A stretch of 64,000 bases of DNA from positions 1 through 64,000 of IMG/VR virus record IMGVR_UViG_3300042691_019380; one strand, 5' to 3'. Source of the DNA: a virus. Positions within the stretch are counted from its first letter, which is position 1. Every line of letters begins with the position of its first letter. Of this stretch, positions 1-64,000 are shown piece by piece. The translations under genes were made by a program, and so were the position numbers. Under the pieces are notes generated by a model. It was given only the letters and a program-made list of their open reading frames with translations. It was not told where the DNA came from and made no database searches.

Positions 1-487
1 AAAAGTTTCGCAGCCGCTCACGGAAGCACGCAGCCGGGGTCTTCGTCCGATTTTGGTTTTCAAACGCGACACTCCCCCGGAGTGGCCTTCTCCGAGCCTC
101 GCACAGATGGGGGTTCCAGTAAAGAAAAAATCTTCCAGGCCAAGAGAGGGCTCTCGCTTATGAGTTTGGGCTTTCCAATTTCGCGAATCTGGAAAAGCCC
201 CGCCTTGAAAAATCTGGGGAGCCCACCTTCGCGACCTGTGACTTGAACTTTTTCGCTCAAGTCTTAGTAGAAGTAATTCCAAAACCCCTTGAAAAAAGCC
301 CTTCTCGCGATTTTGCGACTTGAAAACTTGTATTTTCAGAAATGAAGTGGATATTTTTTTTCCTATAGGGGGGAAAAAGATTTTTTTGGGCCCACCTCCA
401 TATTTCGCTTCTAAGGGCTGATTTCTTTTTTGGTGTCAGGATAGCCTATCCAGACAAATAGGCCCTTAGAAAGCAAGCCAGGGGCCT
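1..487. other. AT-rich intergenic region downstream of the HNH gene
   Basis: I see no convincing gene here. A 66-codon minus-strand reading frame (60-260) starts at TTG without a clear Shine-Dalgarno sequence, and I reject it. The stretch 290-400 is far more AT-rich than the surroundings, has long A and T tracts, and holds one copy of an element repeated at 27592-27646. On the minus strand at about 451-463 there is a T-T-G-T-C-T-GGATAG match to the recurrent promoter-associated motif of this genome. The region probably serves as leader or regulatory DNA for a gene left of the window. Confidence 0.5.
315..370. repeat. AT-rich repeat element, copy 1
   Basis: On the plus strand it contains GACTTG, ACTTGT, TGAAGT and ATTTTTTTTCCTATA in the same order and nearly the same spacing as 27592-27646, about 75% identity over 55 bases by eye. 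Both copies lie just 3' of a minus-strand gene in an AT-rich gap. Its role is unknown; promoter, origin-related or RNA-level signal are all possible. Confidence 0.55.
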
Positions 488-784
488 CTAATGCGATTTG
501 GCATCCTCATGCACCTTCTTGGCATTGCACTTGGCGCAGAGGCATTGCAGATTCTCCATTGTGTCCATTCCGCCCAATCTCTTTGGAATGACATGATCGC
601 AATGGGCCTCTCTGTGGTCAGTGCAGAGCCTCCCGCATGATCTGCATTGCCAGTTGTCTCTGAGAAGCACCTTGAGCCGGAGGGCCTCCCAGGCTTTGCC
701 TCCATATCCCCGCCTGGAGGCGCTGGGCTTTGTTGGCCTTTGGCGGCCTCGCTTGGGCTGGAAGAAAGAGAATCGCTCAGGCAT
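488..784 (-). CDS. HNH endonuclease
   Basis: Small DNA nuclease of the HNH family, 98 residues. Two CxxC pairs (C-R-S-C and C-A-K-C) form the structural zinc site, and between them are the catalytic D-H, the GG turn and the N of the ββα-metal fold (H-C-D-H-V-I-P, G-G, N-L-Q-C-L-C). I chose the ATG at 784, which overlaps the stop of the tail-fibre gene by eight bases, over an upstream in-frame codon at 817. In many phages such a gene lies just before the terminase and helps packaging; the terminase would be left of the window, so that role is inferred. The alternative is a free-standing homing nuclease. Confidence 0.85.
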   Translation of the reverse strand: MPERFSFFQPKRGRQRPTKPSASRRGYGGKAWEALRLKVLLRDNWQCRSCGRLCTDHREAHCDHVIPKRLGGMDTMENLQCLCAKCNAKKVHEDAKSH

Positions 785-2612
785 CAGGGAACTTCGCTGC
801 TGGGACAATGACAACAACGCTGTTCGGGTCCCAGTAATTCACTGGCGTGTATCTGTTGTCGCGAGTGATCCTCACCTCATCCATCTTGCCTTCGATTTTG
901 CCATTCTCGTCGCCACCTATAGTCAGGTCTCCTAGCGAGTCGAGCCAGAAGCCGGTTTGGGCTCGCTGTGTGGCCGGTTGCCCCATCGTGGTCCCCACAA
1001 AGACATGGGTGCCGGTGAAGCACACGAATGTCCACTGGTTCCTAGATATTGTTCCCCATTCTTGCGAATCGTAGATATTGCCGTCTTCGTCTTTCGCGAG
1101 AAACTCAAGCAGGAAATTATCCGGCACGGACTGGTACGTGGCGTGTATTCCCCACATGCCTGTCCCGATTATCTTCGTCCTAGTTCCGCTTGCAGCCAGC
1201 CGAACCCAGAACTCAATGGCGTAAGTGTGACCGAGCGACCACGACGCGAGTTCTGTTTCTTGGTCTTCGGGGTCCATGACTGGCGGAACAACAAGCGGCG
1301 GAGTCGATGCCGAGTCTCCGTAGAAGCCTATCGAGTTGTATCCAGACGATTCGAATACTCCGCCCCACTCAAACCACCCCGGCCCTGTCACTGTCCTGTT
1401 TAGCGGTGAAGAGTCGGTCAGGTTTCCGAGTCCGCTAAAGTGCAGCAGCAAGACAACCTGATCGAACAGTGGGTCTATCGGAGTCCACGTAGACAGCGAG
1501 GCTCGCCTCCACTTGCCAGGAGGGTCGCTCTTGACGCACACGTAGAGGTTCTCGTCGTCTCTTGCGAGGTCGCCAACCGCCCCAATCGCCCAGTCAGGGC
1601 TTGGGGGCGGCGGCGAGTACCACTGCAAACCGACTTCAGAGCCAGAGATCGTGATCGTCGTCCCTGAAGCAGAAACGCCGACGCCACCCGATCCGACAAT
1701 CGAGAGCGATCCAGTGACTCCAGAGAGTGACTGCACGTACGGATGCGAATGCTCCTGCGTCGCCGCCGTTATGTCGCTTACTGACAGCACAACCTCGCCG
1801 GTTCTGCCTTGGACGCTTACGACGTTCGCAAACGAGGCGAGGTCCGTAATTTGCGAGGCCGAGTGCGTGTGAGAGCCAAAGTCGCTGATCTGGCTCGTCG
1901 AGTGCGTGTGAGAGAACTCAGCCGCAGTCACGTCCGCAGCCGTGATTGAGATATTTCCAGTTCTGCCCTGAACGGACAAGACCTTGGAGTTGTTTTGAAT
2001 TAAGGTGACGAGGCCAGAAACTTGCGACGTCGAGTGCGTGTGGAATGCCGGGGCGGCAGTTACGTCAATCGCAGACAGGAAGACAGCCCCAGTTCTGCCT
2101 TGCACGCTGGCAACAGGCGAGATTGCCTGGACCGCCTCAGCGAACCCAGATAACTCCGCAGCAGCGTGCGTGTGAGATGCACTTGCAGCCGTGATGTCCA
2201 CGACTCCCAAGACAACGCTGCCGGTTCTGCCGTTCACAGACAAAACCGGCGGGTCTCTGCCGATCACAGTGATCCCGCCGCCGGTGGTCGTGATCGTGAT
2301 GTTGTCGCCAGCAATGAATGGATTGATGCCAGCCGTGCCCACGATCGACGTGCTGGTCCCGTTCACGACGATCGAAGGGCCGATCCCTGGGGATAACTGC
2401 ACCTGAACTGCGTTGGTGCTTTGGGCTCCGCTGCTGACCGAGACTGGCGGGCTCCCAGGCGACGGGCCGCTGATTTGGACAGGCCCGCCATTGCTGCCTC
2501 CGCCAACGACCACGACAGAGCCGTTGGACTGGGAGACGGCGACCTCCACGGTCAGGCCATTCGAGGAAACTCCGGCCTGGACTGAGTCGCCATTGACGAT
2601 CGTGACGCTCAC
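777..2612 (-). CDS. Tail fibre / receptor-binding protein with LamG-like C-terminus
   Basis: 611-residue virion protein. Residues about 110-320 hold five repeats of a phage fibre unit: V-x-S-V-x-G-R-T-G-x-V, then D-I/V-T-A-A, then H-T-H. The C-terminal 230 residues read as a concanavalin A/LamG sandwich (V-V-L-L-L-H-F at the start, I-E-F-W-V-R, W-T-F-V-C-F, G-K-M-D-E-V-R-I-T near the end), a fold that commonly binds glycans. The ATG at 2612 overlaps the stop of the preceding gene as ATGA. It probably forms a trimeric fibre with the lectin-like tip contacting the host. The repeats give the gene internal homology, so it may recombine. Confidence 0.8.
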   Translation of the reverse strand: MSVTIVNGDSVQAGVSSNGLTVEVAVSQSNGSVVVVGGGSNGGPVQISGPSPGSPPVSVSSGAQSTNAVQVQLSPGIGPSIVVNGTSTSIVGTAGINPFIAGDNITITTTGGGITVIGRDPPVLSVNGRTGSVVLGVVDITAASASHTHAAAELSGFAEAVQAISPVASVQGRTGAVFLSAIDVTAAPAFHTHSTSQVSGLVTLIQNNSKVLSVQGRTGNISITAADVTAAEFSHTHSTSQISDFGSHTHSASQITDLASFANVVSVQGRTGEVVLSVSDITAATQEHSHPYVQSLSGVTGSLSIVGSGGVGVSASGTTITISGSEVGLQWYSPPPPSPDWAIGAVGDLARDDENLYVCVKSDPPGKWRRASLSTWTPIDPLFDQVVLLLHFSGLGNLTDSSPLNRTVTGPGWFEWGGVFESSGYNSIGFYGDSASTPPLVVPPVMDPEDQETELASWSLGHTYAIEFWVRLAASGTRTKIIGTGMWGIHATYQSVPDNFLLEFLAKDEDGNIYDSQEWGTISRNQWTFVCFTGTHVFVGTTMGQPATQRAQTGFWLDSLGDLTIGGDENGKIEGKMDEVRITRDNRYTPVNYWDPNSVVVIVPAAKFPDA

Positions 2613-2959
2613 GGACTTCTCGCGACAACAGCCCCAGAGAGGACCGTTCTGGTAATCACGCCCGGAGCAACCCAGCGAAAGTACCAGCGATACGGAACAC
2701 CCAGCGAAAGGGCGTTCGTCTGCGTCTCTGTCAGAGACAAGTTGATCTTCCCGGCTGCCAGATCAACCGGAGTCTGGTTGAAGTTCGTGGCGAGAGACCA
2801 CTGGGTCACGTCGCCACCAGACACGGCCACGACTTGGATAATCGGCGACGAAAACGTGTACCCGGTTAAGTCTTGGTCGAAGTCCAGCAGGACATTGAGT
2901 TCATCGCCCTGGACGAACTGGAAGTCCAGAGTATCCGGAAGTTGCGTGAATGTTGGCAC
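2609..2959 (-). CDS. Tail-fibre-associated virion protein (BppU-N-like)
   Basis: 116 residues with no signal peptide. The opening F-V-Q-G-D-E-L-N-V ... L-T-G-Y-T-F and the late L-S-L-T-E-T-Q-T ... Y-R-W-Y-F-R-W resemble the immunoglobulin-like N-terminal domain of baseplate/upper-fin proteins that sit directly upstream of fibre genes. Start is the GTG at 2959, preceded by GGAGG nine bases away; the SD lies in the loop of a hairpin (2959-2986). Translationally coupled to the fibre gene downstream by ATGA. Function assigned by position and faint motif only. Confidence 0.5.
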   Translation of the reverse strand: MPTFTQLPDTLDFQFVQGDELNVLLDFDQDLTGYTFSSPIIQVVAVSGGDVTQWSLATNFNQTPVDLAAGKINLSLTETQTNALSLGVPYRWYFRWVAPGVITRTVLSGAVVARSP

Positions 2960-2986
2960 AGTGCTGTCCCTCCATGGACGGCACTG
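2957..2986 (-). promoter_or_regulatory. Leader hairpin over SD and GTG start
   Basis: Positions 2959-2969 pair with 2976-2986 (11 bp, one G-U) around a six-base loop. In the minus-strand mRNA the loop and the adjacent stem contain the GGAGG Shine-Dalgarno, and the first base of the GTG start is the last paired base. It could limit translation of the fibre operon. It has no T-run, so it does not look like a terminator. Confidence 0.5.
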
Positions 2987-3012
2987 ATTTTAAGTCTTGA
3001 CCTGGGCCTACC

Positions 3013-3372
3013 CTAAGTAAGCCAGCCGCCGTCGAGATTAGGCCTGTCCGCATCAAGAAGCATCTTCCTCTCTTCTCTCAGGGCCGCGATCTCTTGCCTC
3101 TGGAGACGAACCTCCCTGCGGAGAGACTCGTTGATGGCAAGAAGATGCTCGATTTTGGCGATCTCAGTCCCCACCGGCGGATGATTCTCGTCGTAGACGA
3201 CAAGTTTCGTGTGTCCGCCTATAGACGATCCGAAGTCATGTTCGTCGAGCCACTTGCAGAGCGAATCAGTCTCGCTCCGCAGGGTCCAGCCGCCCGAGCC
3301 AGCGTACCCCTTGGCGAGAACAATCTCCTCGCCTGTCTCGGTGTCACGAAGATAGAGTCGATTATTTGCCAT
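3013..3372 (-). CDS. Hypothetical protein with C-terminal coiled coil
   Basis: 119 residues, function unknown. The first 60 residues are globular (R-L-Y-L-R-D-T-E-T-G-E opening). Residues about 72-108 form an amphipathic, charged heptad helix (I-E-H-L-L-A-I-N-E-S-L-R-R-E-V) consistent with a coiled coil. It overlaps the stop of the membrane-protein gene upstream by 11 bases and belongs to the same run of small genes behind the tail-fibre region. Confidence 0.6.
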   Translation of the reverse strand: MANNRLYLRDTETGEEIVLAKGYAGSGGWTLRSETDSLCKWLDEHDFGSSIGGHTKLVVYDENHPPVGTEIAKIEHLLAINESLRREVRLQRQEIAALREERKMLLDADRPNLDGGWLT

Positions 3373-3652
3373 ACTTCTCCTCCGCTTCCCGGCCGAATGC
3401 CTCCAGGGCTTCGCCGTGCCTGTAGGCGTGGCGAGACTTCTTGAGAAACCGGCACATCGTCTCCCATCGCTCTTTGCTGTCAGCCACCGTCTGCGGGTCG
3501 CTGCTTTTCAAGTTCCGCTCGTGGGCCGCCATCAGTTCCGCGAGTTTGTCGCGGTTGCCTTGTTGCAGAATCATCGTTGCCGGGAGCATCACTACGGCAG
3601 CAAGGACAACGCTGCCGACGATGCAAAACCACACGGGCAGTAGGTCCATCAC
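3362..3652 (-). CDS. Small membrane protein with N-terminal TM helix
   Basis: 96 residues. Residues about 5-28 (W-F-C-I-V-G-S-V-V-L-A-A-V-V-M-L-P) are a transmembrane helix; the rest is a soluble, helical, charged tail. Length and one-TM topology would fit a holin-associated or spanin-like role, but nothing specific identifies it. It ends 11 bases inside the next gene and starts ATGA-coupled to the gene before. Confidence 0.6.
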   Translation of the reverse strand: MMDLLPVWFCIVGSVVLAAVVMLPATMILQQGNRDKLAELMAAHERNLKSSDPQTVADSKERWETMCRFLKKSRHAYRHGEALEAFGREAEEKYGK

Positions 3653-3837
3653 TTCACCTCTGTCTGGCTGAGTTTGTTAATCGCCTGCTCCACCATCTCT
3701 CGGTGGTAGTCGATGCCAAGATGGCCCGGCGTGGTCACGCTCGCGGCAGTACCGTTTACCTCAATGCGAGTTTCCATCCAACAACCTGGCTGCCGCTCAC
3801 GGTACTGCTGGCTTATGACAACAACTTCGTACGCCAT
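3649..3837 (-). CDS. Hypothetical protein (62 aa)
   Basis: Start ATG at 3837 overlaps the stop of the small upstream gene by ATGA and is preceded by GGAGGTGA, so I prefer it to a longer in-frame extension to 3951 that would run through the upstream gene. The sequence M-A-Y-E-V-V-V-I-S ... T-R-I-E-V-N-G suggests a small β-rich fold with a C-terminal helix. No family recognised. Confidence 0.55.
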   Translation of the reverse strand: MAYEVVVISQQYRERQPGCWMETRIEVNGTAASVTTPGHLGIDYHREMVEQAINKLSQTEVK

Positions 3838-3974
3838 CACTTCACCTCCAGTGCCTTGCGAATCCGAGCCATGTCGCCCTGAATCTCTGACAGGTTGTAG
3901 AGCGCACCTAACGCGGCAGCGAACATGAGGAACCGCCAGAGATTGCCCCAACGGTCGCTGGGCTTCTCGTTCAT
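3837..3974 (-). CDS. Membrane microprotein (45 aa)
   Basis: 45-residue reading frame linked at both ends by ATGA overlaps, with GGAGG before its start. One predicted TM helix (R-F-L-M-F-A-A-A-L-G-A-L-Y) is followed by a basic amphipathic tail. Its tight coupling to both neighbours is the main argument that it is real. Function unknown. Confidence 0.5.
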   Translation of the reverse strand: MNEKPSDRWGNLWRFLMFAAALGALYNLSEIQGDMARIRKALEVK

Positions 3975-4435
3975 CACTTCACCTCCTGGGGATCGTCCTT
4001 TTCGTAGACGCTGATCTTGTCGAGTGTTGCAAATGCGTCCTTCGACACCAGCACAAACCGGCGTGGGCTGGAGTTGCCGAACCGGACAACAAAGTCCGCA
4101 CTCCAGTCATCTCGGAACGTGAAATCCTTGTGCGTCCATCCGTCGAAAGCAAAGCCGTAAAATCGGTCTACCCATCCGACTATTTCATCGACATGCGGCT
4201 TTGTGGCAGCCCGCTGGGTTAACCTCGTCTCTGGCTGGCGGCTGCGCGGGGCGGGCGGGGCTGGCGGTGCGGGCGGTGCAGGTGGCGGCGGCCCCTTGGC
4301 TTTGGGATACCAGCATCCTCCATCGGCAAGGCGGATTGGCTCGATATCGTCCTCTCGCCGACGAGCGCCGCTGGCTAGTGCCAGCCACACGCCGATGGCT
4401 CCGCACGCCATGCAGGCTAGGTGGCTCCAGTCCAT
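3974..4435 (-). CDS. Single-TM protein with proline-rich linker
   Basis: 153 residues from the ATG at 4435, which overlaps the preceding stop by ATGA; a longer in-frame extension to 4597 would run through the upstream gene. An N-terminal TM helix (A-C-M-A-C-G-A-I-G-V-W-L-A-L-A) is followed at about residues 45-65 by a P-P-A-P-P-A-P-P repeat that would span an envelope layer, then a soluble domain of about 70 residues (F-D-G-W-T-H-K-D-F-T-F). Organisation recalls membrane-anchored envelope-spanning proteins; no known family. Confidence 0.6.
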   Translation of the reverse strand: MDWSHLACMACGAIGVWLALASGARRREDDIEPIRLADGGCWYPKAKGPPPPAPPAPPAPPAPRSRQPETRLTQRAATKPHVDEIVGWVDRFYGFAFDGWTHKDFTFRDDWSADFVVRFGNSSPRRFVLVSKDAFATLDKISVYEKDDPQEVK

Positions 4436-4542
4436 CAGATTGCCCCCCACCAGGAAACGATCCGATCCGTGATGTGCCGCAATGCGTCGAGAAAGACGTA
4501 GGAGGCCGTCACCCAAAGCAGCATCCGCTCGTGACCGTCCAT
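4435..4542 (-). CDS. Membrane-associated microprotein (35 aa)
   Basis: 35 codons between two coupled genes, overlapping the next start by ATGA and sharing one base with the stop of the gene before. The sequence is amphipathic and hydrophobic (M-L-L-W-V-T-A-S-Y-V-F-L, ending S-W-W-G-A-I). Supported only by its neat fit between neighbours. Confidence 0.4.
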   Translation of the reverse strand: MDGHERMLLWVTASYVFLDALRHITDRIVSWWGAI

Positions 4543-4724
4543 TACTTCTCCTCCGGCGGCTCGTCAGCCACAGACTCTGCGGCATGAGGCTCCACAAATC
4601 CAGTGTCGTCCATCTTCACGCCGACGACCCACGGTGGCTGGCACGATGCTGCTACTGCCCACCCGGCTCGACCATCGACAATGCAACGAACTCGGTGCGG
4701 AGGATAGTACGGCAAGTCGTTCAT
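4542..4724 (-). CDS. Hypothetical protein (60 aa)
   Basis: Starts at ATG 4724, with GGCGAAGCG upstream and a four-base overlap with the DUF551 gene. Begins M-N-D-L-P-Y-Y-P-P-H-R-V-R-C-I-V and ends in an acidic tail. The M-N-D start and basic-to-acidic layout resemble the next gene upstream. Function unknown. Confidence 0.5.
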   Translation of the reverse strand: MNDLPYYPPHRVRCIVDGRAGWAVAASCQPPWVVGVKMDDTGFVEPHAAESVADEPPEEK

Positions 4725-5068
4725 CGCTTCGCCTCTGGCGGCTCGGGTAGCGGCATCCAGTGCGTCGGGTCGAGCATCGCCATCTCGTCGCCTACCCATC
4801 CGTCGGCGGCGTAATACGTCCCCATCTCTGGCTGGCGAAACGCCTTGTCGAACACCAAAACGCGGACGTTCTCTTCCGGCAGCCTCTCGCCCACCGGAAT
4901 CCATCGCTGGCAGTTGTTCTTCTCCTCCACGATGGCGTCGAGCAGTTCACGCGAGATGACCGTCCCGCGACACCCTTCGGGCCAGTGGATAACCACGCGG
5001 CCGGTCTTGTCCTCCGTGCAGGTCACGTTGTATTCGTAGCCGTATGGGAGGCGGGGGCTGTCGTTCAT
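4721..5068 (-). CDS. DUF551 domain protein
   Basis: 115 residues from ATG 5068 (ATGA overlap with the gene upstream). The N-terminal 50 residues are unassigned; the C-terminal half is a DUF551 domain, recognised by W-I-P-V-G-E-R-L-P ... V-R-V-L-V-F-D and the closing T-H-W-M-P-L-P-E-P-P. DUF551 is widespread in phages with no known biochemical role. One of five copies in this window. Confidence 0.75.
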   Translation of the reverse strand: MNDSPRLPYGYEYNVTCTEDKTGRVVIHWPEGCRGTVISRELLDAIVEEKNNCQRWIPVGERLPEENVRVLVFDKAFRQPEMGTYYAADGWVGDEMAMLDPTHWMPLPEPPEAKR

Positions 5069-5373
5069 CACGTTGCCTCGTCGGGCGGAGAGGGCAGCGG
5101 TTGCCAGTGGGTAATGTTCCACAGTTTGCCTTCTTCGCTGAACCATTCGCCCGCCTTGACGTGTTCCGTGTCGCGGTCCCAGCGGTGGCAAACGAACACT
5201 CCAGGCCACCAATGGTCGCCTGCGTTTGAGGTTTGCCAGCCAAGCACTTCTTCGCCGTGTTCAGGCACACGCTCCTCGACCGAAATCCAGCGGGGCATCA
5301 ACTCGCTCACCGCCGCAATCGCGTCATCGCCACCCTGGCGGATGCGACGGTCAAAGTCTTTCATGTGGCTCAT
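5068..5373 (-). CDS. DUF551 domain protein
   Basis: 101 residues. After a 25-residue charged lead the DUF551 signature runs from W-I-S-V-E-E-R-V-P to T-H-W-Q-P-L-P-S-P-P. Start ATG 5373 overlaps the previous stop as ATGA. Directly follows another DUF551 gene, so the two probably arose by tandem duplication. Function unknown. Confidence 0.75.
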   Translation of the reverse strand: MSHMKDFDRRIRQGGDDAIAAVSELMPRWISVEERVPEHGEEVLGWQTSNAGDHWWPGVFVCHRWDRDTEHVKAGEWFSEEGKLWNITHWQPLPSPPDEAT

Positions 5374-5579
5374 CAACTACACCAAGGACAAGCCGTGTCG
5401 CAGTACGGGCATTGCCTGAACTCTTCGGCCCTGTCTTCGTTCATGTTGTAAGTGTCGGCGTACCCGCGAGCCTGAGACTCGCCGAGCGAGTCCAGCGACC
5501 ATAGAGAATTAACCGATCCGCTTGGGTCGACAAGCGCAAAACAGCCCTGCTGGCGACGCACTTCCCAGTCGCCGGTCAT
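5373..5579 (-). CDS. Hypothetical protein with C-terminal cysteine cluster (68 aa)
   Basis: ATG 5579 overlaps the upstream stop as ATGA. The protein ends C-P-Y-C-D-T-A-C-P-W-C-S, a C-x2-C-x3-C-x2-C cluster that could bind zinc. The N-terminal two thirds have no recognised motif. Confidence 0.55.
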   Translation of the reverse strand: MTGDWEVRRQQGCFALVDPSGSVNSLWSLDSLGESQARGYADTYNMNEDRAEEFRQCPYCDTACPWCS

Positions 5580-5821
5580 CCCTCCCACTCCGCCGAATGA
5601 TATCGACCGCCGTGGTAGGCATTGTCGGCGCGGCTCTGCGGCGACCCGCCGTACGATCCAGAGACGCCGACGCACGCGAGGCACCATGGCCCGTCGCCTC
5701 GCAGTTCCTCCAAAAGATGGAGCGAGTCCACCTTCATCTTGCACCGACAGCCCTTACACCACGACTCATAGAGACCGCCATCAATTGCCCGCCGTTTGGC
5801 AAGCGAAACAAGCCCCTCCAT
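5576..5821 (-). CDS. Putative zinc-binding protein (81 aa)
   Basis: The sequence W-C-K-G-C-R-C at about residue 22 and W-C-L-A-C at about residue 47 give two cysteine pairs, suggesting a zinc ribbon. Start ATG 5821 overlaps the MazG-like stop by ATGA. The glycine- and histidine-rich tail looks disordered. Function unknown. Confidence 0.55.
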   Translation of the reverse strand: MEGLVSLAKRRAIDGGLYESWCKGCRCKMKVDSLHLLEELRGDGPWCLACVGVSGSYGGSPQSRADNAYHGGRYHSAEWEG

Positions 5822-6126
5822 CACTCCTCCTTCACGAACACCCCTTCTGGCGTGAGATATCCACGCCTGTCCTTGATTGTCTGGTACGCCGAGTCCAGGC
5901 TGTCTCGCACAGACAAGCCGGAGAGTTTCGCGTAGATGATCAGAGTCACGAGAACGTCGCCGAGGCCGTCGACTTTCTCGGCCAGATCGTTCTTAAGCGT
6001 GGCGTCGGCCAGTTCGCCGAGTTCGCTCATGGTCTTCATCAGTTGAGCCTGCGGCGTGCTGTTGGGAACGATCTTGCGAGCAGCAGCCCAGCCTTCGACG
6101 GCGAGGATCAGTTCATCGAGAGTCAT
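5821..6126 (-). CDS. MazG-like nucleotide pyrophosphohydrolase
   Basis: 101 residues, the size of a single MazG-like all-α NTP pyrophosphohydrolase domain, which cleaves (d)NTPs to NMP and PPi. The metal-binding helices are visible: M-S-E-L-G-E-L-A-D-A (ExxE) and D-G-L-G-D-V-L-V (E/DxxD). Phages use these to shape nucleotide pools or blunt (p)ppGpp signalling. It overlaps the next start by 14 bases. A second, divergent MazG-like gene lies at 49923-50195. Confidence 0.8.
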   Translation of the reverse strand: MTLDELILAVEGWAAARKIVPNSTPQAQLMKTMSELGELADATLKNDLAEKVDGLGDVLVTLIIYAKLSGLSVRDSLDSAYQTIKDRRGYLTPEGVFVKEE

Positions 6127-6397
6127 GTTCTGGGAACCTTTCGAGAAGAGTTTTCAGGGCCATCTGCAAGCGAGCCATGTCCTTGTGCGACGACGACGCC
6201 CACACGAGAGCCTCTCGCTCTCCGTCTGTCAGTGTGGCTGTGTCGCCGCTGCGAATCACGTTGTCTTGGAAGCGAACTAGAGACCGGAGCCTCTCGATCT
6301 CGTTCGCGGCGTCCTCCATGGTTACGCCGACCTCTGGCTCCCAGGCGACGTAGTGCCGGAGCCGTTCGACGATGTCTCGCGTATCCATACAACTCAT
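6113..6397 (-). CDS. Hypothetical protein with L-T-D-x-E-R-E module
   Basis: 94 residues. ATG 6397 overlaps the upstream stop by ATGA; a second ATG at 6388 lies inside a copy of the T-T-G-T-A-T-GGATAC motif. N-terminal half M-D-T-R-D-I-V-E-R-L-R ... A-A-N-E-I-E-R-L-R is a common phage helical pattern. The C-terminal half T-L-T-D-G-E-R-E-A-L ... L-K-T-L-L-E-R matches a module shared with four genes at 7830-9437. Confidence 0.6.
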   Translation of the reverse strand: MSCMDTRDIVERLRHYVAWEPEVGVTMEDAANEIERLRSLVRFQDNVIRSGDTATLTDGEREALVWASSSHKDMARLQMALKTLLERFPEHDSR

Positions 6398-6819
6398 TGC
6401 CCTTCTGTAGCCTGAATGAACCGAACTGGCAAGCCCTTTTTTGCCAGATGCTCTGGATAGCCATTGGCGATCATCCAGTCTTGGCAAGTTCCTTTTCGGT
6501 CCCAGAGTTTCGGGAAGCCGTATCTCCAGCCCGACGGCGGATCGACCCAGATTGGCCCATCATCGAGCCATGTTGGCTTTTCTTGAATGCGGGCATTTTC
6601 GACGGGCCAGCCCGCTGGTAAGTCGAAAACTTGCGAGCAATGCTCTGCTGCCTGGGCCATGTCTACGAGACTTGGGAAGTGCCTCAAGACTCGCCTCGCC
6701 TCTTCGCGGACTTCTCTTTTCACGCCCTTGATGCCGTTCTCGACATAAGGGCTCGACAGGCGAGTAAGAAACTCCCTGGCGTTCAGGACAGCGTTTGTTC
6801 TTTCAGATGGAATTGTCAT
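6394..6819 (-). CDS. BPSL0761-like N-terminus fused to an unknown domain
   Basis: 141 residues from ATG 6819 (ATGA overlap). The first 55 residues (M-T-I-P-S-E-R-T-N-A-V-L-N-A-R-E-F-L and R-R-V-L-R-H-F-P) match the BPSL0761 family, small proteins of phages and proteobacteria with no known role. The rest (W-L-D-D-G-P-I-W-V-D ... G-Y-P-E-H-L-A-K-K-G) is an extra domain I cannot name. Confidence 0.6.
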   Translation of the reverse strand: MTIPSERTNAVLNAREFLTRLSSPYVENGIKGVKREVREEARRVLRHFPSLVDMAQAAEHCSQVFDLPAGWPVENARIQEKPTWLDDGPIWVDPPSGWRYGFPKLWDRKGTCQDWMIANGYPEHLAKKGLPVRFIQATEGQ

Positions 6820-7118
6820 CAGCACGACTCCGCGAAATCTTCTTTTTCAGAGAGCGATTGGCACTGCAACTCGTAGGCGTAGTTTGCGTACCACCGGGCT
6901 TGGTGCCGTGCCAACCACAACTCGTGCCGCAGCGTGTATTCAGGCAGCGGCACGCCGCAGACGAGTTGCCACTCCTCTGGCAGTCGCCATGTCAGACGGT
7001 CGTAGGCCCAGATGCTTAGGCTCACAAGCCAGCGGATGTTCGTTCGCGTGGCGGCGTCGTGGAACCGGTAGATAAGGGCGTTCCAGCGCCAGTTGAGGGC
7101 GTTTGCGATAGTTAGCAT
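6819..7118 (-). CDS. Tryptophan-rich hypothetical protein
   Basis: 99 residues unusually rich in W and Y (N-W-R-W-N-A-L-I-Y-R-F, L-W-L-A-R-H-Q-A-R-W-Y-A-N-Y-A-Y). Helical, possibly membrane-peripheral, without a true TM segment. It is followed by a 115-base gap with no gene. No family recognised. Confidence 0.55.
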   Translation of the reverse strand: MLTIANALNWRWNALIYRFHDAATRTNIRWLVSLSIWAYDRLTWRLPEEWQLVCGVPLPEYTLRHELWLARHQARWYANYAYELQCQSLSEKEDFAESC

Positions 7119-7233
7119 CTTTGATAATCCTCTTATGTTATCCAGCCGATAATCCGCGAAACCGCCTGGACGTTGTTGATTCCGCGACGGCGGCGGCGTG
7201 TTATGCGGAACCGTAGAAACACTGGTTCCACAA

Positions 7234-7443
7234 CTACACGAACTCTCGCGGCGTCACAGCAATCATCTCATCCCAGAGAACGTCGCTTTTTACGCACGAA
7301 GCCACCGACTCAAGGACGACGAACTCCTGCCCAGTGCGCGACCGAGCAAGCCGCTCCGCCTCGCGCCGAGCCTCTTTCTCGGAGTCGTGACGGACAACCG
7401 GCTGCCCCATGGGACCAAGAACCATCCAAAACTTCTTTGTCAT
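7234..7443 (-). CDS. Hypothetical small phage protein (69 aa)
   Basis: The pattern M-T-K-K-F-W-M-V-L-G-P ... S-E-K-E-A-R-R-E-A-E-R-L-A ... E-F-V-V-L-E is a familiar β-α-β layout in small phage proteins where the helix follows a short strand. Start ATG 7443 stands alone, with about 90 bases of gap upstream containing one copy of a 17-base direct repeat. Confidence 0.6.
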   Translation of the reverse strand: MTKKFWMVLGPMGQPVVRHDSEKEARREAERLARSRTGQEFVVLESVASCVKSDVLWDEMIAVTPREFV

Positions 7444-7508
7444 TGTGGAACCAGCGGATGCAGCGGACTCGCGATACCGTCTGCGGTGTAGTTTCGTCAG
7501 CGGTCGCG

Positions 7509-7531
7509 AGCCGCTGATCCTGCGTGTTCTG
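7509..7531. repeat. Direct repeat, copy 1
   Basis: The 17-base string TGATCCTGCGTGTTCTG occurs here and again at about 7811-7827, each time in a gap between small genes with CGCGAnC-like sequence beside it. The copies probably reflect a duplicated intergenic segment. Confidence 0.6.
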
Positions 7532-7532
7532 C

Positions 7533-7781
7533 CTACCTTGAAGCCGCCGATGCGGCCTTGAGGAAATCCACGGTTGAGCGGTGCCGCTTCCGCTCTTGCT
7601 CAACCTGATCGGCAAGGTGTCCGACGACGGCCAGCAACTCGTCGCGACTAAGTTCCTGTATCGGCACCCCGAAAAACGTCATGCCTTGTGTCTTGCTAGA
7701 CCATTCCTGCGGAAACTTATGAACTGGCAGGCCCGAGCCAGAACCAGCCGATGCAACAGACCGCTCATTCGTATCGCTCAT
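7533..7781 (-). CDS. Hypothetical coiled-coil protein (82 aa)
   Basis: Start ATG 7781 has a strong AAAGGAGG SD eight bases upstream. The S/G-rich N-terminus is followed by a helix E-L-S-R-D-E-L-L-A-V-V-G-H-L-A-D-Q-V-E-Q-E-R-K that may form a coiled coil. Function unknown. Confidence 0.6.
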   Translation of the reverse strand: MSDTNERSVASAGSGSGLPVHKFPQEWSSKTQGMTFFGVPIQELSRDELLAVVGHLADQVEQERKRHRSTVDFLKAASAASR

Positions 7782-7803
7782 GGTTGCCGCCTCCTTTGTT
7801 CGC

Positions 7804-7827
7804 GGCTGTTGATCCTGCGTGTTCTGT
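7804..7827. repeat. Direct repeat, copy 2
   Basis: Second copy of the TGATCCTGCGTGTTCTG string, between the genes at 7533-7781 and 7830-8153. Confidence 0.6.
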
Positions 7828-7829
7828 GG

Positions 7830-8153
7830 TCATTTCGTCCGCTCCAGCAGGCCGCGAAGGGTGTCGGCGGCCTCCATATCCCATCTGGTGCATTCCACCG
7901 ACATATCCTGCACGCCCATCAGCGAGCAATATCCTCGCTCAATCGCCTCCCGCTCCGCGTCGGTTAACTTTGGAGTCGCATCCGCAGAAAACATCAGGTC
8001 GCATCGCGGGCAACTGACCGAAACGAGGCCGTTGCTGGCGGCAATCTCGCGCTTATCCCGCTCGTCCTGGCAAGCATCGCAGGATTGAAAAACCAACGGA
8101 GACGATTTGCCGTGCGGCTTCTCGCAGTAACAGCAGTTTGGGCTGCGTTTCAT
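7830..8153 (-). CDS. Zinc-ribbon protein with L-T-D-A-E-R-E module
   Basis: 107 residues. Three cysteine pairs (C-C-Y-C, C-D-A-C, C-P-R-C) in the first 55 residues suggest one or two zinc sites. The C-terminus K-L-T-D-A-E-R-E-A-I-E-R-G ... T-L-R-G-L-L-E-R-T is a module shared with neighbouring genes. Its ATG overlaps the previous stop. It may bind nucleic acid or be an adaptor, but this is inference. Confidence 0.6.
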   Translation of the reverse strand: MKRSPNCCYCEKPHGKSSPLVFQSCDACQDERDKREIAASNGLVSVSCPRCDLMFSADATPKLTDAEREAIERGYCSLMGVQDMSVECTRWDMEAADTLRGLLERTK

Positions 8154-8344
8154 TTCTTTGCCCCATGTCGCTTTACGAGCCGTCGCAGGGCGTCATCAAC
8201 CGCCTTCGGCCCGCCGGTGCCGATGTAGTATTCGACCGCCTGCCTCTCGGCCTTTGTCATCCGCAGTCGCCTTGCTGACTTAAGTTTCTTACTCGCATCG
8301 CTGGCCGCACCAACGGCTCCCCAATACTGTTGATACCAACTCAT
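8150..8344 (-). CDS. Small basic protein with diverged L-T-D-A-E-R-E module
   Basis: 64 residues, strongly basic. M-T-K-A-E-R-Q-A-V-E-Y-Y-I ... D-D-A-L-R-R-L-V-K-R aligns by eye with the L-T-D-A-E-R-E-A-I ... T-L-R-G-L-L-E-R module of its neighbours. ATGA overlaps at both ends. Function unknown. Confidence 0.55.
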   Translation of the reverse strand: MSWYQQYWGAVGAASDASKKLKSARRLRMTKAERQAVEYYIGTGGPKAVDDALRRLVKRHGAKK

Positions 8345-8655
8345 CTCCCACCTCCCAGCCGCTCCAGCAGGCCGCGCAGGGTGGCGGCGTTTACTGACTC
8401 ACGGCCATCGCCAGCGCCGCGAACAGCATATGCGTCGGCCGCAGTGCGAATCGCCTCCCGCTCCGCGTCGGTGAGTGCAGTTGTTGCGTTTTCTGCAACA
8501 GCCTCGTCCAGCCAGTCAGCGGCGTTGGCGATGATGGACAGCATGTCCATCTGGCCGATTGGCCCATCGCCAATCGTCAATTCCTGAAGCAGCATTTGCC
8601 GCAGCAGCGAACCAGCCGACCGCCTCGTCGGGATGACTGGATGCTCTTCGCTCAT
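8341..8655 (-). CDS. Hypothetical protein with L-T-D-A-E-R-E module
   Basis: 104 residues from ATG 8655 (ATGA overlap with the gene upstream). Residues 1-55 are a helical lead (L-S-I-I-A-N-A-A-D-W-L-D-E-A-V). The rest, A-L-T-D-A-E-R-E-A-I ... A-T-L-R-G-L-L-E-R-L-G-G-G, is nearly identical at its end to the neighbouring gene 8652-9437, so the two share a recent duplication or gene conversion of the 3' end. Confidence 0.65.
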   Translation of the reverse strand: MSEEHPVIPTRRSAGSLLRQMLLQELTIGDGPIGQMDMLSIIANAADWLDEAVAENATTALTDAEREAIRTAADAYAVRGAGDGRESVNAATLRGLLERLGGGR

Positions 8656-9437
8656 TCCCCGCCTCCCAGCCGCTCCAGCAGGCCGCGAAGGGTTTCCTGT
8701 ACCGATACGCCATCGACTGATAGTGCGTCTCCTATGATCCACTGAATCGCCGTCCGCTCAGAGTCAGTGAGCGTGGGCGAGCGGTAGAGCGGGACGACGA
8801 AATAGCCCGGCCGCAATCCAACCAGAGCCCGCCTGTCTGCCTCCCTCTGTGCGCTGGCCTTGTCGGAAAACATCGCCACCGCGTAGTCGCCGTAATCGCC
8901 AGCCACAGCCCACGCCACCGGCTCCTGTGTACCCTCGCGCGGCACACTACCCTCGCCGGGTGTAGCGTGCGAGGCGGGTGTATGTACCGGCGTCTCCCAT
9001 ACGCGCGAGTCTGGATCGGGGCCGTTGATAGGCTGTGGCCTATCAGAAACGCAGTCGTTGATAGGCTTTGGTGTATCGCCGGTGCCTTCGCCGGGTCGGA
9101 TGGCCGCTTTATCAGTGCGGTTCCTGTCGGCGTGCGTTGTCGGTTGCGGTGCGACCGACTCAACGCTGGCTCTCGCCGCCGGCGCGGCGTCTAGATTCGT
9201 TCGCTCCCGCTTGCGGAGCATGGCGTCGGCAATATGGCTGCCCCGCTCGGGACATTTCGCATCCGATTCGCCACCGTCGATGGCGTTCTGTCCCGCTCGG
9301 GAACGCTCGTGGAGCATAGCGTCAGCCAGTTCGTATGCCATCAACGCAATTTCACTCCTGCCTGACGCCGACTCTGGCTCAATGTTCGCCAGCCCCGTCA
9401 GCGCCGCAGCGGCGAAGTAGTCGCGGTCAGTCATCAT
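8652..9437 (-). CDS. Multidomain hypothetical phage protein
   Basis: 261 residues from ATG 9437 (ATGA overlap). Three parts: an N-terminal phage domain (D-Y-F-A-A-A-A-L-T-G-L ... Y-E-L-A-D-A-M-L-H-E-R), a low-complexity middle rich in P, D and T, and a segment P-V-A-W-A-V-A-G-D-Y ... Y-F-V-V-P-L-Y-R-S-P typical of small phage β domains, followed by the L-T-D-S-E-R-T-A-I ... L-R-G-L-L-E-R-L-G-G-G module. It looks assembled from pieces found separately in other phages. Function unknown. Confidence 0.65.
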   Translation of the reverse strand: MMTDRDYFAAAALTGLANIEPESASGRSEIALMAYELADAMLHERSRAGQNAIDGGESDAKCPERGSHIADAMLRKRERTNLDAAPAARASVESVAPQPTTHADRNRTDKAAIRPGEGTGDTPKPINDCVSDRPQPINGPDPDSRVWETPVHTPASHATPGEGSVPREGTQEPVAWAVAGDYGDYAVAMFSDKASAQREADRRALVGLRPGYFVVPLYRSPTLTDSERTAIQWIIGDALSVDGVSVQETLRGLLERLGGGE

Positions 9438-9781
9438 CGAGAAACCCTCACGAGAGCCTGCGGATACTCCAGGCACGCATCGAGATATGCCTTACACCAT
9501 TTCACGAAGCCGTCGTAGTCGCCCCAGCCGTTGCTGGGATTGAAAGCCTTGTAGTGGTCCGGTCGGAGCCTCATGTCGTCGAGGCCCACAGATAGACGTC
9601 CGGCTACCTGGGCGGCTGTCGTGATCCCATGCTCGTCTGGCCGCCACAGGCACTCGTAGACGCCAGCCTCAGACGCCATCACGTTGAGGTTGTGTGTGAC
9701 GTTGGCCGTGAAAACGACATGCTCGTCTGGCTCGTCGTGGCCGACATCGACATCAAAGTACAGATACACGTCGAGGCTCAT
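9434..9781 (-). CDS. Conserved phage protein, M-S-L-D-V-Y-L family
   Basis: 115 residues. The pattern M-S-L-D-V-Y-L ... N-V-T-H-N-L-N-V-M-A-S-E-A-G ... W-R-P-D-E-H-G-I-T ... N-P-S-N-G-W-G-D-Y-D-G-F-V belongs to a family seen in many phages and prophages without a known role. Start ATG 9781 lies only 8 bases after a promoter -10 element, so the transcript may be nearly leaderless. Confidence 0.75.
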   Translation of the reverse strand: MSLDVYLYFDVDVGHDEPDEHVVFTANVTHNLNVMASEAGVYECLWRPDEHGITTAAQVAGRLSVGLDDMRLRPDHYKAFNPSNGWGDYDGFVKWCKAYLDACLEYPQALVRVSR

Positions 9782-9789
9782 GCGGGCTG

Positions 9790-9828
9790 ATCTTATGGAT
9801 CGCCCGCAGAGACGCAACGAGTTTTTTC
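9790..9828 (-). promoter_or_regulatory. σ70-type promoter, 16-bp spacer, A6 upstream tract
   Basis: TTGCGT (9812-9817), 16-bp spacer, TAAGAT (9790-9795), with GAAAAAAC immediately upstream of the -35. The architecture is the same as at 48519, 50202 and 54270. It drives 9434-9781 and the genes after it. The remaining 9830-9979 holds no gene. Confidence 0.65.
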
Positions 9829-9838
9829 AGCGAGACTT

Positions 9839-9854
9839 GAGACTTGCAAGTCTC
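9839..9854. repeat. Perfect 16-base palindrome
   Basis: GAGACTTGCAAGTCTC in the gap between 9781 and 9980. Shorter relatives (CTTGCAAGTCT and AGACTTGCAAG) recur near 36785, 37912, 42220, 43880 and 45245. It could be a protein-binding site. Confidence 0.5.
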
Positions 9855-9979
9855 GCCGCTACCTCGACCCTCGCATCGTCGAGGCCGATACTACGGCCCC
9901 CGACGTCTTGCCGAAGGCTGGATGACCTCCAGCCTACGCCTGCCCGTGCAGTTCAGGGCTGCATGGGCATTGCTTCAGG

Positions 9980-12250
9980 CTAGTCGTAGGCCGGAAATGC
10001 CGAGAGATCGGCATAGGTGAGTTGATACCCTCCACCGAGAGAAGTCATCATGCCGTTTACCGTGCCGCAGTGTGCCGAGATGTTGGTTCCTCCGAACCCC
10101 TGCCCGCCGGATGTCAGCACAGAAATCAGCACCGGCTGGCCGTTGACAATCAGAAACACCGGATTTCCAGAGTCGCCAACAACGACAGACTCCGCGAACA
10201 GGAGCCTCTGCGCGTTTGTTGGGAATGCTCCCCCAACGCCGGAAGTCATAAACGCCAAATCCAACACCAGTCCCTTCTCTTCTTGGTCCAGCACAAGGGC
10301 TGGTATGCGGGCGGTGCTGCTTACGGTCGGCAGATACGAGGCAAAGTTCGCTGGCAACACCCTGGCGAAACTCACGCCAGCCGGAACGTCAGAGTCAAGG
10401 ATGCCGATTGCGATGTCGTTGGAGAACGGATAAACAAAGTTTGGATGAACCGCCTTCGCGGTCATGGTTCGGTTAACAACAGTCCCATTGGCCGCCACAA
10501 ACCGCACCGTTGCGTCCGTTGCGATCTGGTAATGTGCCGCGAACAAGATATGCCTTGGGCTGATAAGAGTTCCGGCCATCGTATTGAGGCCGCTGGAGTT
10601 CCACACAGAGCAGCAAGTCAGGTCTACATCGCTCGCCCAAAACGACGCATTGCGAGTGTACGATGGCGGTGCCGAAACGTGATTCTGTGCCGTGAACATT
10701 GCGAGCGAGGATGCGGCAGTTTTTCCGGCGAGCCGCGAGTCCACGCCAGAAACAATGTTGGCTGCGAGAGAGCCAGAGGTGAACGACTGGAACGTGTCTA
10801 CGATGCTGGTGATAGATCGGGCGACAGCGGGCGCGCGCGCCGTCCTGTCTCCAGCAACGCCAGCGAACACGACAGCGCCAGGGGATACAAAGGTGGATAC
10901 GCCGCCAGACTGCGGGCTTGGATTCGTCAGGATAGATGTGTCGCTGCTTGTGATGACAGGGCTTGAGGGCGAACCGGCCGCAGCGAGCATTGACACATTA
11001 AAGTCGGACACAAACGTGCCGCCACTGACTCTCTGATAGACAGCGTCCTTGATCGTCACGCTCTCTGTCGATCCAGATGCGGTTTGCCGCAGTGACTCTG
11101 TGACGAGGATTTCAGCATCACTTGTGAACGCGTCTCCGGTGATAGTCCATCCTGCGCCGCCTGCCGATGTCGGCGCGGTCAAATACAGCCGAGCCCCTAG
11201 CCCCGACCTGAACGGCCCATTCGGTTCGTACTGCGTGTCGCTATATCGTTTATTGGTCGCCGTCAGCGTCCTTGCCCCCCACCCTTGCGCCGCTGCTTGT
11301 GTTGCCCAACCGATGAGCGTTCTGCTGTAATTCTCTTCGCTCATGCTTGTGTTGTTAATGGCAGGCGTGTTGCTTGAACCGACCGCCAAAGCAGCAAGCG
11401 ACCAACCTCCAAGTGATTGGTCAAACTTGCTGCCGGAAGAAAACATAGCATTGACAACAGCGCCACCCAAACTAGTGGCGCTAGATGTATTCCAACTTTC
11501 GATAGGCTGATTAAAGTTAGGCACGCCCACAAACATGGAGTTGAACAACGTCACCCCAGAAGGAAGATTTAGTGGTACTTGAATCACGTTGGGGCAGTTT
11601 CGGAATGCGTTAGTTAAAGAAGTCACGCCTATGTTGCCGAAAGACAGGCAGCGGACTAGTTTTAATTTGTTATTGGTGTCGGCCGTATGTGCATTATAAT
11701 TAAACGTTGACATCGTACCGCTGATCTGAACAACGTAAACGCCGGGTGACGAGTATGTTTTGGTCTTGTATCCTCCTGTTGTGTGTGTTGCGCTAGTGCC
11801 ATCCCCCCAGTCGATGGTGCAATTCACAGGCGCGACAAGGTGAACGGAGACTGTGTTGTTCGCTGGCTCCTTGCTTGTGTCGAAAACCAGCGTCAGGTTC
11901 GCCGGGTTGTAGACAAACGGGGCAAGGGTGTGGCTCGCGACTGCAAACGGGCTGGTGCCAGCGGCGTTTGTGGCTGCAACGCGGAAGAGATACGCGGTCT
12001 GGTTCGTCAGGCCGGTTACAGTGGCCGATGTGGCTGACGACGCTGGGCGATTGAATGTCGTCCATGTGGCACCGTCGTTGCTGCTGTATTGAATTAGGTA
12101 GTTGGTGATTGGCGCACCAACGTGCCTGCTGGGGGCCTGCCACACCAACTCTATCTGCGAGTCGCCAGAGGTTCCTGTTATTGCTCGCGGGATAGATAGC
12201 GAGGACAGGCGGCCCGGCCTGGGCCGCATCAACCTGTTGTTCATCGGCAT
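9980..12250 (-). CDS. Virion protein: fibronectin III, BspA-like region and trypsin-like protease
   Basis: 756 residues. After about 30 residues comes an fn3 domain (I-E-L-V-W-Q-A-P-S ... Y-L-F-R-V-A-A-T-N-A-A-G-T-S), then a PKD-like stretch (I-D-W-G-D-G-T-S), then a BspA/DUF285-like surface repeat (F-R-N-C-P-N, F-N-S-M-F ... F-N-Q-P-I-E-S-W-N-T-S-S). The last 220 residues read as a chymotrypsin-fold serine protease with H in F-A-A-H-Y, D in S-N-D-I-A-I-G and S in G-D-S-G-N-P. I start at ATG 12250, after GAGGAACTGACGCC, rather than a GTG at 12313 that would overlap a small coupled gene. Most likely a tail or head-surface protein that binds and digests host envelope protein. Confidence 0.75.
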   Translation of the reverse strand: MPMNNRLMRPRPGRLSSLSIPRAITGTSGDSQIELVWQAPSRHVGAPITNYLIQYSSNDGATWTTFNRPASSATSATVTGLTNQTAYLFRVAATNAAGTSPFAVASHTLAPFVYNPANLTLVFDTSKEPANNTVSVHLVAPVNCTIDWGDGTSATHTTGGYKTKTYSSPGVYVVQISGTMSTFNYNAHTADTNNKLKLVRCLSFGNIGVTSLTNAFRNCPNVIQVPLNLPSGVTLFNSMFVGVPNFNQPIESWNTSSATSLGGAVVNAMFSSGSKFDQSLGGWSLAALAVGSSNTPAINNTSMSEENYSRTLIGWATQAAAQGWGARTLTATNKRYSDTQYEPNGPFRSGLGARLYLTAPTSAGGAGWTITGDAFTSDAEILVTESLRQTASGSTESVTIKDAVYQRVSGGTFVSDFNVSMLAAAGSPSSPVITSSDTSILTNPSPQSGGVSTFVSPGAVVFAGVAGDRTARAPAVARSITSIVDTFQSFTSGSLAANIVSGVDSRLAGKTAASSLAMFTAQNHVSAPPSYTRNASFWASDVDLTCCSVWNSSGLNTMAGTLISPRHILFAAHYQIATDATVRFVAANGTVVNRTMTAKAVHPNFVYPFSNDIAIGILDSDVPAGVSFARVLPANFASYLPTVSSTARIPALVLDQEEKGLVLDLAFMTSGVGGAFPTNAQRLLFAESVVVGDSGNPVFLIVNGQPVLISVLTSGGQGFGGTNISAHCGTVNGMMTSLGGGYQLTYADLSAFPAYD

Positions 12251-12254
12251 GGCG

Positions 12255-12356
12255 TCAGTTCCTCGCGTCTGCGGCTTTGGGCTGGAGGGCGTACAGCAGC
12301 CGCGTCTGCTCACTCACGGCTTGGCTGATTTCGCGTTGCGTGGCGGCGATTTCCAT
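12255..12356 (-). CDS. Microprotein (33 aa)
   Basis: Short charged helix M-E-I-A-A-T-Q-R-E-I-S-Q-A-V. Its start is preceded by GAGGAACTGACGCC, and the same string precedes the next gene's start at 12250, so the leader was duplicated. It fills the gap between two genes exactly. It may be a coupling peptide rather than a functional protein. Confidence 0.45.
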   Translation of the reverse strand: MEIAATQREISQAVSEQTRLLYALQPKAADARN

Positions 12357-12360
12357 GGCG

Positions 12361-12669
12361 TCAGTTCCTCGACCCGTCGATCAGTTCCTTGACCACTACC
12401 TTCAACTCACGCTGCCCATGCGACAGTTCTTGTAGAGTCACCGCCTGCTGCTGCTGCACTTGCCCGATCTCTCGCAGCGTCTCGCTCGTCGTGTCAAGGA
12501 ACTCGACGTGGCTCTTCACCACCGGCTGGAGGACGGTCGTGTGCAACGCGACCATCGCCTCACGGCCGAAATACAGCACGAATGCCAGGATCACGCACGG
12601 CACGCCGAACCGATCGGCAATTTTAAAGAAAGCGTCGAGTAGACCAGCCCGAATCTCTTCTGCTGTCAT
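12361..12669 (-). CDS. Membrane protein with coiled-coil tail (holin-like position)
   Basis: 102 residues from ATG 12669. One TM helix (V-P-C-V-I-L-A-F-V-L-Y-F-G) follows a short amphipathic N-terminus. The rest is a long charged helix with a Q-V-Q-Q-Q-Q-A run. Size, topology and place near the papain-like gene fit a holin or membrane scaffold of lysis; other roles are possible. Confidence 0.5.
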   Translation of the reverse strand: MTAEEIRAGLLDAFFKIADRFGVPCVILAFVLYFGREAMVALHTTVLQPVVKSHVEFLDTTSETLREIGQVQQQQAVTLQELSHGQRELKVVVKELIDGSRN

Positions 12670-12674
12670 GTCGG

Positions 12675-13025
12675 TCACCCCTTGAGCATGACGACGACAG
12701 AAGCAGCGGTCCCTTGCGACTGATCGGCGACGAGTTTGACGGCTCCGACGCCGTAGCACTCGTCCGGAATTGGGTAGACGCGGGCCTCAGAAGTAGACGG
12801 AGACAGCGAAATCGAGATCGCTTGGCCGTCTTTGTATAGCCTGCCGTACGCAGACGTGCCGTCGTCGGATGCCCACACGCTCAAGGTCGTGAACGCCGCG
12901 TTCGACGCCCCGACTTCGATTGCGCCCCCGGCCACGTCGTCAAACCGAATCGCTGTCGCAGACGATACAGCCGTGGTCAGAGACAGGGGGAAAGCGCGGA
13001 ACTTCCGCTTGATTTTTGGTTCCAT
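12675..13025 (-). CDS. Putative virion decoration protein
   Basis: 116 residues, rich in A, S, T and V, β-rich and without TM segments (T-T-L-S-V-W-A-S-D-D-G-T-S-A-Y-G-R-L ending S-V-V-V-M-L-K-G). This style is common in small phage structural proteins. The leader holds ACACGGAGGT, also found before 15722. No family recognised. Confidence 0.45.
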   Translation of the reverse strand: MEPKIKRKFRAFPLSLTTAVSSATAIRFDDVAGGAIEVGASNAAFTTLSVWASDDGTSAYGRLYKDGQAISISLSPSTSEARVYPIPDECYGVGAVKLVADQSQGTAASVVVMLKG

Positions 13026-13090
13026 CCGTTCGCACCTCCGTGTGCAGTGTGGGGATCAAGTCCCTCGCGTGACATGTCTAGTCTAGAAAC

Positions 13091-13465
13091 TCACCGCGAA
13101 TGCCCTGAAGTCAGTTCTTTCTGCCATCCGGCCATCTTCACTCGATTGGCCCGCGACTCGAACCACCACTCCAAGAGCCTTTTCAGCAAGTACTGGATCA
13201 GGGGACTGATCAGAATCCAGAAAAGCGGACCAAACTGAGCCTCTTCGCCGTAGAGCAGCCTGTACCCGCGATTCACAGACTGCCCCCAGGCCGCAAGAAC
13301 GACGCCCTGCTCGTTCGAGCCTTGCGAAATGTGCTGGAAGAACTCCAGCGGGCATTGCTCGATGGCAATCGTGATGATGTCGTCGACCTTCTCGCGGCCG
13401 ACGAGGCTCCGCCTGAGAACAGGCAGTTCGCGCCAGAGTTGGCCCCGAAGTTCTTGCTGAGTCAT
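13091..13465 (-). CDS. Membrane protein, lysis-cassette neighbour
   Basis: 124 residues. A soluble helical N-terminal part is followed by one hydrophobic segment (F-G-P-L-F-W-I-L-I-S-P-L-I-Q-Y-L) and a basic tail. ATGA overlap with the lipoprotein gene. With the lipoprotein it recalls the paired spanins of Gram-negative phages, but topology (TM late in the chain) differs from a classic inner spanin. Confidence 0.5.
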   Translation of the reverse strand: MTQQELRGQLWRELPVLRRSLVGREKVDDIITIAIEQCPLEFFQHISQGSNEQGVVLAAWGQSVNRGYRLLYGEEAQFGPLFWILISPLIQYLLKRLLEWWFESRANRVKMAGWQKELTSGHSR

Positions 13466-13779
13466 TTCGGCAAAGTCTTGGCCGGGATCAGAAACTGCCT
13501 ATTCGTCTTGCACGGACACGAGTCGTCGCATGGGCACGCGACCCACTCGATGCCGTCGCCAGATCGAACCAGACCGCCCTTGCACTTGCCGCAGCACTTC
13601 TTCGGCTCTGGCGGCTTGAGAGACACGGCAGACTCGGCCTTAGTGGCCTCGTACGCCGCGCAGGCGAAGCACTCTCCGAGCAGTTCGATCTGTTTGGGAG
13701 TCAGATTTGGCTCGCCCCGGCACCCGGCGAGAGCCACGAGCAGCACGAGCGCCTTCTTCACAGAATCCCTCCAGTCCAT
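13462..13779 (-). CDS. Cysteine-rich lipoprotein (outer-spanin-like)
   Basis: 105 residues. The signal sequence K-K-A-L-V-L-L-V-A-L-A-G-C gives a lipobox L-A-G-C at about residue 20, so the mature protein should be lipid-anchored. The mature part has C-C-G-K-C-K and C-P-C-D-D-S-C-P-C clusters likely to bind metal or form disulfides. Placement between a papain-like protease and a membrane protein suggests an envelope-disruption role. ATG 13779 lies 22 bases inside the protease gene; a longer in-frame extension is less plausible because it would lack an N-terminal signal. Confidence 0.65.
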   Translation of the reverse strand: MDWRDSVKKALVLLVALAGCRGEPNLTPKQIELLGECFACAAYEATKAESAVSLKPPEPKKCCGKCKGGLVRSGDGIEWVACPCDDSCPCKTNRQFLIPAKTLPK

Positions 13780-14720
13780 GAGGGGAGTTTCCTGGGAGGG
13801 AAACCGTCGTAGGACGAGAGAGCAAACGAGTCTTTCCAAGACTTGAGCATCTTGTCCAAGACTTCGGCATCGACCCAGAACGTCGATCCCCTAAACTCGT
13901 CGGGCATGTCGTCAGGGCGGCTTGGAATCCCAGAATAGTGCGGCCCCGTGTGGGCTTTGCTTCCCCACGAGTTCCAGATCAGGGCTCCAGGCCTCTTGCC
14001 GCCTCTTTTGCCGATTCCGGCCATGCAATGCAGCCACTCGCCGCGAGGGGTCGCGAAGCCCGTGTTCTCGATCGTCGTCCCCTTCGAGCGGGACATCGTG
14101 AAGCCCTGCCCAGAACAGATCGCGACCGGAAATCCGCTGGAGATCGCCTTGCAGTACGAGTCAAAGTCCGTGATCAGGGTCGTAGTCTTGATCCGTCTCT
14201 GCTTGGCGAACTTCTCCAGTTCGTCGGGCATCCCCGTGTCGCCCCACTGCTTTTCTCGAATGCCTGAGTAGTCTTTGAAGACAGTCCCGCCGTAGTCCAC
14301 GCCGTAGTGCAGCACGCCCCATTTCATTACGGCGTCAGCAGCGGCGGCCCCAAAAGACCCGTCGGCAGTGCCAGCGCGAGTCTTGCCTCTCGCTTCGACC
14401 CTCGATACGCCGTAAATCGAGGCCTCCAAGATGCGGCCCTTCCAGTCTTCGGCCTCACCGTGGACGACGATCTCTGTCGCGGCGAGGGCATCTCCGCATC
14501 CAGCCCATCCGTGGCCGACGCAACTGCCAATGGCCTGGGCCACTCTCTTGTAGAGCGGGTCGACTTTCAGAATGGCCGGATACAGGACGACGTCTTGATT
14601 ATCGTTGCTCTTGAGTTGCGGCCCCGCTTGGGCCAGGGTCGGGTACTTGAGCGACGAGACAAACTTCTCGGTAGCCGCTGGGTTGGGTACGTACCCCTGC
14701 GGACGCCACGGAGCAGCCAT
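13758..14720 (-). CDS. Papain-like (C1-type) cysteine protease
   Basis: 320 residues from ATG 14720, overlapping the previous stop by ATGA. The papain triad is visible: Q-A-I-G-S-C-V-G-H-G-W (Cys near residue 67), G-E-W-L-H-C-M-A-G (His near 220) and I-W-N-S-W-G (Asn near 240), with the usual spacing. No signal peptide is present, so export would need a holin. In a lysis-like cassette where no lysozyme, amidase or transglycosylase is visible, it may be the lysin, attacking a protein-rich host wall. A role in virion maturation is the main alternative. Confidence 0.8.
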   Translation of the reverse strand: MAAPWRPQGYVPNPAATEKFVSSLKYPTLAQAGPQLKSNDNQDVVLYPAILKVDPLYKRVAQAIGSCVGHGWAGCGDALAATEIVVHGEAEDWKGRILEASIYGVSRVEARGKTRAGTADGSFGAAAADAVMKWGVLHYGVDYGGTVFKDYSGIREKQWGDTGMPDELEKFAKQRRIKTTTLITDFDSYCKAISSGFPVAICSGQGFTMSRSKGTTIENTGFATPRGEWLHCMAGIGKRGGKRPGALIWNSWGSKAHTGPHYSGIPSRPDDMPDEFRGSTFWVDAEVLDKMLKSWKDSFALSSYDGFPPRKLPSWTGGIL

Positions 14721-15196
14721 CACTGATCCTTTCCAAGCCCAGCCCATGCGATAGCGTCGAAGACTTCGACGGCCTTCGCCCGTAAATCAGGAGTCAGAGA
14801 CCTCTGGTCTTTGCCGATAACCTCGCCGAGGACCTTTTCGATGGCCTCGCTCAAGTCCTCGTACTCGCCGGGCGGGTTTTCGGCCATTCCACGCCAGATG
14901 AACTTCAGAATCGCCACATGGATCGCCCGCAGGCCCTCCGTTGTGACGATGACCTGGGGCTCGACGATTCCGTCGGCAGCCACGACCTTCGCGGCGTTGC
15001 TGTAGATCGTCTGGAGCCAGAGCCGATCAATCGGCGACATCTTGCTGACGGCCCGAACGACTGGCTTGACGGTGCTTTTCATGGCCTCGCGGGGCTCCTG
15101 AACGACAGCCGGGCCGGAGACGTTGAACTTGGGCAACGACGGAAGCCCAAACACTCCGTAAGCAGCCAGGACAACAGCCAGAATGATTCTTTTCAC
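14720..15196 (-). CDS. Secreted/periplasmic hypothetical protein
   Basis: 158 residues with a clear signal peptide or membrane anchor (K-R-I-I-L-A-V-V-L-A-A-Y-G-V-F-G). The remainder is α-helical without recognisable motifs. It sits between small membrane genes and the papain-like gene, so a lysis-related role is possible. Confidence 0.55.
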   Translation of the reverse strand: MKRIILAVVLAAYGVFGLPSLPKFNVSGPAVVQEPREAMKSTVKPVVRAVSKMSPIDRLWLQTIYSNAAKVVAADGIVEPQVIVTTEGLRAIHVAILKFIWRGMAENPPGEYEDLSEAIEKVLGEVIGKDQRSLTPDLRAKAVEVFDAIAWAGLGKDQ

Positions 15197-15198
15197 GT

Positions 15199-15444
15199 CT
15201 ACTTCTCCGGCTTAAGCAGCACGTCGATGAGCCCCTTGCAGAGCCGAACTCCCTCGACGTTCCCGGCGGCCTGGAGCCGTCTCGCGATGTCCAGCACCGT
15301 CTTGGCGTCGTCGGTCACTTCTTCTCGCGACGCCGACCACGACCACGACCACCGTGGACGCATTGCCACCAGGGCAGGAGACGCCACGAGAGCAATCGCC
15401 GCCACGACGGCAGAGGCGCGAAGAGCAAACTCAACATCGAACAT
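15199..15444 (-). CDS. Small membrane protein (holin candidate)
   Basis: 81 residues. One TM helix near the N-terminus (L-R-A-S-A-V-V-A-A-I-A-L-V-A-S-P-A-L-V-A), then a run of alternating W and S (W-S-W-S-W-S) and a charged helical tail. ATG 15444 overlaps the preceding stop as ATGA. Its size and position fit a class III-type holin. Confidence 0.5.
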   Translation of the reverse strand: MFDVEFALRASAVVAAIALVASPALVAMRPRWSWSWSASREEVTDDAKTVLDIARRLQAAGNVEGVRLCKGLIDVLLKPEK

Positions 15445-15722
15445 CACTTTTCTCCATCTATCTTGTCGACGATCCACCGCAGGAACGACTCGCCCTGCGG
15501 AGACTTCAGGATCGCCGTGACATGGTCAACGAGTTCATCGTCAACCTTGGTGTTCTTGGACTTGGCCGCCAGCCACTCGCAGGCGTCGGCGACGATCAGA
15601 GACTTGGCATGCGGATCATGCTCGGCCAAAAAAGCCTGCACGTAGGTCACGACCGGCGACCACTCTTGCAGGATGCGAATCTTTTCCCAGATCGAGACAG
15701 AGCCGTAGTTCGGTTCGGGCAT
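15444..15722 (-). CDS. Hypothetical helical protein (92 aa)
   Basis: Acidic helical protein (I-W-E-K-I-R-I-L-Q-E-W ... V-D-D-E-L-V-D-H-V-T-A-I-L-K). The SD ACACGGAGG is sequestered in a leader hairpin at 15733-15769. It is the first gene of the lysis-like run. No family recognised. Confidence 0.55.
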   Translation of the reverse strand: MPEPNYGSVSIWEKIRILQEWSPVVTYVQAFLAEHDPHAKSLIVADACEWLAAKSKNTKVDDELVDHVTAILKSPQGESFLRWIVDKIDGEK

Positions 15723-15732
15723 GGCTGAAAAC

Positions 15733-15769
15733 CTCCGTGTGTCAGTGCCGGAATCCAGGCTACACGGAG
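15733..15769 (-). promoter_or_regulatory. Leader hairpin sequestering an SD
   Basis: CTCCGTGT (15733-15740) pairs perfectly with ACACGGAG (15762-15769). In the minus-strand mRNA the 3' arm carries the GGAG of the ribosome binding site for 15444-15722. The same ACACGGAGGT leader occurs before 13025, so the two genes may share control. Confidence 0.45.
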
Positions 15770-15773
15770 ACGC

Positions 15774-16175
15774 CTACTCACCCGAAGTATCAATCAAATC
15801 TTCTGCCGTTGTTTCGAGTTGCTCGTCCGCAAAGCCGCGAATAACAGTTCTTGCCGAGACGACTTGAATCTCGACGAACTTCGGCTCGGGGCTGTGCCCG
15901 ACACGACGCCTCTCTCGCTCTTCGTCGCTCCAGCCAGCCTGAAACTCCAGGCATTTCTGCCGTATTTCATCCGGTGTTGGGAGGTAGGCTGTTCGCTTGC
16001 CGGTCTTGGACCCGTGCCAACTCCCCCTGCGTGGCAAGCCCAGTCGGCGACGAGTGGCGTCGCAACGGTCGGCCGAGATTTTCAGAGTCTCGGCAATCAC
16101 TCTGGTCGGCGTCCCTGCCAACCACATCTGCGAAAATGTAGCCGTGCAGACGGTTACATTTGGCCCTCTTGGCAT
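15774..16175 (-). CDS. HTH protein, W-S/T-D-E-E-x-E-R-R family, copy 1
   Basis: 133 residues from ATG 16175. An N-terminal helix-turn-helix (T-R-V-I-A-E-T-L-K-I-S-A-D-R-C-D-A-T-R-R-R-L-G) is followed by T-P-D-E-I-R-Q-K ... G-W-S-D-E-E-R-E-R-R-R-V-G and an acidic tail. The second part matches 18942-19283 (T-P-E-Q-I-A-E-R ... A-W-T-D-E-E-H-E-R-R-F-I-G). The two flank the glycosyltransferase island, so they may be its regulators or relics of a duplicated mobile unit. Confidence 0.65.
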   Translation of the reverse strand: MPRGPNVTVCTATFSQMWLAGTPTRVIAETLKISADRCDATRRRLGLPRRGSWHGSKTGKRTAYLPTPDEIRQKCLEFQAGWSDEERERRRVGHSPEPKFVEIQVVSARTVIRGFADEQLETTAEDLIDTSGE

Positions 16176-17038
16176 GTTTCTTCTTCCGGAACCCAAAACG
16201 ACACAACCCGCTGCGATGGGTTGAGGTAACAGTCCCCTCTCATAGACCTCCAGTGAGCGACATGTTCGCAATCTCCTCCGGTGTATTCGCCTGAGATGAA
16301 GTCCCCCATGCGATATACGGCCAACTGACCGAAGCACGAGTTCATGCGGACGGGCGGCGAGCCGACGGGCGGGTGCCAGAGGTGGAACCAGAGCATGTTC
16401 TGCCGCTCTTTCCACCATGTCCAACGGCACGCCCAGGCGTCGTACTGGCATTCCGTGGGCTGGGGCCATACGGGACGACCCCAGATTGCCCACGAGTACG
16501 AACCCATGCCGGAAGCGTTCGAGTACTCGTCGTCTTCGAGGTGCCCGACCGTGCTCGCGATGCCGTCGACGCTCCAGCCGCCCCATGGGTCGGTGTCGAA
16601 GACGATCGCGTAGTCAAAATCCCAGCAATTCTCGGCACACCAGAGCCTGCAAGTGTTCCGGTACTCGGCCAACGCGATCGTCCGGTCTTGAGACTTCGTG
16701 TAGTTCAGGTGCGGGCGACCATTGTCCGTGGTCACGACAGCGATTTTGTCGCAGGAGTGTGCTTTCAGGGCGCTCTTTGTGTCGTCGACGGAGTCGTTCT
16801 CGAAGATGAACGCCCGCCAGTCGGCGAACATCTCGCCAGTCTTTTCGACAAGCGAGAGCGTGCGAGGCAGAAACGGCATCGCGTTGCGACAGATCGCGAC
16901 CATGGCGACCCTTCGCTTCTTGGCCTGCTTGCGGCCGAGGCGAACTCGATTCCAGTACTCGTCAGCGAACTCTGGGTCCGGGGGCAGAATGAGATCGGGA
17001 TTGTGTCGCTCGATCTCGGCGAGAGTTAAGGTCGGCAC
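16154..17038 (-). CDS. Glycosyltransferase (GT-A type)
   Basis: About 294 residues. V-A-M-V-A-I-C-R-N-A, F-I-F-E-N-D-S-V-D-D-T and I-V-F-D-T-D (DxD metal motif) mark a GT-A nucleotide-sugar transferase; the tail has a W-F-H-L-W-H cluster. I prefer the GTG at 17038 (after CAGGAAACAG) to an earlier GTG at 17062. It probably glycosylates phage or host surface components or modified DNA, together with the two transferases upstream. Confidence 0.7.
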   Translation of the reverse strand: MPTLTLAEIERHNPDLILPPDPEFADEYWNRVRLGRKQAKKRRVAMVAICRNAMPFLPRTLSLVEKTGEMFADWRAFIFENDSVDDTKSALKAHSCDKIAVVTTDNGRPHLNYTKSQDRTIALAEYRNTCRLWCAENCWDFDYAIVFDTDPWGGWSVDGIASTVGHLEDDEYSNASGMGSYSWAIWGRPVWPQPTECQYDAWACRWTWWKERQNMLWFHLWHPPVGSPPVRMNSCFGQLAVYRMGDFISGEYTGGDCEHVAHWRSMRGDCYLNPSQRVVSFWVPEEETCQEGQM

Positions 17039-17754
17039 TCCTGTTTCCTGACTACCCCCCACTCAATCGGCTTCCCGAACCGCTCCGACGTCCAGAGATG
17101 GGTCGCGAGCATGGTTTCATCAACACCGGCGATCGTCGTGGCCTGCGGGTATGCGTACATGCCCGTAATGACGGCTCCGCCGCTGGGCGGACGCGAGAAC
17201 GTGCCGTGCCTGTGCCAAGTCTTGACGCTCAGGCACGGATTGATGACTCGAAACGACCGTGATGCAGCCCACGAAACTATCGCCTGATCGCACGCCTGCA
17301 TCCCCAGCGGCAAGTCCGGCGCGTCTCGCATCGCCTCGGTGGCAAGAAACGCCCACGAGTCCTGCGAGCCCGAGAAGAAGCAGAAGTCGTCGAAGTGCTG
17401 CTTGCCTTGAGACTCAGTCGTTCGCGGTACGTGCAGCACGTGGCCGATCATGCGAGGCGAGACCGGACTGTCCCACCTCGTGAGAGCGACGAACGTCCTG
17501 TCGTCGACATGCGGCTCAATCAGGCTTATGGTGTCGTCAAAGATGATGTCCGTATTGGCGACGACGCAGAGTTCTCCGGGCCAGCGGTCGACACACTCGC
17601 CGAACAACTCTCTGTAGGTCTTGCTGCTACCTTGGGCGTCAACGTAGACGACGTCTGAGAACAGGCCGCTGGACTCGTTGGCTTCGCGGCACTCGCGAAT
17701 CTCGTCGAGACGTCGCTCGTCGCTTGGAGTCCACCACTGGGACAGGAGGTTCAT
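17026..17754 (-). CDS. Glycosyltransferase-like protein
   Basis: 242 residues from ATG 17754 (ATGA overlap). V-V-A-N-T-D-I-I-F-D-D holds a DxxxxD-type metal site and the context F-F-S-G-S-Q-D-S-W-A-F-L resembles GT-A fold enzymes that act after GT34/GT8-like proteins. It is clustered with two more transferases. The donor and acceptor cannot be read from sequence. Confidence 0.6.
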   Translation of the reverse strand: MNLLSQWWTPSDERRLDEIRECREANESSGLFSDVVYVDAQGSSKTYRELFGECVDRWPGELCVVANTDIIFDDTISLIEPHVDDRTFVALTRWDSPVSPRMIGHVLHVPRTTESQGKQHFDDFCFFSGSQDSWAFLATEAMRDAPDLPLGMQACDQAIVSWAASRSFRVINPCLSVKTWHRHGTFSRPPSGGAVITGMYAYPQATTIAGVDETMLATHLWTSERFGKPIEWGVVRKQECRP

Positions 17755-18332
17755 GCCGCTGACCGTAGCCACTCCAGTTTTGCGCCGACTCCGCTAATTC
17801 CGCATGCGTGCAGGAACTGCTTATTTTGCGGCATCGAGCCTCGCCATGCGTTCCATTTCGGATCAAGCCTGTACGCACTGAACGCCCCGAGGCCGACCAG
17901 CCAGTTGATCGCCGCCTGTTCCCACCAGTGGTGACTGGCAAATTGATCGCACATGGCCGCGTCGACGATCGCCGATAGGCACTGCCTGCGGCACAGCATG
18001 ACGCCGCAGTTGAAGTGGCCGACTCCGCTTTCGTCCGTCAGGAAACACATCCCAACAGACTCTCCGCCAGGGAGTTCAGAGAACACATCGTCCGTGGCGA
18101 GCCGCACGTCAACGTCAGCGTCCAGCCAGAGTACTTCGTCGCAGACGGAAAGGCCCCAGGCAATGGAAGACAGTTTGCTCCATGAGGCTGGCCTGCATGG
18201 ATGCTTGCCGTGAAGGCCCGAGAAACTTGCGCCAACCGACTTCGCGTACTCCCTCATCGAGGGCCACGTAAAGTCAGCGAGCGAATCCCAGTCGCTGGAG
18301 TCGGTCGATGAAACGATGATCCGGCTGCTCAA
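17751..18332 (-). CDS. Glycosyltransferase of GT8/GT34 type
   Basis: 193 residues. D-E-V-L-W-L-D-A-D-V-D-V provides the DxD motif and H-F-N-C-G-V-M-L-C-R matches the N-x-G-V-x-L motif of galactosyl or glucosyltransferases. Start is a TTG at 18332 overlapping the FkbM stop as TTGA. Middle gene of the carbohydrate island. Confidence 0.65.
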   Translation of the reverse strand: MSSRIIVSSTDSSDWDSLADFTWPSMREYAKSVGASFSGLHGKHPCRPASWSKLSSIAWGLSVCDEVLWLDADVDVRLATDDVFSELPGGESVGMCFLTDESGVGHFNCGVMLCRRQCLSAIVDAAMCDQFASHHWWEQAAINWLVGLGAFSAYRLDPKWNAWRGSMPQNKQFLHACGISGVGAKLEWLRSAA

Positions 18333-18937
18333 GGAGAAGTTCCAATCGCCCAGCAGTGACCAGGGTGAGCCGTCGCAGACGGGTGCCGAACCACCGTCAC
18401 AGTCTTGCCGAGAGACTCAAGTTCAGCCAGGACAGCCGGTAGCGTGTCGTGGCACTCGACCACGAACAGAGTCTCCGACCATCGGCCGTCGCGGCTGCAC
18501 GATGCAAGGATGTCGGCCTCTGCGCCCTCGACGTCGATCTTGACCATGTCGGCCCCGCCTGGGGCGATGCTGTCGAGGGTCTTGCACGCCACCACCCGCT
18601 GCTCGATGACTGGGGCTGGCTCGCACGCCCCCGCACCGATCGGGTGCGTCTCCAGAAGCGAGTTCTGGTCCGGGCTCGGCCTCACGTGGAGAGTCACGAA
18701 GCCGTCATTCTTCCAGGCCGCAGCCCACACAACAGTGACGTTGCCGAGCATCGCCACCCTGGCCGAAAGAGGGTTCCGCTCGTCGGGCTCTACGGCTATC
18801 ACGTCATCGAACGCGAACGCCATCTCTTCGGCCCAGTCACCTTTGTTGGCACCGATGTCCAGGGCCAGTTCTCTCTTCTTCAGCCTTGCGATGCCGTTGC
18901 CGACGACGTCAACGAGCCATGTTTCTTCGATTGGCAT
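18329..18937 (-). CDS. FkbM-family methyltransferase
   Basis: 202 residues from ATG 18937. SAM-binding motif I is L-D-I-G-A-N-K-G-D-W; the FkbM signature V-K-I-D-V-E-G-A-E-A-D-I-L is intact, followed by F-V-V-E-C-H. These enzymes O-methylate sugars, in line with the three glycosyltransferases translated from the same mRNA. A product such as a methylated glycan on tail fibres is plausible but unproved. Confidence 0.8.
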   Translation of the reverse strand: MPIEETWLVDVVGNGIARLKKRELALDIGANKGDWAEEMAFAFDDVIAVEPDERNPLSARVAMLGNVTVVWAAAWKNDGFVTLHVRPSPDQNSLLETHPIGAGACEPAPVIEQRVVACKTLDSIAPGGADMVKIDVEGAEADILASCSRDGRWSETLFVVECHDTLPAVLAELESLGKTVTVVRHPSATAHPGHCWAIGTSP

Positions 18938-18941
18938 GCGG

Positions 18942-19283
18942 CTACACCCGAGAGTAAGAGACAGGCTCTGTCTCGCCGAACATATCGGCCGACGAGATTC
19001 GAGGAAACTCAAAACGGACGCGACGCTTTCCAATAAAACGACGCTCATGCTCTTCGTCTGTCCAGGCGTCGCGAATCTCCTTGGCTCGCTCGGCGATCTG
19101 CTCAGGAGTCGGGTCGTCTTTCCCTGGCTCGCTGTCGTCGTCGTCGTTCAAGATCATCTTGTATTCAAAGCCGAATCGCCTCGCTGCTGCGTATACGGCC
19201 TGAATGCCAACGGAGTGCTTGGCAGCGATCTCCTTGACGGTCATCGTCAGCCAGTCTTCGGCGAGTTGTTCTCTCGTGATCAT
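18942..19283 (-). CDS. HTH protein, W-S/T-D-E-E-x-E-R-R family, copy 2
   Basis: 113 residues. N-terminal HTH (L-T-M-T-V-K-E-I-A-A-K-H-S-V-G-I-Q-A-V-Y-A-A-A-R-R) followed by an acidic linker (D-D-D-D-S) and the T-P-E-Q-I ... W-T-D-E-E-H-E-R-R-F-I-G segment shared with 15774-16175. First gene of the glycosyltransferase operon, with AAAGGAG before its start. Confidence 0.65.
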   Translation of the reverse strand: MITREQLAEDWLTMTVKEIAAKHSVGIQAVYAAARRFGFEYKMILNDDDDSEPGKDDPTPEQIAERAKEIRDAWTDEEHERRFIGKRRVRFEFPRISSADMFGETEPVSYSRV

Positions 19284-19317
19284 CTCTTTTTCTCCTTTGC
19301 GTCAGTCAAATGGCCCA

Positions 19318-19351
19318 CCCCGCGAGGTCGGCCGATCCGAGGCTCGCGGGG
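19318..19351 (-). terminator. GC-rich hairpin after the CAP gene
   Basis: CCCCGCGAG (19318-19326) pairs with CTCGCGGGG (19343-19351) around a 16-base loop. It lies 3' of the CAP-domain gene and 5' of the HTH gene. It lacks a clean T-run, so it may be a weak terminator or an mRNA-end stabiliser. Confidence 0.45.
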
Positions 19352-19372
19352 CGGGACCACCGGAGGGGCTTG

Positions 19373-19783
19373 TTACGGAGCGAACTGCTGAACCCAGTAC
19401 GCTCGTCCGTCAGAACCGATGAACCCAGCCACGCCGATGCGGCGGTAGCCACGGTTCAGAATGTTGGCGCGATGCCCAGGCGAGGCGAGCCACACGACAA
19501 CGGCGTCCGTTGCCGTCGGCTGTCCGGTCGCCACGTTCTCGGCCACCTTGTCGTTGCTGTGATGGAGAGACCGTTCCCGAGCCATCCGCAGTGCGTGTCG
19601 CCTCGCTGACGACATGAGTCGGCAGTCGATGACAAGTTCCGGCGAGCCGTTCTTGACGCGAGCCTCGTTCGTCTTTGCGACGATCTGAGCCTCGCCAGCC
19701 GTCAGGGCTCCGCAGGATTCTTCGGCCAGAGCCGGAAACGAGACCAGGGCCAGGAGCAGGGCCGCTACGGTACGCATATCCAT
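19373..19783 (-). CDS. Secreted CAP/SCP domain protein
   Basis: 136 residues. A signal peptide (A-A-L-L-L-A-L-V-S-F-P-A-L-A) is followed by a bacterial CAP domain: I-V-A-K-T-N-E-A-R-V, H-A-L-R-M-A, H-H-S-N-D-K-V-A-E-N and S-P-G-H-R-A-N-I-L-N. The H and E cavity residues are kept. CAP proteins act outside the cytoplasm. Start ATG 19783 lies inside a T-T-G-T-A-T-GGATAT match to the recurrent motif. A role in host envelope attack or superinfection exclusion is possible. Confidence 0.8.
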   Translation of the reverse strand: MDMRTVAALLLALVSFPALAEESCGALTAGEAQIVAKTNEARVKNGSPELVIDCRLMSSARRHALRMARERSLHHSNDKVAENVATGQPTATDAVVVWLASPGHRANILNRGYRRIGVAGFIGSDGRAYWVQQFAP

Positions 19784-19797
19784 ACAAATACCTCGCG

Positions 19798-20205
19798 TTA
19801 CGAGTTCTCGATCCAGTCGTCGCCGCGACGCTCGTAGAGTCGAACGTCCCGACAGCCGACGCTGCGTGCGATCTCCACGCAGTACGGCGCGAACACGGCC
19901 AGCGGCAGATGCGGGTTGATCGAGCCGTCCGCAACGAGCATCGCTGCTGCGACGCGAGCCAGACCGCGACGACGATGCGAGTCGAGCGTGAACCCTTCCA
20001 GGGTCTGCTGCGATCGCCATTCGTGCGTTGCTGCCCAAGACACGATCCTCCATGACCCGTCCCGAACGATCGCGATCGGTGTCGCCGACCCGTGTCGGCT
20101 TTTCACTTCTCGCTGGAACTCGCTTCCGTGCTTCGTGAGACCCTCGACGATCGTCCGTGCGTCGAGGTCTGAGAGCCTTCCAACGGTGGTGGTTATCGCT
20201 TCCAT
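19798..20205 (-). CDS. GNAT-like acetyltransferase
   Basis: 135 residues. The acetyl-CoA pyrophosphate loop appears as S-H-R-R-R-G-L-A-R-V-A-A-A-M-L (Q/R-x-x-G-x-A) after strand T-L-E-G-F-T-L. Upstream strands W-R-I-V-S-W-A-A-T and C-terminal L-Y-E-R-R-G-D fit the fold. Substrate unknown. Start ATG 20205 is preceded by GGAGAAG. Confidence 0.65.
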   Translation of the reverse strand: MEAITTTVGRLSDLDARTIVEGLTKHGSEFQREVKSRHGSATPIAIVRDGSWRIVSWAATHEWRSQQTLEGFTLDSHRRRGLARVAAAMLVADGSINPHLPLAVFAPYCVEIARSVGCRDVRLYERRGDDWIENS

Positions 20206-20228
20206 ACTTCTCCGTGTCAACAGGTTTT

Positions 20229-20498
20229 TCAGTGAGTGACAATGAAGATCGGCAAGTTCTCGCCCGGTGAGTCTGGCACGACATGCAGGCTGAGATAGTC
20301 CACCGCCTGGGAGTGCGTCATGGACTTCTCTCGCATGACGATGTCGATGCAAGTCTCGTAGTCATAAACAGCCACCGGGCGGCCATGCACAGAGTGGCCG
20401 ATGTATGCCTCGGACATTCCCTTCGCCACCATGGCCTTCGGGTTCATGGCGGCCAAGACTTCGTACACGCTACCTTCCGGCTTTCTGGCGGCGATCAT
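20229..20498 (-). CDS. Conserved phage protein, paralogue of 23390-23653
   Basis: 89 residues. M-N-P-K-A-M-V-A-K-G-M-S-E-A-Y-I-G-H-S ... V-A-V-Y-D-Y-E-T-C-I-D-I-V ... M-T-H-S-Q-A-V-D-Y-L aligns along its length with 23390-23653 (N-P-D-A-L-L-A-D-G-L-D-E-A-L-I-G-Y-T ... M-T-H-D-E-A-D-E-F-L). This family is widespread in phages and has no known function. Confidence 0.7.
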   Translation of the reverse strand: MIAARKPEGSVYEVLAAMNPKAMVAKGMSEAYIGHSVHGRPVAVYDYETCIDIVMREKSMTHSQAVDYLSLHVVPDSPGENLPIFIVTH

Positions 20499-20616
20499 CG
20501 TCTCTCCGTTTTGCTACGAGGACTTTCTTCCACTTTCCGTCCACGAGAACCAACTCGTAGACGTACCGAACCGCTGGCTTTTCGGGCCAGTTCTTACGGG
20601 AGGTTATGCACCCCAT
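20470..20616 (-). CDS. Basic microprotein (48 aa)
   Basis: Bridges the gap between the VRR-NUC gene and 20229-20498, overlapping each by 23-29 bases. Reads R-Y-V-Y-E-L-V-L-V-D-G-K-W-K-K-V-L-V-A-K with a K/R-rich tail, plausible as a small β-hairpin nucleic-acid-binding protein. No obvious SD, so uncertain. Confidence 0.4.
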   Translation of the reverse strand: MGCITSRKNWPEKPAVRYVYELVLVDGKWKKVLVAKRRDDDRRQKAGR

Positions 20617-20887
20617 TTAGCACCTTCATGGCTTCCTCTCGACTCGTGACCACTTCGGCAACGGCGCCGCCCTGGTCGCGAATCTCTCTCATCACTTGCT
20701 GCTGGAGCGGCGTCGGCTTCTTTCCAGGCTGTTTGACTTCCAGAAAAGCAGCCCGACCGTTCTTGATGCACAGCAAGTCTGGAACTCCAGCCCGCTGAAA
20801 CGCGCCGCCAGCGATCTTGAACGTCCACCAGCCGTCTAATTTTGCAGACTTGACGATGGACTTGGTGATCGAAGTCTCAAGAGGCAT
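20594..20887 (-). CDS. VRR-NUC domain nuclease
   Basis: 97 residues, a stand-alone VRR-NUC PD-(D/E)XK nuclease. Motifs: G-V-P-D-L-L-C-I, then A-F-L-E-V-K-Q-P-G (E-x-K), then Q-Q-V-M-R-E-I-R-D-Q-G-G. Such phage proteins are thought to resolve or trim branched DNA. Starts 11 bases inside the HNH gene. Confidence 0.85.
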   Translation of the reverse strand: MPLETSITKSIVKSAKLDGWWTFKIAGGAFQRAGVPDLLCIKNGRAAFLEVKQPGKKPTPLQQQVMREIRDQGGAVAEVVTSREEAMKVLNGVHNLP

Positions 20888-21410
20888 TAATAACAGCCTC
20901 CGCTACTTTCTTGAGGCAGCGAGTGAACGTCGCCTCGTCTGAGTCACCTTTCGCGGCGTTCAGCATCCACAGGATGATGCGAGTGTTGTCGGGATCGTAT
21001 CCGCGACTTGAGTCGATTCGGTCTGGGGACGGCTTAAACAGGTGCCGCCTCTCGTTGCCGAGGTGAAACTCAAGCCCTGTGAGTTCGCACCGTCCGGCCT
21101 CGATCTTTTCCCTGATCCAGTCGAGGGTTAGCGAGAATGAAACTCCTCTCTCTGCCGCCCGACGCTTTGTTTGGTCGCACAATCGCGATGCGATGTATCC
21201 AGAAGTCCCGGCTCGCGAGGCGCGGTTCTCTACTATCCGTCTCTTGTGGCACCACTTGCAAACGTGGTAGACGAAAGTTCCTTCTGGCCGCTTGTTCCTG
21301 TAGAAGGCCGACGTCGGAAGGTGCAGTCCGCACTTTCGGCACAGCCTCGGAGACTCGACCTCAATCAAGCCCCTGTGTTCAGGAAGTATCAGTTGTGCGA
21401 TGTCTCGCAC
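20877..21410 (-). CDS. HNH-type endonuclease with N-terminal zinc ribbon
   Basis: About 177 residues. C-R-K-C-G ... C-K-W-C-H form a zinc ribbon; the C-terminal domain has C-E-L-T-G-L-E-F, P-S-P-D-R-I-D-S-S-R-G-Y and P-D-N-T-R-I-I-L-W-x-x-N-A-A-K-G-D, a form of HNH nuclease common in phages. The start is uncertain: I prefer a GTG at 21410 to a TTG at 21503 that would overlap the upstream gene by 49 bases. May be a homing nuclease. Confidence 0.7.
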   Translation of the reverse strand: MRDIAQLILPEHRGLIEVESPRLCRKCGLHLPTSAFYRNKRPEGTFVYHVCKWCHKRRIVENRASRAGTSGYIASRLCDQTKRRAAERGVSFSLTLDWIREKIEAGRCELTGLEFHLGNERRHLFKPSPDRIDSSRGYDPDNTRIILWMLNAAKGDSDEATFTRCLKKVAEAVINAS

Positions 21411-21454
21411 TCGTGGAGTCTCTCGCGGGTGTCCCCTCCGCGAATGGTCTGCGG

Positions 21455-21973
21455 CTACGTTCCGATTCTGTACTCCGGAGCCACTCTCTGATTGTCCGCC
21501 CAAGGCCTATTCAGGCTGTCGATCTCAACGTACTTCTCGCTCTGATATGTCCCGACAAGAGACGCGATCACGTCGTCGGCCGAGATGAATCCGAGAATCT
21601 CGACCGTCCGATACTCGTTGTCGGCCGTGCGAGCAGCCCAGACGATCTTGCCCTTGTCCTTCGCGCGGACCTTCACGGCGTTGCCAGTGCGAACACGGCG
21701 GACTTCAATGTCATCGCCGACGTCGGCGAGGTGCTTGTACTTGCCGTGATCGCTTCGATGCCACACGCCAGCGTGCCAGTACTTGCCCGTGTGCTTCGCC
21801 ACGGCGAGTTCGCAGATCGCAGCCGCGACCTGGGCATTGCGGTCTTCTTCCATGCGACTGCGGTCGTAGTACTCGGCGTCAGGGACGCCCCAGTTTGCCG
21901 TAAAGCGGCCAGCGCCGACGGCGAATGCCCGCTCGTATTCCCACGGCATGATGGTGATGATTGGGCTGCTCAT
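21455..21973 (-). CDS. Conserved phage protein (W-E-Y-E-R-A family)
   Basis: 172 residues from ATG 21973 (ATGA overlap). I-M-P-W-E-Y-E-R-A ... Y-D-R-S-R-M-E-E-D-R-N-A-Q-V-A-A-A-I-C-E-L-A-V-A-K-H and I-E-V-R-R-V-R-T are found in a widespread but unnamed phage family. The fold is mixed α/β and a nuclease-like role has been guessed, but no catalytic set is evident to me. Confidence 0.65.
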   Translation of the reverse strand: MSSPIITIMPWEYERAFAVGAGRFTANWGVPDAEYYDRSRMEEDRNAQVAAAICELAVAKHTGKYWHAGVWHRSDHGKYKHLADVGDDIEVRRVRTGNAVKVRAKDKGKIVWAARTADNEYRTVEILGFISADDVIASLVGTYQSEKYVEIDSLNRPWADNQRVAPEYRIGT

Positions 21974-22464
21974 GGAATCCCCGGAAGCGAGTTCTTTATT
22001 TGCGAGACGCTTCTCATTGCTTTCAGCAAGCATCCCACGGCCTTTGACGGACAGCGACCGTCGAGCCGTTCGCGAATGTCGCCAAGGATTTCGAGAATCT
22101 CGTCGACCTGCTCAGCGCAGATCAGCGCGTCGCTGATTGGGAGCAAGTCCTCCTTTCTGATTCTTCCAGAAGGCATATTCAGAAGTTCGCAGCCTTGAGA
22201 GGCCCGCTCTCTGATCCAGTGCAACTCGCGCGCTCGTAGCAAGTCTCTTGGGATGCCAGTTTCGATCAATCGGACTTCGTGTTTCAGGCCAGCCTCTTGG
22301 AAGAGTTCTGTTTTCCAAAGTTCAAGTTCACGATTTTGATAGCCCCACGTCATGTGCTGCCGCTTTCGTCTCTCGAAGTTCAGCGTGCATCCGACATAGC
22401 GGCTCTGACCATTTCTTGGGTCTATGAGTTCATAAACATCACCAGTTCCGTCTTTTTTGCTCAC
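21970..22464 (-). CDS. GIY-YIG nuclease
   Basis: 164 residues. The N-terminal domain has V-Y-E-L-I-D ... S-R-Y-V-G-C-T (the GIY and YIG strands), R-R-K-R-Q-H and E-L-H-W-I (catalytic Glu region). The C-terminal 70 residues are an unknown helical extension. Free-standing GIY-YIG genes among methyltransferase and HNH genes are usually homing endonucleases. Confidence 0.8.
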   Translation of the reverse strand: MSKKDGTGDVYELIDPRNGQSRYVGCTLNFERRKRQHMTWGYQNRELELWKTELFQEAGLKHEVRLIETGIPRDLLRARELHWIRERASQGCELLNMPSGRIRKEDLLPISDALICAEQVDEILEILGDIRERLDGRCPSKAVGCLLKAMRSVSQIKNSLPGIP

Positions 22465-23393
22465 GATCGTCCCTCCACGATCCTCTTCTCGGCCAACTCG
22501 ACATACTCCGCATTCAATTCGATTCCCAGGCCCGTACGGCCGAGAGACTTAGCCACGACCAGCGTCGTGCCGCTGCCAGCAAACGGATCAAGCACGACGC
22601 ACGGATGCACGCTTGCATCGCACGAGCAGGGTGACTTCCAGCCGACAGTCTTGGTCTCGACGCCAGCCACCGTGTTGGCACACGAGTTTCCTGTGCCCTT
22701 CGAGCCCGTCCGCTTCACGTACTGATTGGGCCGCTTGCGGGTGATCTTCCGCTTCTCGATCTGCCGCTCGTACGGAGCGCCGCACGAAGCGCAGGCACCG
22801 TACTCGCTCGTGCCTGCCTTGATGCACAGTTCCGCAAGCGTCGTGGGCATGGTGGCAAAGTGGGCCCCGGCGTACGGCGTCGACGCGATCCTCCAGACGC
22901 TCCGTCGATTCTTGCCAGTCGGAGACGAGTCGGACTCTTCTTTGATCGCCTCAGCGTCGTAGAAGTAGTCGCGAGACTTGGTGAACATGAACACGTACTC
23001 GTGCGACCGCGTGCAGCGGTCGGAGACGCTCTCTGGCATCGGGCTTGGCTTGGCCCACACGATGTCTTGACGAAGCAGCCAACCGTCTTGCTGAAGACAG
23101 CGCGCGATCATCCACGGAAGACCGGCGAGTTCGCCTTCTAGATACACGTCGCCGAGATTCAACCACAGCGTTCCGTCGTCTCGAAGCACTCGCTTGACCT
23201 CGTGAAACACTGACACGAGGTCAGCGATGTACTCGCCGCCCTTGAGGCCGATCTCCTGCTGCTTGAGCGGATCAGAATCACTCAGGTACGAACGCTGGGC
23301 GTAGTACGGAGGGCTCGTCAGCACGCAGTGGACGCTTGACGCCTGGAGGCCTCGGAGGGCTGTCGCGGCGTCGCCGTGGATCAGGCTTGTCAC
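22461..23393 (-). CDS. DNA methyltransferase (β-class, N4/N6-amino)
   Basis: 310 residues. Catalytic motif IV T-S-P-P-Y-Y lies near residue 27 and SAM motif I D-P-F-A-G-S-G-T-T near residue 275, the β-class order typical of N4-cytosine or N6-adenine methyltransferases. A C-A-S-C-G zinc-finger-like insert in the centre probably belongs to the target recognition region. No cognate restriction enzyme is beside it, so it is likely an orphan protecting phage DNA. Start is the GTG at 23393 (GTGA overlap). Confidence 0.88.
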   Translation of the reverse strand: MTSLIHGDAATALRGLQASSVHCVLTSPPYYAQRSYLSDSDPLKQQEIGLKGGEYIADLVSVFHEVKRVLRDDGTLWLNLGDVYLEGELAGLPWMIARCLQQDGWLLRQDIVWAKPSPMPESVSDRCTRSHEYVFMFTKSRDYFYDAEAIKEESDSSPTGKNRRSVWRIASTPYAGAHFATMPTTLAELCIKAGTSEYGACASCGAPYERQIEKRKITRKRPNQYVKRTGSKGTGNSCANTVAGVETKTVGWKSPCSCDASVHPCVVLDPFAGSGTTLVVAKSLGRTGLGIELNAEYVELAEKRIVEGRS

Positions 23394-23653
23394 CGTGTCC
23401 TCACATACAGCGGCCCGTCTTTTCCCACGTACGCACAGTACGTGTTGTGTTCCAGAAACTCGTCGGCCTCGTCGTGAGTCATGCCGTCGCGACGCACCAG
23501 AACCTCGACGCACTTCTGAGCCGAGTAGACGGCGACATGCCGCGAGTGCGTGTTGATCGTGTAGCCGATCAGGGCCTCGTCGAGGCCGTCGGCGAGCAGG
23601 GCATCGGGGTTCGCTGCCCGCAGTTCGTCGATGATCGTGTCGATGTCGTCCAT
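23390..23653 (-). CDS. Conserved phage protein, paralogue of 20229-20498
   Basis: 87 residues, same family as 20229-20498 with A-N-P-D-A-L-L-A-D-G-L-D-E-A-L-I-G-Y-T and V-A-V-Y-S-A-Q-K-C-V-E-V-L conserved. Its leader contains a perfect 12-bp hairpin after a 16-bp-spacer promoter, so expression may be attenuated. Confidence 0.7.
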   Translation of the reverse strand: MDDIDTIIDELRAANPDALLADGLDEALIGYTINTHSRHVAVYSAQKCVEVLVRRDGMTHDEADEFLEHNTYCAYVGKDGPLYVRTR

Positions 23654-23674
23654 GACAGTTACTCAGAGAAAGAA

Positions 23675-23707
23675 CCGCGAGGGGCGCTTCAGCGTCGCCC
23701 CTCGCGG
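23675..23707 (-). promoter_or_regulatory. Leader hairpin / possible attenuator
   Basis: CCGCGAGGGGCG (23675-23686) pairs perfectly with CGCCCCTCGCGG (23696-23707), loop nine bases. Read on the minus strand it is followed by TTCTTTCT, so it could terminate weakly between the promoter at 23731-23758 and the start codon at 23653. Confidence 0.55.
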
Positions 23708-23730
23708 CGAGCCATCCATGACGAGGCAGT

Positions 23731-23758
23731 AGCGTATCCGTACAACGAGATCAGTCAA
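23731..23758 (-). promoter_or_regulatory. σ70-type promoter, 16-bp spacer
   Basis: TTGACT (23753-23758) and TACGCT (23731-23736) are separated by 16 bp containing T-T-G-T-A-C-GGA. The -35 overlaps the stop of 23751-24236. Drives 23653 and downstream genes. Confidence 0.65.
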
Positions 23759-24236
23759 TCCCCTTTTTCGACAGCCATGCAGCCGCCGCCTCGGCAACGA
23801 CCGTTCGCTTCGCCATCTTCACAAGATCGCGAACGTACCACTCGTTGCCAGAGTTCCAGACTTCATCGAATGTCTTGCCAGCGAACCGACCCTCGCGAAG
23901 AACAAACTCCTTCGCGGACTTGTCAGCCTCGTCGAGCAGGCCCGGTATCGGATCAATGAGCCATGACGTCATGCACCACCAGCCGCACATGACTCGCCAC
24001 TTGGTCTCGCCCTTGGTCTTTACTATGTCCACGAGGTCAACGATCGGAAGTCCGCAAGTCTCGCACGAGACATGACCCTCGATGGACGCCAAGTACCCGA
24101 CCGGCTGCTCGGGCGGCGGCTCCCAGGCACGGGGCTGCGAAGACTCTGCGGCCTGCTTCTTACGGCTGGGTTTCTTCTTCTTGCCGTCCTCGTCCTGAAC
24201 GGGAGCGATCTCGAACAGGAGGTCATTTTTCGCCAT
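23751..24236 (-). CDS. Zinc-binding protein with ExoX-like C-terminal motif
   Basis: 161 residues from ATG 24236. A K-K-K-K basic, proline-rich lead is followed by C-E-T-C and V-M-C-G-W-W-C, a probable zinc site. The end G-R-F-A-G-K-T-F-D-E-V-W ... Y-V-R-D-L-V resembles the short domain found C-terminal to some exonucleases (ExoX-like C). No exonuclease core is present. Possibly a DNA-replication accessory protein. Confidence 0.5.
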   Translation of the reverse strand: MAKNDLLFEIAPVQDEDGKKKKPSRKKQAAESSQPRAWEPPPEQPVGYLASIEGHVSCETCGLPIVDLVDIVKTKGETKWRVMCGWWCMTSWLIDPIPGLLDEADKSAKEFVLREGRFAGKTFDEVWNSGNEWYVRDLVKMAKRTVVAEAAAAWLSKKGID

Positions 24237-24975
24237 TGATTGCCCCTTCGATCCACTCTCGGTACTCGCTGATTCGCGTGTGAGCGGACTCTTCGCCTCG
24301 CCTCGCCATCGGGCTTCTTCCGGCAACCATCAGGAACGAGTTGATTCCTGCCAGTTCGTTCCCCAGGAACAAGCCGCCGCCTGAGTCTCCGGAGGCGATC
24401 AAGAACTCCAGTTCCGTTTTCCGATGCGAGTCCACCGAGCAGATAAGCAAACCTCGCTCTGCTCGGTCGACGACGTTGCTGCCTGCTCGCTTCTGACCGT
24501 CGTAGATCACTCCGCCCGTGTCAAACGTGCCTGTGAGGCCGTATCCAGAGATGCTGGCAACTTGCCCAGGCTCGTCTTTTAAGGCATGAAGCGGCGGGTA
24601 GAAATCCAGCGAGAACGGACGCTTCGCTTTGCAGACTGCCAAGTCCACTGACTTCTCGTTGGCGAAGTCAGGGTGAGTCGCAACAGACTCGATGTCGTGC
24701 CTCTCGCCGTTGTCGCACAGGACGAAATGCTCCTCGCAGCCGTCGACGACATGGGCGGCTGTCACGACACACCTCGGCGAGACAATTACGCAACTCGCCG
24801 ACTGCTCGACGCCTGTCTTGGCGTTGCGGCAGACGATTCTGGCGACGCACTTGAACTTGTCGCCGTACTCGCGGTGCTTGGCGTCGTCTTTGCGAGGGTC
24901 GATCGTGCCAGCAAGGGCCACGATGGCAATCGCGATAAACGGCACGGCAGCCAGCCCTCGGCGTGGATGACTCAT
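24223..24975 (-). CDS. Secreted trypsin-like serine protease
   Basis: 250 residues from ATG 24975 (ATGA overlap with the helicase). A signal anchor (A-A-V-P-F-I-A-I-A-I-V-A-L-A-G) precedes a chymotrypsin-fold domain: V-T-A-A-H-V-V (His), V-D-L-A-V-C (Asp) and S-G-D-S-G-G-G (Ser), all present. Several cysteines may form disulfides. It should act in the periplasm or outside, an unusual cargo next to replication genes; it may degrade host surface protein, block superinfection, or aid lysis. Confidence 0.85.
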   Translation of the reverse strand: MSHPRRGLAAVPFIAIAIVALAGTIDPRKDDAKHREYGDKFKCVARIVCRNAKTGVEQSASCVIVSPRCVVTAAHVVDGCEEHFVLCDNGERHDIESVATHPDFANEKSVDLAVCKAKRPFSLDFYPPLHALKDEPGQVASISGYGLTGTFDTGGVIYDGQKRAGSNVVDRAERGLLICSVDSHRKTELEFLIASGDSGGGLFLGNELAGINSFLMVAGRSPMARRGEESAHTRISEYREWIEGAINGEK

Positions 24976-27485
24976 AGCGGCAACTCCATTCGGTGGCGAT
25001 ACCCGTCGTCGACGAGCATGAAGTCCTGCTTGGCCCTCGTGACCGCCACGTAGGCGACCCGGCACTCTTCGTCGTGCAGTTCCGGCAGGGCATTTCTCGC
25101 CCTCTCGACGCTCGGACTCGTGATCGACGACAAGATCACCGTGTCGGCTTCGAGGCCCTTGGCTCCGTGGATCGTCGAAAGACGGATCGGCGGGTTCGTT
25201 GCGATCTCTTCGCCGTAGCGAGTTGCCGTATCCAGCCAAAGCCGGGCACGGTCTGCTGCCTTGGCCTCGATCGCCAGATGCCAGCGACCTTCGGCAATGA
25301 GACCAGCCAGGGCTGGGGTCACGCCGATGAGTTCGTAGTCCTCCGCCACGGGGCGAATGAGGTCAACGTGCGACATCTTTCCAGACTTCCATGCCGTCTT
25401 TGTTCCCCGAACGAGCAGTTCTCCGAAATCTCCGCTCTTCACGGCGATCGCCTGGACAGCGTTTGCCCAGTCGTCGCCGGAGATCGTGCGGCCGTTCTGA
25501 AGGCCCCACAGGGCTGCGTATCCAGACAACGTAGACGAGCCGGACGTCTTGTCGATCCAGAGGTACGGAAGATTTTTGGCCTTCAAGATCAACTCGTACT
25601 CTTCGAGAGCGAACGCGCATCGGCCCAGGATAAGAGCCGAAGTGTTGGCAGACAGACGAGAGAGTGCCTCTTCGGCACTCCCCACGCGAGACACGGTTCC
25701 GTCGTGGCCTGCGTGCTGGATTTTGCGATCCCGATATCCCTTCGTCATCTGACGCAGGCAAGCCTCGCCGAGATCAAGCACTCGTCGCGGGCAACGGTAA
25801 CTCCGCTGCATCGTCGACTCTTGTGCCTCCCAGGACATGAAGTGCGTGTAGTCCCCACCCGCGAAACTGTGGATCGAGTTTCCAGTCACCACGCCGCCTT
25901 GGGTGACGTACGTGTGGTTCTGATGGACGTTCATGCTCCAAACTCGCGTTGCCTTGCCTGGGGGCAGTCTCCTGCACGAGACGATATCGACCCACTCGCA
26001 CTTCTTTTTCTCGCCCATCTTGGGCACGCGATGGATGCCGGGAATCAAGTTCGCGGCGTGAATGAGCCTGCTCGCCATTGGCCCATTCTTGCATCGGTCG
26101 GCCTTTCGGCACATTGGATGCTCGGGCGACAGGCAGTGCCCACGAAGACACTCTAATCCGTTTTTCGTCAGGTCTCCGAGCGAGTTGAAAACTTGCTCGA
26201 TGTACCCCTCGTCGAGGTTTGTCCTGACTCCGCACGGCGGACGAAACGTGACCTGCGGAATCCCGTATCGGCACGAGACGATTTGCTCGTAGCAACGAGC
26301 GTCGCGGTCAGTGTCGAAAATCTTGAGAATCCACGCCGCGCCGGCCGCCTCTTGGTTCATCCGCATCTTGAGGCGGAACGATCCGTTCTTTTCGCTTGGT
26401 TTGCCAGCAAAGACCTGAACAGTCCCGACCCTCCACCGGCTGCCTTTCGCCATGAGGTACGTGGCGTAAGTGCCCTTTCGGCCTCGGGTGCGGGCCACCC
26501 ACTTGTGGTTGTCCGTGCAGACGTGCTTCGTCCCGTCCGCAAGCGTGATCTCAATGAGGCTTGATGAATCGACTTCCCTGCTGGCAATCTCAAACTCAGA
26601 GCCGCTGCCGGGAAAGCGACTCTCCCTTCTGTTAAACGTGACGAGCCTGTCCACTGCTGGGTCGAGGTCTTCGATGTTCTTGTACCCAGACAACGTCAGG
26701 ACAGGAGTACCGGCTGGCTGGCACTGGTACGGGTCACCACAAATCCAGATTCGCTCGATGGTCGGACTGGCAGCGAGTCTCTTGCAGACCATGTCGACGA
26801 GAGTCGACGAGTCTTGAGCCTCGTCGATCGCCAAGACTCGGAGACCCTCTGGGACTTCCCCCTCGGGCTCGACCCTGTACGGCCCGTCGACGGTGTATCG
26901 GACACCGGCGAACTTGGCGATCACGTCCGTGAAGTCCAGCCTTCCCTGGGCTCGCTTGGCTTTCTCGTACTTCTCGATCGTGCGGCGGGCTTCGGAGATG
27001 GACGGCGTCTGCTCGCCGCACAGTTCCCATCGACTCAGGATCGCTGCGACGCTCGTCATCTTGCTCCGGGCGAGTTCCCAGGCTTTGAGGGCCTGCGGGA
27101 TCGACTGGTCGCCTCCCTCGCCAGCGATGTACTGCCGCTCGCCTCGGCCGTCGATGCGGGTGCTGATCACGCCGCCGACGGAATCCGAGACGAACTTGTC
27201 GCCGTCCTTGCCCTGGATCAACTGGCCCTCCTCGACGCCTGCCTGCTTGTAGGCGATCGCGTGCGCCGTCTTGAACCAACCGTGTCCAGTCAGGGCGTCG
27301 ACGTCGACGCCCCACTCTCCAGCGGCCCGCCCAGCGATCTCGGCCCTTCCCGCCCGTGTAAACGTGCAGAAGCCGATCTCGTGGACGCCCAGGCCCAGTT
27401 CTCGCCGGGCCGCAGACAGCCTGTCGAGAATCAGCCTTGTCTTTCCTGTGCCAGCCCCGCCAATCGCCCGTTCTACGTATGCCAT
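24972..27485 (-). CDS. UvrD-like superfamily 1 DNA helicase, interrupted by an intein
   Basis: 837-residue precursor; the spliced helicase would be 555 residues. Walker A is G-G-A-G-T-G-K-T (residues 8-15), Walker B V-L-A-I-D-E-A-Q-D, and motif III G-D-P-Y-Q is split from S-I-H-S-F-A-G-G by an intein (residues 255-536). Later motifs L-S-T-I-H-G-A-K-G-L-E-A and V-A-V-T-R-A-K are UvrD/Rep-type. I start at ATG 27485 after AAGGAGG rather than extending to 27536. Part of the replication module with the Prim-Pol gene upstream; probably a 3'-5' helicase for replication or recombination. Confidence 0.88.
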   Translation of the reverse strand: MAYVERAIGGAGTGKTRLILDRLSAARRELGLGVHEIGFCTFTRAGRAEIAGRAAGEWGVDVDALTGHGWFKTAHAIAYKQAGVEEGQLIQGKDGDKFVSDSVGGVISTRIDGRGERQYIAGEGGDQSIPQALKAWELARSKMTSVAAILSRWELCGEQTPSISEARRTIEKYEKAKRAQGRLDFTDVIAKFAGVRYTVDGPYRVEPEGEVPEGLRVLAIDEAQDSSTLVDMVCKRLAASPTIERIWICGDPYQCQPAGTPVLTLSGYKNIEDLDPAVDRLVTFNRRESRFPGSGSEFEIASREVDSSSLIEITLADGTKHVCTDNHKWVARTRGRKGTYATYLMAKGSRWRVGTVQVFAGKPSEKNGSFRLKMRMNQEAAGAAWILKIFDTDRDARCYEQIVSCRYGIPQVTFRPPCGVRTNLDEGYIEQVFNSLGDLTKNGLECLRGHCLSPEHPMCRKADRCKNGPMASRLIHAANLIPGIHRVPKMGEKKKCEWVDIVSCRRLPPGKATRVWSMNVHQNHTYVTQGGVVTGNSIHSFAGGDYTHFMSWEAQESTMQRSYRCPRRVLDLGEACLRQMTKGYRDRKIQHAGHDGTVSRVGSAEEALSRLSANTSALILGRCAFALEEYELILKAKNLPYLWIDKTSGSSTLSGYAALWGLQNGRTISGDDWANAVQAIAVKSGDFGELLVRGTKTAWKSGKMSHVDLIRPVAEDYELIGVTPALAGLIAEGRWHLAIEAKAADRARLWLDTATRYGEEIATNPPIRLSTIHGAKGLEADTVILSSITSPSVERARNALPELHDEECRVAYVAVTRAKQDFMLVDDGYRHRMELPL
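25878..26723 (-). other. Intein in the UvrD-like helicase (282 aa)
   Basis: Begins with Cys in C-Q-P-A-G-T-P-V-L-T (block A), has D-G-T-K-H-V-C-T-D-N-H (block B, T-x-x-H), R-V-W-S-M-N-V (block F) with N-H-T-Y-V, and ends G-V-V-T-G-N before Ser+1. The insertion point is the conserved helicase motif G-D-P-Y-Q | S-I, a functional site as expected for inteins. The penultimate residue is Gly, not the usual His. The centre (about 120 residues, including R-C-Y-E-Q-I-V-S-C-R-Y-G-I-P-Q) may be a homing endonuclease remnant; I see no LAGLIDADG. Confidence 0.88.
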
Positions 27486-27639
27486 CTGCCTTCCCCTCCT
27501 TGGTTTTAGACCTGAGACCTGAAAAATCTCTCTCAAGTCTCTCTATAAGTAGAAATCTAAACCCTTATCAAATAACGACTTACTCCCGTTTCTGACTTGT
27601 AGACTTGTGTTTTTTAATTTGAAGTACTTATTTTTTTTC
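27486..27639. other. AT-rich intergenic region before the helicase
   Basis: 154 bases with no gene, much more AT-rich than its flanks. It holds the helicase SD (AAGGAGG), a GAGACTTGAGAGAGA stretch and most of the second copy of the element found at 315-370. A promoter or replication-related role is possible. Confidence 0.55.
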
Positions 27640-27646
27640 CTATATA
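27592..27646. repeat. AT-rich repeat element, copy 2
   Basis: Matches 315-370: GACTTG, ACTTGT, TGAAGT and ATTTTTTTTCCTATA in the same order. It begins at the end of the Prim-Pol gene. Confidence 0.55.
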
Positions 27647-29256
27647 GAGCCGGAAAGACGTTCGAGCGCGGTGATGTGCCGGTCGCGGAGAATGAACCAA
27701 CGGGACGACCCTCCGTCGAAACGCTTCGTCTGGCTCTCAAAATTGCGTTCTGAGACCGCTTCGAGGATCATGGCCTTCAGGATGGTGCAGACCTTCTTGC
27801 GGGGCTGTGGGAGGCCCCTCTTTCGCCACGCGGCGTACACCGTCTCATTCCATTTCAGCCAGAGCCCCCATGTACCGTCTTTGTCCTGAATCCACTTCGG
27901 CAGGCCGGAGTGGTTGGGGAGACGCTCGCTCTCGCTTTCGCTTCCCTCGGTCTTCGAGAAGCCAAACGTGAGGTACGAGTGCAGGATCGAGGCGTAGTTC
28001 ACGCTCTCGTTGGCCTCGATCGATGGAATCTCGTGATCCGCGTCGTCGAAGAGTTTGCACTTCAGGCCGCGAATCGACCGCCAGCCGCCTTCCTCGTTTC
28101 GGAAGTTCTCGCCGTCCCAGATTTTGGTCCAGCGGGCAGGGTTCGGATCGAGAACGTCGACGCTCTTGGTCGCTGACAGAATCGCCTCGGCGACGTCGCG
28201 AGACCTCGTGATCTCCCCGGCGTCGAGAAGTACCGTCACGCTCCGCTTTGGGTCTTTCGGAGACGGGACATGGAGTTTGTACTCTGCCGGATCGCTCTCG
28301 ACGATGGTCAGCCGCCACGATCCTGGCTCCCAGCACCCCTCATCAGCGTTCCAGGCGAGCCCGTACCGCTCGAACGGCTTCGCGGCCTTTCGCTCGACTT
28401 GCTTCTGCTGGTAGTGGAGAAACTGGTCTTTGGCGATCTTCACGACCTCGCTTTGAGACTTGGGGGGAGTGCAATAACGAATGTTCACTCCCTCCATGAT
28501 CTCGGCGACCATCTTGAGGTTGGCTGACGTGTAGTCGCCAACTCGCTGCGACAGCCAACTCGCTGCGCCGACGAGAAAAGCATGCCGACCTCCCTCTTTG
28601 ACAGACTCGCCGTTAATGATGGTCTCGCGAGCCTGCGCGACGGCCCCCGACCCTCGCCGTTTCGACGAGTCGAGGATCGCGGCCAGGAATGCGTCTGGCA
28701 GAATTGCCGGATCGCAGTCCTCGGGAGACTTGCCAGGAAGCCACTTGTACTGGACTCCAGACTTATGCCACGACGGCGGGATCACCGACTGACTGGCAGC
28801 GTCTCCGCCACCGATGCGGACTTCGAGCCCGCCGACTTTGACCACGCCAGCGTCGGGAAGTCCGGGCGAGTACTGGAAAATCCGGTGTTCGCCTCTCCCG
28901 CTCGTGTAGGTCGGCGTGTCGATCGCGTGCAGGCCGTACTCTTTGAGGACGATCTCGGCCTCTGGAGAGTCGAACTCGACGTCGATCACGCCCGACGATG
29001 CCCCGAGACGGACTCCGAAGTTCGATCGAGTGTGTTCCTCGACGTCTTCGAGCCATGTCCAGATTTGAGACTCGTCGTCTGTGGCTCGCTCCGGCCACCC
29101 AGCACCACCGTGCGGGTGCTTCCCAGGCGTCGGGCAGTCGTGCCTGCCGCACGTGCAGGCTAGGTTGTCCTTGACTCCCCAGAGCCTGACGATCTTCCAA
29201 CCCTTGGAAGCCAAGGCGGCGACTTCCTGAAACATACGATCGGCGTTGTAGTCCAC
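27640..29256 (-). CDS. Prim-Pol type DNA primase/polymerase
   Basis: 538 residues. N-terminal bifunctional primase-polymerase domain: G-W-K-I-V-R-L-W-G, a C-T-C-G-R-H-D-C-P-T-P-G-K-H-P zinc/metal stretch, G-V-I-D-V-E-F-D (catalytic acidic motif), H-R-I-F-Q-Y and Q-S-V-I-P-P-S. The C-terminal 300 residues have no recognised helicase motifs; helicase functions lie in separate genes on either side. It should prime and extend DNA at the phage origin. Starts at the minus-strand ATG 29256. Confidence 0.85.
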   Translation of the reverse strand: MDYNADRMFQEVAALASKGWKIVRLWGVKDNLACTCGRHDCPTPGKHPHGGAGWPERATDDESQIWTWLEDVEEHTRSNFGVRLGASSGVIDVEFDSPEAEIVLKEYGLHAIDTPTYTSGRGEHRIFQYSPGLPDAGVVKVGGLEVRIGGGDAASQSVIPPSWHKSGVQYKWLPGKSPEDCDPAILPDAFLAAILDSSKRRGSGAVAQARETIINGESVKEGGRHAFLVGAASWLSQRVGDYTSANLKMVAEIMEGVNIRYCTPPKSQSEVVKIAKDQFLHYQQKQVERKAAKPFERYGLAWNADEGCWEPGSWRLTIVESDPAEYKLHVPSPKDPKRSVTVLLDAGEITRSRDVAEAILSATKSVDVLDPNPARWTKIWDGENFRNEEGGWRSIRGLKCKLFDDADHEIPSIEANESVNYASILHSYLTFGFSKTEGSESESERLPNHSGLPKWIQDKDGTWGLWLKWNETVYAAWRKRGLPQPRKKVCTILKAMILEAVSERNFESQTKRFDGGSSRWFILRDRHITALERLSGSI

Positions 29257-29298
29257 GATGCGATCCTCCGTGAATGAAGTGGGTGAGATGAAGAGACG

Positions 29299-29349
29299 AA
29301 AAAGCGGCGCCCCTCGCCGTGTCGCAGCAGACGAAGCACGGCGAGGGGC
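29299..29349 (-). terminator. Rho-independent terminator after the SSB-like gene
   Basis: GCCCCTCGCCGTG (29309-29321) pairs perfectly with CACGGCGAGGGGC (29337-29349), loop 15 bases, and on the minus strand is followed by GCCGC then TTTTT (29299-29303). Confidence 0.75.
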
Positions 29350-29385
29350 TTGCAGGGGAAAGGAGAAAAACCCTGCTGCCGCAGA

Positions 29386-30192
29386 TCAGAACGGCACGGA
29401 GTCAGCGTCGACCGTCGACTCGCTGCTCGACCGAGACCGAGACACGCGATCTTCGATCGGCGGGCACACGATGTTGGTCATCGTGTCCGTGAACCGAGAC
29501 TTCGCGAGCAGTCCGGTCTGCTCGTCGACCGACCCGACGGTCTTCGTGACGAGAACCGCGTAGTCGGCCCGCTGGCCCTTCCGCTTCTCAAGAGTCAGTT
29601 CCACGATCGAACGGAAGTGAAACAAACCCTCTGCCGTGATGCCTCGCAGGAGATCGTCGACGGCACGCAGGCTCGTCGACGGCACTCGCACGAACACCGG
29701 CTGGTTGTCCTCCTCGCGGAGAACACCAAGGACGCGGCTCGACTTCGCGCGAGGCGGCTTCGAGCCAGGACCGCTACCTTCCCACTGGAAGTAGCGAATC
29801 TTCCGGCAGTCATACGTGCCGTCGTCACGCTTCGCCGCCTCGATGTGGTTGGCATCGAGGTCGCCGTAGTCGCTGCCCACCTTGTAGGCAGTGACTCCGT
29901 CCGCCGAGAGCATCAGCGGCCTGCTTCCTGGGGTCGAGTCCTTGTGCGGCCACAGGATATGCTCCGGACGGGTCACGACCACGAGCAAGCCCGCGATCGC
30001 CTTCTCGCTGAACTCGGCACCAGCCTTGTTCGACCACGACCATCGAGTCGCGCCGCCGGTTGGGATTTTCACCCAGGTCAGGTCGCTGCTGCGAAGAGCC
30101 GCGCCGCCCAGGTTGGCTTCGAGAAGAGCCGCCGCAGAGTTGCCCTCTTCGAGGGCACGGAAAGAACCAACAACCGCCAAATCGTTGCTCAT
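29386..30192 (-). CDS. Putative ssDNA-binding protein
   Basis: 268 residues ending D-A-D-S-V-P-F after a serine- and acid-rich stretch, the kind of acidic, Phe-terminated tip that SSBs use to recruit partners. The body is β-rich without a textbook OB signature. It sits between a RecE-like nuclease and a Prim-Pol gene and has its own strong promoter (30213-30240), SD (AAGGAGG) and terminator, fitting an abundant DNA-binding protein. Confidence 0.6.
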   Translation of the reverse strand: MSNDLAVVGSFRALEEGNSAAALLEANLGGAALRSSDLTWVKIPTGGATRWSWSNKAGAEFSEKAIAGLLVVVTRPEHILWPHKDSTPGSRPLMLSADGVTAYKVGSDYGDLDANHIEAAKRDDGTYDCRKIRYFQWEGSGPGSKPPRAKSSRVLGVLREEDNQPVFVRVPSTSLRAVDDLLRGITAEGLFHFRSIVELTLEKRKGQRADYAVLVTKTVGSVDEQTGLLAKSRFTDTMTNIVCPPIEDRVSRSRSSSESTVDADSVPF

Positions 30193-30212
30193 GTTTGAGC
30201 CTCCTTGTGGGA

Positions 30213-30240
30213 ATCGTATCCAGACAAACTAAAACACCAA
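30213..30240 (-). promoter_or_regulatory. σ70-type promoter, 16-bp spacer
   Basis: TTGGTG (30235-30240), 16-bp spacer with T-T-T-G-T-C-T-GGA, TACGAT (30213-30218). Lies across the stop of the RecE-like gene and about 20 bases before the SSB-like start at 30192. Confidence 0.65.
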
Positions 30241-31080
30241 CTCTTGCACGGAGTGATAAGAAGCGGGCACGTACAGGCCCGTCTCTCGTCGAGTGCGAAC
30301 CGCGTCCAGGGTTCGCTTGATCTCGTCAGCGGCGCGTGCCAGGACGTCGCCTGGGAGAGTCACGACCCTGACGTTGAACGGCGCGAACGTCTGCACGACG
30401 ATGAACTTGAAGTCGAACGGCTCGAAGCCAGCCATGCGGCTAGCGTCGGCGTACCAGACTGCCTGCCAGTCGTAGCCAAACCGACGGAACGAGTACTTCA
30501 AGTCTCGCCACTCGCTGCTCGTAGTCTTGAGGTCGAACCACTCCCGCTTCGTGACTCCGTCAGCGCGGGCCTTGCGTGCGTGACCGTCTTCGTCGGTCCA
30601 GAACACGCTGTACTGCGAGTGCGTCGCCGCCTCGACGAGAGACCGAGCCGCGTCATGCTCGCGGATCGAGGCGATGATGTCCCTGACTTTCGCGAAGTCC
30701 ACTGCGTTGCATTCGCAGAACCCGTAGGGCAGGGTGGCTTTCCACTCTTGATACGCCTTGCCGCGACGGGAGCCGTCTGACGCCAGGACTCCTTCCGGCG
30801 GAACGGCGATCTGCGACCGCCAGTCCACGCCGCGAATCTCCGCACCGCACGCGACGTCGACGAGAGTGCCGAATCCCGTGGCTGCGTTGCCGCCGAAGAG
30901 AGTTCCGCCCTGCTCGGCGTATTGCTGGGCTCGACCACCCTCGTTCTCGTCGGCGTACCTGTGGGCCGTCGAACGACTGATGTGGTTCTTCTCGCCGTGG
31001 TAGACCTCGTTCGGCATGTCCATGTCGATGAACGGGCCGTTTTTCGTGTCGATAGAAAGCGTGTCCGTACTAATAGTCAT
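30229..31080 (-). CDS. RecE/ExoVIII-like PD-(D/E)XK exonuclease
   Basis: 283 residues. H-I-S-R-S-T-A-H-R-Y and G-T-L-V-D at the N-terminus and A-R-A-D-G-V-T-K ... F-D-L-K-T-T (D plus D-x-K) match the exodeoxyribonuclease VIII PDDEXK-like family. It would resect double-stranded DNA 5'-3' for annealing recombination, with the SSB-like protein as probable partner. Its first codons contain the T-A-G-T-A-C-GGACAC motif. Confidence 0.8.
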   Translation of the reverse strand: MTISTDTLSIDTKNGPFIDMDMPNEVYHGEKNHISRSTAHRYADENEGGRAQQYAEQGGTLFGGNAATGFGTLVDVACGAEIRGVDWRSQIAVPPEGVLASDGSRRGKAYQEWKATLPYGFCECNAVDFAKVRDIIASIREHDAARSLVEAATHSQYSVFWTDEDGHARKARADGVTKREWFDLKTTSSEWRDLKYSFRRFGYDWQAVWYADASRMAGFEPFDFKFIVVQTFAPFNVRVVTLPGDVLARAADEIKRTLDAVRTRRETGLYVPASYHSVQELVF

Positions 31081-32438
31081 GCAAGCACCCTCCTTGTGAG
31101 CCGAGAGTAAACCGCCTCGGCGACGTCCTTCTTCTCCTGCAATGCCCGGTAGATCGACTCGTCAACCGTACCTTCGGCGACGAGGTGATAAAACCGGCAT
31201 GGCCTCGTTTGTCCTGGCCGTCGAATCCTCGCCAGCGACTGCTCGAAGTCTCCGAGCGAGTGCGAGAGCGAGTAGTACAGGCAATAGCACGCCCTCGTCA
31301 TGTCGACGCCGACGCCGCCAGCCTGCTGCTGCACGACCAGTGCAGTTGTATCGCCACGCTGCCATTGGTCAAGCGATTTTTCTCGGCCCGAAAGTTCCGA
31401 CGATGTTCTGCCAAGTTCGCGGAGAACATCGCGGCACGTGTCGAGGTCCGAGATAAACTTGCAGAAGATCACGACGGGCTCGTTCGCGGGCAGGCACTCC
31501 AGCCACTCGCGCAGCGCGTCTCGCTTGGGGTTCTTTGCAGAGACTGGCACGAGCAGTCCTTCGCTTGTCATGGCGAAGCCCGACGTCGCCTGCTGGAGTT
31601 TGCCGACGACGACAAGTTTGTTTGCCGCCGTGACCGTCTCGCCCGTTTCGAGGGTGGCGACCATGTCGTCCTCGATAGACTCGTAGTATTTTTTCGCATC
31701 AGGGGGCAGCGTGACGGTGATGTCCGTGTGAATCGAGTCTGGCAAGGTCAAGACTTGATCGGCCGTAACTCTGTAGACATGCGGGTCAAGTCTCTTGCTC
31801 AGGGCCTGGATAGCCTCGGGCTTGAAGTCAATCACCCAGGCCGGGTGCCTGGGGTGCGTGTTCGCGATTCGCGAACGAAAAGCCGTGTACGAGCCGCCGA
31901 GAACCTCGGGGTCCAAGAATCGAAACTGAGCCCACCAGTCCAGGGGCGAGTTGGGGCACGGTGTTCCGGACATGCAGATTCGCTTGGCAGACTTGTGCTT
32001 GGCCGCAAGTTTCGCCAGCCACCGGGACCGCTTCCCAGACGGGCTCTTCACGAGGTGGGATTCGTCTAGAACGATGGCGTCCCACTGGACTTTCTCGATC
32101 TGCTTGCCGAGTTCGCCACGCCAGACTCCGTCGTAGTTGGCGATCACGACGAACCGATTGTCGCGGCTCGCCGTCTTTGCGACGGCCGCAGCCCGCGACT
32201 TCGACGAGCCGCTAACAACGAGGCACGTCTCGCGATTCGAGTCCCACAGGCCGACTTGCTTAATCCAGGCTGGCCCGACGGCGATCGGGCAGCACACCAG
32301 CACTCGCTGGCATGCACGCAGTGCCATTAGGCACGCGCCGGTCTTGCCGGTGCCCATATCGCCGTTGAGAAACGCCGCGCTCCGTCTTGCGATCCAGTCA
32401 GCCTCGTCGACCTGATGCGGCCATGCTTCAGGGGGCAT
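31077..32438 (-). CDS. SNF2-family DEAD-like helicase/translocase
   Basis: 453 residues. Motif I G-D-M-G-T-G-K-T, motif II V-L-D-E-S-H, motif III M-S-G-T-P, and the second lobe ending Q-S-L-A-R-I-R-R-P-G-Q mark an SF2 SNF2-like ATPase without accessory domains. Phage members act in replication or recombination. ATGA-coupled to the RecE-like gene. Confidence 0.85.
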   Translation of the reverse strand: MPPEAWPHQVDEADWIARRSAAFLNGDMGTGKTGACLMALRACQRVLVCCPIAVGPAWIKQVGLWDSNRETCLVVSGSSKSRAAAVAKTASRDNRFVVIANYDGVWRGELGKQIEKVQWDAIVLDESHLVKSPSGKRSRWLAKLAAKHKSAKRICMSGTPCPNSPLDWWAQFRFLDPEVLGGSYTAFRSRIANTHPRHPAWVIDFKPEAIQALSKRLDPHVYRVTADQVLTLPDSIHTDITVTLPPDAKKYYESIEDDMVATLETGETVTAANKLVVVGKLQQATSGFAMTSEGLLVPVSAKNPKRDALREWLECLPANEPVVIFCKFISDLDTCRDVLRELGRTSSELSGREKSLDQWQRGDTTALVVQQQAGGVGVDMTRACYCLYYSLSHSLGDFEQSLARIRRPGQTRPCRFYHLVAEGTVDESIYRALQEKKDVAEAVYSRLTRRVLA

Positions 32439-32763
32439 CGTCTTCTTCCTCCCAGTAGGTTTCGATGCTCAGTTCCTCATGCTCGCATCGAATGAAGTCC
32501 TTGTCGGCCCCAATCGCGGCGTAGCACTCAGCCGCGTCTTGCCACGAGGCTACAGCCATCACGCCGAGACCGGCCCTGCGGTAGTGTTTGGCAGACCGCT
32601 CGTACTTCAGAGCCGCTCGTCGATACTGACGGCAGTGCTGTGGCGTGAGGGGCTCGCCGAGACCCTCGATCTCGTCGGCGGCAGCCGCGATGCAGCGGTC
32701 TGCCGTCTCGATCCACATTTGCCGATTCTTGGCGAACGGCCAGGAGAACTTGCCCTTTTCCAT
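32428..32763 (-). CDS. Hypothetical helical protein (111 aa)
   Basis: All-helical with two possible TPR-like hairpins (A-A-L-K-Y-E-R-S-A-K-H-Y-R-R-A-G ... W-Q-D-A-A-E-C-Y-A-A-I-G). Acidic C-terminus overlaps the SNF2 gene start by 11 bases. Function unknown; may be a helicase cofactor. Confidence 0.55.
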   Translation of the reverse strand: MEKGKFSWPFAKNRQMWIETADRCIAAAADEIEGLGEPLTPQHCRQYRRAALKYERSAKHYRRAGLGVMAVASWQDAAECYAAIGADKDFIRCEHEELSIETYWEEEDDAP

Positions 32764-32764
32764 G

Positions 32765-33046
32765 CTAGTTCGCCTCCGGTTCTACGAGGTACAGATGCCG
32801 AGCAGCGGCTCGCCAGTCGATGCCGTCGAAAGCCTTCACGATTATTTCGTGAGCGAAGTTTGGAGCCCTGACCTTCATCATCGAGAGCAAGCACGACGCC
32901 TCGATAGACTTGGCGAGGAACTCCTCGCGGTCCTTCGCTGTCATGCCCTCTTCTTTGGCCCGTTCGAGGAACTTCTCCGCTTGCTTGGTGAACTCTTCTT
33001 GCTTGCGGAACTCGTCGACGATGATCTGAGTGTTCTGGTTGAGCAT
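32765..33046 (-). CDS. Hypothetical coiled-coil protein (93 aa)
   Basis: Starts M-L-N-Q-N-T-Q-I-I-V-D-E-F-R-K-Q-E-E with GAAAGGA nine bases upstream. Strongly helical and charged. The gene's 5' part (106 bases) overlaps the 3' end of 32941-33357 in another frame. Confidence 0.55.
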   Translation of the reverse strand: MLNQNTQIIVDEFRKQEEFTKQAEKFLERAKEEGMTAKDREEFLAKSIEASCLLSMMKVRAPNFAHEIIVKAFDGIDWRAAARHLYLVEPEAN

Positions 33047-33357
33047 TCTGAGCGTCCTTTCTTCTTCCGTTTCTTTCCGAGAATCTTGTAGGGCCTCGGA
33101 ACCAACCCTGCGAGGCTCTTCCGTCGCCCCGCGATATGGAGAACTGCGTACTGACCGTCTCGATCCAGAGCGTTGATCCATTCGCACGCCCCCCGCTTCG
33201 TATGCGAGTGAAACGTGTACGGGCCCTTAGCCTTCATCGCGACTTTCTCGCCGTTTGGGCCTTTCCAGTACGGCCCGCCCGACGCCCGAAACGTATCGCC
33301 GCGAGCCAGTTCCACTCGCTCGCTGACGCGATACGTTTCGGAGACGACAACATTCAT
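32941..33357 (-). CDS. Hypothetical basic protein (138 aa)
   Basis: Residues 1-100 form a compact β-rich domain (V-V-V-S-E-T-Y-R-V-S ... Y-T-F-H-S-H-T-K-R-G ... Y-A-V-L-H-I-A-G-R). After K-K-R-K-K-K the tail is low-complexity K/S/R and lies in the overlap with the next gene, so it may be a by-product of that overlap. ATG 33357 overlaps the previous stop. No family recognised. Confidence 0.5.
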   Translation of the reverse strand: MNVVVSETYRVSERVELARGDTFRASGGPYWKGPNGEKVAMKAKGPYTFHSHTKRGACEWINALDRDGQYAVLHIAGRRKSLAGLVPRPYKILGKKRKKKGRSECSTRTLRSSSTSSASKKSSPSKRRSSSNGPKKRA

Positions 33358-33707
33358 GCGGCCTGCTCCTTGATCTGGATGTAGAGATATTCCGGCGCTT
33401 TCGCGAAGTACTTGAAGAGCGCCGGGCAGAGCCATCCATGGACTCCACCCAGGTCATCGCACGCATACCAGTTGCCGCCGTACTCCGGCCCGACGAGCCG
33501 GAACGACGTCTGATGTCCTGGGAACTTCTCGTCCGAGAACACCAGCGTGAACTTCTCCGAGCAGCCTGGAATCTGCGACGCCAGAGTGCCCAGCACCGAA
33601 TCAGCACCGGCGACGAACGGTTCCTTGACGAGCCCCACGGCGGGGTCGTCGAACACGAGCGAGCCGTTGTCCCAGTACGGGTGAATCACGCGAATCGAGT
33701 TCTTCAT
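33354..33707 (-). CDS. DUF6717-like protein
   Basis: 117 residues from ATG 33707. The pattern Y-W-D-N-G-S-L-V-F-D-D-P ... G-L-V-K-E-P-F-V-A-G ... Y-G-G-N-W-Y and W-L-C-P-A-L-F-K-Y-F matches a family common in planctomycetes and their elements (DUF6717, from memory). Function unknown. Confidence 0.65.
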   Translation of the reverse strand: MKNSIRVIHPYWDNGSLVFDDPAVGLVKEPFVAGADSVLGTLASQIPGCSEKFTLVFSDEKFPGHQTSFRLVGPEYGGNWYACDDLGGVHGWLCPALFKYFAKAPEYLYIQIKEQAA

Positions 33708-34099
33708 TCGTCTTCTCCTTGTGCTTGAAGAGCCTCCTCGAACACTTGCTCCGCCTTGTCGGCGTACCACTCGGCCACCTTCTGCTCGATGTAGCAGTAA
33801 ATGGCCGTCATGCCATGGTTCTCGCGAGGATTCGTCCCGATGCCGACGTTCTCGTACGCCTCCTCCAAGTCTCGTCCATGCAGATACCACGTGGCGTCGA
33901 TCTCAGCCGTGTGTATTGGCACGGCCGAGTCGATGATCGCGTGGACGTCCCCTGAATAGTCGAGGTCGTTGTGCAAGCACGGCAGATCGTCGGGCGAGTT
34001 GCGACGAACGTAAGACTTGAGCAAGTCTTGAACTTCGCTGATCGCCGCGTCGACTCGTTCTTGCAGGCTGTCTTCGATTTCGATGGTGATCTTGGTCAT
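33704..34099 (-). CDS. Hypothetical protein (131 aa)
   Basis: Acidic α/β protein. I use the ATG at 34099, seven bases after GGAGG; the ATG at 34105 is too close to the SD. Contains a C-x-H pair and W-Y-L-H-G-R-D. Could be an anti-host protein given its charge, but this is speculation. Confidence 0.5.
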   Translation of the reverse strand: MTKITIEIEDSLQERVDAAISEVQDLLKSYVRRNSPDDLPCLHNDLDYSGDVHAIIDSAVPIHTAEIDATWYLHGRDLEEAYENVGIGTNPRENHGMTAIYCYIEQKVAEWYADKAEQVFEEALQAQGEDE

Positions 34100-34116
34100 G
34101 GTCATGCCTCCTTTTC

Positions 34117-34422
34117 TTAGTTAGATGAAACTCTTTCGCGAATCGCTCTGTCTGCGATATCAACGCCCGCTGTTGCGAAAATCGCGAGCGACAGAGCGGC
34201 AAAGTCTTGCGGTGTTCCGCCGTTTGCTCTTGCGATTGTCAGCGTTTTAATGCACTCGGATTGGATTTCCTTCTTGGTTGACTCGAACAGGGCATGGACA
34301 GAATCCACGAAGCGGGCTGCACTCTCTCCTTGGTAGCCCCTCGCCTTGAGTCGATGCACCGCTGACGTCATCAGAAGGCGAAGCAACTGATCTCCGTCGA
34401 TGTTGTAGGCGTAGTAATCCAT
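34117..34422 (-). CDS. Hypothetical protein (101 aa)
   Basis: Helical protein beginning M-D-Y-Y-A-Y-N-I-D-G-D-Q-L-L with A-A-L-S-L-A-I-F-A-T-A-G-V near the end. SD AGGAATC. No family recognised. Confidence 0.5.
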   Translation of the reverse strand: MDYYAYNIDGDQLLRLLMTSAVHRLKARGYQGESAARFVDSVHALFESTKKEIQSECIKTLTIARANGGTPQDFAALSLAIFATAGVDIADRAIRERVSSN

Positions 34423-34440
34423 AGATTCCTTTCTTGGGAT

Positions 34441-34908
34441 TCAAGCAGGCCACACGTACGGAAGATCAGACGGCTCGGACCATCCGAACCGCGAGTAATG
34501 CTCCGGCAGTTTCCGGAGAAGGTTGCTGCGATGGCTGGCGTGGAAGTCGGGCCTGCCCAGCCAGTCAGGAAGACCAGAGACGCTGCTCGGTGCGATGTCG
34601 CTATACGTGAGCCGAATCCACTCGCTGGCGTCGATGAACTGCTGCGTTAGCGTGTCCGTAAAACCACGGGCGCACCACTCGTCGCACACAGCGATCGCGT
34701 AGTGAGCCAGGGCTCGCTCGAAGCCGTACCACGCCTTGACGGCGGGGTGGTTCTTCCAGCGGCTGGCCGGATTGCCCTCGTGCTGCCCGACGGGAACACC
34801 GAGAGCGATCAGAATCTGCTTGGCTTCGACTCGCTGCTTCCCCAGGCGACGATTGTCGAGGACGCGAGCCGATTCGCGGAACGATGGTAAAGGTAAAAAC
34901 GTCTGCAT
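34441..34908 (-). CDS. MSMEG_6728-like protein (pyrimidine-dimer glycosylase family)
   Basis: 155 residues. M-Q-T-F-L-P-L-P-S-F-R-E-S-A-R-V-L-D ... L-G-K-Q-R-V-E-A-K-Q-I-L and H-R-S-N-L-L-R-K-L-P-E-H-Y ... L-P-Y-V-W-P-A are hallmark stretches of this family, annotated by similarity to T4 DenV-type dimer glycosylases. It may repair UV-damaged phage DNA; in this subfamily activity is largely untested. Preceded by AAGGAGAAGCAG and a T-T-G-T-C-T-GGATAC motif. Confidence 0.75.
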   Translation of the reverse strand: MQTFLPLPSFRESARVLDNRRLGKQRVEAKQILIALGVPVGQHEGNPASRWKNHPAVKAWYGFERALAHYAIAVCDEWCARGFTDTLTQQFIDASEWIRLTYSDIAPSSVSGLPDWLGRPDFHASHRSNLLRKLPEHYSRFGWSEPSDLPYVWPA

Positions 34909-34939
34909 CTGCTTCTCCTTGCGTGCGTATCCAGACAAC

Positions 34940-35224
34940 TCAATCGTGCGAACTATTGCAGTCGCCAGCAGTTCCGTCAATGGGATATTTGGCGTATGAC
35001 AGAATCTTCCAAGCCTCGCTGGCAAGTCTCTCGTTTCGTTCGTGCATCTTCTGCCGTGTGTACGCGAAGCCGCTGTACTTGCCGCACTCGTCGCATCGCT
35101 CGACGCTCGCCTTTGCGTTGGCCGCAAGTTTGCGAGTCTTGAGTACGTACTGCCCAAGAGCCGTGCCGATGATTTCTGCATGCTCTGGCGTGAGCGAGAG
35201 CGTGATGGTTTCTGGCGTGTTCAT
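34940..35224 (-). CDS. Hypothetical protein with CxxC (94 aa)
   Basis: Reads I-T-L-S-L-T-P-E-H-A-E-I-I-G-T-A-L-G-Q-Y-V-L-K, then C-D-E-C-G-K, then a basic helix. One possible zinc knuckle. I use the ATG 35224 rather than a GTG 18 bases upstream. Confidence 0.5.
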   Translation of the reverse strand: MNTPETITLSLTPEHAEIIGTALGQYVLKTRKLAANAKASVERCDECGKYSGFAYTRQKMHERNERLASEAWKILSYAKYPIDGTAGDCNSSHD

Positions 35225-35238
35225 GTCTCTTGCTTTCT

Positions 35239-35766
35239 TCACAGGGTCGCGATCGTGCGAGTCTTGATGTCTCTGACTTGCTGCACGAGTTTCTCTGCGT
35301 GCAGACGAATCCGACTCTCGATCGCCGCCACTGCTTCTTCTTGCGTCCGGTGCGCCGACTCAGCCGAACACAGTTCGCGAGTTGGACCGTACGAGAACCG
35401 AACGACGTTCTCTTCTGGGAGTAGGACCGTTGCCCTGCTCAGGTACGGCTGCGAGCCGGAAAAGTCGAAATACACTCCAGCGACGATGACCTCGTCGCCT
35501 GCCTGAAATCCGTTCATGGGCTTCTCTCCTGCTGTGGTTGGGTGCGAGTGATAGCGTGTCCGTACAAAATCTGTCAAGGGCTCGGTGCCGCTACGTCCGC
35601 TCTCCCGCTTGGAGTAGTGCTGCACCCGTTCGCGGGCTGCGGCGAGCGTGAGCGTTTCAGCATGCAGACGTTCCGTGCCTTCAGTGGCACTCCTCCTCCA
35701 GATTTCGTAGGCCACGACTCCGTCGTGGCCGCGAGCCTCGCGGATGGTGAATGTCACGTTGCTCAT
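35239..35766 (-). CDS. Two-part hypothetical protein with internal promoter and start
   Basis: 175 residues in one open frame. Residues 1-59 (M-S-N-V-T-F-T-I-R-E-A-R-G-H-D) and residues 84-175 (M-N-G-F-Q-A-G-D-E-V-I-V-A-G-V-Y) each look like complete small phage proteins. The linker is low quality and encodes a promoter (35548-35577); an SD (AGGAG) precedes the internal ATG at 35517. Either a natural fusion or a gene pair that lost a stop codon. Confidence 0.5.
   Translation of the reverse strand: MSNVTFTIREARGHDGVVAYEIWRRSATEGTERLHAETLTLAAARERVQHYSKRESGRSGTEPLTDFVRTRYHSHPTTAGEKPMNGFQAGDEVIVAGVYFDFSGSQPYLSRATVLLPEENVVRFSYGPTRELCSAESAHRTQEEAVAAIESRIRLHAEKLVQQVRDIKTRTIATL
35548..35577 (-). promoter_or_regulatory. 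σ70-type promoter, 18-bp spacer
   Basis: TTGACA (35572-35577) and TATCAC (35548-35553) with the recurrent T-T-G-T-A-C-GGACAC motif in the spacer. It would drive the internal start at 35517. Confidence 0.5.
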
Positions 35767-36077
35767 TCTTGGTCTCCACCGTTGATGTTCCGCCCGTTGC
35801 GGTCGATGACGTACCACTCTTGGCCCTGGTAGTGCTTCTCGGCGTATGCGTTCGCCGCATCGTCGTCGTCGGCTGCGAAAAACTCCAGCACGTCCCACTC
35901 GCCGTTGCTGTCTGCCAGGGCAACTCGATACTGCCGCTCTCCCTCGCTGCCGCAGCACGAACACCGAACGGCCATCCCACGCTGAACATGCGGATCGCTT
36001 GCGTCAATCGCAGGCGTGTCGCACTCGACGCAGTCGGGGCAATACGCAGAGCCGTCAAGCCAGTAATAGTCGCTCAC
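35763..36077 (-). CDS. Zinc-ribbon-like hypothetical protein (104 aa)
   Basis: GTG start at 36077, eight bases after AAAGGAG. Two cysteine pairs (C-P-D-C-V-E-C and C-S-C-C) suggest zinc binding; the C-terminus D-D-D-D-A-A-N-A-Y-A-E-K-H-Y-Q-G is a typical small phage α/β unit. Function unknown. Confidence 0.5.
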   Translation of the reverse strand: MSDYYWLDGSAYCPDCVECDTPAIDASDPHVQRGMAVRCSCCGSEGERQYRVALADSNGEWDVLEFFAADDDDAANAYAEKHYQGQEWYVIDRNGRNINGGDQE

Positions 36078-36105
36078 GGGTGGTCTCCTTTCTTTCAAGT
36101 CTAGG

Positions 36106-36750
36106 TCAAGTCTGTGACGTCAGATGCTCGATGTCGCGGGCTTGTCGACGCAGTCGAGACTGCGTCGACGCCGAGAGTGCGTGGCATGTCGTGTACTGCT
36201 TAGAAACCGCGTCCCACACTCGCACGGTTCCGTCGCTGGAGATGGCGATCCGGTTCCACCGAATGCCATCTGCGTAGAACGCCCGGCACCGTGCCAAGAT
36301 CACGCGATCGGCGTGCGACTCGCGAGCCTCTCCGCTCGCGAGCAGTCTATCGACGGTGCCGTACTCGCTGCGAGCCCAGTGCGTGTTTCGGGAGCCTCCG
36401 CACTTGTACGGCTCGCGAATCTCGCACCACAGTCCGCCGAGAGTGTCGCCAGTGCCGAAGTCGATCCACCGCACGACGGCAGTCTTCTCTAATTTGCCCG
36501 ACGGGGTATAGCACGGCAGGCTGTCGATGAACGCCAGTTCGTCGGCGAGAGACTTGGTAGTCTCCTCGAACTCGACGATCGTCTCTGACTCAACTCGACG
36601 AATCGGCTGCTGACTCTCCGTGAGCCGAATCTTCCAGAGCCAGCGTCCGCCGTCCTTGCGGCGAGACACAACTTCGGCATTCACGTAGCGATCTCGCCAG
36701 AAGTGCGGGAACGTCGTGCCGATCTCGATCTTGGGTCGCTTGGTCTTCAC
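36106..36750 (-). CDS. Hypothetical protein (214 aa)
   Basis: GTG start at 36750, eight bases after AAGGAG; the ATG six bases earlier sits too close to the SD. The sequence V-K-T-K-R-P-K-I-E-I-G ... W-R-D-R-Y-V-N-A-E-V-V-S-R-R ends with a basic helix. A single K-C-G-G motif. No family recognised. Confidence 0.5.
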   Translation of the reverse strand: MKTKRPKIEIGTTFPHFWRDRYVNAEVVSRRKDGGRWLWKIRLTESQQPIRRVESETIVEFEETTKSLADELAFIDSLPCYTPSGKLEKTAVVRWIDFGTGDTLGGLWCEIREPYKCGGSRNTHWARSEYGTVDRLLASGEARESHADRVILARCRAFYADGIRWNRIAISSDGTVRVWDAVSKQYTTCHALSASTQSRLRRQARDIEHLTSQT

Positions 36751-36798
36751 TGGCATGTCTCCTTGAGGGTGATGGTGTCCGAACAAGTCTTGCAAGTC

Positions 36799-37056
36799 TC
36801 AGCGGCACTGCGAGATTGCCCGAGCGGCTTGCCCGACCCAGCCGAGCCCGTGCGAACCAACTCGAACCAGCGACGTGTCGCCGTCCCTTCCGACCGTCTC
36901 GACGTACCCGAGTTCGTAGCACTTGTACCACGTTCTGGAGGCGATCCCTTCCGGCCGCTTGCAGCAGTTGGTGCCGAGCCGCCTGCACTCCGCGTCGATC
37001 TTGCCGATCGCCGACAACTGAGCGTTGCTTGGCCTGCGGGTCTTTCTGTGTCGCAT
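36799..37056 (-). CDS. Hypothetical protein (85 aa)
   Basis: Basic winged-helix-like sequence: S-N-A-Q-L-S-A-I-G-K-I-D-A ... T-W-Y-K-C-Y-E-L-G-Y-V-E-T. ATG 37056 follows CCGGAGA. A CTGTTCGGACACG motif lies about 25 bases upstream. Confidence 0.5.
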   Translation of the reverse strand: MRHRKTRRPSNAQLSAIGKIDAECRRLGTNCCKRPEGIASRTWYKCYELGYVETVGRDGDTSLVRVGSHGLGWVGQAARAISQCR

Positions 37057-37096
37057 CGTCGTGTCTCCGGTGAGGTGTGGGATCGTGTCCGAACAG

Positions 37097-37342
37097 TCAG
37101 CGTGCCAGGAACTTCTCTGCAATGGCCTTCGCGGCGGCGAGGCTGCTCGCGGTGTCGATTTGCTTTGCGACTCCAGCCTCGTTTGCGATGACGCGGTAGA
37201 ACCGCCCCTTGCTCCATCCACGGAGGTTGTCGCCGGTTGTTCCGTAATCGCCGCACACAGAGACGCGACCGGAGGCGTGCCGGTACGAAGGGGCGACGCC
37301 CCACCGCTGCACCCACTCTCCGATCTTGATCCAAGTTGTCAT
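37097..37342 (-). CDS. Small β-protein, A-A-A-K-A-I-A-E-K-F family (81 aa)
   Basis: Strands around W-S-K-G-R-F-Y-R-V-I-A and a terminal helix S-S-L-A-A-A-K-A-I-A-E-K-F-L. The strand-helix ending matches 37925-38185 (S-G-A-K-Q-A-A-K-K-F-G) and 38786-38989 (L-E-G-A-K-R-A-A-W), so these look like paralogues. Driven by the promoter at 37384-37437. Confidence 0.55.
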   Translation of the reverse strand: MTTWIKIGEWVQRWGVAPSYRHASGRVSVCGDYGTTGDNLRGWSKGRFYRVIANEAGVAKQIDTASSLAAAKAIAEKFLAR

Positions 37343-37383
37343 CGTCGTCCCTTTCGTTTCCAGTCGTTCACTCTTCTACGACA

Positions 37384-37437
37384 AGTATCGGGGATGCCAG
37401 AAGTAAAGTCAAGGGAAATCTTTTGGCTATGACACAA
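37384..37437 (-). promoter_or_regulatory. Strong promoter with GTGTCA operator, copy 1
   Basis: TTGACT (37407-37412), 17-bp spacer, GATACT (37384-37389). Upstream is TTGTGTCATA, the shared left arm of the GTGTCA-N18-TGACAC repeat seen at five promoters; here the right arm is TGACTT. Confidence 0.75.
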
Positions 37438-37448
37438 GCGGGGAATGC

Positions 37449-37874
37449 CTACGACGCATCGTATGCGTCGACGACGTCCTGCACGGTCAACTTGCCCTTG
37501 GCGAGCAGATGCTTGACCGCGTACTCACAGATACAGCCGACCGAGACTCCGCACTCCTCGGCGGCTTCGGCGAGGGTCTGGGGTCCGCAACTATCGCGAG
37601 GGTCGAGTCTTGCGAAGACTTTATTCAAGTCTGCCGGGACGAATACAGCACTGCATCCGCTGCGGTACTCCGTGGTTTTCCGCACCTCTTCGACTCCGTC
37701 GATCACGCACTTCTGCTCGTAGTCGACGGCGTGAATCACGACGCCAGCCGCGAACTTTTTGATGCCACGCAGCCCGTACTTGCACCGCTTGTCGTGGTGC
37801 GGATTGGGAACGTCCTCTGTCAGAGTGAAGAACCGGCTCACGACGGCTTCGCGGGGCCCGATGGTGATGCTCAT
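37449..37874 (-). CDS. Hypothetical protein with HTH-like C-terminus (141 aa)
   Basis: N-terminal half carries H-H-D-K-R-C-K-Y-G-L and a β-rich stretch; the end T-L-A-E-A-A-E-E-C-G-V-S-V-G-C-I-C-E-Y-A resembles a helix-turn-helix. It might be a DNA-binding regulator. Preceded by a C-T-T-G-T-T-C-GGACAC motif after the gene upstream. Confidence 0.5.
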   Translation of the reverse strand: MSITIGPREAVVSRFFTLTEDVPNPHHDKRCKYGLRGIKKFAAGVVIHAVDYEQKCVIDGVEEVRKTTEYRSGCSAVFVPADLNKVFARLDPRDSCGPQTLAEAAEECGVSVGCICEYAVKHLLAKGKLTVQDVVDAYDAS

Positions 37875-37924
37875 GGGTTTGGTGTCCTTTGGTCTTGATG
37901 GTGTCCGAACAAGTCTTGCAAGTC

Positions 37925-38185
37925 TCAGTTCCGCCACGTTCCGAACTTCTTGGCTGCCTGCTTCGCGCCCGACACGGTCTGGAACGAGCCAGAGAACTGG
38001 CGGACGCCGTCGCTGCTGATGAACGTGAGCCCGTAGGGCTTGCCGATTGTGTTCACGAACTCGATCACGAAGGCGCCGTCGCCAGCCCATTCAAACGGGC
38101 CGCAAGACGAGTAGACCGTCTCGCCGACCTTTCGGTGGCCCTTGCTGACTTCGTGCCGAGTCCACTTGATCGTGTTGGTCTTCAC
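37925..38185 (-). CDS. Small β-protein, A-A-A-K family (86 aa)
   Basis: GTG start at 38185, after CAAGGAGACATCCC. Strands E-T-V-Y-S-S-C-G-P-F-E-W and F-V-I-E-F-V-N precede the helix V-S-G-A-K-Q-A-A-K-K-F-G shared with neighbours. Function unknown. Confidence 0.5.
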   Translation of the reverse strand: MKTNTIKWTRHEVSKGHRKVGETVYSSCGPFEWAGDGAFVIEFVNTIGKPYGLTFISSDGVRQFSGSFQTVSGAKQAAKKFGTWRN

Positions 38186-38233
38186 GGGATGTCTCCTTGG
38201 GTCTTGAGGGTGATGGCGTCCGAACAAGTCTCT

Positions 38234-38671
38234 TCAAGTCTCGTCGACGATCTCGATCGCGGCAGCGTACGCCGCCGGTCTGGCGTCCGAGTTGTCGCAC
38301 CTGTGCCCCCAGCGGTCGCGGCGGCTCAGGCCGGTGTTGGGGTGCAGGAGACGGTAGGCTTCGCGGCGAGCCGCCTCGGCGTCGGCGCGGAGCCCGACGG
38401 CATGGAGAGCGTGATAGCCGTAGTCGGGCCTCTCGCCTCCCCAGCCGATCGCCTTGGCCCGTATCGGGTCATCGGCGGCGTAGGCCGCACGCTCGCAGAC
38501 CACGACGGCCTTGGCCCGCTCCGCTCGCTTGCCTCCCAGCAGCACGACGCCGTCGCGGCTGGCTCCCAGGCCGCGAACCTCGACGAACGTCTTCGAGCCC
38601 TTCTTGATCTTCCGGGCCGTGACCGCCGGACTGAACTCGCCGATCAGCGGCTTGCCGTGTCCAAGAATCAT
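38234..38671 (-). CDS. Hypothetical protein (145 aa)
   Basis: Basic, A/R-rich protein; a β-hairpin start (I-G-E-F-S-P-A-V-T-A-R-K-I) and a helical A-E-A-A-R-R-E-A-Y-R-L-L-H tail. Driven by promoter 38716-38769. No family recognised. Confidence 0.5.
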   Translation of the reverse strand: MILGHGKPLIGEFSPAVTARKIKKGSKTFVEVRGLGASRDGVVLLGGKRAERAKAVVVCERAAYAADDPIRAKAIGWGGERPDYGYHALHAVGLRADAEAARREAYRLLHPNTGLSRRDRWGHRCDNSDARPAAYAAAIEIVDET

Positions 38672-38715
38672 GTCTCGCTCCTTTGGTCTCAGGTGTCATT
38701 CATTCGTCTACGACA

Positions 38716-38769
38716 AGTATCGGGGATGCCAGGAGTGGTGTCAAGCGAAATCTTCGGTTTATGACACAA
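38716..38769 (-). promoter_or_regulatory. Strong promoter with GTGTCA operator, copy 2
   Basis: TTGACA (38739-38744), 17-bp spacer, GATACT (38716-38721). The upstream TTGTGTCATAAACCGAAGA and the -35 region form GTGTCA-N18-TGACAC with an inner CGAA-N3-TTCG palindrome. Confidence 0.8.
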
Positions 38770-38785
38770 CTCAAAAAACCACGAA

Positions 38786-38989
38786 CTACCGGCTCCGGCT
38801 TCTCCAGGCGGCCCGCTTGGCGCCCTCCAGCGTGGCGTAGATTCCGACAACCTCTACGTGCCAGTCTGCGGTGCGGCAGCCGACTGAAAACCTGCGGTCT
38901 CCGATCTTGACGATCGAGTAGACGTCACCGCGAGGCGTGGTCGCGTCCAGGCGGCGATCGCTGACTTCCGTCCACTTGATCTTGGTCAT
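38786..38989 (-). CDS. Small β-protein, A-A-A-K family (67 aa)
   Basis: Reads V-Y-S-I-V-K-I-G-D-R-R-F-S-V-G-C-R then T-L-E-G-A-K-R-A-A-W-R. Shortest of three related proteins in this stretch. SD AAAGGAGCGAGAC. Function unknown. Confidence 0.5.
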   Translation of the reverse strand: MTKIKWTEVSDRRLDATTPRGDVYSIVKIGDRRFSVGCRTADWHVEVVGIYATLEGAKRAAWRSRSR

Positions 38990-39033
38990 GTCTCGCTCCT
39001 TTGGTCTCAGGTGTCATTCACTCGTCTGCGACA

Positions 39034-39087
39034 AGTATAGGGGATGCCAGGAGTGGTGTCAAGCGAAATCTTCGGTTTATGACACAA
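39034..39087 (-). promoter_or_regulatory. Strong promoter with GTGTCA operator, copy 3
   Basis: TTGACA (39057-39062), 17-bp spacer, TATACT (39034-39039), nearly consensus. Same operator and inner palindrome as copy 2. Placed directly after a terminator. Confidence 0.85.
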
Positions 39088-39091
39088 CTCA

Positions 39092-39126
39092 AAAACCCCT
39101 GTTTTTCGGCCAAAAACAGGGGTTTT
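39092..39126 (-). terminator. Rho-independent terminator, copy 1
   Basis: AAAACCCCTGTTTTT (39092-39106) and AAAAACAGGGGTTTT (39112-39126) form a perfect 15-bp stem with a five-base loop. On the minus strand GGGGTTTTT follows. Works in both directions by symmetry. The stop of the HTH gene overlaps its first bases. Confidence 0.85.
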
Positions 39127-39418
39127 AGGACCGGCTTTTCCCGGCCTTGTCGGGCTTGAACCCCTGCGGCAGTTGCCCCATGCCTCGACGGCCCTCCTTC
39201 GCCGCCTGGGCTCTCGCTACTGCCTGGGCCTTTTTGTAGGCCTTGACCTCCTCCAGATCGAACGCCGTCGACCGTGGTCCGAGTCGCCACGTAGTCAGCC
39301 GTCCCGTATTCGCAAGCCACCTCATGTTGCTCATCGAGCAGCCGAGGACCTTCGCCGCTTCGCGAGTCATTACGAGCGTCCGATTGCCCGGTGGCGTTGC
39401 CAGTACTTTTTCAGCCAT
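39125..39418 (-). CDS. Excisionase-like HTH DNA-binding protein
   Basis: 97 residues from ATG 39418. V-M-T-R-E-A-A-K-V-L-G-C-S-M-S-N-M-R-W-L-A-N-T-G-R-L-T-T is a MerR/excisionase-type winged helix (helix_turn_helix_17-like), followed by a K/A-rich basic helix. Its place beside the operator-bearing promoters makes it a candidate for the factor that binds GTGTCA-N18-TGACAC. Confidence 0.65.
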   Translation of the reverse strand: MAEKVLATPPGNRTLVMTREAAKVLGCSMSNMRWLANTGRLTTWRLGPRSTAFDLEEVKAYKKAQAVARAQAAKEGRRGMGQLPQGFKPDKAGKSRS

Positions 39419-39653
39419 GGTGCTGTTCTCCTCGTAATGAAAGAGACCTCTCGATCGTCCCAATTGAGCGGTCGACCTCCAGATCGCCCGCGTGTTCTTT
39501 CAGCAGAGCCAGGACTTTCCTGGCGAATGCGATGTCTCGCATGTAGCAGACTTGCGAGTCGATGACGTCTGGCGGAGGGAGACTCTCTCGCAGGCCAGCC
39601 TTCTCCCACGCCCCGCGCAGCACAATGGTCTTGTAGAACCTTTCGTCGCTCAC
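39411..39653 (-). CDS. Hypothetical protein (80 aa)
   Basis: GTG start 39653 after AAGGAGAGCAAC, overlapping the previous stop as GTGA. Helical (R-D-I-A-F-A-R-K-V-L-A-L-L-K-E-H). Function unknown. Confidence 0.5.
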   Translation of the reverse strand: MSDERFYKTIVLRGAWEKAGLRESLPPPDVIDSQVCYMRDIAFARKVLALLKEHAGDLEVDRSIGTIERSLSLRGEQHHG

Positions 39654-39850
39654 GTTGCTCTCTCCTTCTCGAACTGCTTCGCCATGTCTTCTGCCGTCGC
39701 TGGCTTGAGAAGCCTGACGAGATGATGCTGGCCGCAGCCGCAGTAAGCCTTGTCGTCCCCCTTGGTGGAGAACACGACGCGGCCTGTGGTCGGGCAGTAG
39801 CCGAACGCTTCGCACACAGCGCGGAAGTACTCGCTCAGTTCAAGGGCCAT
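39650..39850 (-). CDS. Hypothetical protein with CxC pair (66 aa)
   Basis: The sequence F-G-Y-C-P-T-T-G-R-V-V-F-S ... Y-C-G-C-G-Q-H-H may bind zinc. C-terminal helix A-T-A-E-D-M-A-K-Q-F-E-K-E. No family recognised. Confidence 0.5.
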   Translation of the reverse strand: MALELSEYFRAVCEAFGYCPTTGRVVFSTKGDDKAYCGCGQHHLVRLLKPATAEDMAKQFEKERAT

Positions 39851-40239
39851 GGCCGAATGCTCCAGTAGAATCGGGCTCGCTCCTCGGTCTCGAAAGACTC
39901 TCTCGCGATCGAGCCGTTCACGCAGATGCCCCAGCCGTCGCCTACGTTGACGAAGACCGGCTCGTCTTTTTGTATGCCAATGAGTTTCTCGTACGCCGAC
40001 GCGAACACGACTTGCACTTCGGGCGGCAGAGTCTCGATGGGGACGGACTTGAGGTACTTGTGCGTCGCAGCGCAGAGCGCTGCCGCGTGCGATGCAGTGA
40101 GTTGCGGGTCGTCTAGGTCGAGCCTTGCTCTCGCGTCTTTGACTTGAGACTTGAAAGTCTGTGGGACAGCGCCGTGCTTCTCCAAGACGTCAACGATGCA
40201 CCGCAGGCTCACGGCCTCTTTCTCTGTGAAGGTCTTCAT
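39835..40239 (-). CDS. Hypothetical protein (134 aa)
   Basis: Helical N-terminus (T-E-K-E-A-V-S-L-R-C-I-V-D-V-L-E) and β-rich end (F-V-N-V-G-D-G-W-G-I-C-V-N). Starts at ATG 40239. Function unknown. Confidence 0.5.
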   Translation of the reverse strand: MKTFTEKEAVSLRCIVDVLEKHGAVPQTFKSQVKDARARLDLDDPQLTASHAAALCAATHKYLKSVPIETLPPEVQVVFASAYEKLIGIQKDEPVFVNVGDGWGICVNGSIARESFETEERARFYWSIRPWPLN

Positions 40240-40244
40240 GTCAG

Positions 40245-40655
40245 TCACTCCGTGATGGGCTCGTGCGTGCCGCCGAAGAAACTCGACGGCGGTCGCGGCA
40301 GTTGCCGCAGGAACTCCCACAGTCCAGCCAGGGTCGTCGTGTAGATGTCCTCGATCTCGATTCGTCCGTCGTCGGGCTGCTCGACCATGGTCCGGATCAC
40401 CACAGACTTGGCAGTCACGTGGGCCTCGATCGTGCATCGCTCGTAGACAGGGTCTTGGACAACGATCGCGAAGTACGGCTCCTCGTCCGGGTCGTAGTCT
40501 CCGGAGTCGGGTTGCGGTCCAGCACGCTCCTCCATGATCGTGTCGTTGAACGGCAGGAGACTCGCGCGGGCCACCACAAGCCCTGGGGCGAACTCCCGCA
40601 CGTACCGTAGGCTCTCGTTGATCGAGTCGGCGACTGACTTTTTCTTCTTGGTCAC
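40245..40655 (-). CDS. Hypothetical protein (136 aa)
   Basis: GTG start 40655 overlaps the upstream stop as GTGA, with AAAGGACA before it. K-K-K-K-S lead, then acidic P-D-S-G-D-Y-D-P-D-E-E-P loop and L-W-E-F-L-R-Q-L-P. No family recognised. Confidence 0.5.
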   Translation of the reverse strand: MTKKKKSVADSINESLRYVREFAPGLVVARASLLPFNDTIMEERAGPQPDSGDYDPDEEPYFAIVVQDPVYERCTIEAHVTAKSVVIRTMVEQPDDGRIEIEDIYTTTLAGLWEFLRQLPRPPSSFFGGTHEPITE

Positions 40656-41011
40656 GACGGTTGTCCTTTCACTGCGAGTTGCGATGCCAGCGAGACGCAC
40701 TCGTTGCGGACGTAGTCCTCGTCTCGGAAAACTCCAGACTGACCGATGCCAAGCCTTTCAAGCCCCGGAACGGCGTCACCGGCGTGAGCCGTGTCGAAGC
40801 CCAGCCACCAGCGGTCGCCGTCCTGCTCCTCCCACGGAAGCCTCCAGTCGGACCACGTCACGCCACCGTGGACGTCCAGTTCGTGGTCAACGAACTTGAC
40901 GCCCTCCGGTGCCTGCACGTAGCCGTTGTAATTTTTGAGCAGCGGCCCGCCCCAGGCGATCACGCACTTCAGACCGTGCGACTCAAACTCAGCGACGATG
41001 CGATCGTTCAC
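40652..41011 (-). CDS. Conserved phage protein (N-Y-N-G-Y-V family)
   Basis: 119 residues. K-N-Y-N-G-Y-V-Q-A-P-E-G ... D-V-H-G-G-V-T-W ... W-W-L-G-F-D-T-A-H-A-G-D ... D-Y-V-R-N-E-C-V-S-L-A belongs to a family seen in many phages and plasmids. The H-G-G, H-A-G-D residues look conserved as if catalytic or metal-binding, but function is unknown. Confidence 0.7.
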   Translation of the reverse strand: MNDRIVAEFESHGLKCVIAWGGPLLKNYNGYVQAPEGVKFVDHELDVHGGVTWSDWRLPWEEQDGDRWWLGFDTAHAGDAVPGLERLGIGQSGVFRDEDYVRNECVSLASQLAVKGQPS

Positions 41012-41442
41012 GATTTGATCTCCTTTGCAAGTTGCAGCAAACGCGAATGGTCAGACAGGATCAGGACGACGTCGGCCAGATTCCCTTGGTGCCGTGGATG
41101 CAGGCACATCTCGGGAAACTTCCAGCCGAACTTCTCTCCCTTGAGAATCAGACGCAGCGAGAGGTCGAGCAGGCCAGCGACATGCTGGCACCCGACTTCG
41201 CACTCGTCGAGGTTCTCCTTCGTGACCGGCCTGTCGAAGTCGTGAAACACGACACCGAACAGGCGAGCCACGAACGGATCAATCGTGTCGAGGGCACGAA
41301 AGTGCGAGAGCGAGTCCTCGGGCGTGATCATCTTCCTCTCGGGATAGGCCGACTGGCCGAAAGTCCGATTGAAGACCAACGTCACGCGGCTGGTGCCGAT
41401 CTCGTGCTTCGTGTTGTCGAACGCTGCGGGTTCCGTGTCCAT
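41008..41442 (-). CDS. Hypothetical protein (144 aa)
   Basis: Starts at ATG 41442, inside T-T-A-T-A-T-GGACACG, a match to the recurrent motif. Helical C-terminal half. Only six bases separate a possible -10 from the ATG. Confidence 0.5.
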   Translation of the reverse strand: MDTEPAAFDNTKHEIGTSRVTLVFNRTFGQSAYPERKMITPEDSLSHFRALDTIDPFVARLFGVVFHDFDRPVTKENLDECEVGCQHVAGLLDLSLRLILKGEKFGWKFPEMCLHPRHQGNLADVVLILSDHSRLLQLAKEIKS

Positions 41443-41448
41443 ATAAGT

Positions 41449-41477
41449 AACCTACGCATGTCGTGAGTATTGGTCAA
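41449..41477 (-). promoter_or_regulatory. Possible promoter before 41442
   Basis: TTGACC (41472-41477), 17-bp spacer, TAGGTT (41449-41454). The -35 overlaps the stop of the ART-like gene. If real, the transcript would be leaderless. Confidence 0.4.
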
Positions 41478-42166
41478 CCGACTTCTATCCCATCCCGATT
41501 CGCAAACACGCGACTGACTTGCTCCGTATACCCAGGTTGCAGCCTCTCGATCATCGGCAAGTACTGCTCGTTGGGAACTCCGTGGCCGACCTCGAAGTCT
41601 GGCCGGTCTCCGAAAATCCACGCGATGATCGAGCGATACTTGCTGCCGCAGATTTTGTAGTTAATGCACGAGATAGACGGGTCCATGCAGGCCCAGGCCA
41701 AGTCTCGCTGCTTCGCCAAGTCTATGGTCGCATGACGAGTGATCGCCTCGGGCTGCACGGTGCCACGATGGGCGACGTTGCCGAGATGGTCGATGCTCGC
41801 TTGAGCCAAGTCTCCGTAGTACAGGATCGTGTCGCGGACCTTCGGGTGAACTTCGCTCAGGGGCCGCTTCTCGGTCTGCGAGATCGCCTGGGCGACGAAG
41901 TCCTCGTCGGGGAACAGTTTGGTCTCGTCGAGTAGGCTCGCGTCGACCTCGACGATCAGGGCCTTCTCGCCGTTCTTTGTGTCGGCTGCGTTCCAAGCGA
42001 AGTACGGCGCGTACGCCGTTGTCAGGTACGCGAAGTCCGGACGGCTCGGGTACGCCTCCCAGTTCCCTTTTCGTCGCGTGCCTCGCGGCTTGATGCCGTA
42101 GGACATGATGCGAGTCAGGTGCCTGCTCGTCGTGCCGTGATAGAGCCGATTTACGTTGATGGTCAC
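41474..42166 (-). CDS. ADP-ribosyltransferase / RNA 2'-phosphotransferase-like protein
   Basis: 230 residues. L-Y-H-G-T-T-S-R-H-L-T-R-I-M-S-Y-G-I-K-P-R-G and later A-Y-L-T-T-A-Y-A-P-Y-F-A match the NAD-binding core of ART-fold proteins (DarT, KptA/Tpt1, DUF952-type). A KptA-like reading would connect to RNA repair with the RNA ligase at 51857; an ADP-ribosyl effector acting on host targets is equally possible. Confidence 0.6.
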   Translation of the reverse strand: MTINVNRLYHGTTSRHLTRIMSYGIKPRGTRRKGNWEAYPSRPDFAYLTTAYAPYFAWNAADTKNGEKALIVEVDASLLDETKLFPDEDFVAQAISQTEKRPLSEVHPKVRDTILYYGDLAQASIDHLGNVAHRGTVQPEAITRHATIDLAKQRDLAWACMDPSISCINYKICGSKYRSIIAWIFGDRPDFEVGHGVPNEQYLPMIERLQPGYTEQVSRVFANRDGIEVG

Positions 42167-42170
42167 TGTC

Positions 42171-42305
42171 TTACCCTCCCAGCGTGCTGACCAGCGTGTC
42201 GATCAAGTCTCGCACGAGTCTTGCAAGTCTTGAGTCCGTTCCGAGTTCCTGCCCTGCTCGCACGAGCAGGAGAGAGTACAGGAGTTTGTCCAGGGACTGC
42301 TTCAT
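42171..42305 (-). CDS. Helical microprotein (44 aa)
   Basis: Between two genes, with start ATG 42305 and stop 42171. L-D-K-L-L-Y-S-L-L-L-V-R-A-G-Q-E-L and R-L-A-R-L-V-R-D-L-I-D-T-L are amphipathic helices. The codons of the latter contain a CTTGCAAGACT palindrome half. Function unknown. Confidence 0.5.
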   Translation of the reverse strand: MKQSLDKLLYSLLLVRAGQELGTDSRLARLVRDLIDTLVSTLGG

Positions 42306-42308
42306 GGC

Positions 42309-42593
42309 TCAATACTCGCTCGGAAACAGGACCGTCGTGACGCTGCGATCCCACTCGGTGATGACCCACACCTTCTCGCCGTCGACTGTGTACGCCGACA
42401 AGAGGCGAGCCTCGCCGCTGGCAGCGGCATCGTCGTTGAGTTTCTTGTCCTCGTCGCAGACGTCTCCCCAGTCCCCAGCGGCATGCCGCTGGAGGCTCCG
42501 TGCGATTCCGACGATCCTCGTCTCGGGGTTGTCCTTGGCCCACGAGTCAATGCCAGCCGTGGCGACAACCTGACCCAGTTCGATGTTCTTCAT
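42309..42593 (-). CDS. Conserved mobile-element protein (94 aa)
   Basis: G-Q-V-V-A-T-A-G-I ... H-A-A-G-D-W-G-D-V-C-D-E-D-K-K-L-N-D-D-A ... R-L-L-S-A-Y and W-V-I-T-E-W-D-R-S-V-T-T-V-L-F-P-S-E-Y are highly conserved in a common phage and plasmid family of unknown function. ATGA overlap with the gene upstream. Confidence 0.75.
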   Translation of the reverse strand: MKNIELGQVVATAGIDSWAKDNPETRIVGIARSLQRHAAGDWGDVCDEDKKLNDDAAASGEARLLSAYTVDGEKVWVITEWDRSVTTVLFPSEY

Positions 42594-42925
42594 TTTGCCA
42601 CCCCTTCCGCCGCCCTACGGCGGCACTCTTCGATGCACGTCTCGTACTCGCCTCCCGGCCCGTCGAGGCTCGACGTGCTGAACAGGTGGGCGAGTTGATG
42701 GACGATCAGACGCAGGGCTGCGTCGCTGCGGATCGACGTATGACCTACGCCGTCGCGAAACAAAGCCTGGACATGATCGTGAAGTCTCTTCGTGACCGCC
42801 ACGGGGTTGCATGCCCCTTGCTGGATCGCGAGTGCGTCTGAATGTCTGCTCACTGGTTTGGTCTCCTTCTTCTGGAAGTACTCGATCGCTGCTCGCTGCT
42901 CGTCTTGGAGTCTCTTGTTTCTCAT
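42590..42925 (-). CDS. Conserved phage protein (111 aa)
   Basis: Helical protein; A-C-N-P-V-A-V-T-K-R-L-H-D-H-V-Q-A-L and A-L-R-L-I-V-H-Q-L-A-H-L-F match a recurrent, unnamed phage family of similar length. Starts ATGA-coupled to the third paralogue of the Ro60 locus. Confidence 0.6.
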   Translation of the reverse strand: MRNKRLQDEQRAAIEYFQKKETKPVSRHSDALAIQQGACNPVAVTKRLHDHVQALFRDGVGHTSIRSDAALRLIVHQLAHLFSTSSLDGPGGEYETCIEECRRRAAEGVAK

Positions 42926-43743
42926 GGGGTCACCGTGTCCGTACAAGGGATCACGACTCCACACTGCTCACAGAGTTTGGCGACCTCGGCTGCAAGTTCT
43001 TCCGGAGTGTGCGAGCCGCAGCGTCGTGCTTCGCTCGTCGCGACGCAGCCCTCGTCGACTGCCAGGGCAGCCGGGAAGCAGTTGCCCGGAAGGAACCCAA
43101 ACCGCTCTTGATGCGACCAGAACAGCCGACGCAGGCTGGCGTTGTGGCAGAAAACGAACGCCAGACGGTCAACGTCGACCGGCTGGTTCGCAGCCTTGAC
43201 CAGCACCTCGACCTGATGCTGCACAGCCGCCCCCGACTGCCGCGACGTTCCCTTGCAGGCCCACAGTTCCACCCGCAGCCCCAGGCTCTCCAGAACGTCG
43301 ACCGCCGCGAGGACAACGGCACCACGAGCGAAGATCGCCTCGGCCTTCACGCCTGCACTCACGGCGAGATTCACGAACAGCCGCACGACACGCTGCGATC
43401 CGAACCTGCCGACTTCGTACTCGCTGTACGATCCGCAAGCCTCGGGCTCGCCCGACAAGACTCGGCCGACGTCAACGAAGTCTCCGGTGACGTCCCAGGC
43501 AAACTGCTGGCATGCTGCGGTCTTCGATGCCTCGACGCACCGATCGAGGCTCGCCCGAATCTCGGCGACGCGAGCGGCCCCCTCGGCCCAGCCGGTCTGA
43601 GCCAGATACACAGCCTCGCCGAACGTGCTGGTCCCAGAGAAGCCCACACGTCCGACCGTGCGGCTGCTCGTGCCCTTGCCCTGCGGCACCTTGCGGACGT
43701 CTTCGAGGAAGGATTCGTAATCGTGAAATGCGTGGCGAGCCAT
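42922..43743 (-). CDS. Ro60-locus paralogue c (DUF7192-like)
   Basis: 273 residues. The core W-D-V-T-G-D-F-V-D-V-G-R-V-L-S-G-E-P-E and the later V-V-R-L-F-V-N, R-G-A-V-V-L-A-A-V-D-V-L-E-S-L-G and H-N-A-S-L-R-R-L-F are shared with the next two genes. From memory this is the family called DUF7192, known from phages beside VWA or MoxR genes. It has its own operator-bearing promoter (43777-43830). No catalytic residues can be named; it may be a substrate adaptor of the AAA+ ATPase. Confidence 0.7.
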   Translation of the reverse strand: MARHAFHDYESFLEDVRKVPQGKGTSSRTVGRVGFSGTSTFGEAVYLAQTGWAEGAARVAEIRASLDRCVEASKTAACQQFAWDVTGDFVDVGRVLSGEPEACGSYSEYEVGRFGSQRVVRLFVNLAVSAGVKAEAIFARGAVVLAAVDVLESLGLRVELWACKGTSRQSGAAVQHQVEVLVKAANQPVDVDRLAFVFCHNASLRRLFWSHQERFGFLPGNCFPAALAVDEGCVATSEARRCGSHTPEELAAEVAKLCEQCGVVIPCTDTVTP

Positions 43744-43776
43744 GTCTTGTTTCTCCTGTCGATCGGGCGATGCCCA

Positions 43777-43830
43777 AGTATTGCAGACGTCCGGAGTGGT
43801 GTCAAGCGGCCGGTCCAGGCCTATGACACA
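43777..43830 (-). promoter_or_regulatory. Strong promoter with GTGTCA operator, copy 4
   Basis: TTGACA (43800-43805), 17-bp spacer, AATACT (43777-43782), with TTGTGTCATA upstream and a GGCC-N6-GGCC inner palindrome. The operator lies partly inside the 3' end of paralogue b. Confidence 0.8.
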
Positions 43831-44633
43831 ATCGCTTCCCGTTCTTCTTTCGTGAACGACACGCCGCAAGACTCGCAGACTTGCAAGACTCGTGCGGCCC
43901 TGGCTGCTGCCGTCGCGTCCTCCTGCCTGACCTCGGGCGTCGCGATCGCGCCCTCCTCGACGAGCAGGGGGCACGTTCCCGTGCCGTTGGGCGAGAAGCC
44001 CAGGTCTTCCTCCACCGAGAAGAACAGCCTGCGCAGGCTGGCGTTGTGCGCCAGAAAGAACGCGACGCGATCGGGCTCGAACGGCTGGGCGGCGTCTTTG
44101 ACCTTGACCAGCACGGTGAGTTTCTCGCCGTCCTGGCGACGATGCGATCCGCTGCCGAGCCAGAGTTCGACTCGGTGGCCGAGAGTCTCCAGAACGTCCA
44201 CGGCAGCGAACACAGCGGCGCCTGCGGAGAAGATGCTCTTCTGCTTGACGCCACCAATCGCTGACACGTTCGCGACCAACTTGATCACGCGAGTCGAGGG
44301 CTGCGAGTCTTGGCCTTCGCGAAACGAGCCGCAGCACTCGGGCTCTCCCGACAAGACTCGGCCGACGTCGAGAAAGTCTCCCGTGACGTCCCACTCCAGT
44401 TTGCACGACTTGGCTGCGATCGCCTTGTCGACGACAGACTCCAACTCGGCGCGGAGTTTCGCGAGACTCTCGGCGCCCTCGGGCCAGCCCTTCACGGCGA
44501 GCGAGACAGCCTCCGGAAAAGTAGCCGTTCCGTGGAAGGACTCGTCGAGCCCAGTGTGGGAGACTTTTTCGCCGTTGGTGTCGGCAGCGGCGATGAACTC
44601 GCCGACGGTTTCGTAAGTCACGACTGTGTGCAT
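43821..44633 (-). CDS. Ro60-locus paralogue b (DUF7192-like)
   Basis: 270 residues from ATG 44633. T-Y-E-T-V-G-E-F opening, then W-D-V-T-G-D-F-L-D-V-G-R-V-L-S-G-E-P-E-C-C-G, A-A-V-F-A-A-V-D-V-L-E-T-L-G and H-N-A-S-L-R-R-L-F-F. C-terminus differs from the other two copies (V-C-E-S-C-G-V-S). Closest to paralogue c by eye. Confidence 0.7.
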   Translation of the reverse strand: MHTVVTYETVGEFIAAADTNGEKVSHTGLDESFHGTATFPEAVSLAVKGWPEGAESLAKLRAELESVVDKAIAAKSCKLEWDVTGDFLDVGRVLSGEPECCGSFREGQDSQPSTRVIKLVANVSAIGGVKQKSIFSAGAAVFAAVDVLETLGHRVELWLGSGSHRRQDGEKLTVLVKVKDAAQPFEPDRVAFFLAHNASLRRLFFSVEEDLGFSPNGTGTCPLLVEEGAIATPEVRQEDATAAARAARVLQVCESCGVSFTKEEREAIVS

Positions 44634-44652
44634 GTGAGTGTCTTTCTGTGTT

Positions 44653-45486
44653 TCAGGACTTGACCAGTTCCGCGATCTGCTCGTCATCGAACGACAGTCC
44701 GCACTTCTCGGCGATCTTGATCACGTTGGACTTGAGGCTCTCGGCCGAGAGGTTGACCGCAGAGAGAATCTCATCGATCTCGACCGTGCCTTCGCGAGTG
44801 CCGTAATCGTCCACCGCCGCAGGGTGGCAGTTCGACGGCGAGTGGCCGTACAGTTCCATCCAGCGGAAGCCGAACCGGCGGAAGAACGACGGGTGCGCCA
44901 CGGTGAACGCGAGACGGTCGGGGTCGACGATCTCATTGGCTCGCTTGGCGGTGACGTTCGCCGTGAGGTGCAGGCCGTGGCCCTTGGTCGCGGTCGAGCA
45001 GATCACTTCGCAGCGGATGCCGCACGACTCCAGAAGATCGACCGCGACCAGCACGGCGACGCCACGGGCAGCGATCGCGTCGGCGCTCACGGCGCCGCTG
45101 ACGCACTGGTTCAGCCGGATCGACACAACCTTCCTGGCGACCGTGTCGCCGTTGTCGAACTCCTGGCCGCAGCACTCGGGCTCGCCCGACAAGACTCGAC
45201 CGACGTCGATGAAGTCGCCGACGACGTCCCAGCCGAACGTCTTAGACTTGCAAGTCTTGGCTGCGTCCAGAAACGCCGCGAGCCCCTCGCGGTGCTTGTT
45301 CACGCGAGCGACGCCGTCGGCCCAGCCGCTGGTGAACAACTTCCCAGCGTCGGCGTATGTGTCGGTCCAGAAGAAGTCCCGGCGGCCGGTGTCCTGGCTG
45401 TTCTGGCTCACGCCCTTTTCGGGACGGGCAAGGTCCGCGAGATACTCGCCGACGGTCTCGTAGTTCTTGGTGACGATCTTGGTCAT
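44653..45486 (-). CDS. Ro60-locus paralogue a (DUF7192-like)
   Basis: 277 residues from ATG 45486. N-Y-E-T-V-G-E-Y-L opening, W-D-V-V-G-D-F-I-D-V-G-R-V-L-S-G-E-P-E-C-C-G core, then V-A-V-L-V-A-V-D-L-L-E-S-C-G and H-P-S-F-F-R-R. Its leader holds a perfect 15-bp hairpin. It follows the MoxR gene at a distance of 96 bases. Function unknown. Confidence 0.7.
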   Translation of the reverse strand: MTKIVTKNYETVGEYLADLARPEKGVSQNSQDTGRRDFFWTDTYADAGKLFTSGWADGVARVNKHREGLAAFLDAAKTCKSKTFGWDVVGDFIDVGRVLSGEPECCGQEFDNGDTVARKVVSIRLNQCVSGAVSADAIAARGVAVLVAVDLLESCGIRCEVICSTATKGHGLHLTANVTAKRANEIVDPDRLAFTVAHPSFFRRFGFRWMELYGHSPSNCHPAAVDDYGTREGTVEIDEILSAVNLSAESLKSNVIKIAEKCGLSFDDEQIAELVKS

Positions 45487-45521
45487 GGTGGTGTCTTGCT
45501 CCTGGGCCTGTTCCGTTTCCC

Positions 45522-45560
45522 CGCTCCCCGGCTGGCAAGCCCATAGCCAGCCGGGGAGCG
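45522..45560 (-). promoter_or_regulatory. Perfect 15-bp hairpin between MoxR and paralogue a
   Basis: CGCTCCCCGGCTGGC (45522-45536) pairs with GCCAGCCGGGGAGCG (45546-45560), loop AAGCCCATA or its complement. No T-run. A T-T-G-T-A-T-GGACACG motif overlaps its upstream arm. It may be a partial terminator, a processing site or a translation switch setting the ratio of MoxR to the paralogues. Confidence 0.65.
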
Positions 45561-45581
45561 TGTCCATACAACGCGGTGAGA

Positions 45582-46871
45582 CTAGAGGTTCGCCTCGACC
45601 TTGCTCCGGGTGTCCTTATCGAGTCCCTTCCAGACGCAGGCGTCGAGGACGGCATCGACCGGCCAGCCTGCCCGCAGGAGAGCGACGCCGTTGATGTTCG
45701 CACGGGGCGAGACGATCACACGGACTCCCTTGCCCAACTTGGCGACGGCGTTGCGGATGGCGACGACCTTCCGCACGTACTCCGCCGCACGATCCTCGGC
45801 GACGGCCTTCTCGCCGTCGGTCTTGACCGGGTGGAGTTTGATGCCCTTGGGGGCCGGAGCCTCCGCGAACAACTCGACCGACAGGCCGCACGCCGCCGCC
45901 TCGATCCGGGGATCGTACGGCCAGTCGAGCAGGACGAACCGATCGAGCGTGGCTGCGTCGATCTGCTGCCGCCCCACGTACTGCCGATCAGCACCCTGGC
46001 CGATCGTATTCGCTCCCGCGATCAGCACGAAATCGGCGTGCTTGGCGACCACTGCGTCGGGGAACGAAGCGTGCCCGTTCGCGAGCAGTTGATTGATCAC
46101 CACCAGCACGGCCGGATTGGCCGCGTCGACCTCGTCGAGCAAGAACACGCCGCCGTGTTCGTAGGCGTCTCGGAGTTGCGTCCGGACGACCTTGCCGTTG
46201 GCATCGTGGTAGCCGAGTAGGCTCGACTCCGACGTCTGCGGCCCCACGCTCTTGGCGTAGAACGGCAGGCCGAGCGAGTCCGCGACGGCATGGGCCGACG
46301 AGGTCTTGCCCGAACCGGCGGGGCCGACCAGCCAGAGGTTCCGGCGAGCCGCGACGGCGGCGAGCAGGGCCTCAAACTGGACATGCTGGACGCCGACGTC
46401 GTGGGTCACGCCCTCGACGGTCACGACCTCGATCCGCTGCGGCACCAGGGCCGCGATCCGCTCGTCGACGATCTTGGCGACCTCGTCGCGGTCGACCCCG
46501 GCGTCGGCCGAGCCGCCCTGGACGATGCCCGTGTCGCGGATCGCCTCGGCGATGATGGTCGCCAAGTCCCGTCCGCCGCCGGTGTAGTGGTCGCGAACGG
46601 CGTCGGCGATCTCCGAGTCGCTGTTGACGTGGGTCGCCGAATCGTTACCGTGCCCAGACTTCTCGGCACCGGAAGCCCACAGGCTCAGGCCGCGAGAAGT
46701 CTTGACGACCCGCTCGCCGTTGGGGCCGACGAGGTGGAAGAGGCGGGTCTGGCGACCCTTCTCGGTCTCGCGGGTCTCGACCGACTCGATCGTGAACTCG
46801 CGACCGTCGGCGACGGTGATCACGGCTCCGACCTTGTACGACTGCCACGAATTGTTGGTGACGTTGTTCAC
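45582..46871 (-). CDS. MoxR/CbbQ-type AAA+ ATPase
   Basis: 429 residues. An N-terminal 65-residue β domain and a helical linker precede the AAA+ core: Walker A G-P-A-G-S-G-K-T (183-190), Walker B V-F-L-L-D-E (242-247), sensor I G-A-N-T and a D-R-F arginine region. MoxR ATPases remodel or load metal/cofactors on partner proteins and typically pair with VWA-domain proteins; here the natural partner is the Ro60 vWA protein encoded just upstream. Has its own operator-bearing promoter (46934-46988). Confidence 0.85.
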   Translation of the reverse strand: MNNVTNNSWQSYKVGAVITVADGREFTIESVETRETEKGRQTRLFHLVGPNGERVVKTSRGLSLWASGAEKSGHGNDSATHVNSDSEIADAVRDHYTGGGRDLATIIAEAIRDTGIVQGGSADAGVDRDEVAKIVDERIAALVPQRIEVVTVEGVTHDVGVQHVQFEALLAAVAARRNLWLVGPAGSGKTSSAHAVADSLGLPFYAKSVGPQTSESSLLGYHDANGKVVRTQLRDAYEHGGVFLLDEVDAANPAVLVVINQLLANGHASFPDAVVAKHADFVLIAGANTIGQGADRQYVGRQQIDAATLDRFVLLDWPYDPRIEAAACGLSVELFAEAPAPKGIKLHPVKTDGEKAVAEDRAAEYVRKVVAIRNAVAKLGKGVRVIVSPRANINGVALLRAGWPVDAVLDACVWKGLDKDTRSKVEANL

Positions 46872-46933
46872 TGGGCTTCTCCTTGAAAATCGACTGGGCT
46901 TTACGACGGGTGACGTCCACTCGTCATGCCAGG

Positions 46934-46988
46934 AGTATAGGGGACGCCAGGGGTAGTGTCAAACGGATTTTCCCGTTTATGACACAAC
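46934..46988 (-). promoter_or_regulatory. Strong promoter with GTGTCA operator, copy 5
   Basis: TTGACA (46957-46962), 17-bp spacer, TATACT (46934-46939). GTGTCA-N18-TGACAC is perfect, with an inner AACGG/CCGTT palindrome. It starts transcription of MoxR. Confidence 0.85.
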
Positions 46989-46992
46989 TCAA

Positions 46993-53265: not shown

Positions 53266-53634
53266 CTACTGATTGGCTACAGGAGAAGCCAATGTCTTAC
53301 CGCAAACCTCACCAAAAGGCGATAAATAAACCACCGCCAGCCCCAGGTGCGTGGCGAGAGTCCATTCCACCCTGGCCCCGCCAGACTGCTCCCATCCGGG
53401 GAGCATGGCGATCGCGTCGGCATCGCACAGGGCCGACAAGTCTCGCCGCAGGGCGTCTCGGAGGAAATCTTTCGAGACGGTTGTCGACGTTGGGTCGAAT
53501 CCGACGTCTCTGTCGAGTTGCGCCGGGTTGATCACGTCGTAGCCGAGAGCCCGCAGTTTTGCCTCGGCCTCGTCGAAGGCAGGAAAGTTAAAGAGCGGCA
53601 GGCCAGTCATCGGCCCAGCGAGATATACCTTCAT
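53266..53634 (-). CDS. DUF4406 / nucleoside 2-deoxyribosyltransferase-like protein
   Basis: 122 residues from ATG 53634. K-V-Y-L-A-G-P-M-T-G-L-P-L-F-N-F-P-A-F and A-D-A-I-A-M-L-P-G-W-E-Q-S-G-G-A-R-V-E-W are diagnostic of DUF4406, a family with the nucleoside deoxyribosyltransferase fold. Likely acts in nucleotide salvage or base exchange; the G-A-R-V-E-W Glu is the probable catalytic residue. Confidence 0.8.
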   Translation of the reverse strand: MKVYLAGPMTGLPLFNFPAFDEAEAKLRALGYDVINPAQLDRDVGFDPTSTTVSKDFLRDALRRDLSALCDADAIAMLPGWEQSGGARVEWTLATHLGLAVVYLSPFGEVCGKTLASPVANQ

Positions 53635-54242
53635 TCGTTGTCTCCGATCGTGTAGTGCTTCGGAGACTTGCCAGCATGCAGGGCGCGGAGTCGCTCCACA
53701 TGTGGCGTGAGCCGCTTGACGATCTCGTCGTGGCCGCCGCTGACCTGACGGTCGTCCTTGAGTTTGCCAGCAGCCTCGGCATCGACGAGGATCGCAAGGC
53801 ACGCCAAGGCGGACGCCAAGTGAGGCACGCCTTCCTCGTCGCAGTCGCGGCCCTCGAACCACGCCGCGATATGCCGCTGACAAGCGTCGGCGTAGATTGA
53901 GGCACGAACGCCAACGCGACGCCAGTTAGCGCGTCCGTACTTCAAGGCTCCGTTGAGCAGGGCAACGCACCCCATGGCCGTCGCAGTCGCGGGCCAGAGG
54001 TGCAGGGGCAGTTTGTTCGTTCCGACGAGGTCTTTCGGATTTTCGACGTCGAACGCACCCGGCAGCGGCGTCGCGCCGTCCATCGTGGCCGCACTCTTGA
54101 CGTCGGCCTCCAGTTCGCCGTCATCGTCGCCAAGAGCCGCTCGCGATGCGTTGCGAGCCTCGACGATCTCGCGAATGATTCGATTCGAGTCCGCGATGTT
54201 CTCGATGTATCCGCCGTCCAGTGCCGTGACCGTCGCTGCCAT
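53631..54242 (-). CDS. DUF5664 dATP/dGTP pyrophosphohydrolase-like protein
   Basis: 203 residues from ATG 54242. N-P-K-D-L-V-G-T-N-K-L-P-L-H-L-W-P ... G-A-L-K-Y-G-R-A-N-W-R ... R-H-I-A-A-W-F-E-G-R-D-C-D-E-E matches DUF5664, annotated as dATP/dGTP diphosphohydrolase-like with a MazG-type metal site. It could tune dNTP pools in the phage's favour. Driven by promoter 54270-54307, with AGGAGG before the start. Confidence 0.8.
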   Translation of the reverse strand: MAATVTALDGGYIENIADSNRIIREIVEARNASRAALGDDDGELEADVKSAATMDGATPLPGAFDVENPKDLVGTNKLPLHLWPATATAMGCVALLNGALKYGRANWRRVGVRASIYADACQRHIAAWFEGRDCDEEGVPHLASALACLAILVDAEAAGKLKDDRQVSGGHDEIVKRLTPHVERLRALHAGKSPKHYTIGDNE

Positions 54243-54269
54243 ACGTGACCTCCTGTCGTTGGGCACGTA

Positions 54270-54307
54270 AGCGTATCCAGACTAACGCCGTCGGCAAGAG
54301 GTTTTTT
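54270..54307 (-). promoter_or_regulatory. σ70-type promoter, 16-bp spacer, A6 upstream tract
   Basis: TTGCCG (54292-54297), 16-bp spacer with T-A-G-T-C-T-GGA, TACGCT (54270-54275), and CGAAAAAACCTC just upstream of the -35. Overlaps the 3' end of 54282-54566. Confidence 0.7.
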
Positions 54308-54566
54308 CGAGCCTGTAGCCCAGCGAGTACAGGATCATGGCAAGGTCGCTCGCGGCCTGGGTGACGGCTGCCTCTGAGATCGCCGGGCCGAGACTTGCAT
54401 GAAGCCCCTCGTGGAGTTCGCACTCAAGTCTCGCGCGATTCTTGAGCCCCGAATGAATCAAGACTTTACGCTTGTCGTACTCGGTCCAGCCGTCGGCGTC
54501 GCCCTTTAGCGGCGAGTACCGCCAAAGCCAGCGGACGCCGTCAATTTGGAAACGATGGTCTTCCAT
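54282..54566 (-). CDS. Small HExxH protein (94 aa)
   Basis: After a β-rich start (R-F-Q-I-D-G-V-R-W-L-W-R-Y), L-H-E-G-L-H-A-S-L-G provides an HExxH zinc motif, with later glutamate S-E-A-A-V and L-Y-S-L-G-Y-R. This pattern occurs in a common family of small phage proteins thought to have a minimal metalloprotease-like fold. Protease activity is not established. Confidence 0.6.
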   Translation of the reverse strand: MEDHRFQIDGVRWLWRYSPLKGDADGWTEYDKRKVLIHSGLKNRARLECELHEGLHASLGPAISEAAVTQAASDLAMILYSLGYRLEKTSCRRR

Positions 54567-54796
54567 AACCTTCTCCGGACAAACCGGCACCGAGATCGCC
54601 AAGTCATTCTCGCGGGGCCGCCGCAGTACATGATTATCTTGTATTGGACTCGGTATCCCCAAGCGTCCAGGGACTCGCTTCTGGAGTCGCATCCGCAGTC
54701 TGGTGTGTTTAGAATCTTCGAGACCCTGCCGCTCGTGATTCCTAGACTTGACAGGAACTTGGAGACTAGACTGCCCACCGAGACTGGCCGAATCAT
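54506..54796 (-). CDS. Hypothetical protein with C-x-C motif (96 aa)
   Basis: I-T-S-G-R-V-S-K-I-L-N-T-P-D-C-G-C-D-S-R-S-E-S-L-D-A-W-G resembles a small phage family with a C-G-C and an A-L-N-x-W-G element. The last 20 residues are basic and lie in a 61-base overlap with the next gene. ATGA overlap with the giant tail gene. Function unknown. Confidence 0.5.
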   Translation of the reverse strand: MIRPVSVGSLVSKFLSSLGITSGRVSKILNTPDCGCDSRSESLDAWGYRVQYKIIMYCGGPARMTWRSRCRFVRRRLWKTIVSKLTASAGFGGTRR

Positions 54797-57700
54797 GGCG
54801 TTTCGTCCCTGACGGCAAACGTGACCCCCCCGTAGCCGTCCAGTTCGTTCGACCACTTCGGACGAATGACGCTGATCGCGGCCGTCGTGTCGCAGTTGCC
54901 ACGGACCACGACGGTGGCATCGTCTGGCAGTTTCTTTAGGTTGGCTGGATGTCGATCCATGTCCGGCCAAGACTCATCGACGGTCGCAGACACTATACGC
55001 CCGTCCGCGTAAAAGCACGTCAAGTCTTCGGCCTCTTCGGTATCGCCTGAGTTGTAAACCCAAGTCGGGCTGGGCGTCATCTCGCTAATCTCTTCCCACG
55101 TGTCTCGATCGCCTCCGAGCAATTCGGAGTACTCGGGCGTCGCGTTCTCGACACCGACGAGCCTCGCCTTCCAGCCGCTTGGTTCGCTGTGGCCGTACAC
55201 CCCAGCCCAAGAGAAGTGCGGAAGAGCAAAGTCGGCGTAGTCTTTGTCTGTCTCGACAAAAGACACAGTCGGCGGCGACGTGTAGCCGCTACCGCCCGAC
55301 GTTACCGTGACTCCGACGACCCTTTTCCGGAATGAATAGAACGGGTCATCGCTGCTCATCACAGCCTCGGCCGTCGCGCCAGTGCCGCCGCCGCCGTGCA
55401 AGATCACGAGAGGCGGACTCGTGTAGCCTTCTCCAGACGAAGTGACCGAGACAGCCGTCACCGCTCCGTTGACGAGAGTGGCTGTAGCCGCCGCTGGCGT
55501 GATCTTCGGTCGACCGCCAGAGACGACGGTCCTGGCGAGCGAGCCGTATCCGGAGCCGCCAGAGCCGACGTTGACAGTCCCGGTCCCGCTGCCGTCGACG
55601 CTGACCGTCACGGACGCGCCGGTTCCGACGTCGCACTCGACTTGAACCGTCGGAGGAGATGCGAACTTGTATTGCATGCCGGAGTAGTACGGCTGCATGA
55701 TGATTGCAGTCCTGTCTCCGTCTGTGATGTACGTGCCATAGTCCGGAAGCGGGCTGCTCAAGACTCCGTCGAGATAGGCAGATACAACTGAACCGCCCGA
55801 CCAGAACTCGGCCACGGCGGGCCAGTTTCCGAAGAGCGGCCTGCGCAGACAGCCGAGAAGGCTTTGCGACTCATAGCCGGGAGACTCAAGCGTCTCGGCG
55901 TCGCTCATCGCCAAGACGCTCTCAAGATGCGACAGCGAGTGCGGCCACGTGTAAATAGACTTCGCCTGCGGTGCGGCGTCACTTCTCCGAGCAATGGCGC
56001 ATCGACGCAGTCTAGTCACCGCTCGCAACGCGCGAGTGTTCCAGAACGACACGAGCGGCTCTTGCGTCCAGTTGGTCGAAGTCAACACAGACGAAGGGGG
56101 CGATCCTTCTGGGTCGCTCATCGAAGAAATGGCCCCGCCCGGTCGCTCGGTGGTTGACGGCGTGGCTCGGCTGTGGGCTGTGGGGCTCGGATTCCACGAC
56201 GGATGTTCGGAGACAAAAATCCACTGCCCGGCCAGAGTGGTGCCCACAGATTCCGGCCTTGGCGTGCCTCCGGAGGAGTGGACCCAGAAAGCGGTCGACA
56301 TCATGTCGCCGTCTCGCCAGTACGGCAGGCCGCTGCGCCAGCCCCACCCTGTTGTGTATGATCCGTCTTGGCCGCCCAGCCACCGCGTCACAAAGGACGA
56401 AAGATTCAAATCTGTTGACACCTTGTATCCGTACTTCTCGCCGCCGTTTTCAACCGACAAAGTCACGCCGCCTTTGATTCTGGCCTGGGCGGACGCCTTG
56501 AACTGCGAGACAGAATCGTCGAACTCCGCTTGCGTGATCTCTGCGGCGGCGAGTTTCGCCTCAAGAGATGCGATGCGATCGTTGTCGCCGCCGGTGAACG
56601 TGACTTTTGGCGAAGAGCGATACCCCGAGCCTCCGTTGACTACCTTGCAGTAGATCACAGAGCCGTTGATCTTGGACGTCGCCGTCGCGCCGCCGCCAGG
56701 GGCCGCCGTTGTTGCCGTTGCTGCTGCGCCAGTTCCGCCGCTGCCTTGGAAGAAAACCTGCGGCGGCCTGTAGTAGCCAGAGCCGCGAGACGTCACAGTC
56801 ACATCTCGAACCGGGCCAGCAATCGCAGCCACGGCTGCCGCTCCTCCCGCGTTGCCGCCACCTCCAGTGAAGACAACAGTCGGCGGCGACTGATACCCGC
56901 TGCCTGGACTGAGGACAGTGACTCCCGAGACTTGCCCCGTCGTTTCGTCGATGCCAGCGATCGCAGACGCACCGGAGCCGCCGCCGCCGGAGAACGAGAC
57001 CGTCGGCGGAGACGTGTACCCGGAGCCGCCGCTGGCGATCGTTATGCCAGTGACCTTCCCGTCGATGCTGCACTTCGCAGAGCATCCCGATCCACTGCCG
57101 CCGACCACAAGCACGCGAGGCGGAGACGTGTACCCAGAGCCGCCAGCCGTAACAGCGATCGACTCGACGTCTGGGACTGGCTCGAAAGAGACAGTGGGCG
57201 AAGCGCGATACCGGCCGCCTTCTGAGACTCGCACAGACTGGACAGCGCCGTCTTTGATCGTAGACGTCGCCGTCGCCGAGATGCCCGGCTGCGAGAAGAC
57301 GACCTTCGGCGGCACGCGATACCCAGACCCGCCGTTTGTGACTTGCACAGACTCGACCGGACCGGCAATGACAGCCTCGATCTGGGCATCGCCTGGAACG
57401 CTTACGGTCGGCGGAGTTCTGTACCCGGAACCCTTCTGGACTACTCCGGCACTGATTATCGAGCCGTTAAGGGTGGCCGTTGCTGTAGCGACGCCTTGCG
57501 CTTGGCTGCTGAACGATAAGACGGCTGGCTCTGTGTAGCCTTCTCCAGGGTTGTCGATCTTGAGTTCGACGTCGCCCTTGACGACCGGCGGGCCGGACTC
57601 CAAGTCTCCAAGCAGCCACAGGGACTGATCAGACTCCTTGACTCCCGAGTGTCCGCCGATTCCGAGTTGCGGAGACTGAAATGCGGCAGGGTATGGGTTT

Positions 57701-60700
57701 GCGGTTAGGCCCTTGCCTTCAGCGACCCCAACGGTTTGAAACAAACTGTCGCTCTCTCCAGAGACGTCAAAGAACAACCTCCCGTCCGTTGTTTCGCCAA
57801 TGCGGTCTCTAGTGACCTTGCTCCACGCATCGTATTCGGAGACTTTTGCCGGGCCGAAACCGCCATGGAGGAGTTTCGGCGGCAACTTTTCGTAAGTCGC
57901 GTGAGACTTTCCAGAGAACTGCGGCCACGAGTCGACGAATCTATACCAAGAAAAGTACTCTCTCGCCTGGAGCGGGCCTTGCGCAATCGTCGCCGTAGCG
58001 GTCGCACCGCTTCCGCCTCCGCCGGAAATGGTGACGGTGGGCGCGCCGTCGAACCAGCCGCCCGCGTTCATCACCTGAATGCCAATAACTTGCCCGTTCT
58101 TGATTCGAGCGTAGGCAGTAGCCCCTCCAGGCGAGAACGAAACAGTCGGCGGAGAGGTGTACCCAGAGCCTCCGTTTGTGACTTGCACTCCAGTGACTTG
58201 CCCAGGGACTTGCACATGCGGAGGAATGACAGGCCAAGCAAGCGGGTCTACTGCGCCAGGGTAGCCGCCCACGGGGTAGATGAAGTAACGCGCGTCATAC
58301 GCCGGGGCTAATTGGTTGACCTCAGCAGGGGCAACGACAGACCCGGCCCAAACGTCAAGACCAGGACTGTAGGAAGAGTAATAATCATCAGTGACAGTGC
58401 CCTGCGAGTGTATCGTGTCCTGATTTGCGACGCGATTCTCGCCGTTGACCAACGTCGTTGTTTCTGTTCTTTTAACTATGTACCACTTATAAACAAACGG
58501 GGACCATTCACCCTTGGCGTCGTGTGGGTTCCCGCTCTTGCCGTCTTCAAGGCGATAGCGAATGGGCGACATATTATCACCATAAATATGTGGCGACCCG
58601 TTCCATCCATCATGCTCCGCCGCTTGCTGCACAGACTGAGCAGGCGGGTGCGTGCTGGACTCGTAAAGAAACAGCCTGTCTTTCGGCTGGAATCCGTCGC
58701 CGTGAAAAGCAGCCTGCGAGTTGAGTCTCCACAAAACACCAGACGTGTCGATTGCGAGAGCGATTGACCCTGCCGCCACAACTGACTGGCACGCATCAGG
58801 GCCGTCGAGGTGTGCGGTGAGCGTGTATCCGGCGCCGCCTGCGGGGAAGAGTTCTGGAACTTCGGTGTAGCCGTGCCCTGCCGACATGGTGATGTAAATA
58901 GGGCCTTCGTACTTGGCAGGGGTGGGAGGGAGTACCACACCTCCTGACGGGCCGCTTTCGTCAGAAGACGCCCAGCCGGACAGGTACGGAGTCTTCTCTT
59001 GCCTGAACGAGTTTCCGACAGACGCAGGAATGCCGCCCTCGTTCGACGGTGGCTCGACCCAGACACCAAACACAGGGCCAACCTCATCTGACGTCGCCTC
59101 TGCCGTGACATATGCTCTCTTGCCAACTCTCGTTGGTCTCTTGATGACTTCTTGATACTTATCGAAAGGCCACTGAAAAGACCTGGGCCATTCAAACAGC
59201 CCCGGTATCACGCCCCACCAGTACGGCAGATCACTGCTGTCGGTCGCGAGAGAGTAGTTCAATCCAGCAGACACAGTCTTCCAAGTGCGGCCAAGGCCAA
59301 CTTGAATCGGCCTGCGGAACACGTTTCTGTGGTCATAAGAACTACCAACGCCGTCGATCTCGACGATCGGCTCAGTTGCGTAGAAGTCTCCGCTGTTTGT
59401 CAGCGTCGCGGAGTCGATCCACCCAGACGCTGTCGAGACTGTTCCAGACGCGCCGCTTCCTGTTTCGGACAAGAACTCAAGGTTCCAGACTGGCGGCGGA
59501 GAAGGTGGGCCGTCAAACGGGGCTCGCCCCGCTATAAGCCCGCCGGGCATGTTGCCTCTTATGACAAACGGAGCCGACTCCCAGCCGAGCGAGTCTTGCG
59601 TCAGCGGGAGAGGCTCTTGCCTGTCGCCGAGAACGATGTAGGTGGGATTGTAGTCGATCATCCACTGGCCCATCGGCACGCGGCCAGTGCCCTGCGGGGC
59701 AAACGGCGCGGGCTCGGGCGGCGGCTTAGGTTTCCAGTCGTCGCTGACCACAAGCGACTGAACTGGCCCTGGAGAGATGCTGCAAATGAAACTTGCGTCT
59801 GGTCCCTGAAACTCATCTTCAGGATCGCGAGTGAATTGCACGAACGGGGCTCGCCTGAGAAAGCCAGCCTCGCTGCGGGTGTATCCGTCTCCGGGCACCG
59901 TAATCGTAACCGCCTCGACGACTCCTTCGGCCTTCGCGGTTGCTGCGGCTCCTGTTCCGCCTCCGCCTGAAAAAACGACCACAGGACGCTCTCGGTAGCC
60001 GTTTCCCTGCTGGTTCCAGGGAGCATTAGCGCCGATCGCCACGACCGATCCGTCTCCGTACTTTGCAACGGCAGTTGCGCCAGAGCCTGGGCCGGAAAAC
60101 GAAACAGGAAAGTCCACCCCAGAGCCACCCTGCACGTACGAGCCTGTTGGCTGGACTGATACTCTGAGAACATGATTGAGCCGCAGCACGGCCTGAGCCG
60201 TCGCACCAGAGCCGCCGCCGCCAGAGAAGCCAATTGCGACCGCTTCGGCGTCGACCTTCAAGTCCGGAGCAACGTCTACTCGCACGACAGCACCGTTTTG
60301 GACGACTGCCGACAGGCTGGCCGATGGCTGGCCGTCGATGGTCACCGTCGGCGGAGACGAGTATCCGCTGCCAGGGGCCGTGACGTTAATGCTCTCGACT
60401 ATGCAGCCCATCTTGGACACGGTCGCCGTGGCTGTTGGGCCTACAGAAGTCACGGACGGGCGGGACGTGTACCCAGAGCCGCCGTTGGTGACTCTAATCT
60501 CAACGACCCTGAATCTGGCGACGGGAGTCAGAGTGACTTTGCCAGCCCCAATCGACTCGACGGAAACCATCCTGGCGTCCGCGTAAGCACCAAGGCCGCC
60601 GCTGTTTGGCGCAAAGGACACCGCCGGAGGCTCCTTGTAGCCTGCCCCTCCAGAAGTGACTGTAATCTCCTGAATGCCGTCGCCTTCGATCGTGACTGTC

Positions 60701-61809
60701 GCCGATGCTCCGGTCCCGACTACAGAGTTAAACGTCACAGGATACCGACCAGGGAGCAGATCGCCGAGAAGAGATGAACTGAGCGCCGCCCCGGTAACGA
60801 CGCCGTTGGTTACGGTTGCAGTTCCGATAACTTTTGTTCTACCGGCAAGTGTGACGATCTCGATGGACGGCGGCACAACGTAATTTCCGCCGCCACTTGC
60901 GACCTGAATGGACTTGGCCTTGCACCACATCTTTGACACGGAAGCGGACGCCGGTGAGTCAGACTGCCCCGCGAACGAAACGACAGGTGGAGTTTTGTAT
61001 CCAGACCCTTGGCTCGCAATCTGCACTCGCGATACAGAAAGGTTCCTCTCGGATAGTGGCAGCGAACTGCCGTCCTGCTCCAGCGTGGCCGTCGGAACAG
61101 ACGTGTACCCACTTCCTCCGTTAGTTAACTCCACCGAAGTGACTGTGTAGTCCATCGCGGCCACTTCAGCCTGGGCCGGAGTGACCGAGGCACTGGAGTC
61201 CACAACCCAATCGCTGCCGATCGAGTCTTTTTTCATCTGCACGACTTGTGCGGTCGGCCTTTTGGAATACTTGCCGGACTGCTGGAGGGCTGCCGACGCG
61301 ATCGGCCTCGAAAGAACCGCCCGGACAACCTCGTCGGCGTGGCTCGGTGCCTGATTGCGAAGATACGAAAGATGAGTGCCGATCGCGTAGCCGTTCGGCC
61401 ACCACACAGTGCGATCCCCGTTCGACCCCCACGCCCAAAGTGTGCCGTCCTCGCGAACCGCCAGCGTGTGCGATCCAGATGCAGAAACGTCTATCCATTT
61501 GTGGCCGACGCCGATCTGGACTGGGTGGGAATAGTTCTCGGCGACGCCGTCGCCCGGAGGGGCATGCGTTCCCCACCCCCACAGAGTCCCGTCAGAGCGT
61601 ATCCCGTACCCACGCCCCCCTCCAGAGCAGACCTTGATCCAGTCCGACTGCTTGTCGATGGTCGGCGGCTCTGTGCCCGGCAGTGGCATGTCGGACTTGT
61701 AGCCCGAGGCCTCGCCAAGACCCAACTGGCCGGTGTGACCATAACCCCAGCCGTATATCTTCGGAATGCAGCAGATGAGTTTCCGAAAGCACTCGAAACC
61801 AAAGTTCAT
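54793..61809 (-). CDS. Giant repeat tail/adhesin protein with RCC1-like propeller
   Basis: 2338 residues, the largest gene here. The N-terminal 130 residues and scattered later stretches are RCC1-like blades (G-W-G-Y-G-H-T-G-Q-L-G-L-G; D-G-T-L-W-A-W-G-S-N-G). Between them are about 25 copies of a 35-45 residue unit with core G-G-S-G-Y-T-S-P-P-T-V-S-F, then G-G-G-G-S-G-A-T-A-T-A. This reads like a long β-solenoid or string of small β domains. Position after the tape-measure region and before accessory genes fits a tail spike or adhesin. Start is ATG 61809; an upstream GTG at 61818 would overlap the previous stop. Repeats make copy-number variation likely. Confidence 0.8.
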   Translation of the reverse strand: MNFGFECFRKLICCIPKIYGWGYGHTGQLGLGEASGYKSDMPLPGTEPPTIDKQSDWIKVCSGGGRGYGIRSDGTLWGWGTHAPPGDGVAENYSHPVQIGVGHKWIDVSASGSHTLAVREDGTLWAWGSNGDRTVWWPNGYAIGTHLSYLRNQAPSHADEVVRAVLSRPIASAALQQSGKYSKRPTAQVVQMKKDSIGSDWVVDSSASVTPAQAEVAAMDYTVTSVELTNGGSGYTSVPTATLEQDGSSLPLSERNLSVSRVQIASQGSGYKTPPVVSFAGQSDSPASASVSKMWCKAKSIQVASGGGNYVVPPSIEIVTLAGRTKVIGTATVTNGVVTGAALSSSLLGDLLPGRYPVTFNSVVGTGASATVTIEGDGIQEITVTSGGAGYKEPPAVSFAPNSGGLGAYADARMVSVESIGAGKVTLTPVARFRVVEIRVTNGGSGYTSRPSVTSVGPTATATVSKMGCIVESINVTAPGSGYSSPPTVTIDGQPSASLSAVVQNGAVVRVDVAPDLKVDAEAVAIGFSGGGGSGATAQAVLRLNHVLRVSVQPTGSYVQGGSGVDFPVSFSGPGSGATAVAKYGDGSVVAIGANAPWNQQGNGYRERPVVVFSGGGGTGAAATAKAEGVVEAVTITVPGDGYTRSEAGFLRRAPFVQFTRDPEDEFQGPDASFICSISPGPVQSLVVSDDWKPKPPPEPAPFAPQGTGRVPMGQWMIDYNPTYIVLGDRQEPLPLTQDSLGWESAPFVIRGNMPGGLIAGRAPFDGPPSPPPVWNLEFLSETGSGASGTVSTASGWIDSATLTNSGDFYATEPIVEIDGVGSSYDHRNVFRRPIQVGLGRTWKTVSAGLNYSLATDSSDLPYWWGVIPGLFEWPRSFQWPFDKYQEVIKRPTRVGKRAYVTAEATSDEVGPVFGVWVEPPSNEGGIPASVGNSFRQEKTPYLSGWASSDESGPSGGVVLPPTPAKYEGPIYITMSAGHGYTEVPELFPAGGAGYTLTAHLDGPDACQSVVAAGSIALAIDTSGVLWRLNSQAAFHGDGFQPKDRLFLYESSTHPPAQSVQQAAEHDGWNGSPHIYGDNMSPIRYRLEDGKSGNPHDAKGEWSPFVYKWYIVKRTETTTLVNGENRVANQDTIHSQGTVTDDYYSSYSPGLDVWAGSVVAPAEVNQLAPAYDARYFIYPVGGYPGAVDPLAWPVIPPHVQVPGQVTGVQVTNGGSGYTSPPTVSFSPGGATAYARIKNGQVIGIQVMNAGGWFDGAPTVTISGGGGSGATATATIAQGPLQAREYFSWYRFVDSWPQFSGKSHATYEKLPPKLLHGGFGPAKVSEYDAWSKVTRDRIGETTDGRLFFDVSGESDSLFQTVGVAEGKGLTANPYPAAFQSPQLGIGGHSGVKESDQSLWLLGDLESGPPVVKGDVELKIDNPGEGYTEPAVLSFSSQAQGVATATATLNGSIISAGVVQKGSGYRTPPTVSVPGDAQIEAVIAGPVESVQVTNGGSGYRVPPKVVFSQPGISATATSTIKDGAVQSVRVSEGGRYRASPTVSFEPVPDVESIAVTAGGSGYTSPPRVLVVGGSGSGCSAKCSIDGKVTGITIASGGSGYTSPPTVSFSGGGGSGASAIAGIDETTGQVSGVTVLSPGSGYQSPPTVVFTGGGGNAGGAAAVAAIAGPVRDVTVTSRGSGYYRPPQVFFQGSGGTGAAATATTAAPGGGATATSKINGSVIYCKVVNGGSGYRSSPKVTFTGGDNDRIASLEAKLAAAEITQAEFDDSVSQFKASAQARIKGGVTLSVENGGEKYGYKVSTDLNLSSFVTRWLGGQDGSYTTGWGWRSGLPYWRDGDMMSTAFWVHSSGGTPRPESVGTTLAGQWIFVSEHPSWNPSPTAHSRATPSTTERPGGAISSMSDPEGSPPSSVLTSTNWTQEPLVSFWNTRALRAVTRLRRCAIARRSDAAPQAKSIYTWPHSLSHLESVLAMSDAETLESPGYESQSLLGCLRRPLFGNWPAVAEFWSGGSVVSAYLDGVLSSPLPDYGTYITDGDRTAIIMQPYYSGMQYKFASPPTVQVECDVGTGASVTVSVDGSGTGTVNVGSGGSGYGSLARTVVSGGRPKITPAAATATLVNGAVTAVSVTSSGEGYTSPPLVILHGGGGTGATAEAVMSSDDPFYSFRKRVVGVTVTSGGSGYTSPPTVSFVETDKDYADFALPHFSWAGVYGHSEPSGWKARLVGVENATPEYSELLGGDRDTWEEISEMTPSPTWVYNSGDTEEAEDLTCFYADGRIVSATVDESWPDMDRHPANLKKLPDDATVVVRGNCDTTAAISVIRPKWSNELDGYGGVTFAVRDETP

Positions 61810-61811
61810 TA

Positions 61812-62189
61812 CTAGCACTCAGCGGCAATGAGAATCCAAGTCGTGCCCTCCATCGCAAGCCCACAGCGACGAGAGCCGCCCCCCGGCGGCGCGGCGATGT
61901 TCGAGAAGATGTTGCTGGCGACCGCCGTGGCGGCCGTGTCCGCGATGAACGTGACGGTCTTTAGGGTGTCTTTGCTCCAAGCGCCAGTGAAGCGAGCCGT
62001 CGCGAACGCGCCGCCGCCGCCGCCGCCGCCGACAGCCCGTGGCAAGACGCTCGGATTGCTTCCGCGACGTGCCGTCTCGTGAGCATGAACAGCGCTCGCG
62101 ATTCGCTGCGCGTCTTTGTGGCGAAACTGAACGACTTGCTCGGTCTTGTTCGCCGGGGGCTTTTTCTTGAACTGGCTAATATTGAGCAT
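61812..62189 (-). CDS. Minor virion protein with polyglycine stretch
   Basis: 125 residues. K-K-P-P-A-N-K-T-E lead, then G-G-G-G-G-G-G and a C-terminal β domain (F-T-G-A-W-S-K-D-T-L-K-T-V-T-F ... W-I-L-I-A-A-E-C). Sandwiched between tail genes, so probably a tail-tip or fibre connector component. Confidence 0.6.
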   Translation of the reverse strand: MLNISQFKKKPPANKTEQVVQFRHKDAQRIASAVHAHETARRGSNPSVLPRAVGGGGGGGAFATARFTGAWSKDTLKTVTFIADTAATAVASNIFSNIAAPPGGGSRRCGLAMEGTTWILIAAEC

Positions 62190-62190
62190 G

Positions 62191-63171
62191 TCAGGTCACT
62201 GCAATCGCCGGTGTGTTGTACGGCCAACCCGCGAAGAGGTCGCTTGGTATTTGGTGAAAAGTCCCCACAAACGGCAGCGTCCTGTAGATGCGAAACGTCA
62301 GCATGTCAGGGGGGAGGCCGGGAGTCTTCGCTGTGCCGTTAGAGTTGAGGGCGGCTGGCTCGCTGACTGGCTCACTGCCAGCGAGAATCTTCACTCGCTT
62401 ACCGCCCTTGATTTCGTTAAACCCGACATTCCAAGTCTGCAAGTCCCAACCCGTGTTCCTGTAGGCAATCGAGACAGAAGTCTCGTAGTACACGACTCTG
62501 ACTGGCGGGTCGGTGCTAGGGTTCACGCCAGGGATGGTCTCGATCTTGCGGTTCGCCGCGATGCTCTGACACTTCCAAGTCTTGGGCAGGCCTCCGCTCC
62601 ACGTGTCTGAATTAATAGCCCCGACGTACAATTGCGCTTTGGCATAACCAAACGGCGGCTTTTGATTATACGAGATCGTGACGTTGAACTCGCCCTCGTC
62701 GCGGTCAAGTCCAGACAGCGGGTCTTTGGCAGTGTTGACGATGATCTGCTTGGTCTCGTTGTCTCCTGCGTTGGGGTAGTGCCAGAAGCATGGAGCCGAA
62801 GCCAGCGAGCCAGAGAACGAGAACTGAGGCGGACGTTGCCACGGAATCTTCTCGGACTCGTCGAGATACCTGTACTGGTATGTGACCTTGTAATGAAACG
62901 CCGAGTCGCCTTCTTGCTGCGTGTTGGACTCGACGAGGTACGCATTGGCGTCGTCCGGGTAGACGTCCCGCCAGTTGATGCCAGGGGCAGATGCGACCTG
63001 CGCCAGGTCTGGATTAACCGTCTTGACGCGGACGAGAAAGATTCGCGTGTATGTCGGATTCCCATCGATGCTCGCCTGTCGAGACTTGCCGCGAAAGAGT
63101 TCGCGGCAGTCTGTCACGTCAGTGAGCAGCGGGTTTGACCACGGCGGGCCGAGTGAGTTTGGCTCTGGCAT
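62191..63171 (-). CDS. Tail-associated virion protein
   Basis: 326 residues, β-rich, no TM. Y-T-R-I-F-L-V-R-V and G-I-N-W-R-D-V-Y-P-D-D near the N-terminus and Y-Y-E-T-S-V-S-I-A-Y-R-N-T-G-W-D-L in the middle match a group of phage structural proteins placed right after the tape-measure gene. A T-A-G-T-A-C-GGATACG motif ends only three bases before its ATG. Confidence 0.6.
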   Translation of the reverse strand: MPEPNSLGPPWSNPLLTDVTDCRELFRGKSRQASIDGNPTYTRIFLVRVKTVNPDLAQVASAPGINWRDVYPDDANAYLVESNTQQEGDSAFHYKVTYQYRYLDESEKIPWQRPPQFSFSGSLASAPCFWHYPNAGDNETKQIIVNTAKDPLSGLDRDEGEFNVTISYNQKPPFGYAKAQLYVGAINSDTWSGGLPKTWKCQSIAANRKIETIPGVNPSTDPPVRVVYYETSVSIAYRNTGWDLQTWNVGFNEIKGGKRVKILAGSEPVSEPAALNSNGTAKTPGLPPDMLTFRIYRTLPFVGTFHQIPSDLFAGWPYNTPAIAVT

Positions 63172-63186
63172 GAAAGCGTATCCGTA

Positions 63187-64000
63187 CTACCGTGCTGAAA
63201 GTTGAGCAATGACTTCGGCGGCCTCCGGCTGGGCGGCGGCCTGAGCGAGGAACTTCGTGGCCTGGGCCGTTTCGAGTTGGGCCTTGAGGCCAGGATTGTC
63301 CTGGCCTCGCAAGATGCGGAAGAACGTGTCCACGCCAGCCTTGCTGCGAGTGTCGGCCGACTCAATCGCCCGGCGGTCGGGGGCGACGCGGTCGAGGGCG
63401 GGCTTGAGGTCTTCTTGGAGTTGGGCTTGGAGGCTGAACTTTCGGTCGGCGAACTCCTTGTCGTCGATGGCCCCCGACCCCCGCATGTATTCCAGTTCCT
63501 TTAAGCCCTCCTTGAAGGCCTGGACGGGGCTTTCCGGCTCGGCGCCGGGCCCTTGTTTGCGGAGATTCTTCATCGCCGAGTCGAACGCCTCTTGGTTCTT
63601 CTCGCCGGTTTTTCCGAACGCCTCCTCGATCTCCCGCCTTCTCTCAGCAAACCGCCCGGCCCGAGTGTTCGCCGTGTCGGCCCCAAGGGCCTCCTCTCTC
63701 TTGCGGGCAGCAGCGACTCGGGCTTGCGTGGCCTCTTCCGCAGTGATCCTCTTGCTCGGGTCGGTCGCGTTCTCTGCCTCATCGATCTTCTTGATCTGCT
63801 CCTCGTAGGCCTGCTGCGCCGTCTTCTCGATTCCGAGAGACTGAAGAAGATTGTCGCGAGACTGCTTGACGGCACGGTCGAAGAGTTCGAGGTCTTGCTT
63901 GTTCCCCTGAAGTGCTGCGCGAACCTCGTCGATCGACTTGCCGGACATGCCGAACTTGGCGGCAACGTTGTCGAGTTCGCCAGAGAACTGCTCGAAGGGA
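63187..64000 (-). CDS. Tape-measure protein, C-terminal part (partial)
   Basis: Open to the right edge, so the gene is incomplete (at least 271 codons). The whole visible part is long charged coiled coil rich in A, E, Q, R and K (A-Y-E-E-Q-I-K-K-I-D-E-A-E; F-A-E-R-R-R-E-I-E-E-A-F), characteristic of the C-terminus of phage tape-measure proteins. It sets the left boundary of the tail morphogenesis module, which should continue beyond 64000. Confidence 0.7.
   Translation of the reverse strand, partial: PFEQFSGELDNVAAKFGMSGKSIDEVRAALQGNKQDLELFDRAVKQSRDNLLQSLGIEKTAQQAYEEQIKKIDEAENATDPSKRITAEEATQARVAAARKREEALGADTANTRAGRFAERRREIEEAFGKTGEKNQEAFDSAMKNLRKQGPGAEPESPVQAFKEGLKELEYMRGSGAIDDKEFADRKFSLQAQLQEDLKPALDRVAPDRRAIESADTRSKAGVDTFFRILRGQDNPGLKAQLETAQATKFLAQAAAQPEAAEVIAQLSAR

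What the first reader, a model, noticed from the sequence alone, without database searches (positions are those of the whole stretch)
25878..26723. Intein at motif III of a UvrD-like helicase, with Gly instead of penultimate His
Seen: a 282-residue insert splits G-D-P-Y-Q from S-I-H-S-F-A-G-G, with block A C-Q-P-A-G-T-P, block B T-D-N-H and an end T-G-N followed by Ser. Known: inteins favour conserved active sites and most end His-Asn. A Gly-Asn end needs a compensated splicing mechanism or implies slow, possibly conditional splicing. The middle 120 residues may hold a decayed or unfamiliar homing nuclease.
Basis: partly seen in the sequence, partly recalled or inferred. Interest (0 to 1): 0.75.

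Follow-up and report, generated by a model that had tools for sequence, protein, structure and literature searches.

The report
Phage helicase intein with GIY-YIG-like nuclease
A phage DNA helicase gene carries an intein, a protein insert that cuts itself out; inside it sits a domain resembling GIY-YIG DNA-cutting enzymes, a type not known to me from the literature I could read as part of an intein, and related viruses show that the insert moves between genes.

Summary
It is an intein: a related phage helicase (L006, 87% identical) has the site empty to the codon, the predicted fold matches solved inteins, and C1, T70, H73, N282 and Ser+1 are present. The Gly-Asn end is real and lineage-wide (Gly codon varies synonymously) but not exotic: a mycobacteriophage intein with penultimate Gly splices completely and His slows it (PMC5050341), so slow or conditional splicing is not implied. 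The more interesting part is the middle. Residues 88-194 form a beta-beta-alpha-beta-alpha domain with Y89, R98, G100, R121 and E146 invariant across divergent relatives; fold and profile tests place it near GIY-YIG nucleases, not LAGLIDADG or HNH. A related virus (L029) has lost exactly this domain, leaving a 180-aa mini-intein. Intein and helicase histories conflict (p=6e-17), so the element has moved horizontally. Relatives: SPO1/CampHawk UvrD, Streptococcus phage methylases, cyanobacterial plasmid UvrD, Bacillota PcrA. Verdict: new variant of a known kind. Splicing and DNA cleavage are inferred, not shown.

The parts
26724..27485 (-). N-extein of the UvrD-like helicase (254 aa, ends ...ICGDPYQ)
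   Evidence: Pfam PF00580 and PF13361, PHROG 1967 over the whole 837-aa ORF
25878..26723 (-). Intein, 282 aa, CQPAG...VVTGN
   Evidence: Empty site in L006; Hint fold; annotated intein relatives SPO1 and CampHawk
26463..26723 (-). N-terminal half of the splicing (Hint) domain, residues 1-87, with Cys1 and block B T70-D-N-H73
   Evidence: Invariant C1, T70, H73; profile of relatives matches solved inteins at positions 1-78
26142..26462 (-). Nested GIY-YIG-like nuclease domain with its following helices, residues 88-194; signature Y89, R98, G100, R121, E146
   Evidence: Exactly this stretch is missing in mini-intein L029; model and Foldseek; hhalign
25878..26141 (-). C-terminal half of the splicing (Hint) domain, residues 195-282, with block F (His270) and block G (T-Gly281-Asn282)
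   Evidence: Profile of relatives matches solved inteins at positions 216-279; alignment
25881..25883 (-). Penultimate Gly281 codon (GGA; GGC in L004, GGG in L029)
24975..25877 (-). C-extein of the UvrD-like helicase (301 aa, begins SIHSFAGG; Ser+1)
   Evidence: Pfam PF13361; continuous with the N-extein in L006

Best explanation
The insert is a class 1 intein in a phage UvrD-like helicase. Cys1 and Ser+1 should splice it out of the precursor, restoring motif III, with Asn282 cyclising without a penultimate His (Gly281 instead), probably aided by block F His270. [quoted passage not shown] Shown from sequence: the intein boundaries, the empty site, a mini-intein lacking the nuclease, purifying selection, horizontal movement. 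Inferred: splicing activity, nuclease activity, and that this nuclease drives the movement.
For: Empty site to the codon in L006 and absence in L007-L014. Hint fold: AlphaFold pLDDT 86, Foldseek to solved inteins E 5.7e-5 and TM to target up to 0.82. Annotated SPO1 and CampHawk inteins at the same Q|S site. Middle domain: invariant Y89, R98, G100, R121, E146; strands and helices E-E-H-E-H; UvrC GIY-YIG domains at ranks 1, 2 and 5 in PDB; mostly GIY-YIG or homing nucleases in BFVD; hhalign to pooled GIY-YIG beats 200 of 200 column shuffles. Mini-intein L029 lacks exactly 107 central residues. Intein and extein site patterns conflict, 27:9 against 12:156, p=6e-17. dN/dS of the intein 0.10-0.16. 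Penultimate-Gly phage intein that splices: PMC5050341.
Against: No Pfam, NCBIfam or PHROG family recognises the window intein or its middle domain. Foldseek E-values of the middle domain to PDB GIY-YIG structures are weak (1.3 and above), and hhalign to single GIY-YIG subfamilies is not significant. The second Tyr of the GIY-YIG signature is Arg here. One copy (L002) has lost block F His270 as well as the penultimate His. The intein tree alone does not reject vertical descent (p-AU 0.10).
Confidence: 0.8

Rival explanations
1. The intein splices, but the central domain is an inactive relic, or an accessory domain of another fold; the horizontal movement came from ordinary recombination or from nucleases encoded elsewhere in the phage.
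For: GIY-YIG assignment is by weak-to-moderate similarity; Arg replaces the second Tyr; a free-standing GIY-YIG ORF exists nearby at 21970-22464; L029 keeps the intein without the domain.
Against: Signature residues are invariant across inteins of 26-32% identity; dN/dS of the stretch is about 0.1-0.2 within the lineage; BFVD hits other than intein relatives are dominated by GIY-YIG and homing nucleases.
Confidence: 0.15
2. The Gly-Asn end makes splicing slow or conditional, so the intein acts as a regulatory switch of the helicase.
For: The penultimate His normally assists Asn cyclisation (PMC5050341, PMC7765530); the change is fixed in the lineage.
Against: A phage intein with penultimate Gly splices completely and the His version is slower (PMC5050341). 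His270 is kept in five of six copies. No data here bear on rate.
Confidence: 0.08
3. The insert no longer splices and is a fixed extra domain of the helicase.
For: No Pfam intein match for the window copy; the penultimate His is missing; splicing has not been demonstrated.
Against: Precise empty site in L006, Hint fold, all class 1 residues except the penultimate His, purifying selection, and insertion inside catalytic motif III, where an unspliced insert should abolish activity.
Confidence: 0.03

Closest known systems
SPO1 gp34.33 and CampHawk UvrD helicase inteins (annotated)
   Same: Same insertion site (GD..Q|S of motif III), same CQPAG start, full-length homology at about 31-32%, same YLM...RVG...R...E middle domain
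   Different: They end His-Asn; their middle domain is not named as GIY-YIG in the annotation or in the CampHawk paper (PMC3868849)
Mycobacteriophage Bethlehem RDF intein (PMC5050341)
   Same: Phage class 1 intein with penultimate Gly; shown to splice
   Different: Different host protein; the endonuclease domains described in that paper are LAGLIDADG. No homology to the window intein was tested
AceL NrdHF class 3 split intein with an intervening GIY-YIG gene (PMC7891396)
   Same: Association of an intein and a GIY-YIG nuclease at the usual endonuclease insertion point
   Different: There the nuclease is a separate gene between two intein halves and the intein is class 3; here it is one continuous class 1 protein
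LAGLIDADG-bearing inteins such as PI-SceI and VMA inteins
   Same: Hint splicing domain with a nested endonuclease between blocks B and F
   Different: Nuclease family differs; the middle domain here is about 107 aa and not LAGLIDADG by prediction

Membership tests
Intein (class 1) | In-frame insert absent, to the codon, from homologous proteins | tested here: met
   L006 empty site; L007-L014
Intein (class 1) | Hint fold | tested here: met
   Model pLDDT 86; Foldseek to solved inteins
Intein (class 1) | Cys/Ser at position 1, block B T-x-x-H, C-terminal Asn, Cys/Ser/Thr at +1 | tested here: met
   C1, T70-D-N-H73, N282, Ser+1
Intein (class 1) | Penultimate His (usual, not obligatory) | tested here: not met
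   Gly281 in the whole lineage; exceptions that splice are published (PMC5050341, PMC7664689), so it is not a defining feature
Intein (class 1) | Protein splicing activity | not testable with these tools
   Needs expression of the precursor
GIY-YIG nuclease superfamily | GIY and YIG motifs, then Arg and Glu | tested here: inconclusive
   Y89, G100, R121 and E146 invariant, but R98 in place of the second Tyr; T5orf172 members fetched here also have Lys at that place
GIY-YIG nuclease superfamily | Three-stranded sheet with helices in GIY-YIG order | tested here: met
   E-E-H-E-H in the model; best PDB hits UvrC GIY-YIG, with weak E-values; BFVD hits mostly GIY-YIG
GIY-YIG nuclease superfamily | Sequence-profile similarity to known members | tested here: inconclusive
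   Pooled GIY-YIG: 0 of 200 shuffles reach the score; single subfamilies 8-13 of 200; Pfam gives no match
GIY-YIG nuclease superfamily | DNA cleavage | not testable with these tools
   Needs a cleavage assay
LAGLIDADG- or HNH-bearing intein | LAGLIDADG or HNH domain between blocks B and F | tested here: not met
   No such Pfam or PHROG match for the window intein; the predicted middle fold is E-E-H-E-H

The most novel reading that the evidence does not exclude
A widespread family of class 1 inteins (phage and Bacillota UvrD/PcrA motif III, phage DNA methylases, cyanobacterial and actinobacterial plasmid helicases) is mobilised by a GIY-YIG homing endonuclease nested within the Hint domain, a combination stated in 2006 as not found in inteins and for which no later report was found in the papers held here.
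Probability: 0.6. Interest if true: 0.68.

Novelty: new variant of a known kind. Interest (0 to 1): 0.55.

Why it matters
Nested intein endonucleases described in the papers read here are mostly LAGLIDADG, with an HNH case cited; a nested GIY-YIG domain would add another architecture and show that Hint domains have captured unrelated nucleases more than once. The viral set contains empty, full and nuclease-deleted states of one intein in related helicases, so the homing cycle can be tested directly. The Gly-Asn lineage, with a natural 180-residue mini-intein, is also a compact system for studying splicing without the penultimate His.

Tried and rejected
Pfam, NCBIfam and PHROG scans of the window intein alone found no Hint or nuclease family; relatives do match Pfam Intein_splicing. 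phmmer of the intein against PDB: nothing relevant. Profile of the middle domain against PDB sequences: only chance hits. A nine-sequence alignment was too diverse for a collection scan. Scans with the SPO1, cyanobacterial and RYC inteins found no viral relatives. First hhalign tests used whole-genome loci without reversing the minus-strand ones; they are discarded and replaced. T5orf172 (PF10544) in the window's own record: none. 'Decayed nuclease' rejected because the signature residues are invariant. The intein tree alone does not significantly reject vertical descent (p-AU 0.10); the claim of horizontal movement rests on the site-pattern contrast and the extein tree. [quoted passage not shown]

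Full report
Observation. The minus strand of 24975-27485 encodes an 837-aa UvrD-like helicase (Pfam PF00580 and PF13361, PHROG 1967) in a 92,855-base IMG/VR virus record. Residues 255-536 (25878-26723) are the insert described, with the ends and motifs exactly as stated.

It is an intein. A viral helicase 87% identical in its best segment, L006, reads LCGDPYQ|SIHSFAGG with nothing between, to the codon; eight further relatives are also uninterrupted. The AlphaFold model (pLDDT 86, 11-sequence alignment) matches solved inteins in Foldseek (best E 5.7e-5; TM to target up to 0.82). A profile of nine relatives hits solved inteins only with its two ends, positions 1-78 and 216-279. Full-length relatives at about 26-32% identity include the annotated SPO1 and CampHawk UvrD inteins at the same Q|S site, Streptococcus suis phage DNA methylases, a Providencia plasmid methylase ORF, Nostoc, Stanieria and Thermobispora plasmid helicases and Vibrio phage RYC. 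Two Bacillota PcrA-like helicases carry inteins of the same class at the same site.

Gly-Asn end. All copies of the window lineage (window, L002-L005, and the mini-intein L028/L029) end TGN, while every intein relative outside it that was aligned ends HN. The Gly codon is GGA, GGC or GGG in different lineages, and intein dN/dS is 0.10-0.16, so Gly is maintained and is not a sequencing error. The lineage also has one extra residue between blocks F and G, and His at position 270 in all copies but L002. Phage inteins with penultimate Gly are published: the Bethlehem RDF intein splices completely and Gly-to-His slows it; the authors note that a block F His can take over the role (PMC5050341). So Gly-Asn does not by itself suggest slow or conditional splicing.

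The middle domain. Across nine divergent inteins the invariant residues include Y89, L90, M91, R98, G100, R121, W131, A142 and E146, which parallels the GIY...YIG...R...E signature with Arg for the second Tyr. Modelled alone (residues 86-192), the domain gives E-E-H-E-H (pLDDT 82). Foldseek against PDB puts UvrC GIY-YIG domains at ranks 1, 2 and 5, although with weak E-values. Against BFVD, after three hits with E<1e-3 (a helicase, a methylase and an unnamed long protein, which I take to be intein-bearing homologues), 25 of the 28 functionally named hits in the top 50 are GIY-YIG, NUMOD or other endonucleases of the homing kind (my count). hhalign against 35 pooled GIY-YIG domains scores 18.6, a score that no column shuffle of 200 reaches; the alignment is co-linear and pairs Tyr, Gly and Glu. 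UvrC against T5orf172, both accepted members, scores 18.9 in the same test. Single subfamilies were not significant, and Pfam does not recognise the domain, so membership is probable rather than proven.

Modularity and movement. L029 (and L028, identical intein) carries a 180-aa version that lacks the 107 central residues present in L004, with splicing blocks intact: a natural mini-intein. Helicase sequence puts L004 with L006 (92-94% aa identity) and the window (85-89%), and L029 far away (60-65%); intein sequence puts L004 with L029 (82%) and the window's further off (74%). Informative sites are 27:9 in the intein against 12:156 in the exteins (Fisher p=6e-17). The extein tree rejects L004+L029 (p-AU 0.004); the intein tree favours it (bootstrap 91) without rejecting the alternative (p-AU 0.10). 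Thus the intein has crossed between helicase lineages; direction and date are unknown.

Mechanism. Best reading: class 1 protein splicing through Cys1, Ser+1 and Asn282, restoring motif III of the helicase; DNA-level homing by the nested GIY-YIG-like nuclease into empty motif III alleles such as L006. Splicing and cleavage are inferred.

Novelty. [quoted passage not shown] Later papers read here describe mostly LAGLIDADG in inteins (PMC5050341, PMC8966425, PMC8772380) and one GIY-YIG gene lying between the halves of a split intein (PMC7891396). No report of a nested one was found, but only open-licence papers were searched and at least one relevant paper was not held. New variant of a known kind.

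Noticed in passing
window 21970-22464 (-): Free-standing ORF resembling a GIY-YIG nuclease (PF01541 E 5e-4, just under the curated cut-off), a few kb from the intein.
   Followed up: partly
window 24223-24975 (-): Trypsin-like serine protease ORF directly downstream of the helicase (PF00089 E 8.5e-16), unusual in a phage replication region.
   Followed up: partly
window about 19373-19909 (-): Secreted-looking CAP/SCP-family protein (PF00188 E 7e-15).
   Followed up: no
L094, L095: Bacillota PcrA-like helicases (NCBIfam pcrA E below 1e-250) carry larger inteins of the same class at the same motif III Q|S site.
   Followed up: partly
L002 4001-6511: A near-identical copy of the window intein has block F His270 changed to Asn besides lacking the penultimate His.
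   Followed up: no
L017 479-2818: Vibrio phage GR11A 'hypothetical protein' contains an intein-like insert in a helicase (CVVEGT...RVHN) and then the start of a second one (CFPAGTKILL) before the ORF stops.
   Followed up: no
L018 about 2001-2400: Phage phiBsKO1-1 has an SPO1-like helicase intein whose reading frame is interrupted in the deposited sequence.
   Followed up: no
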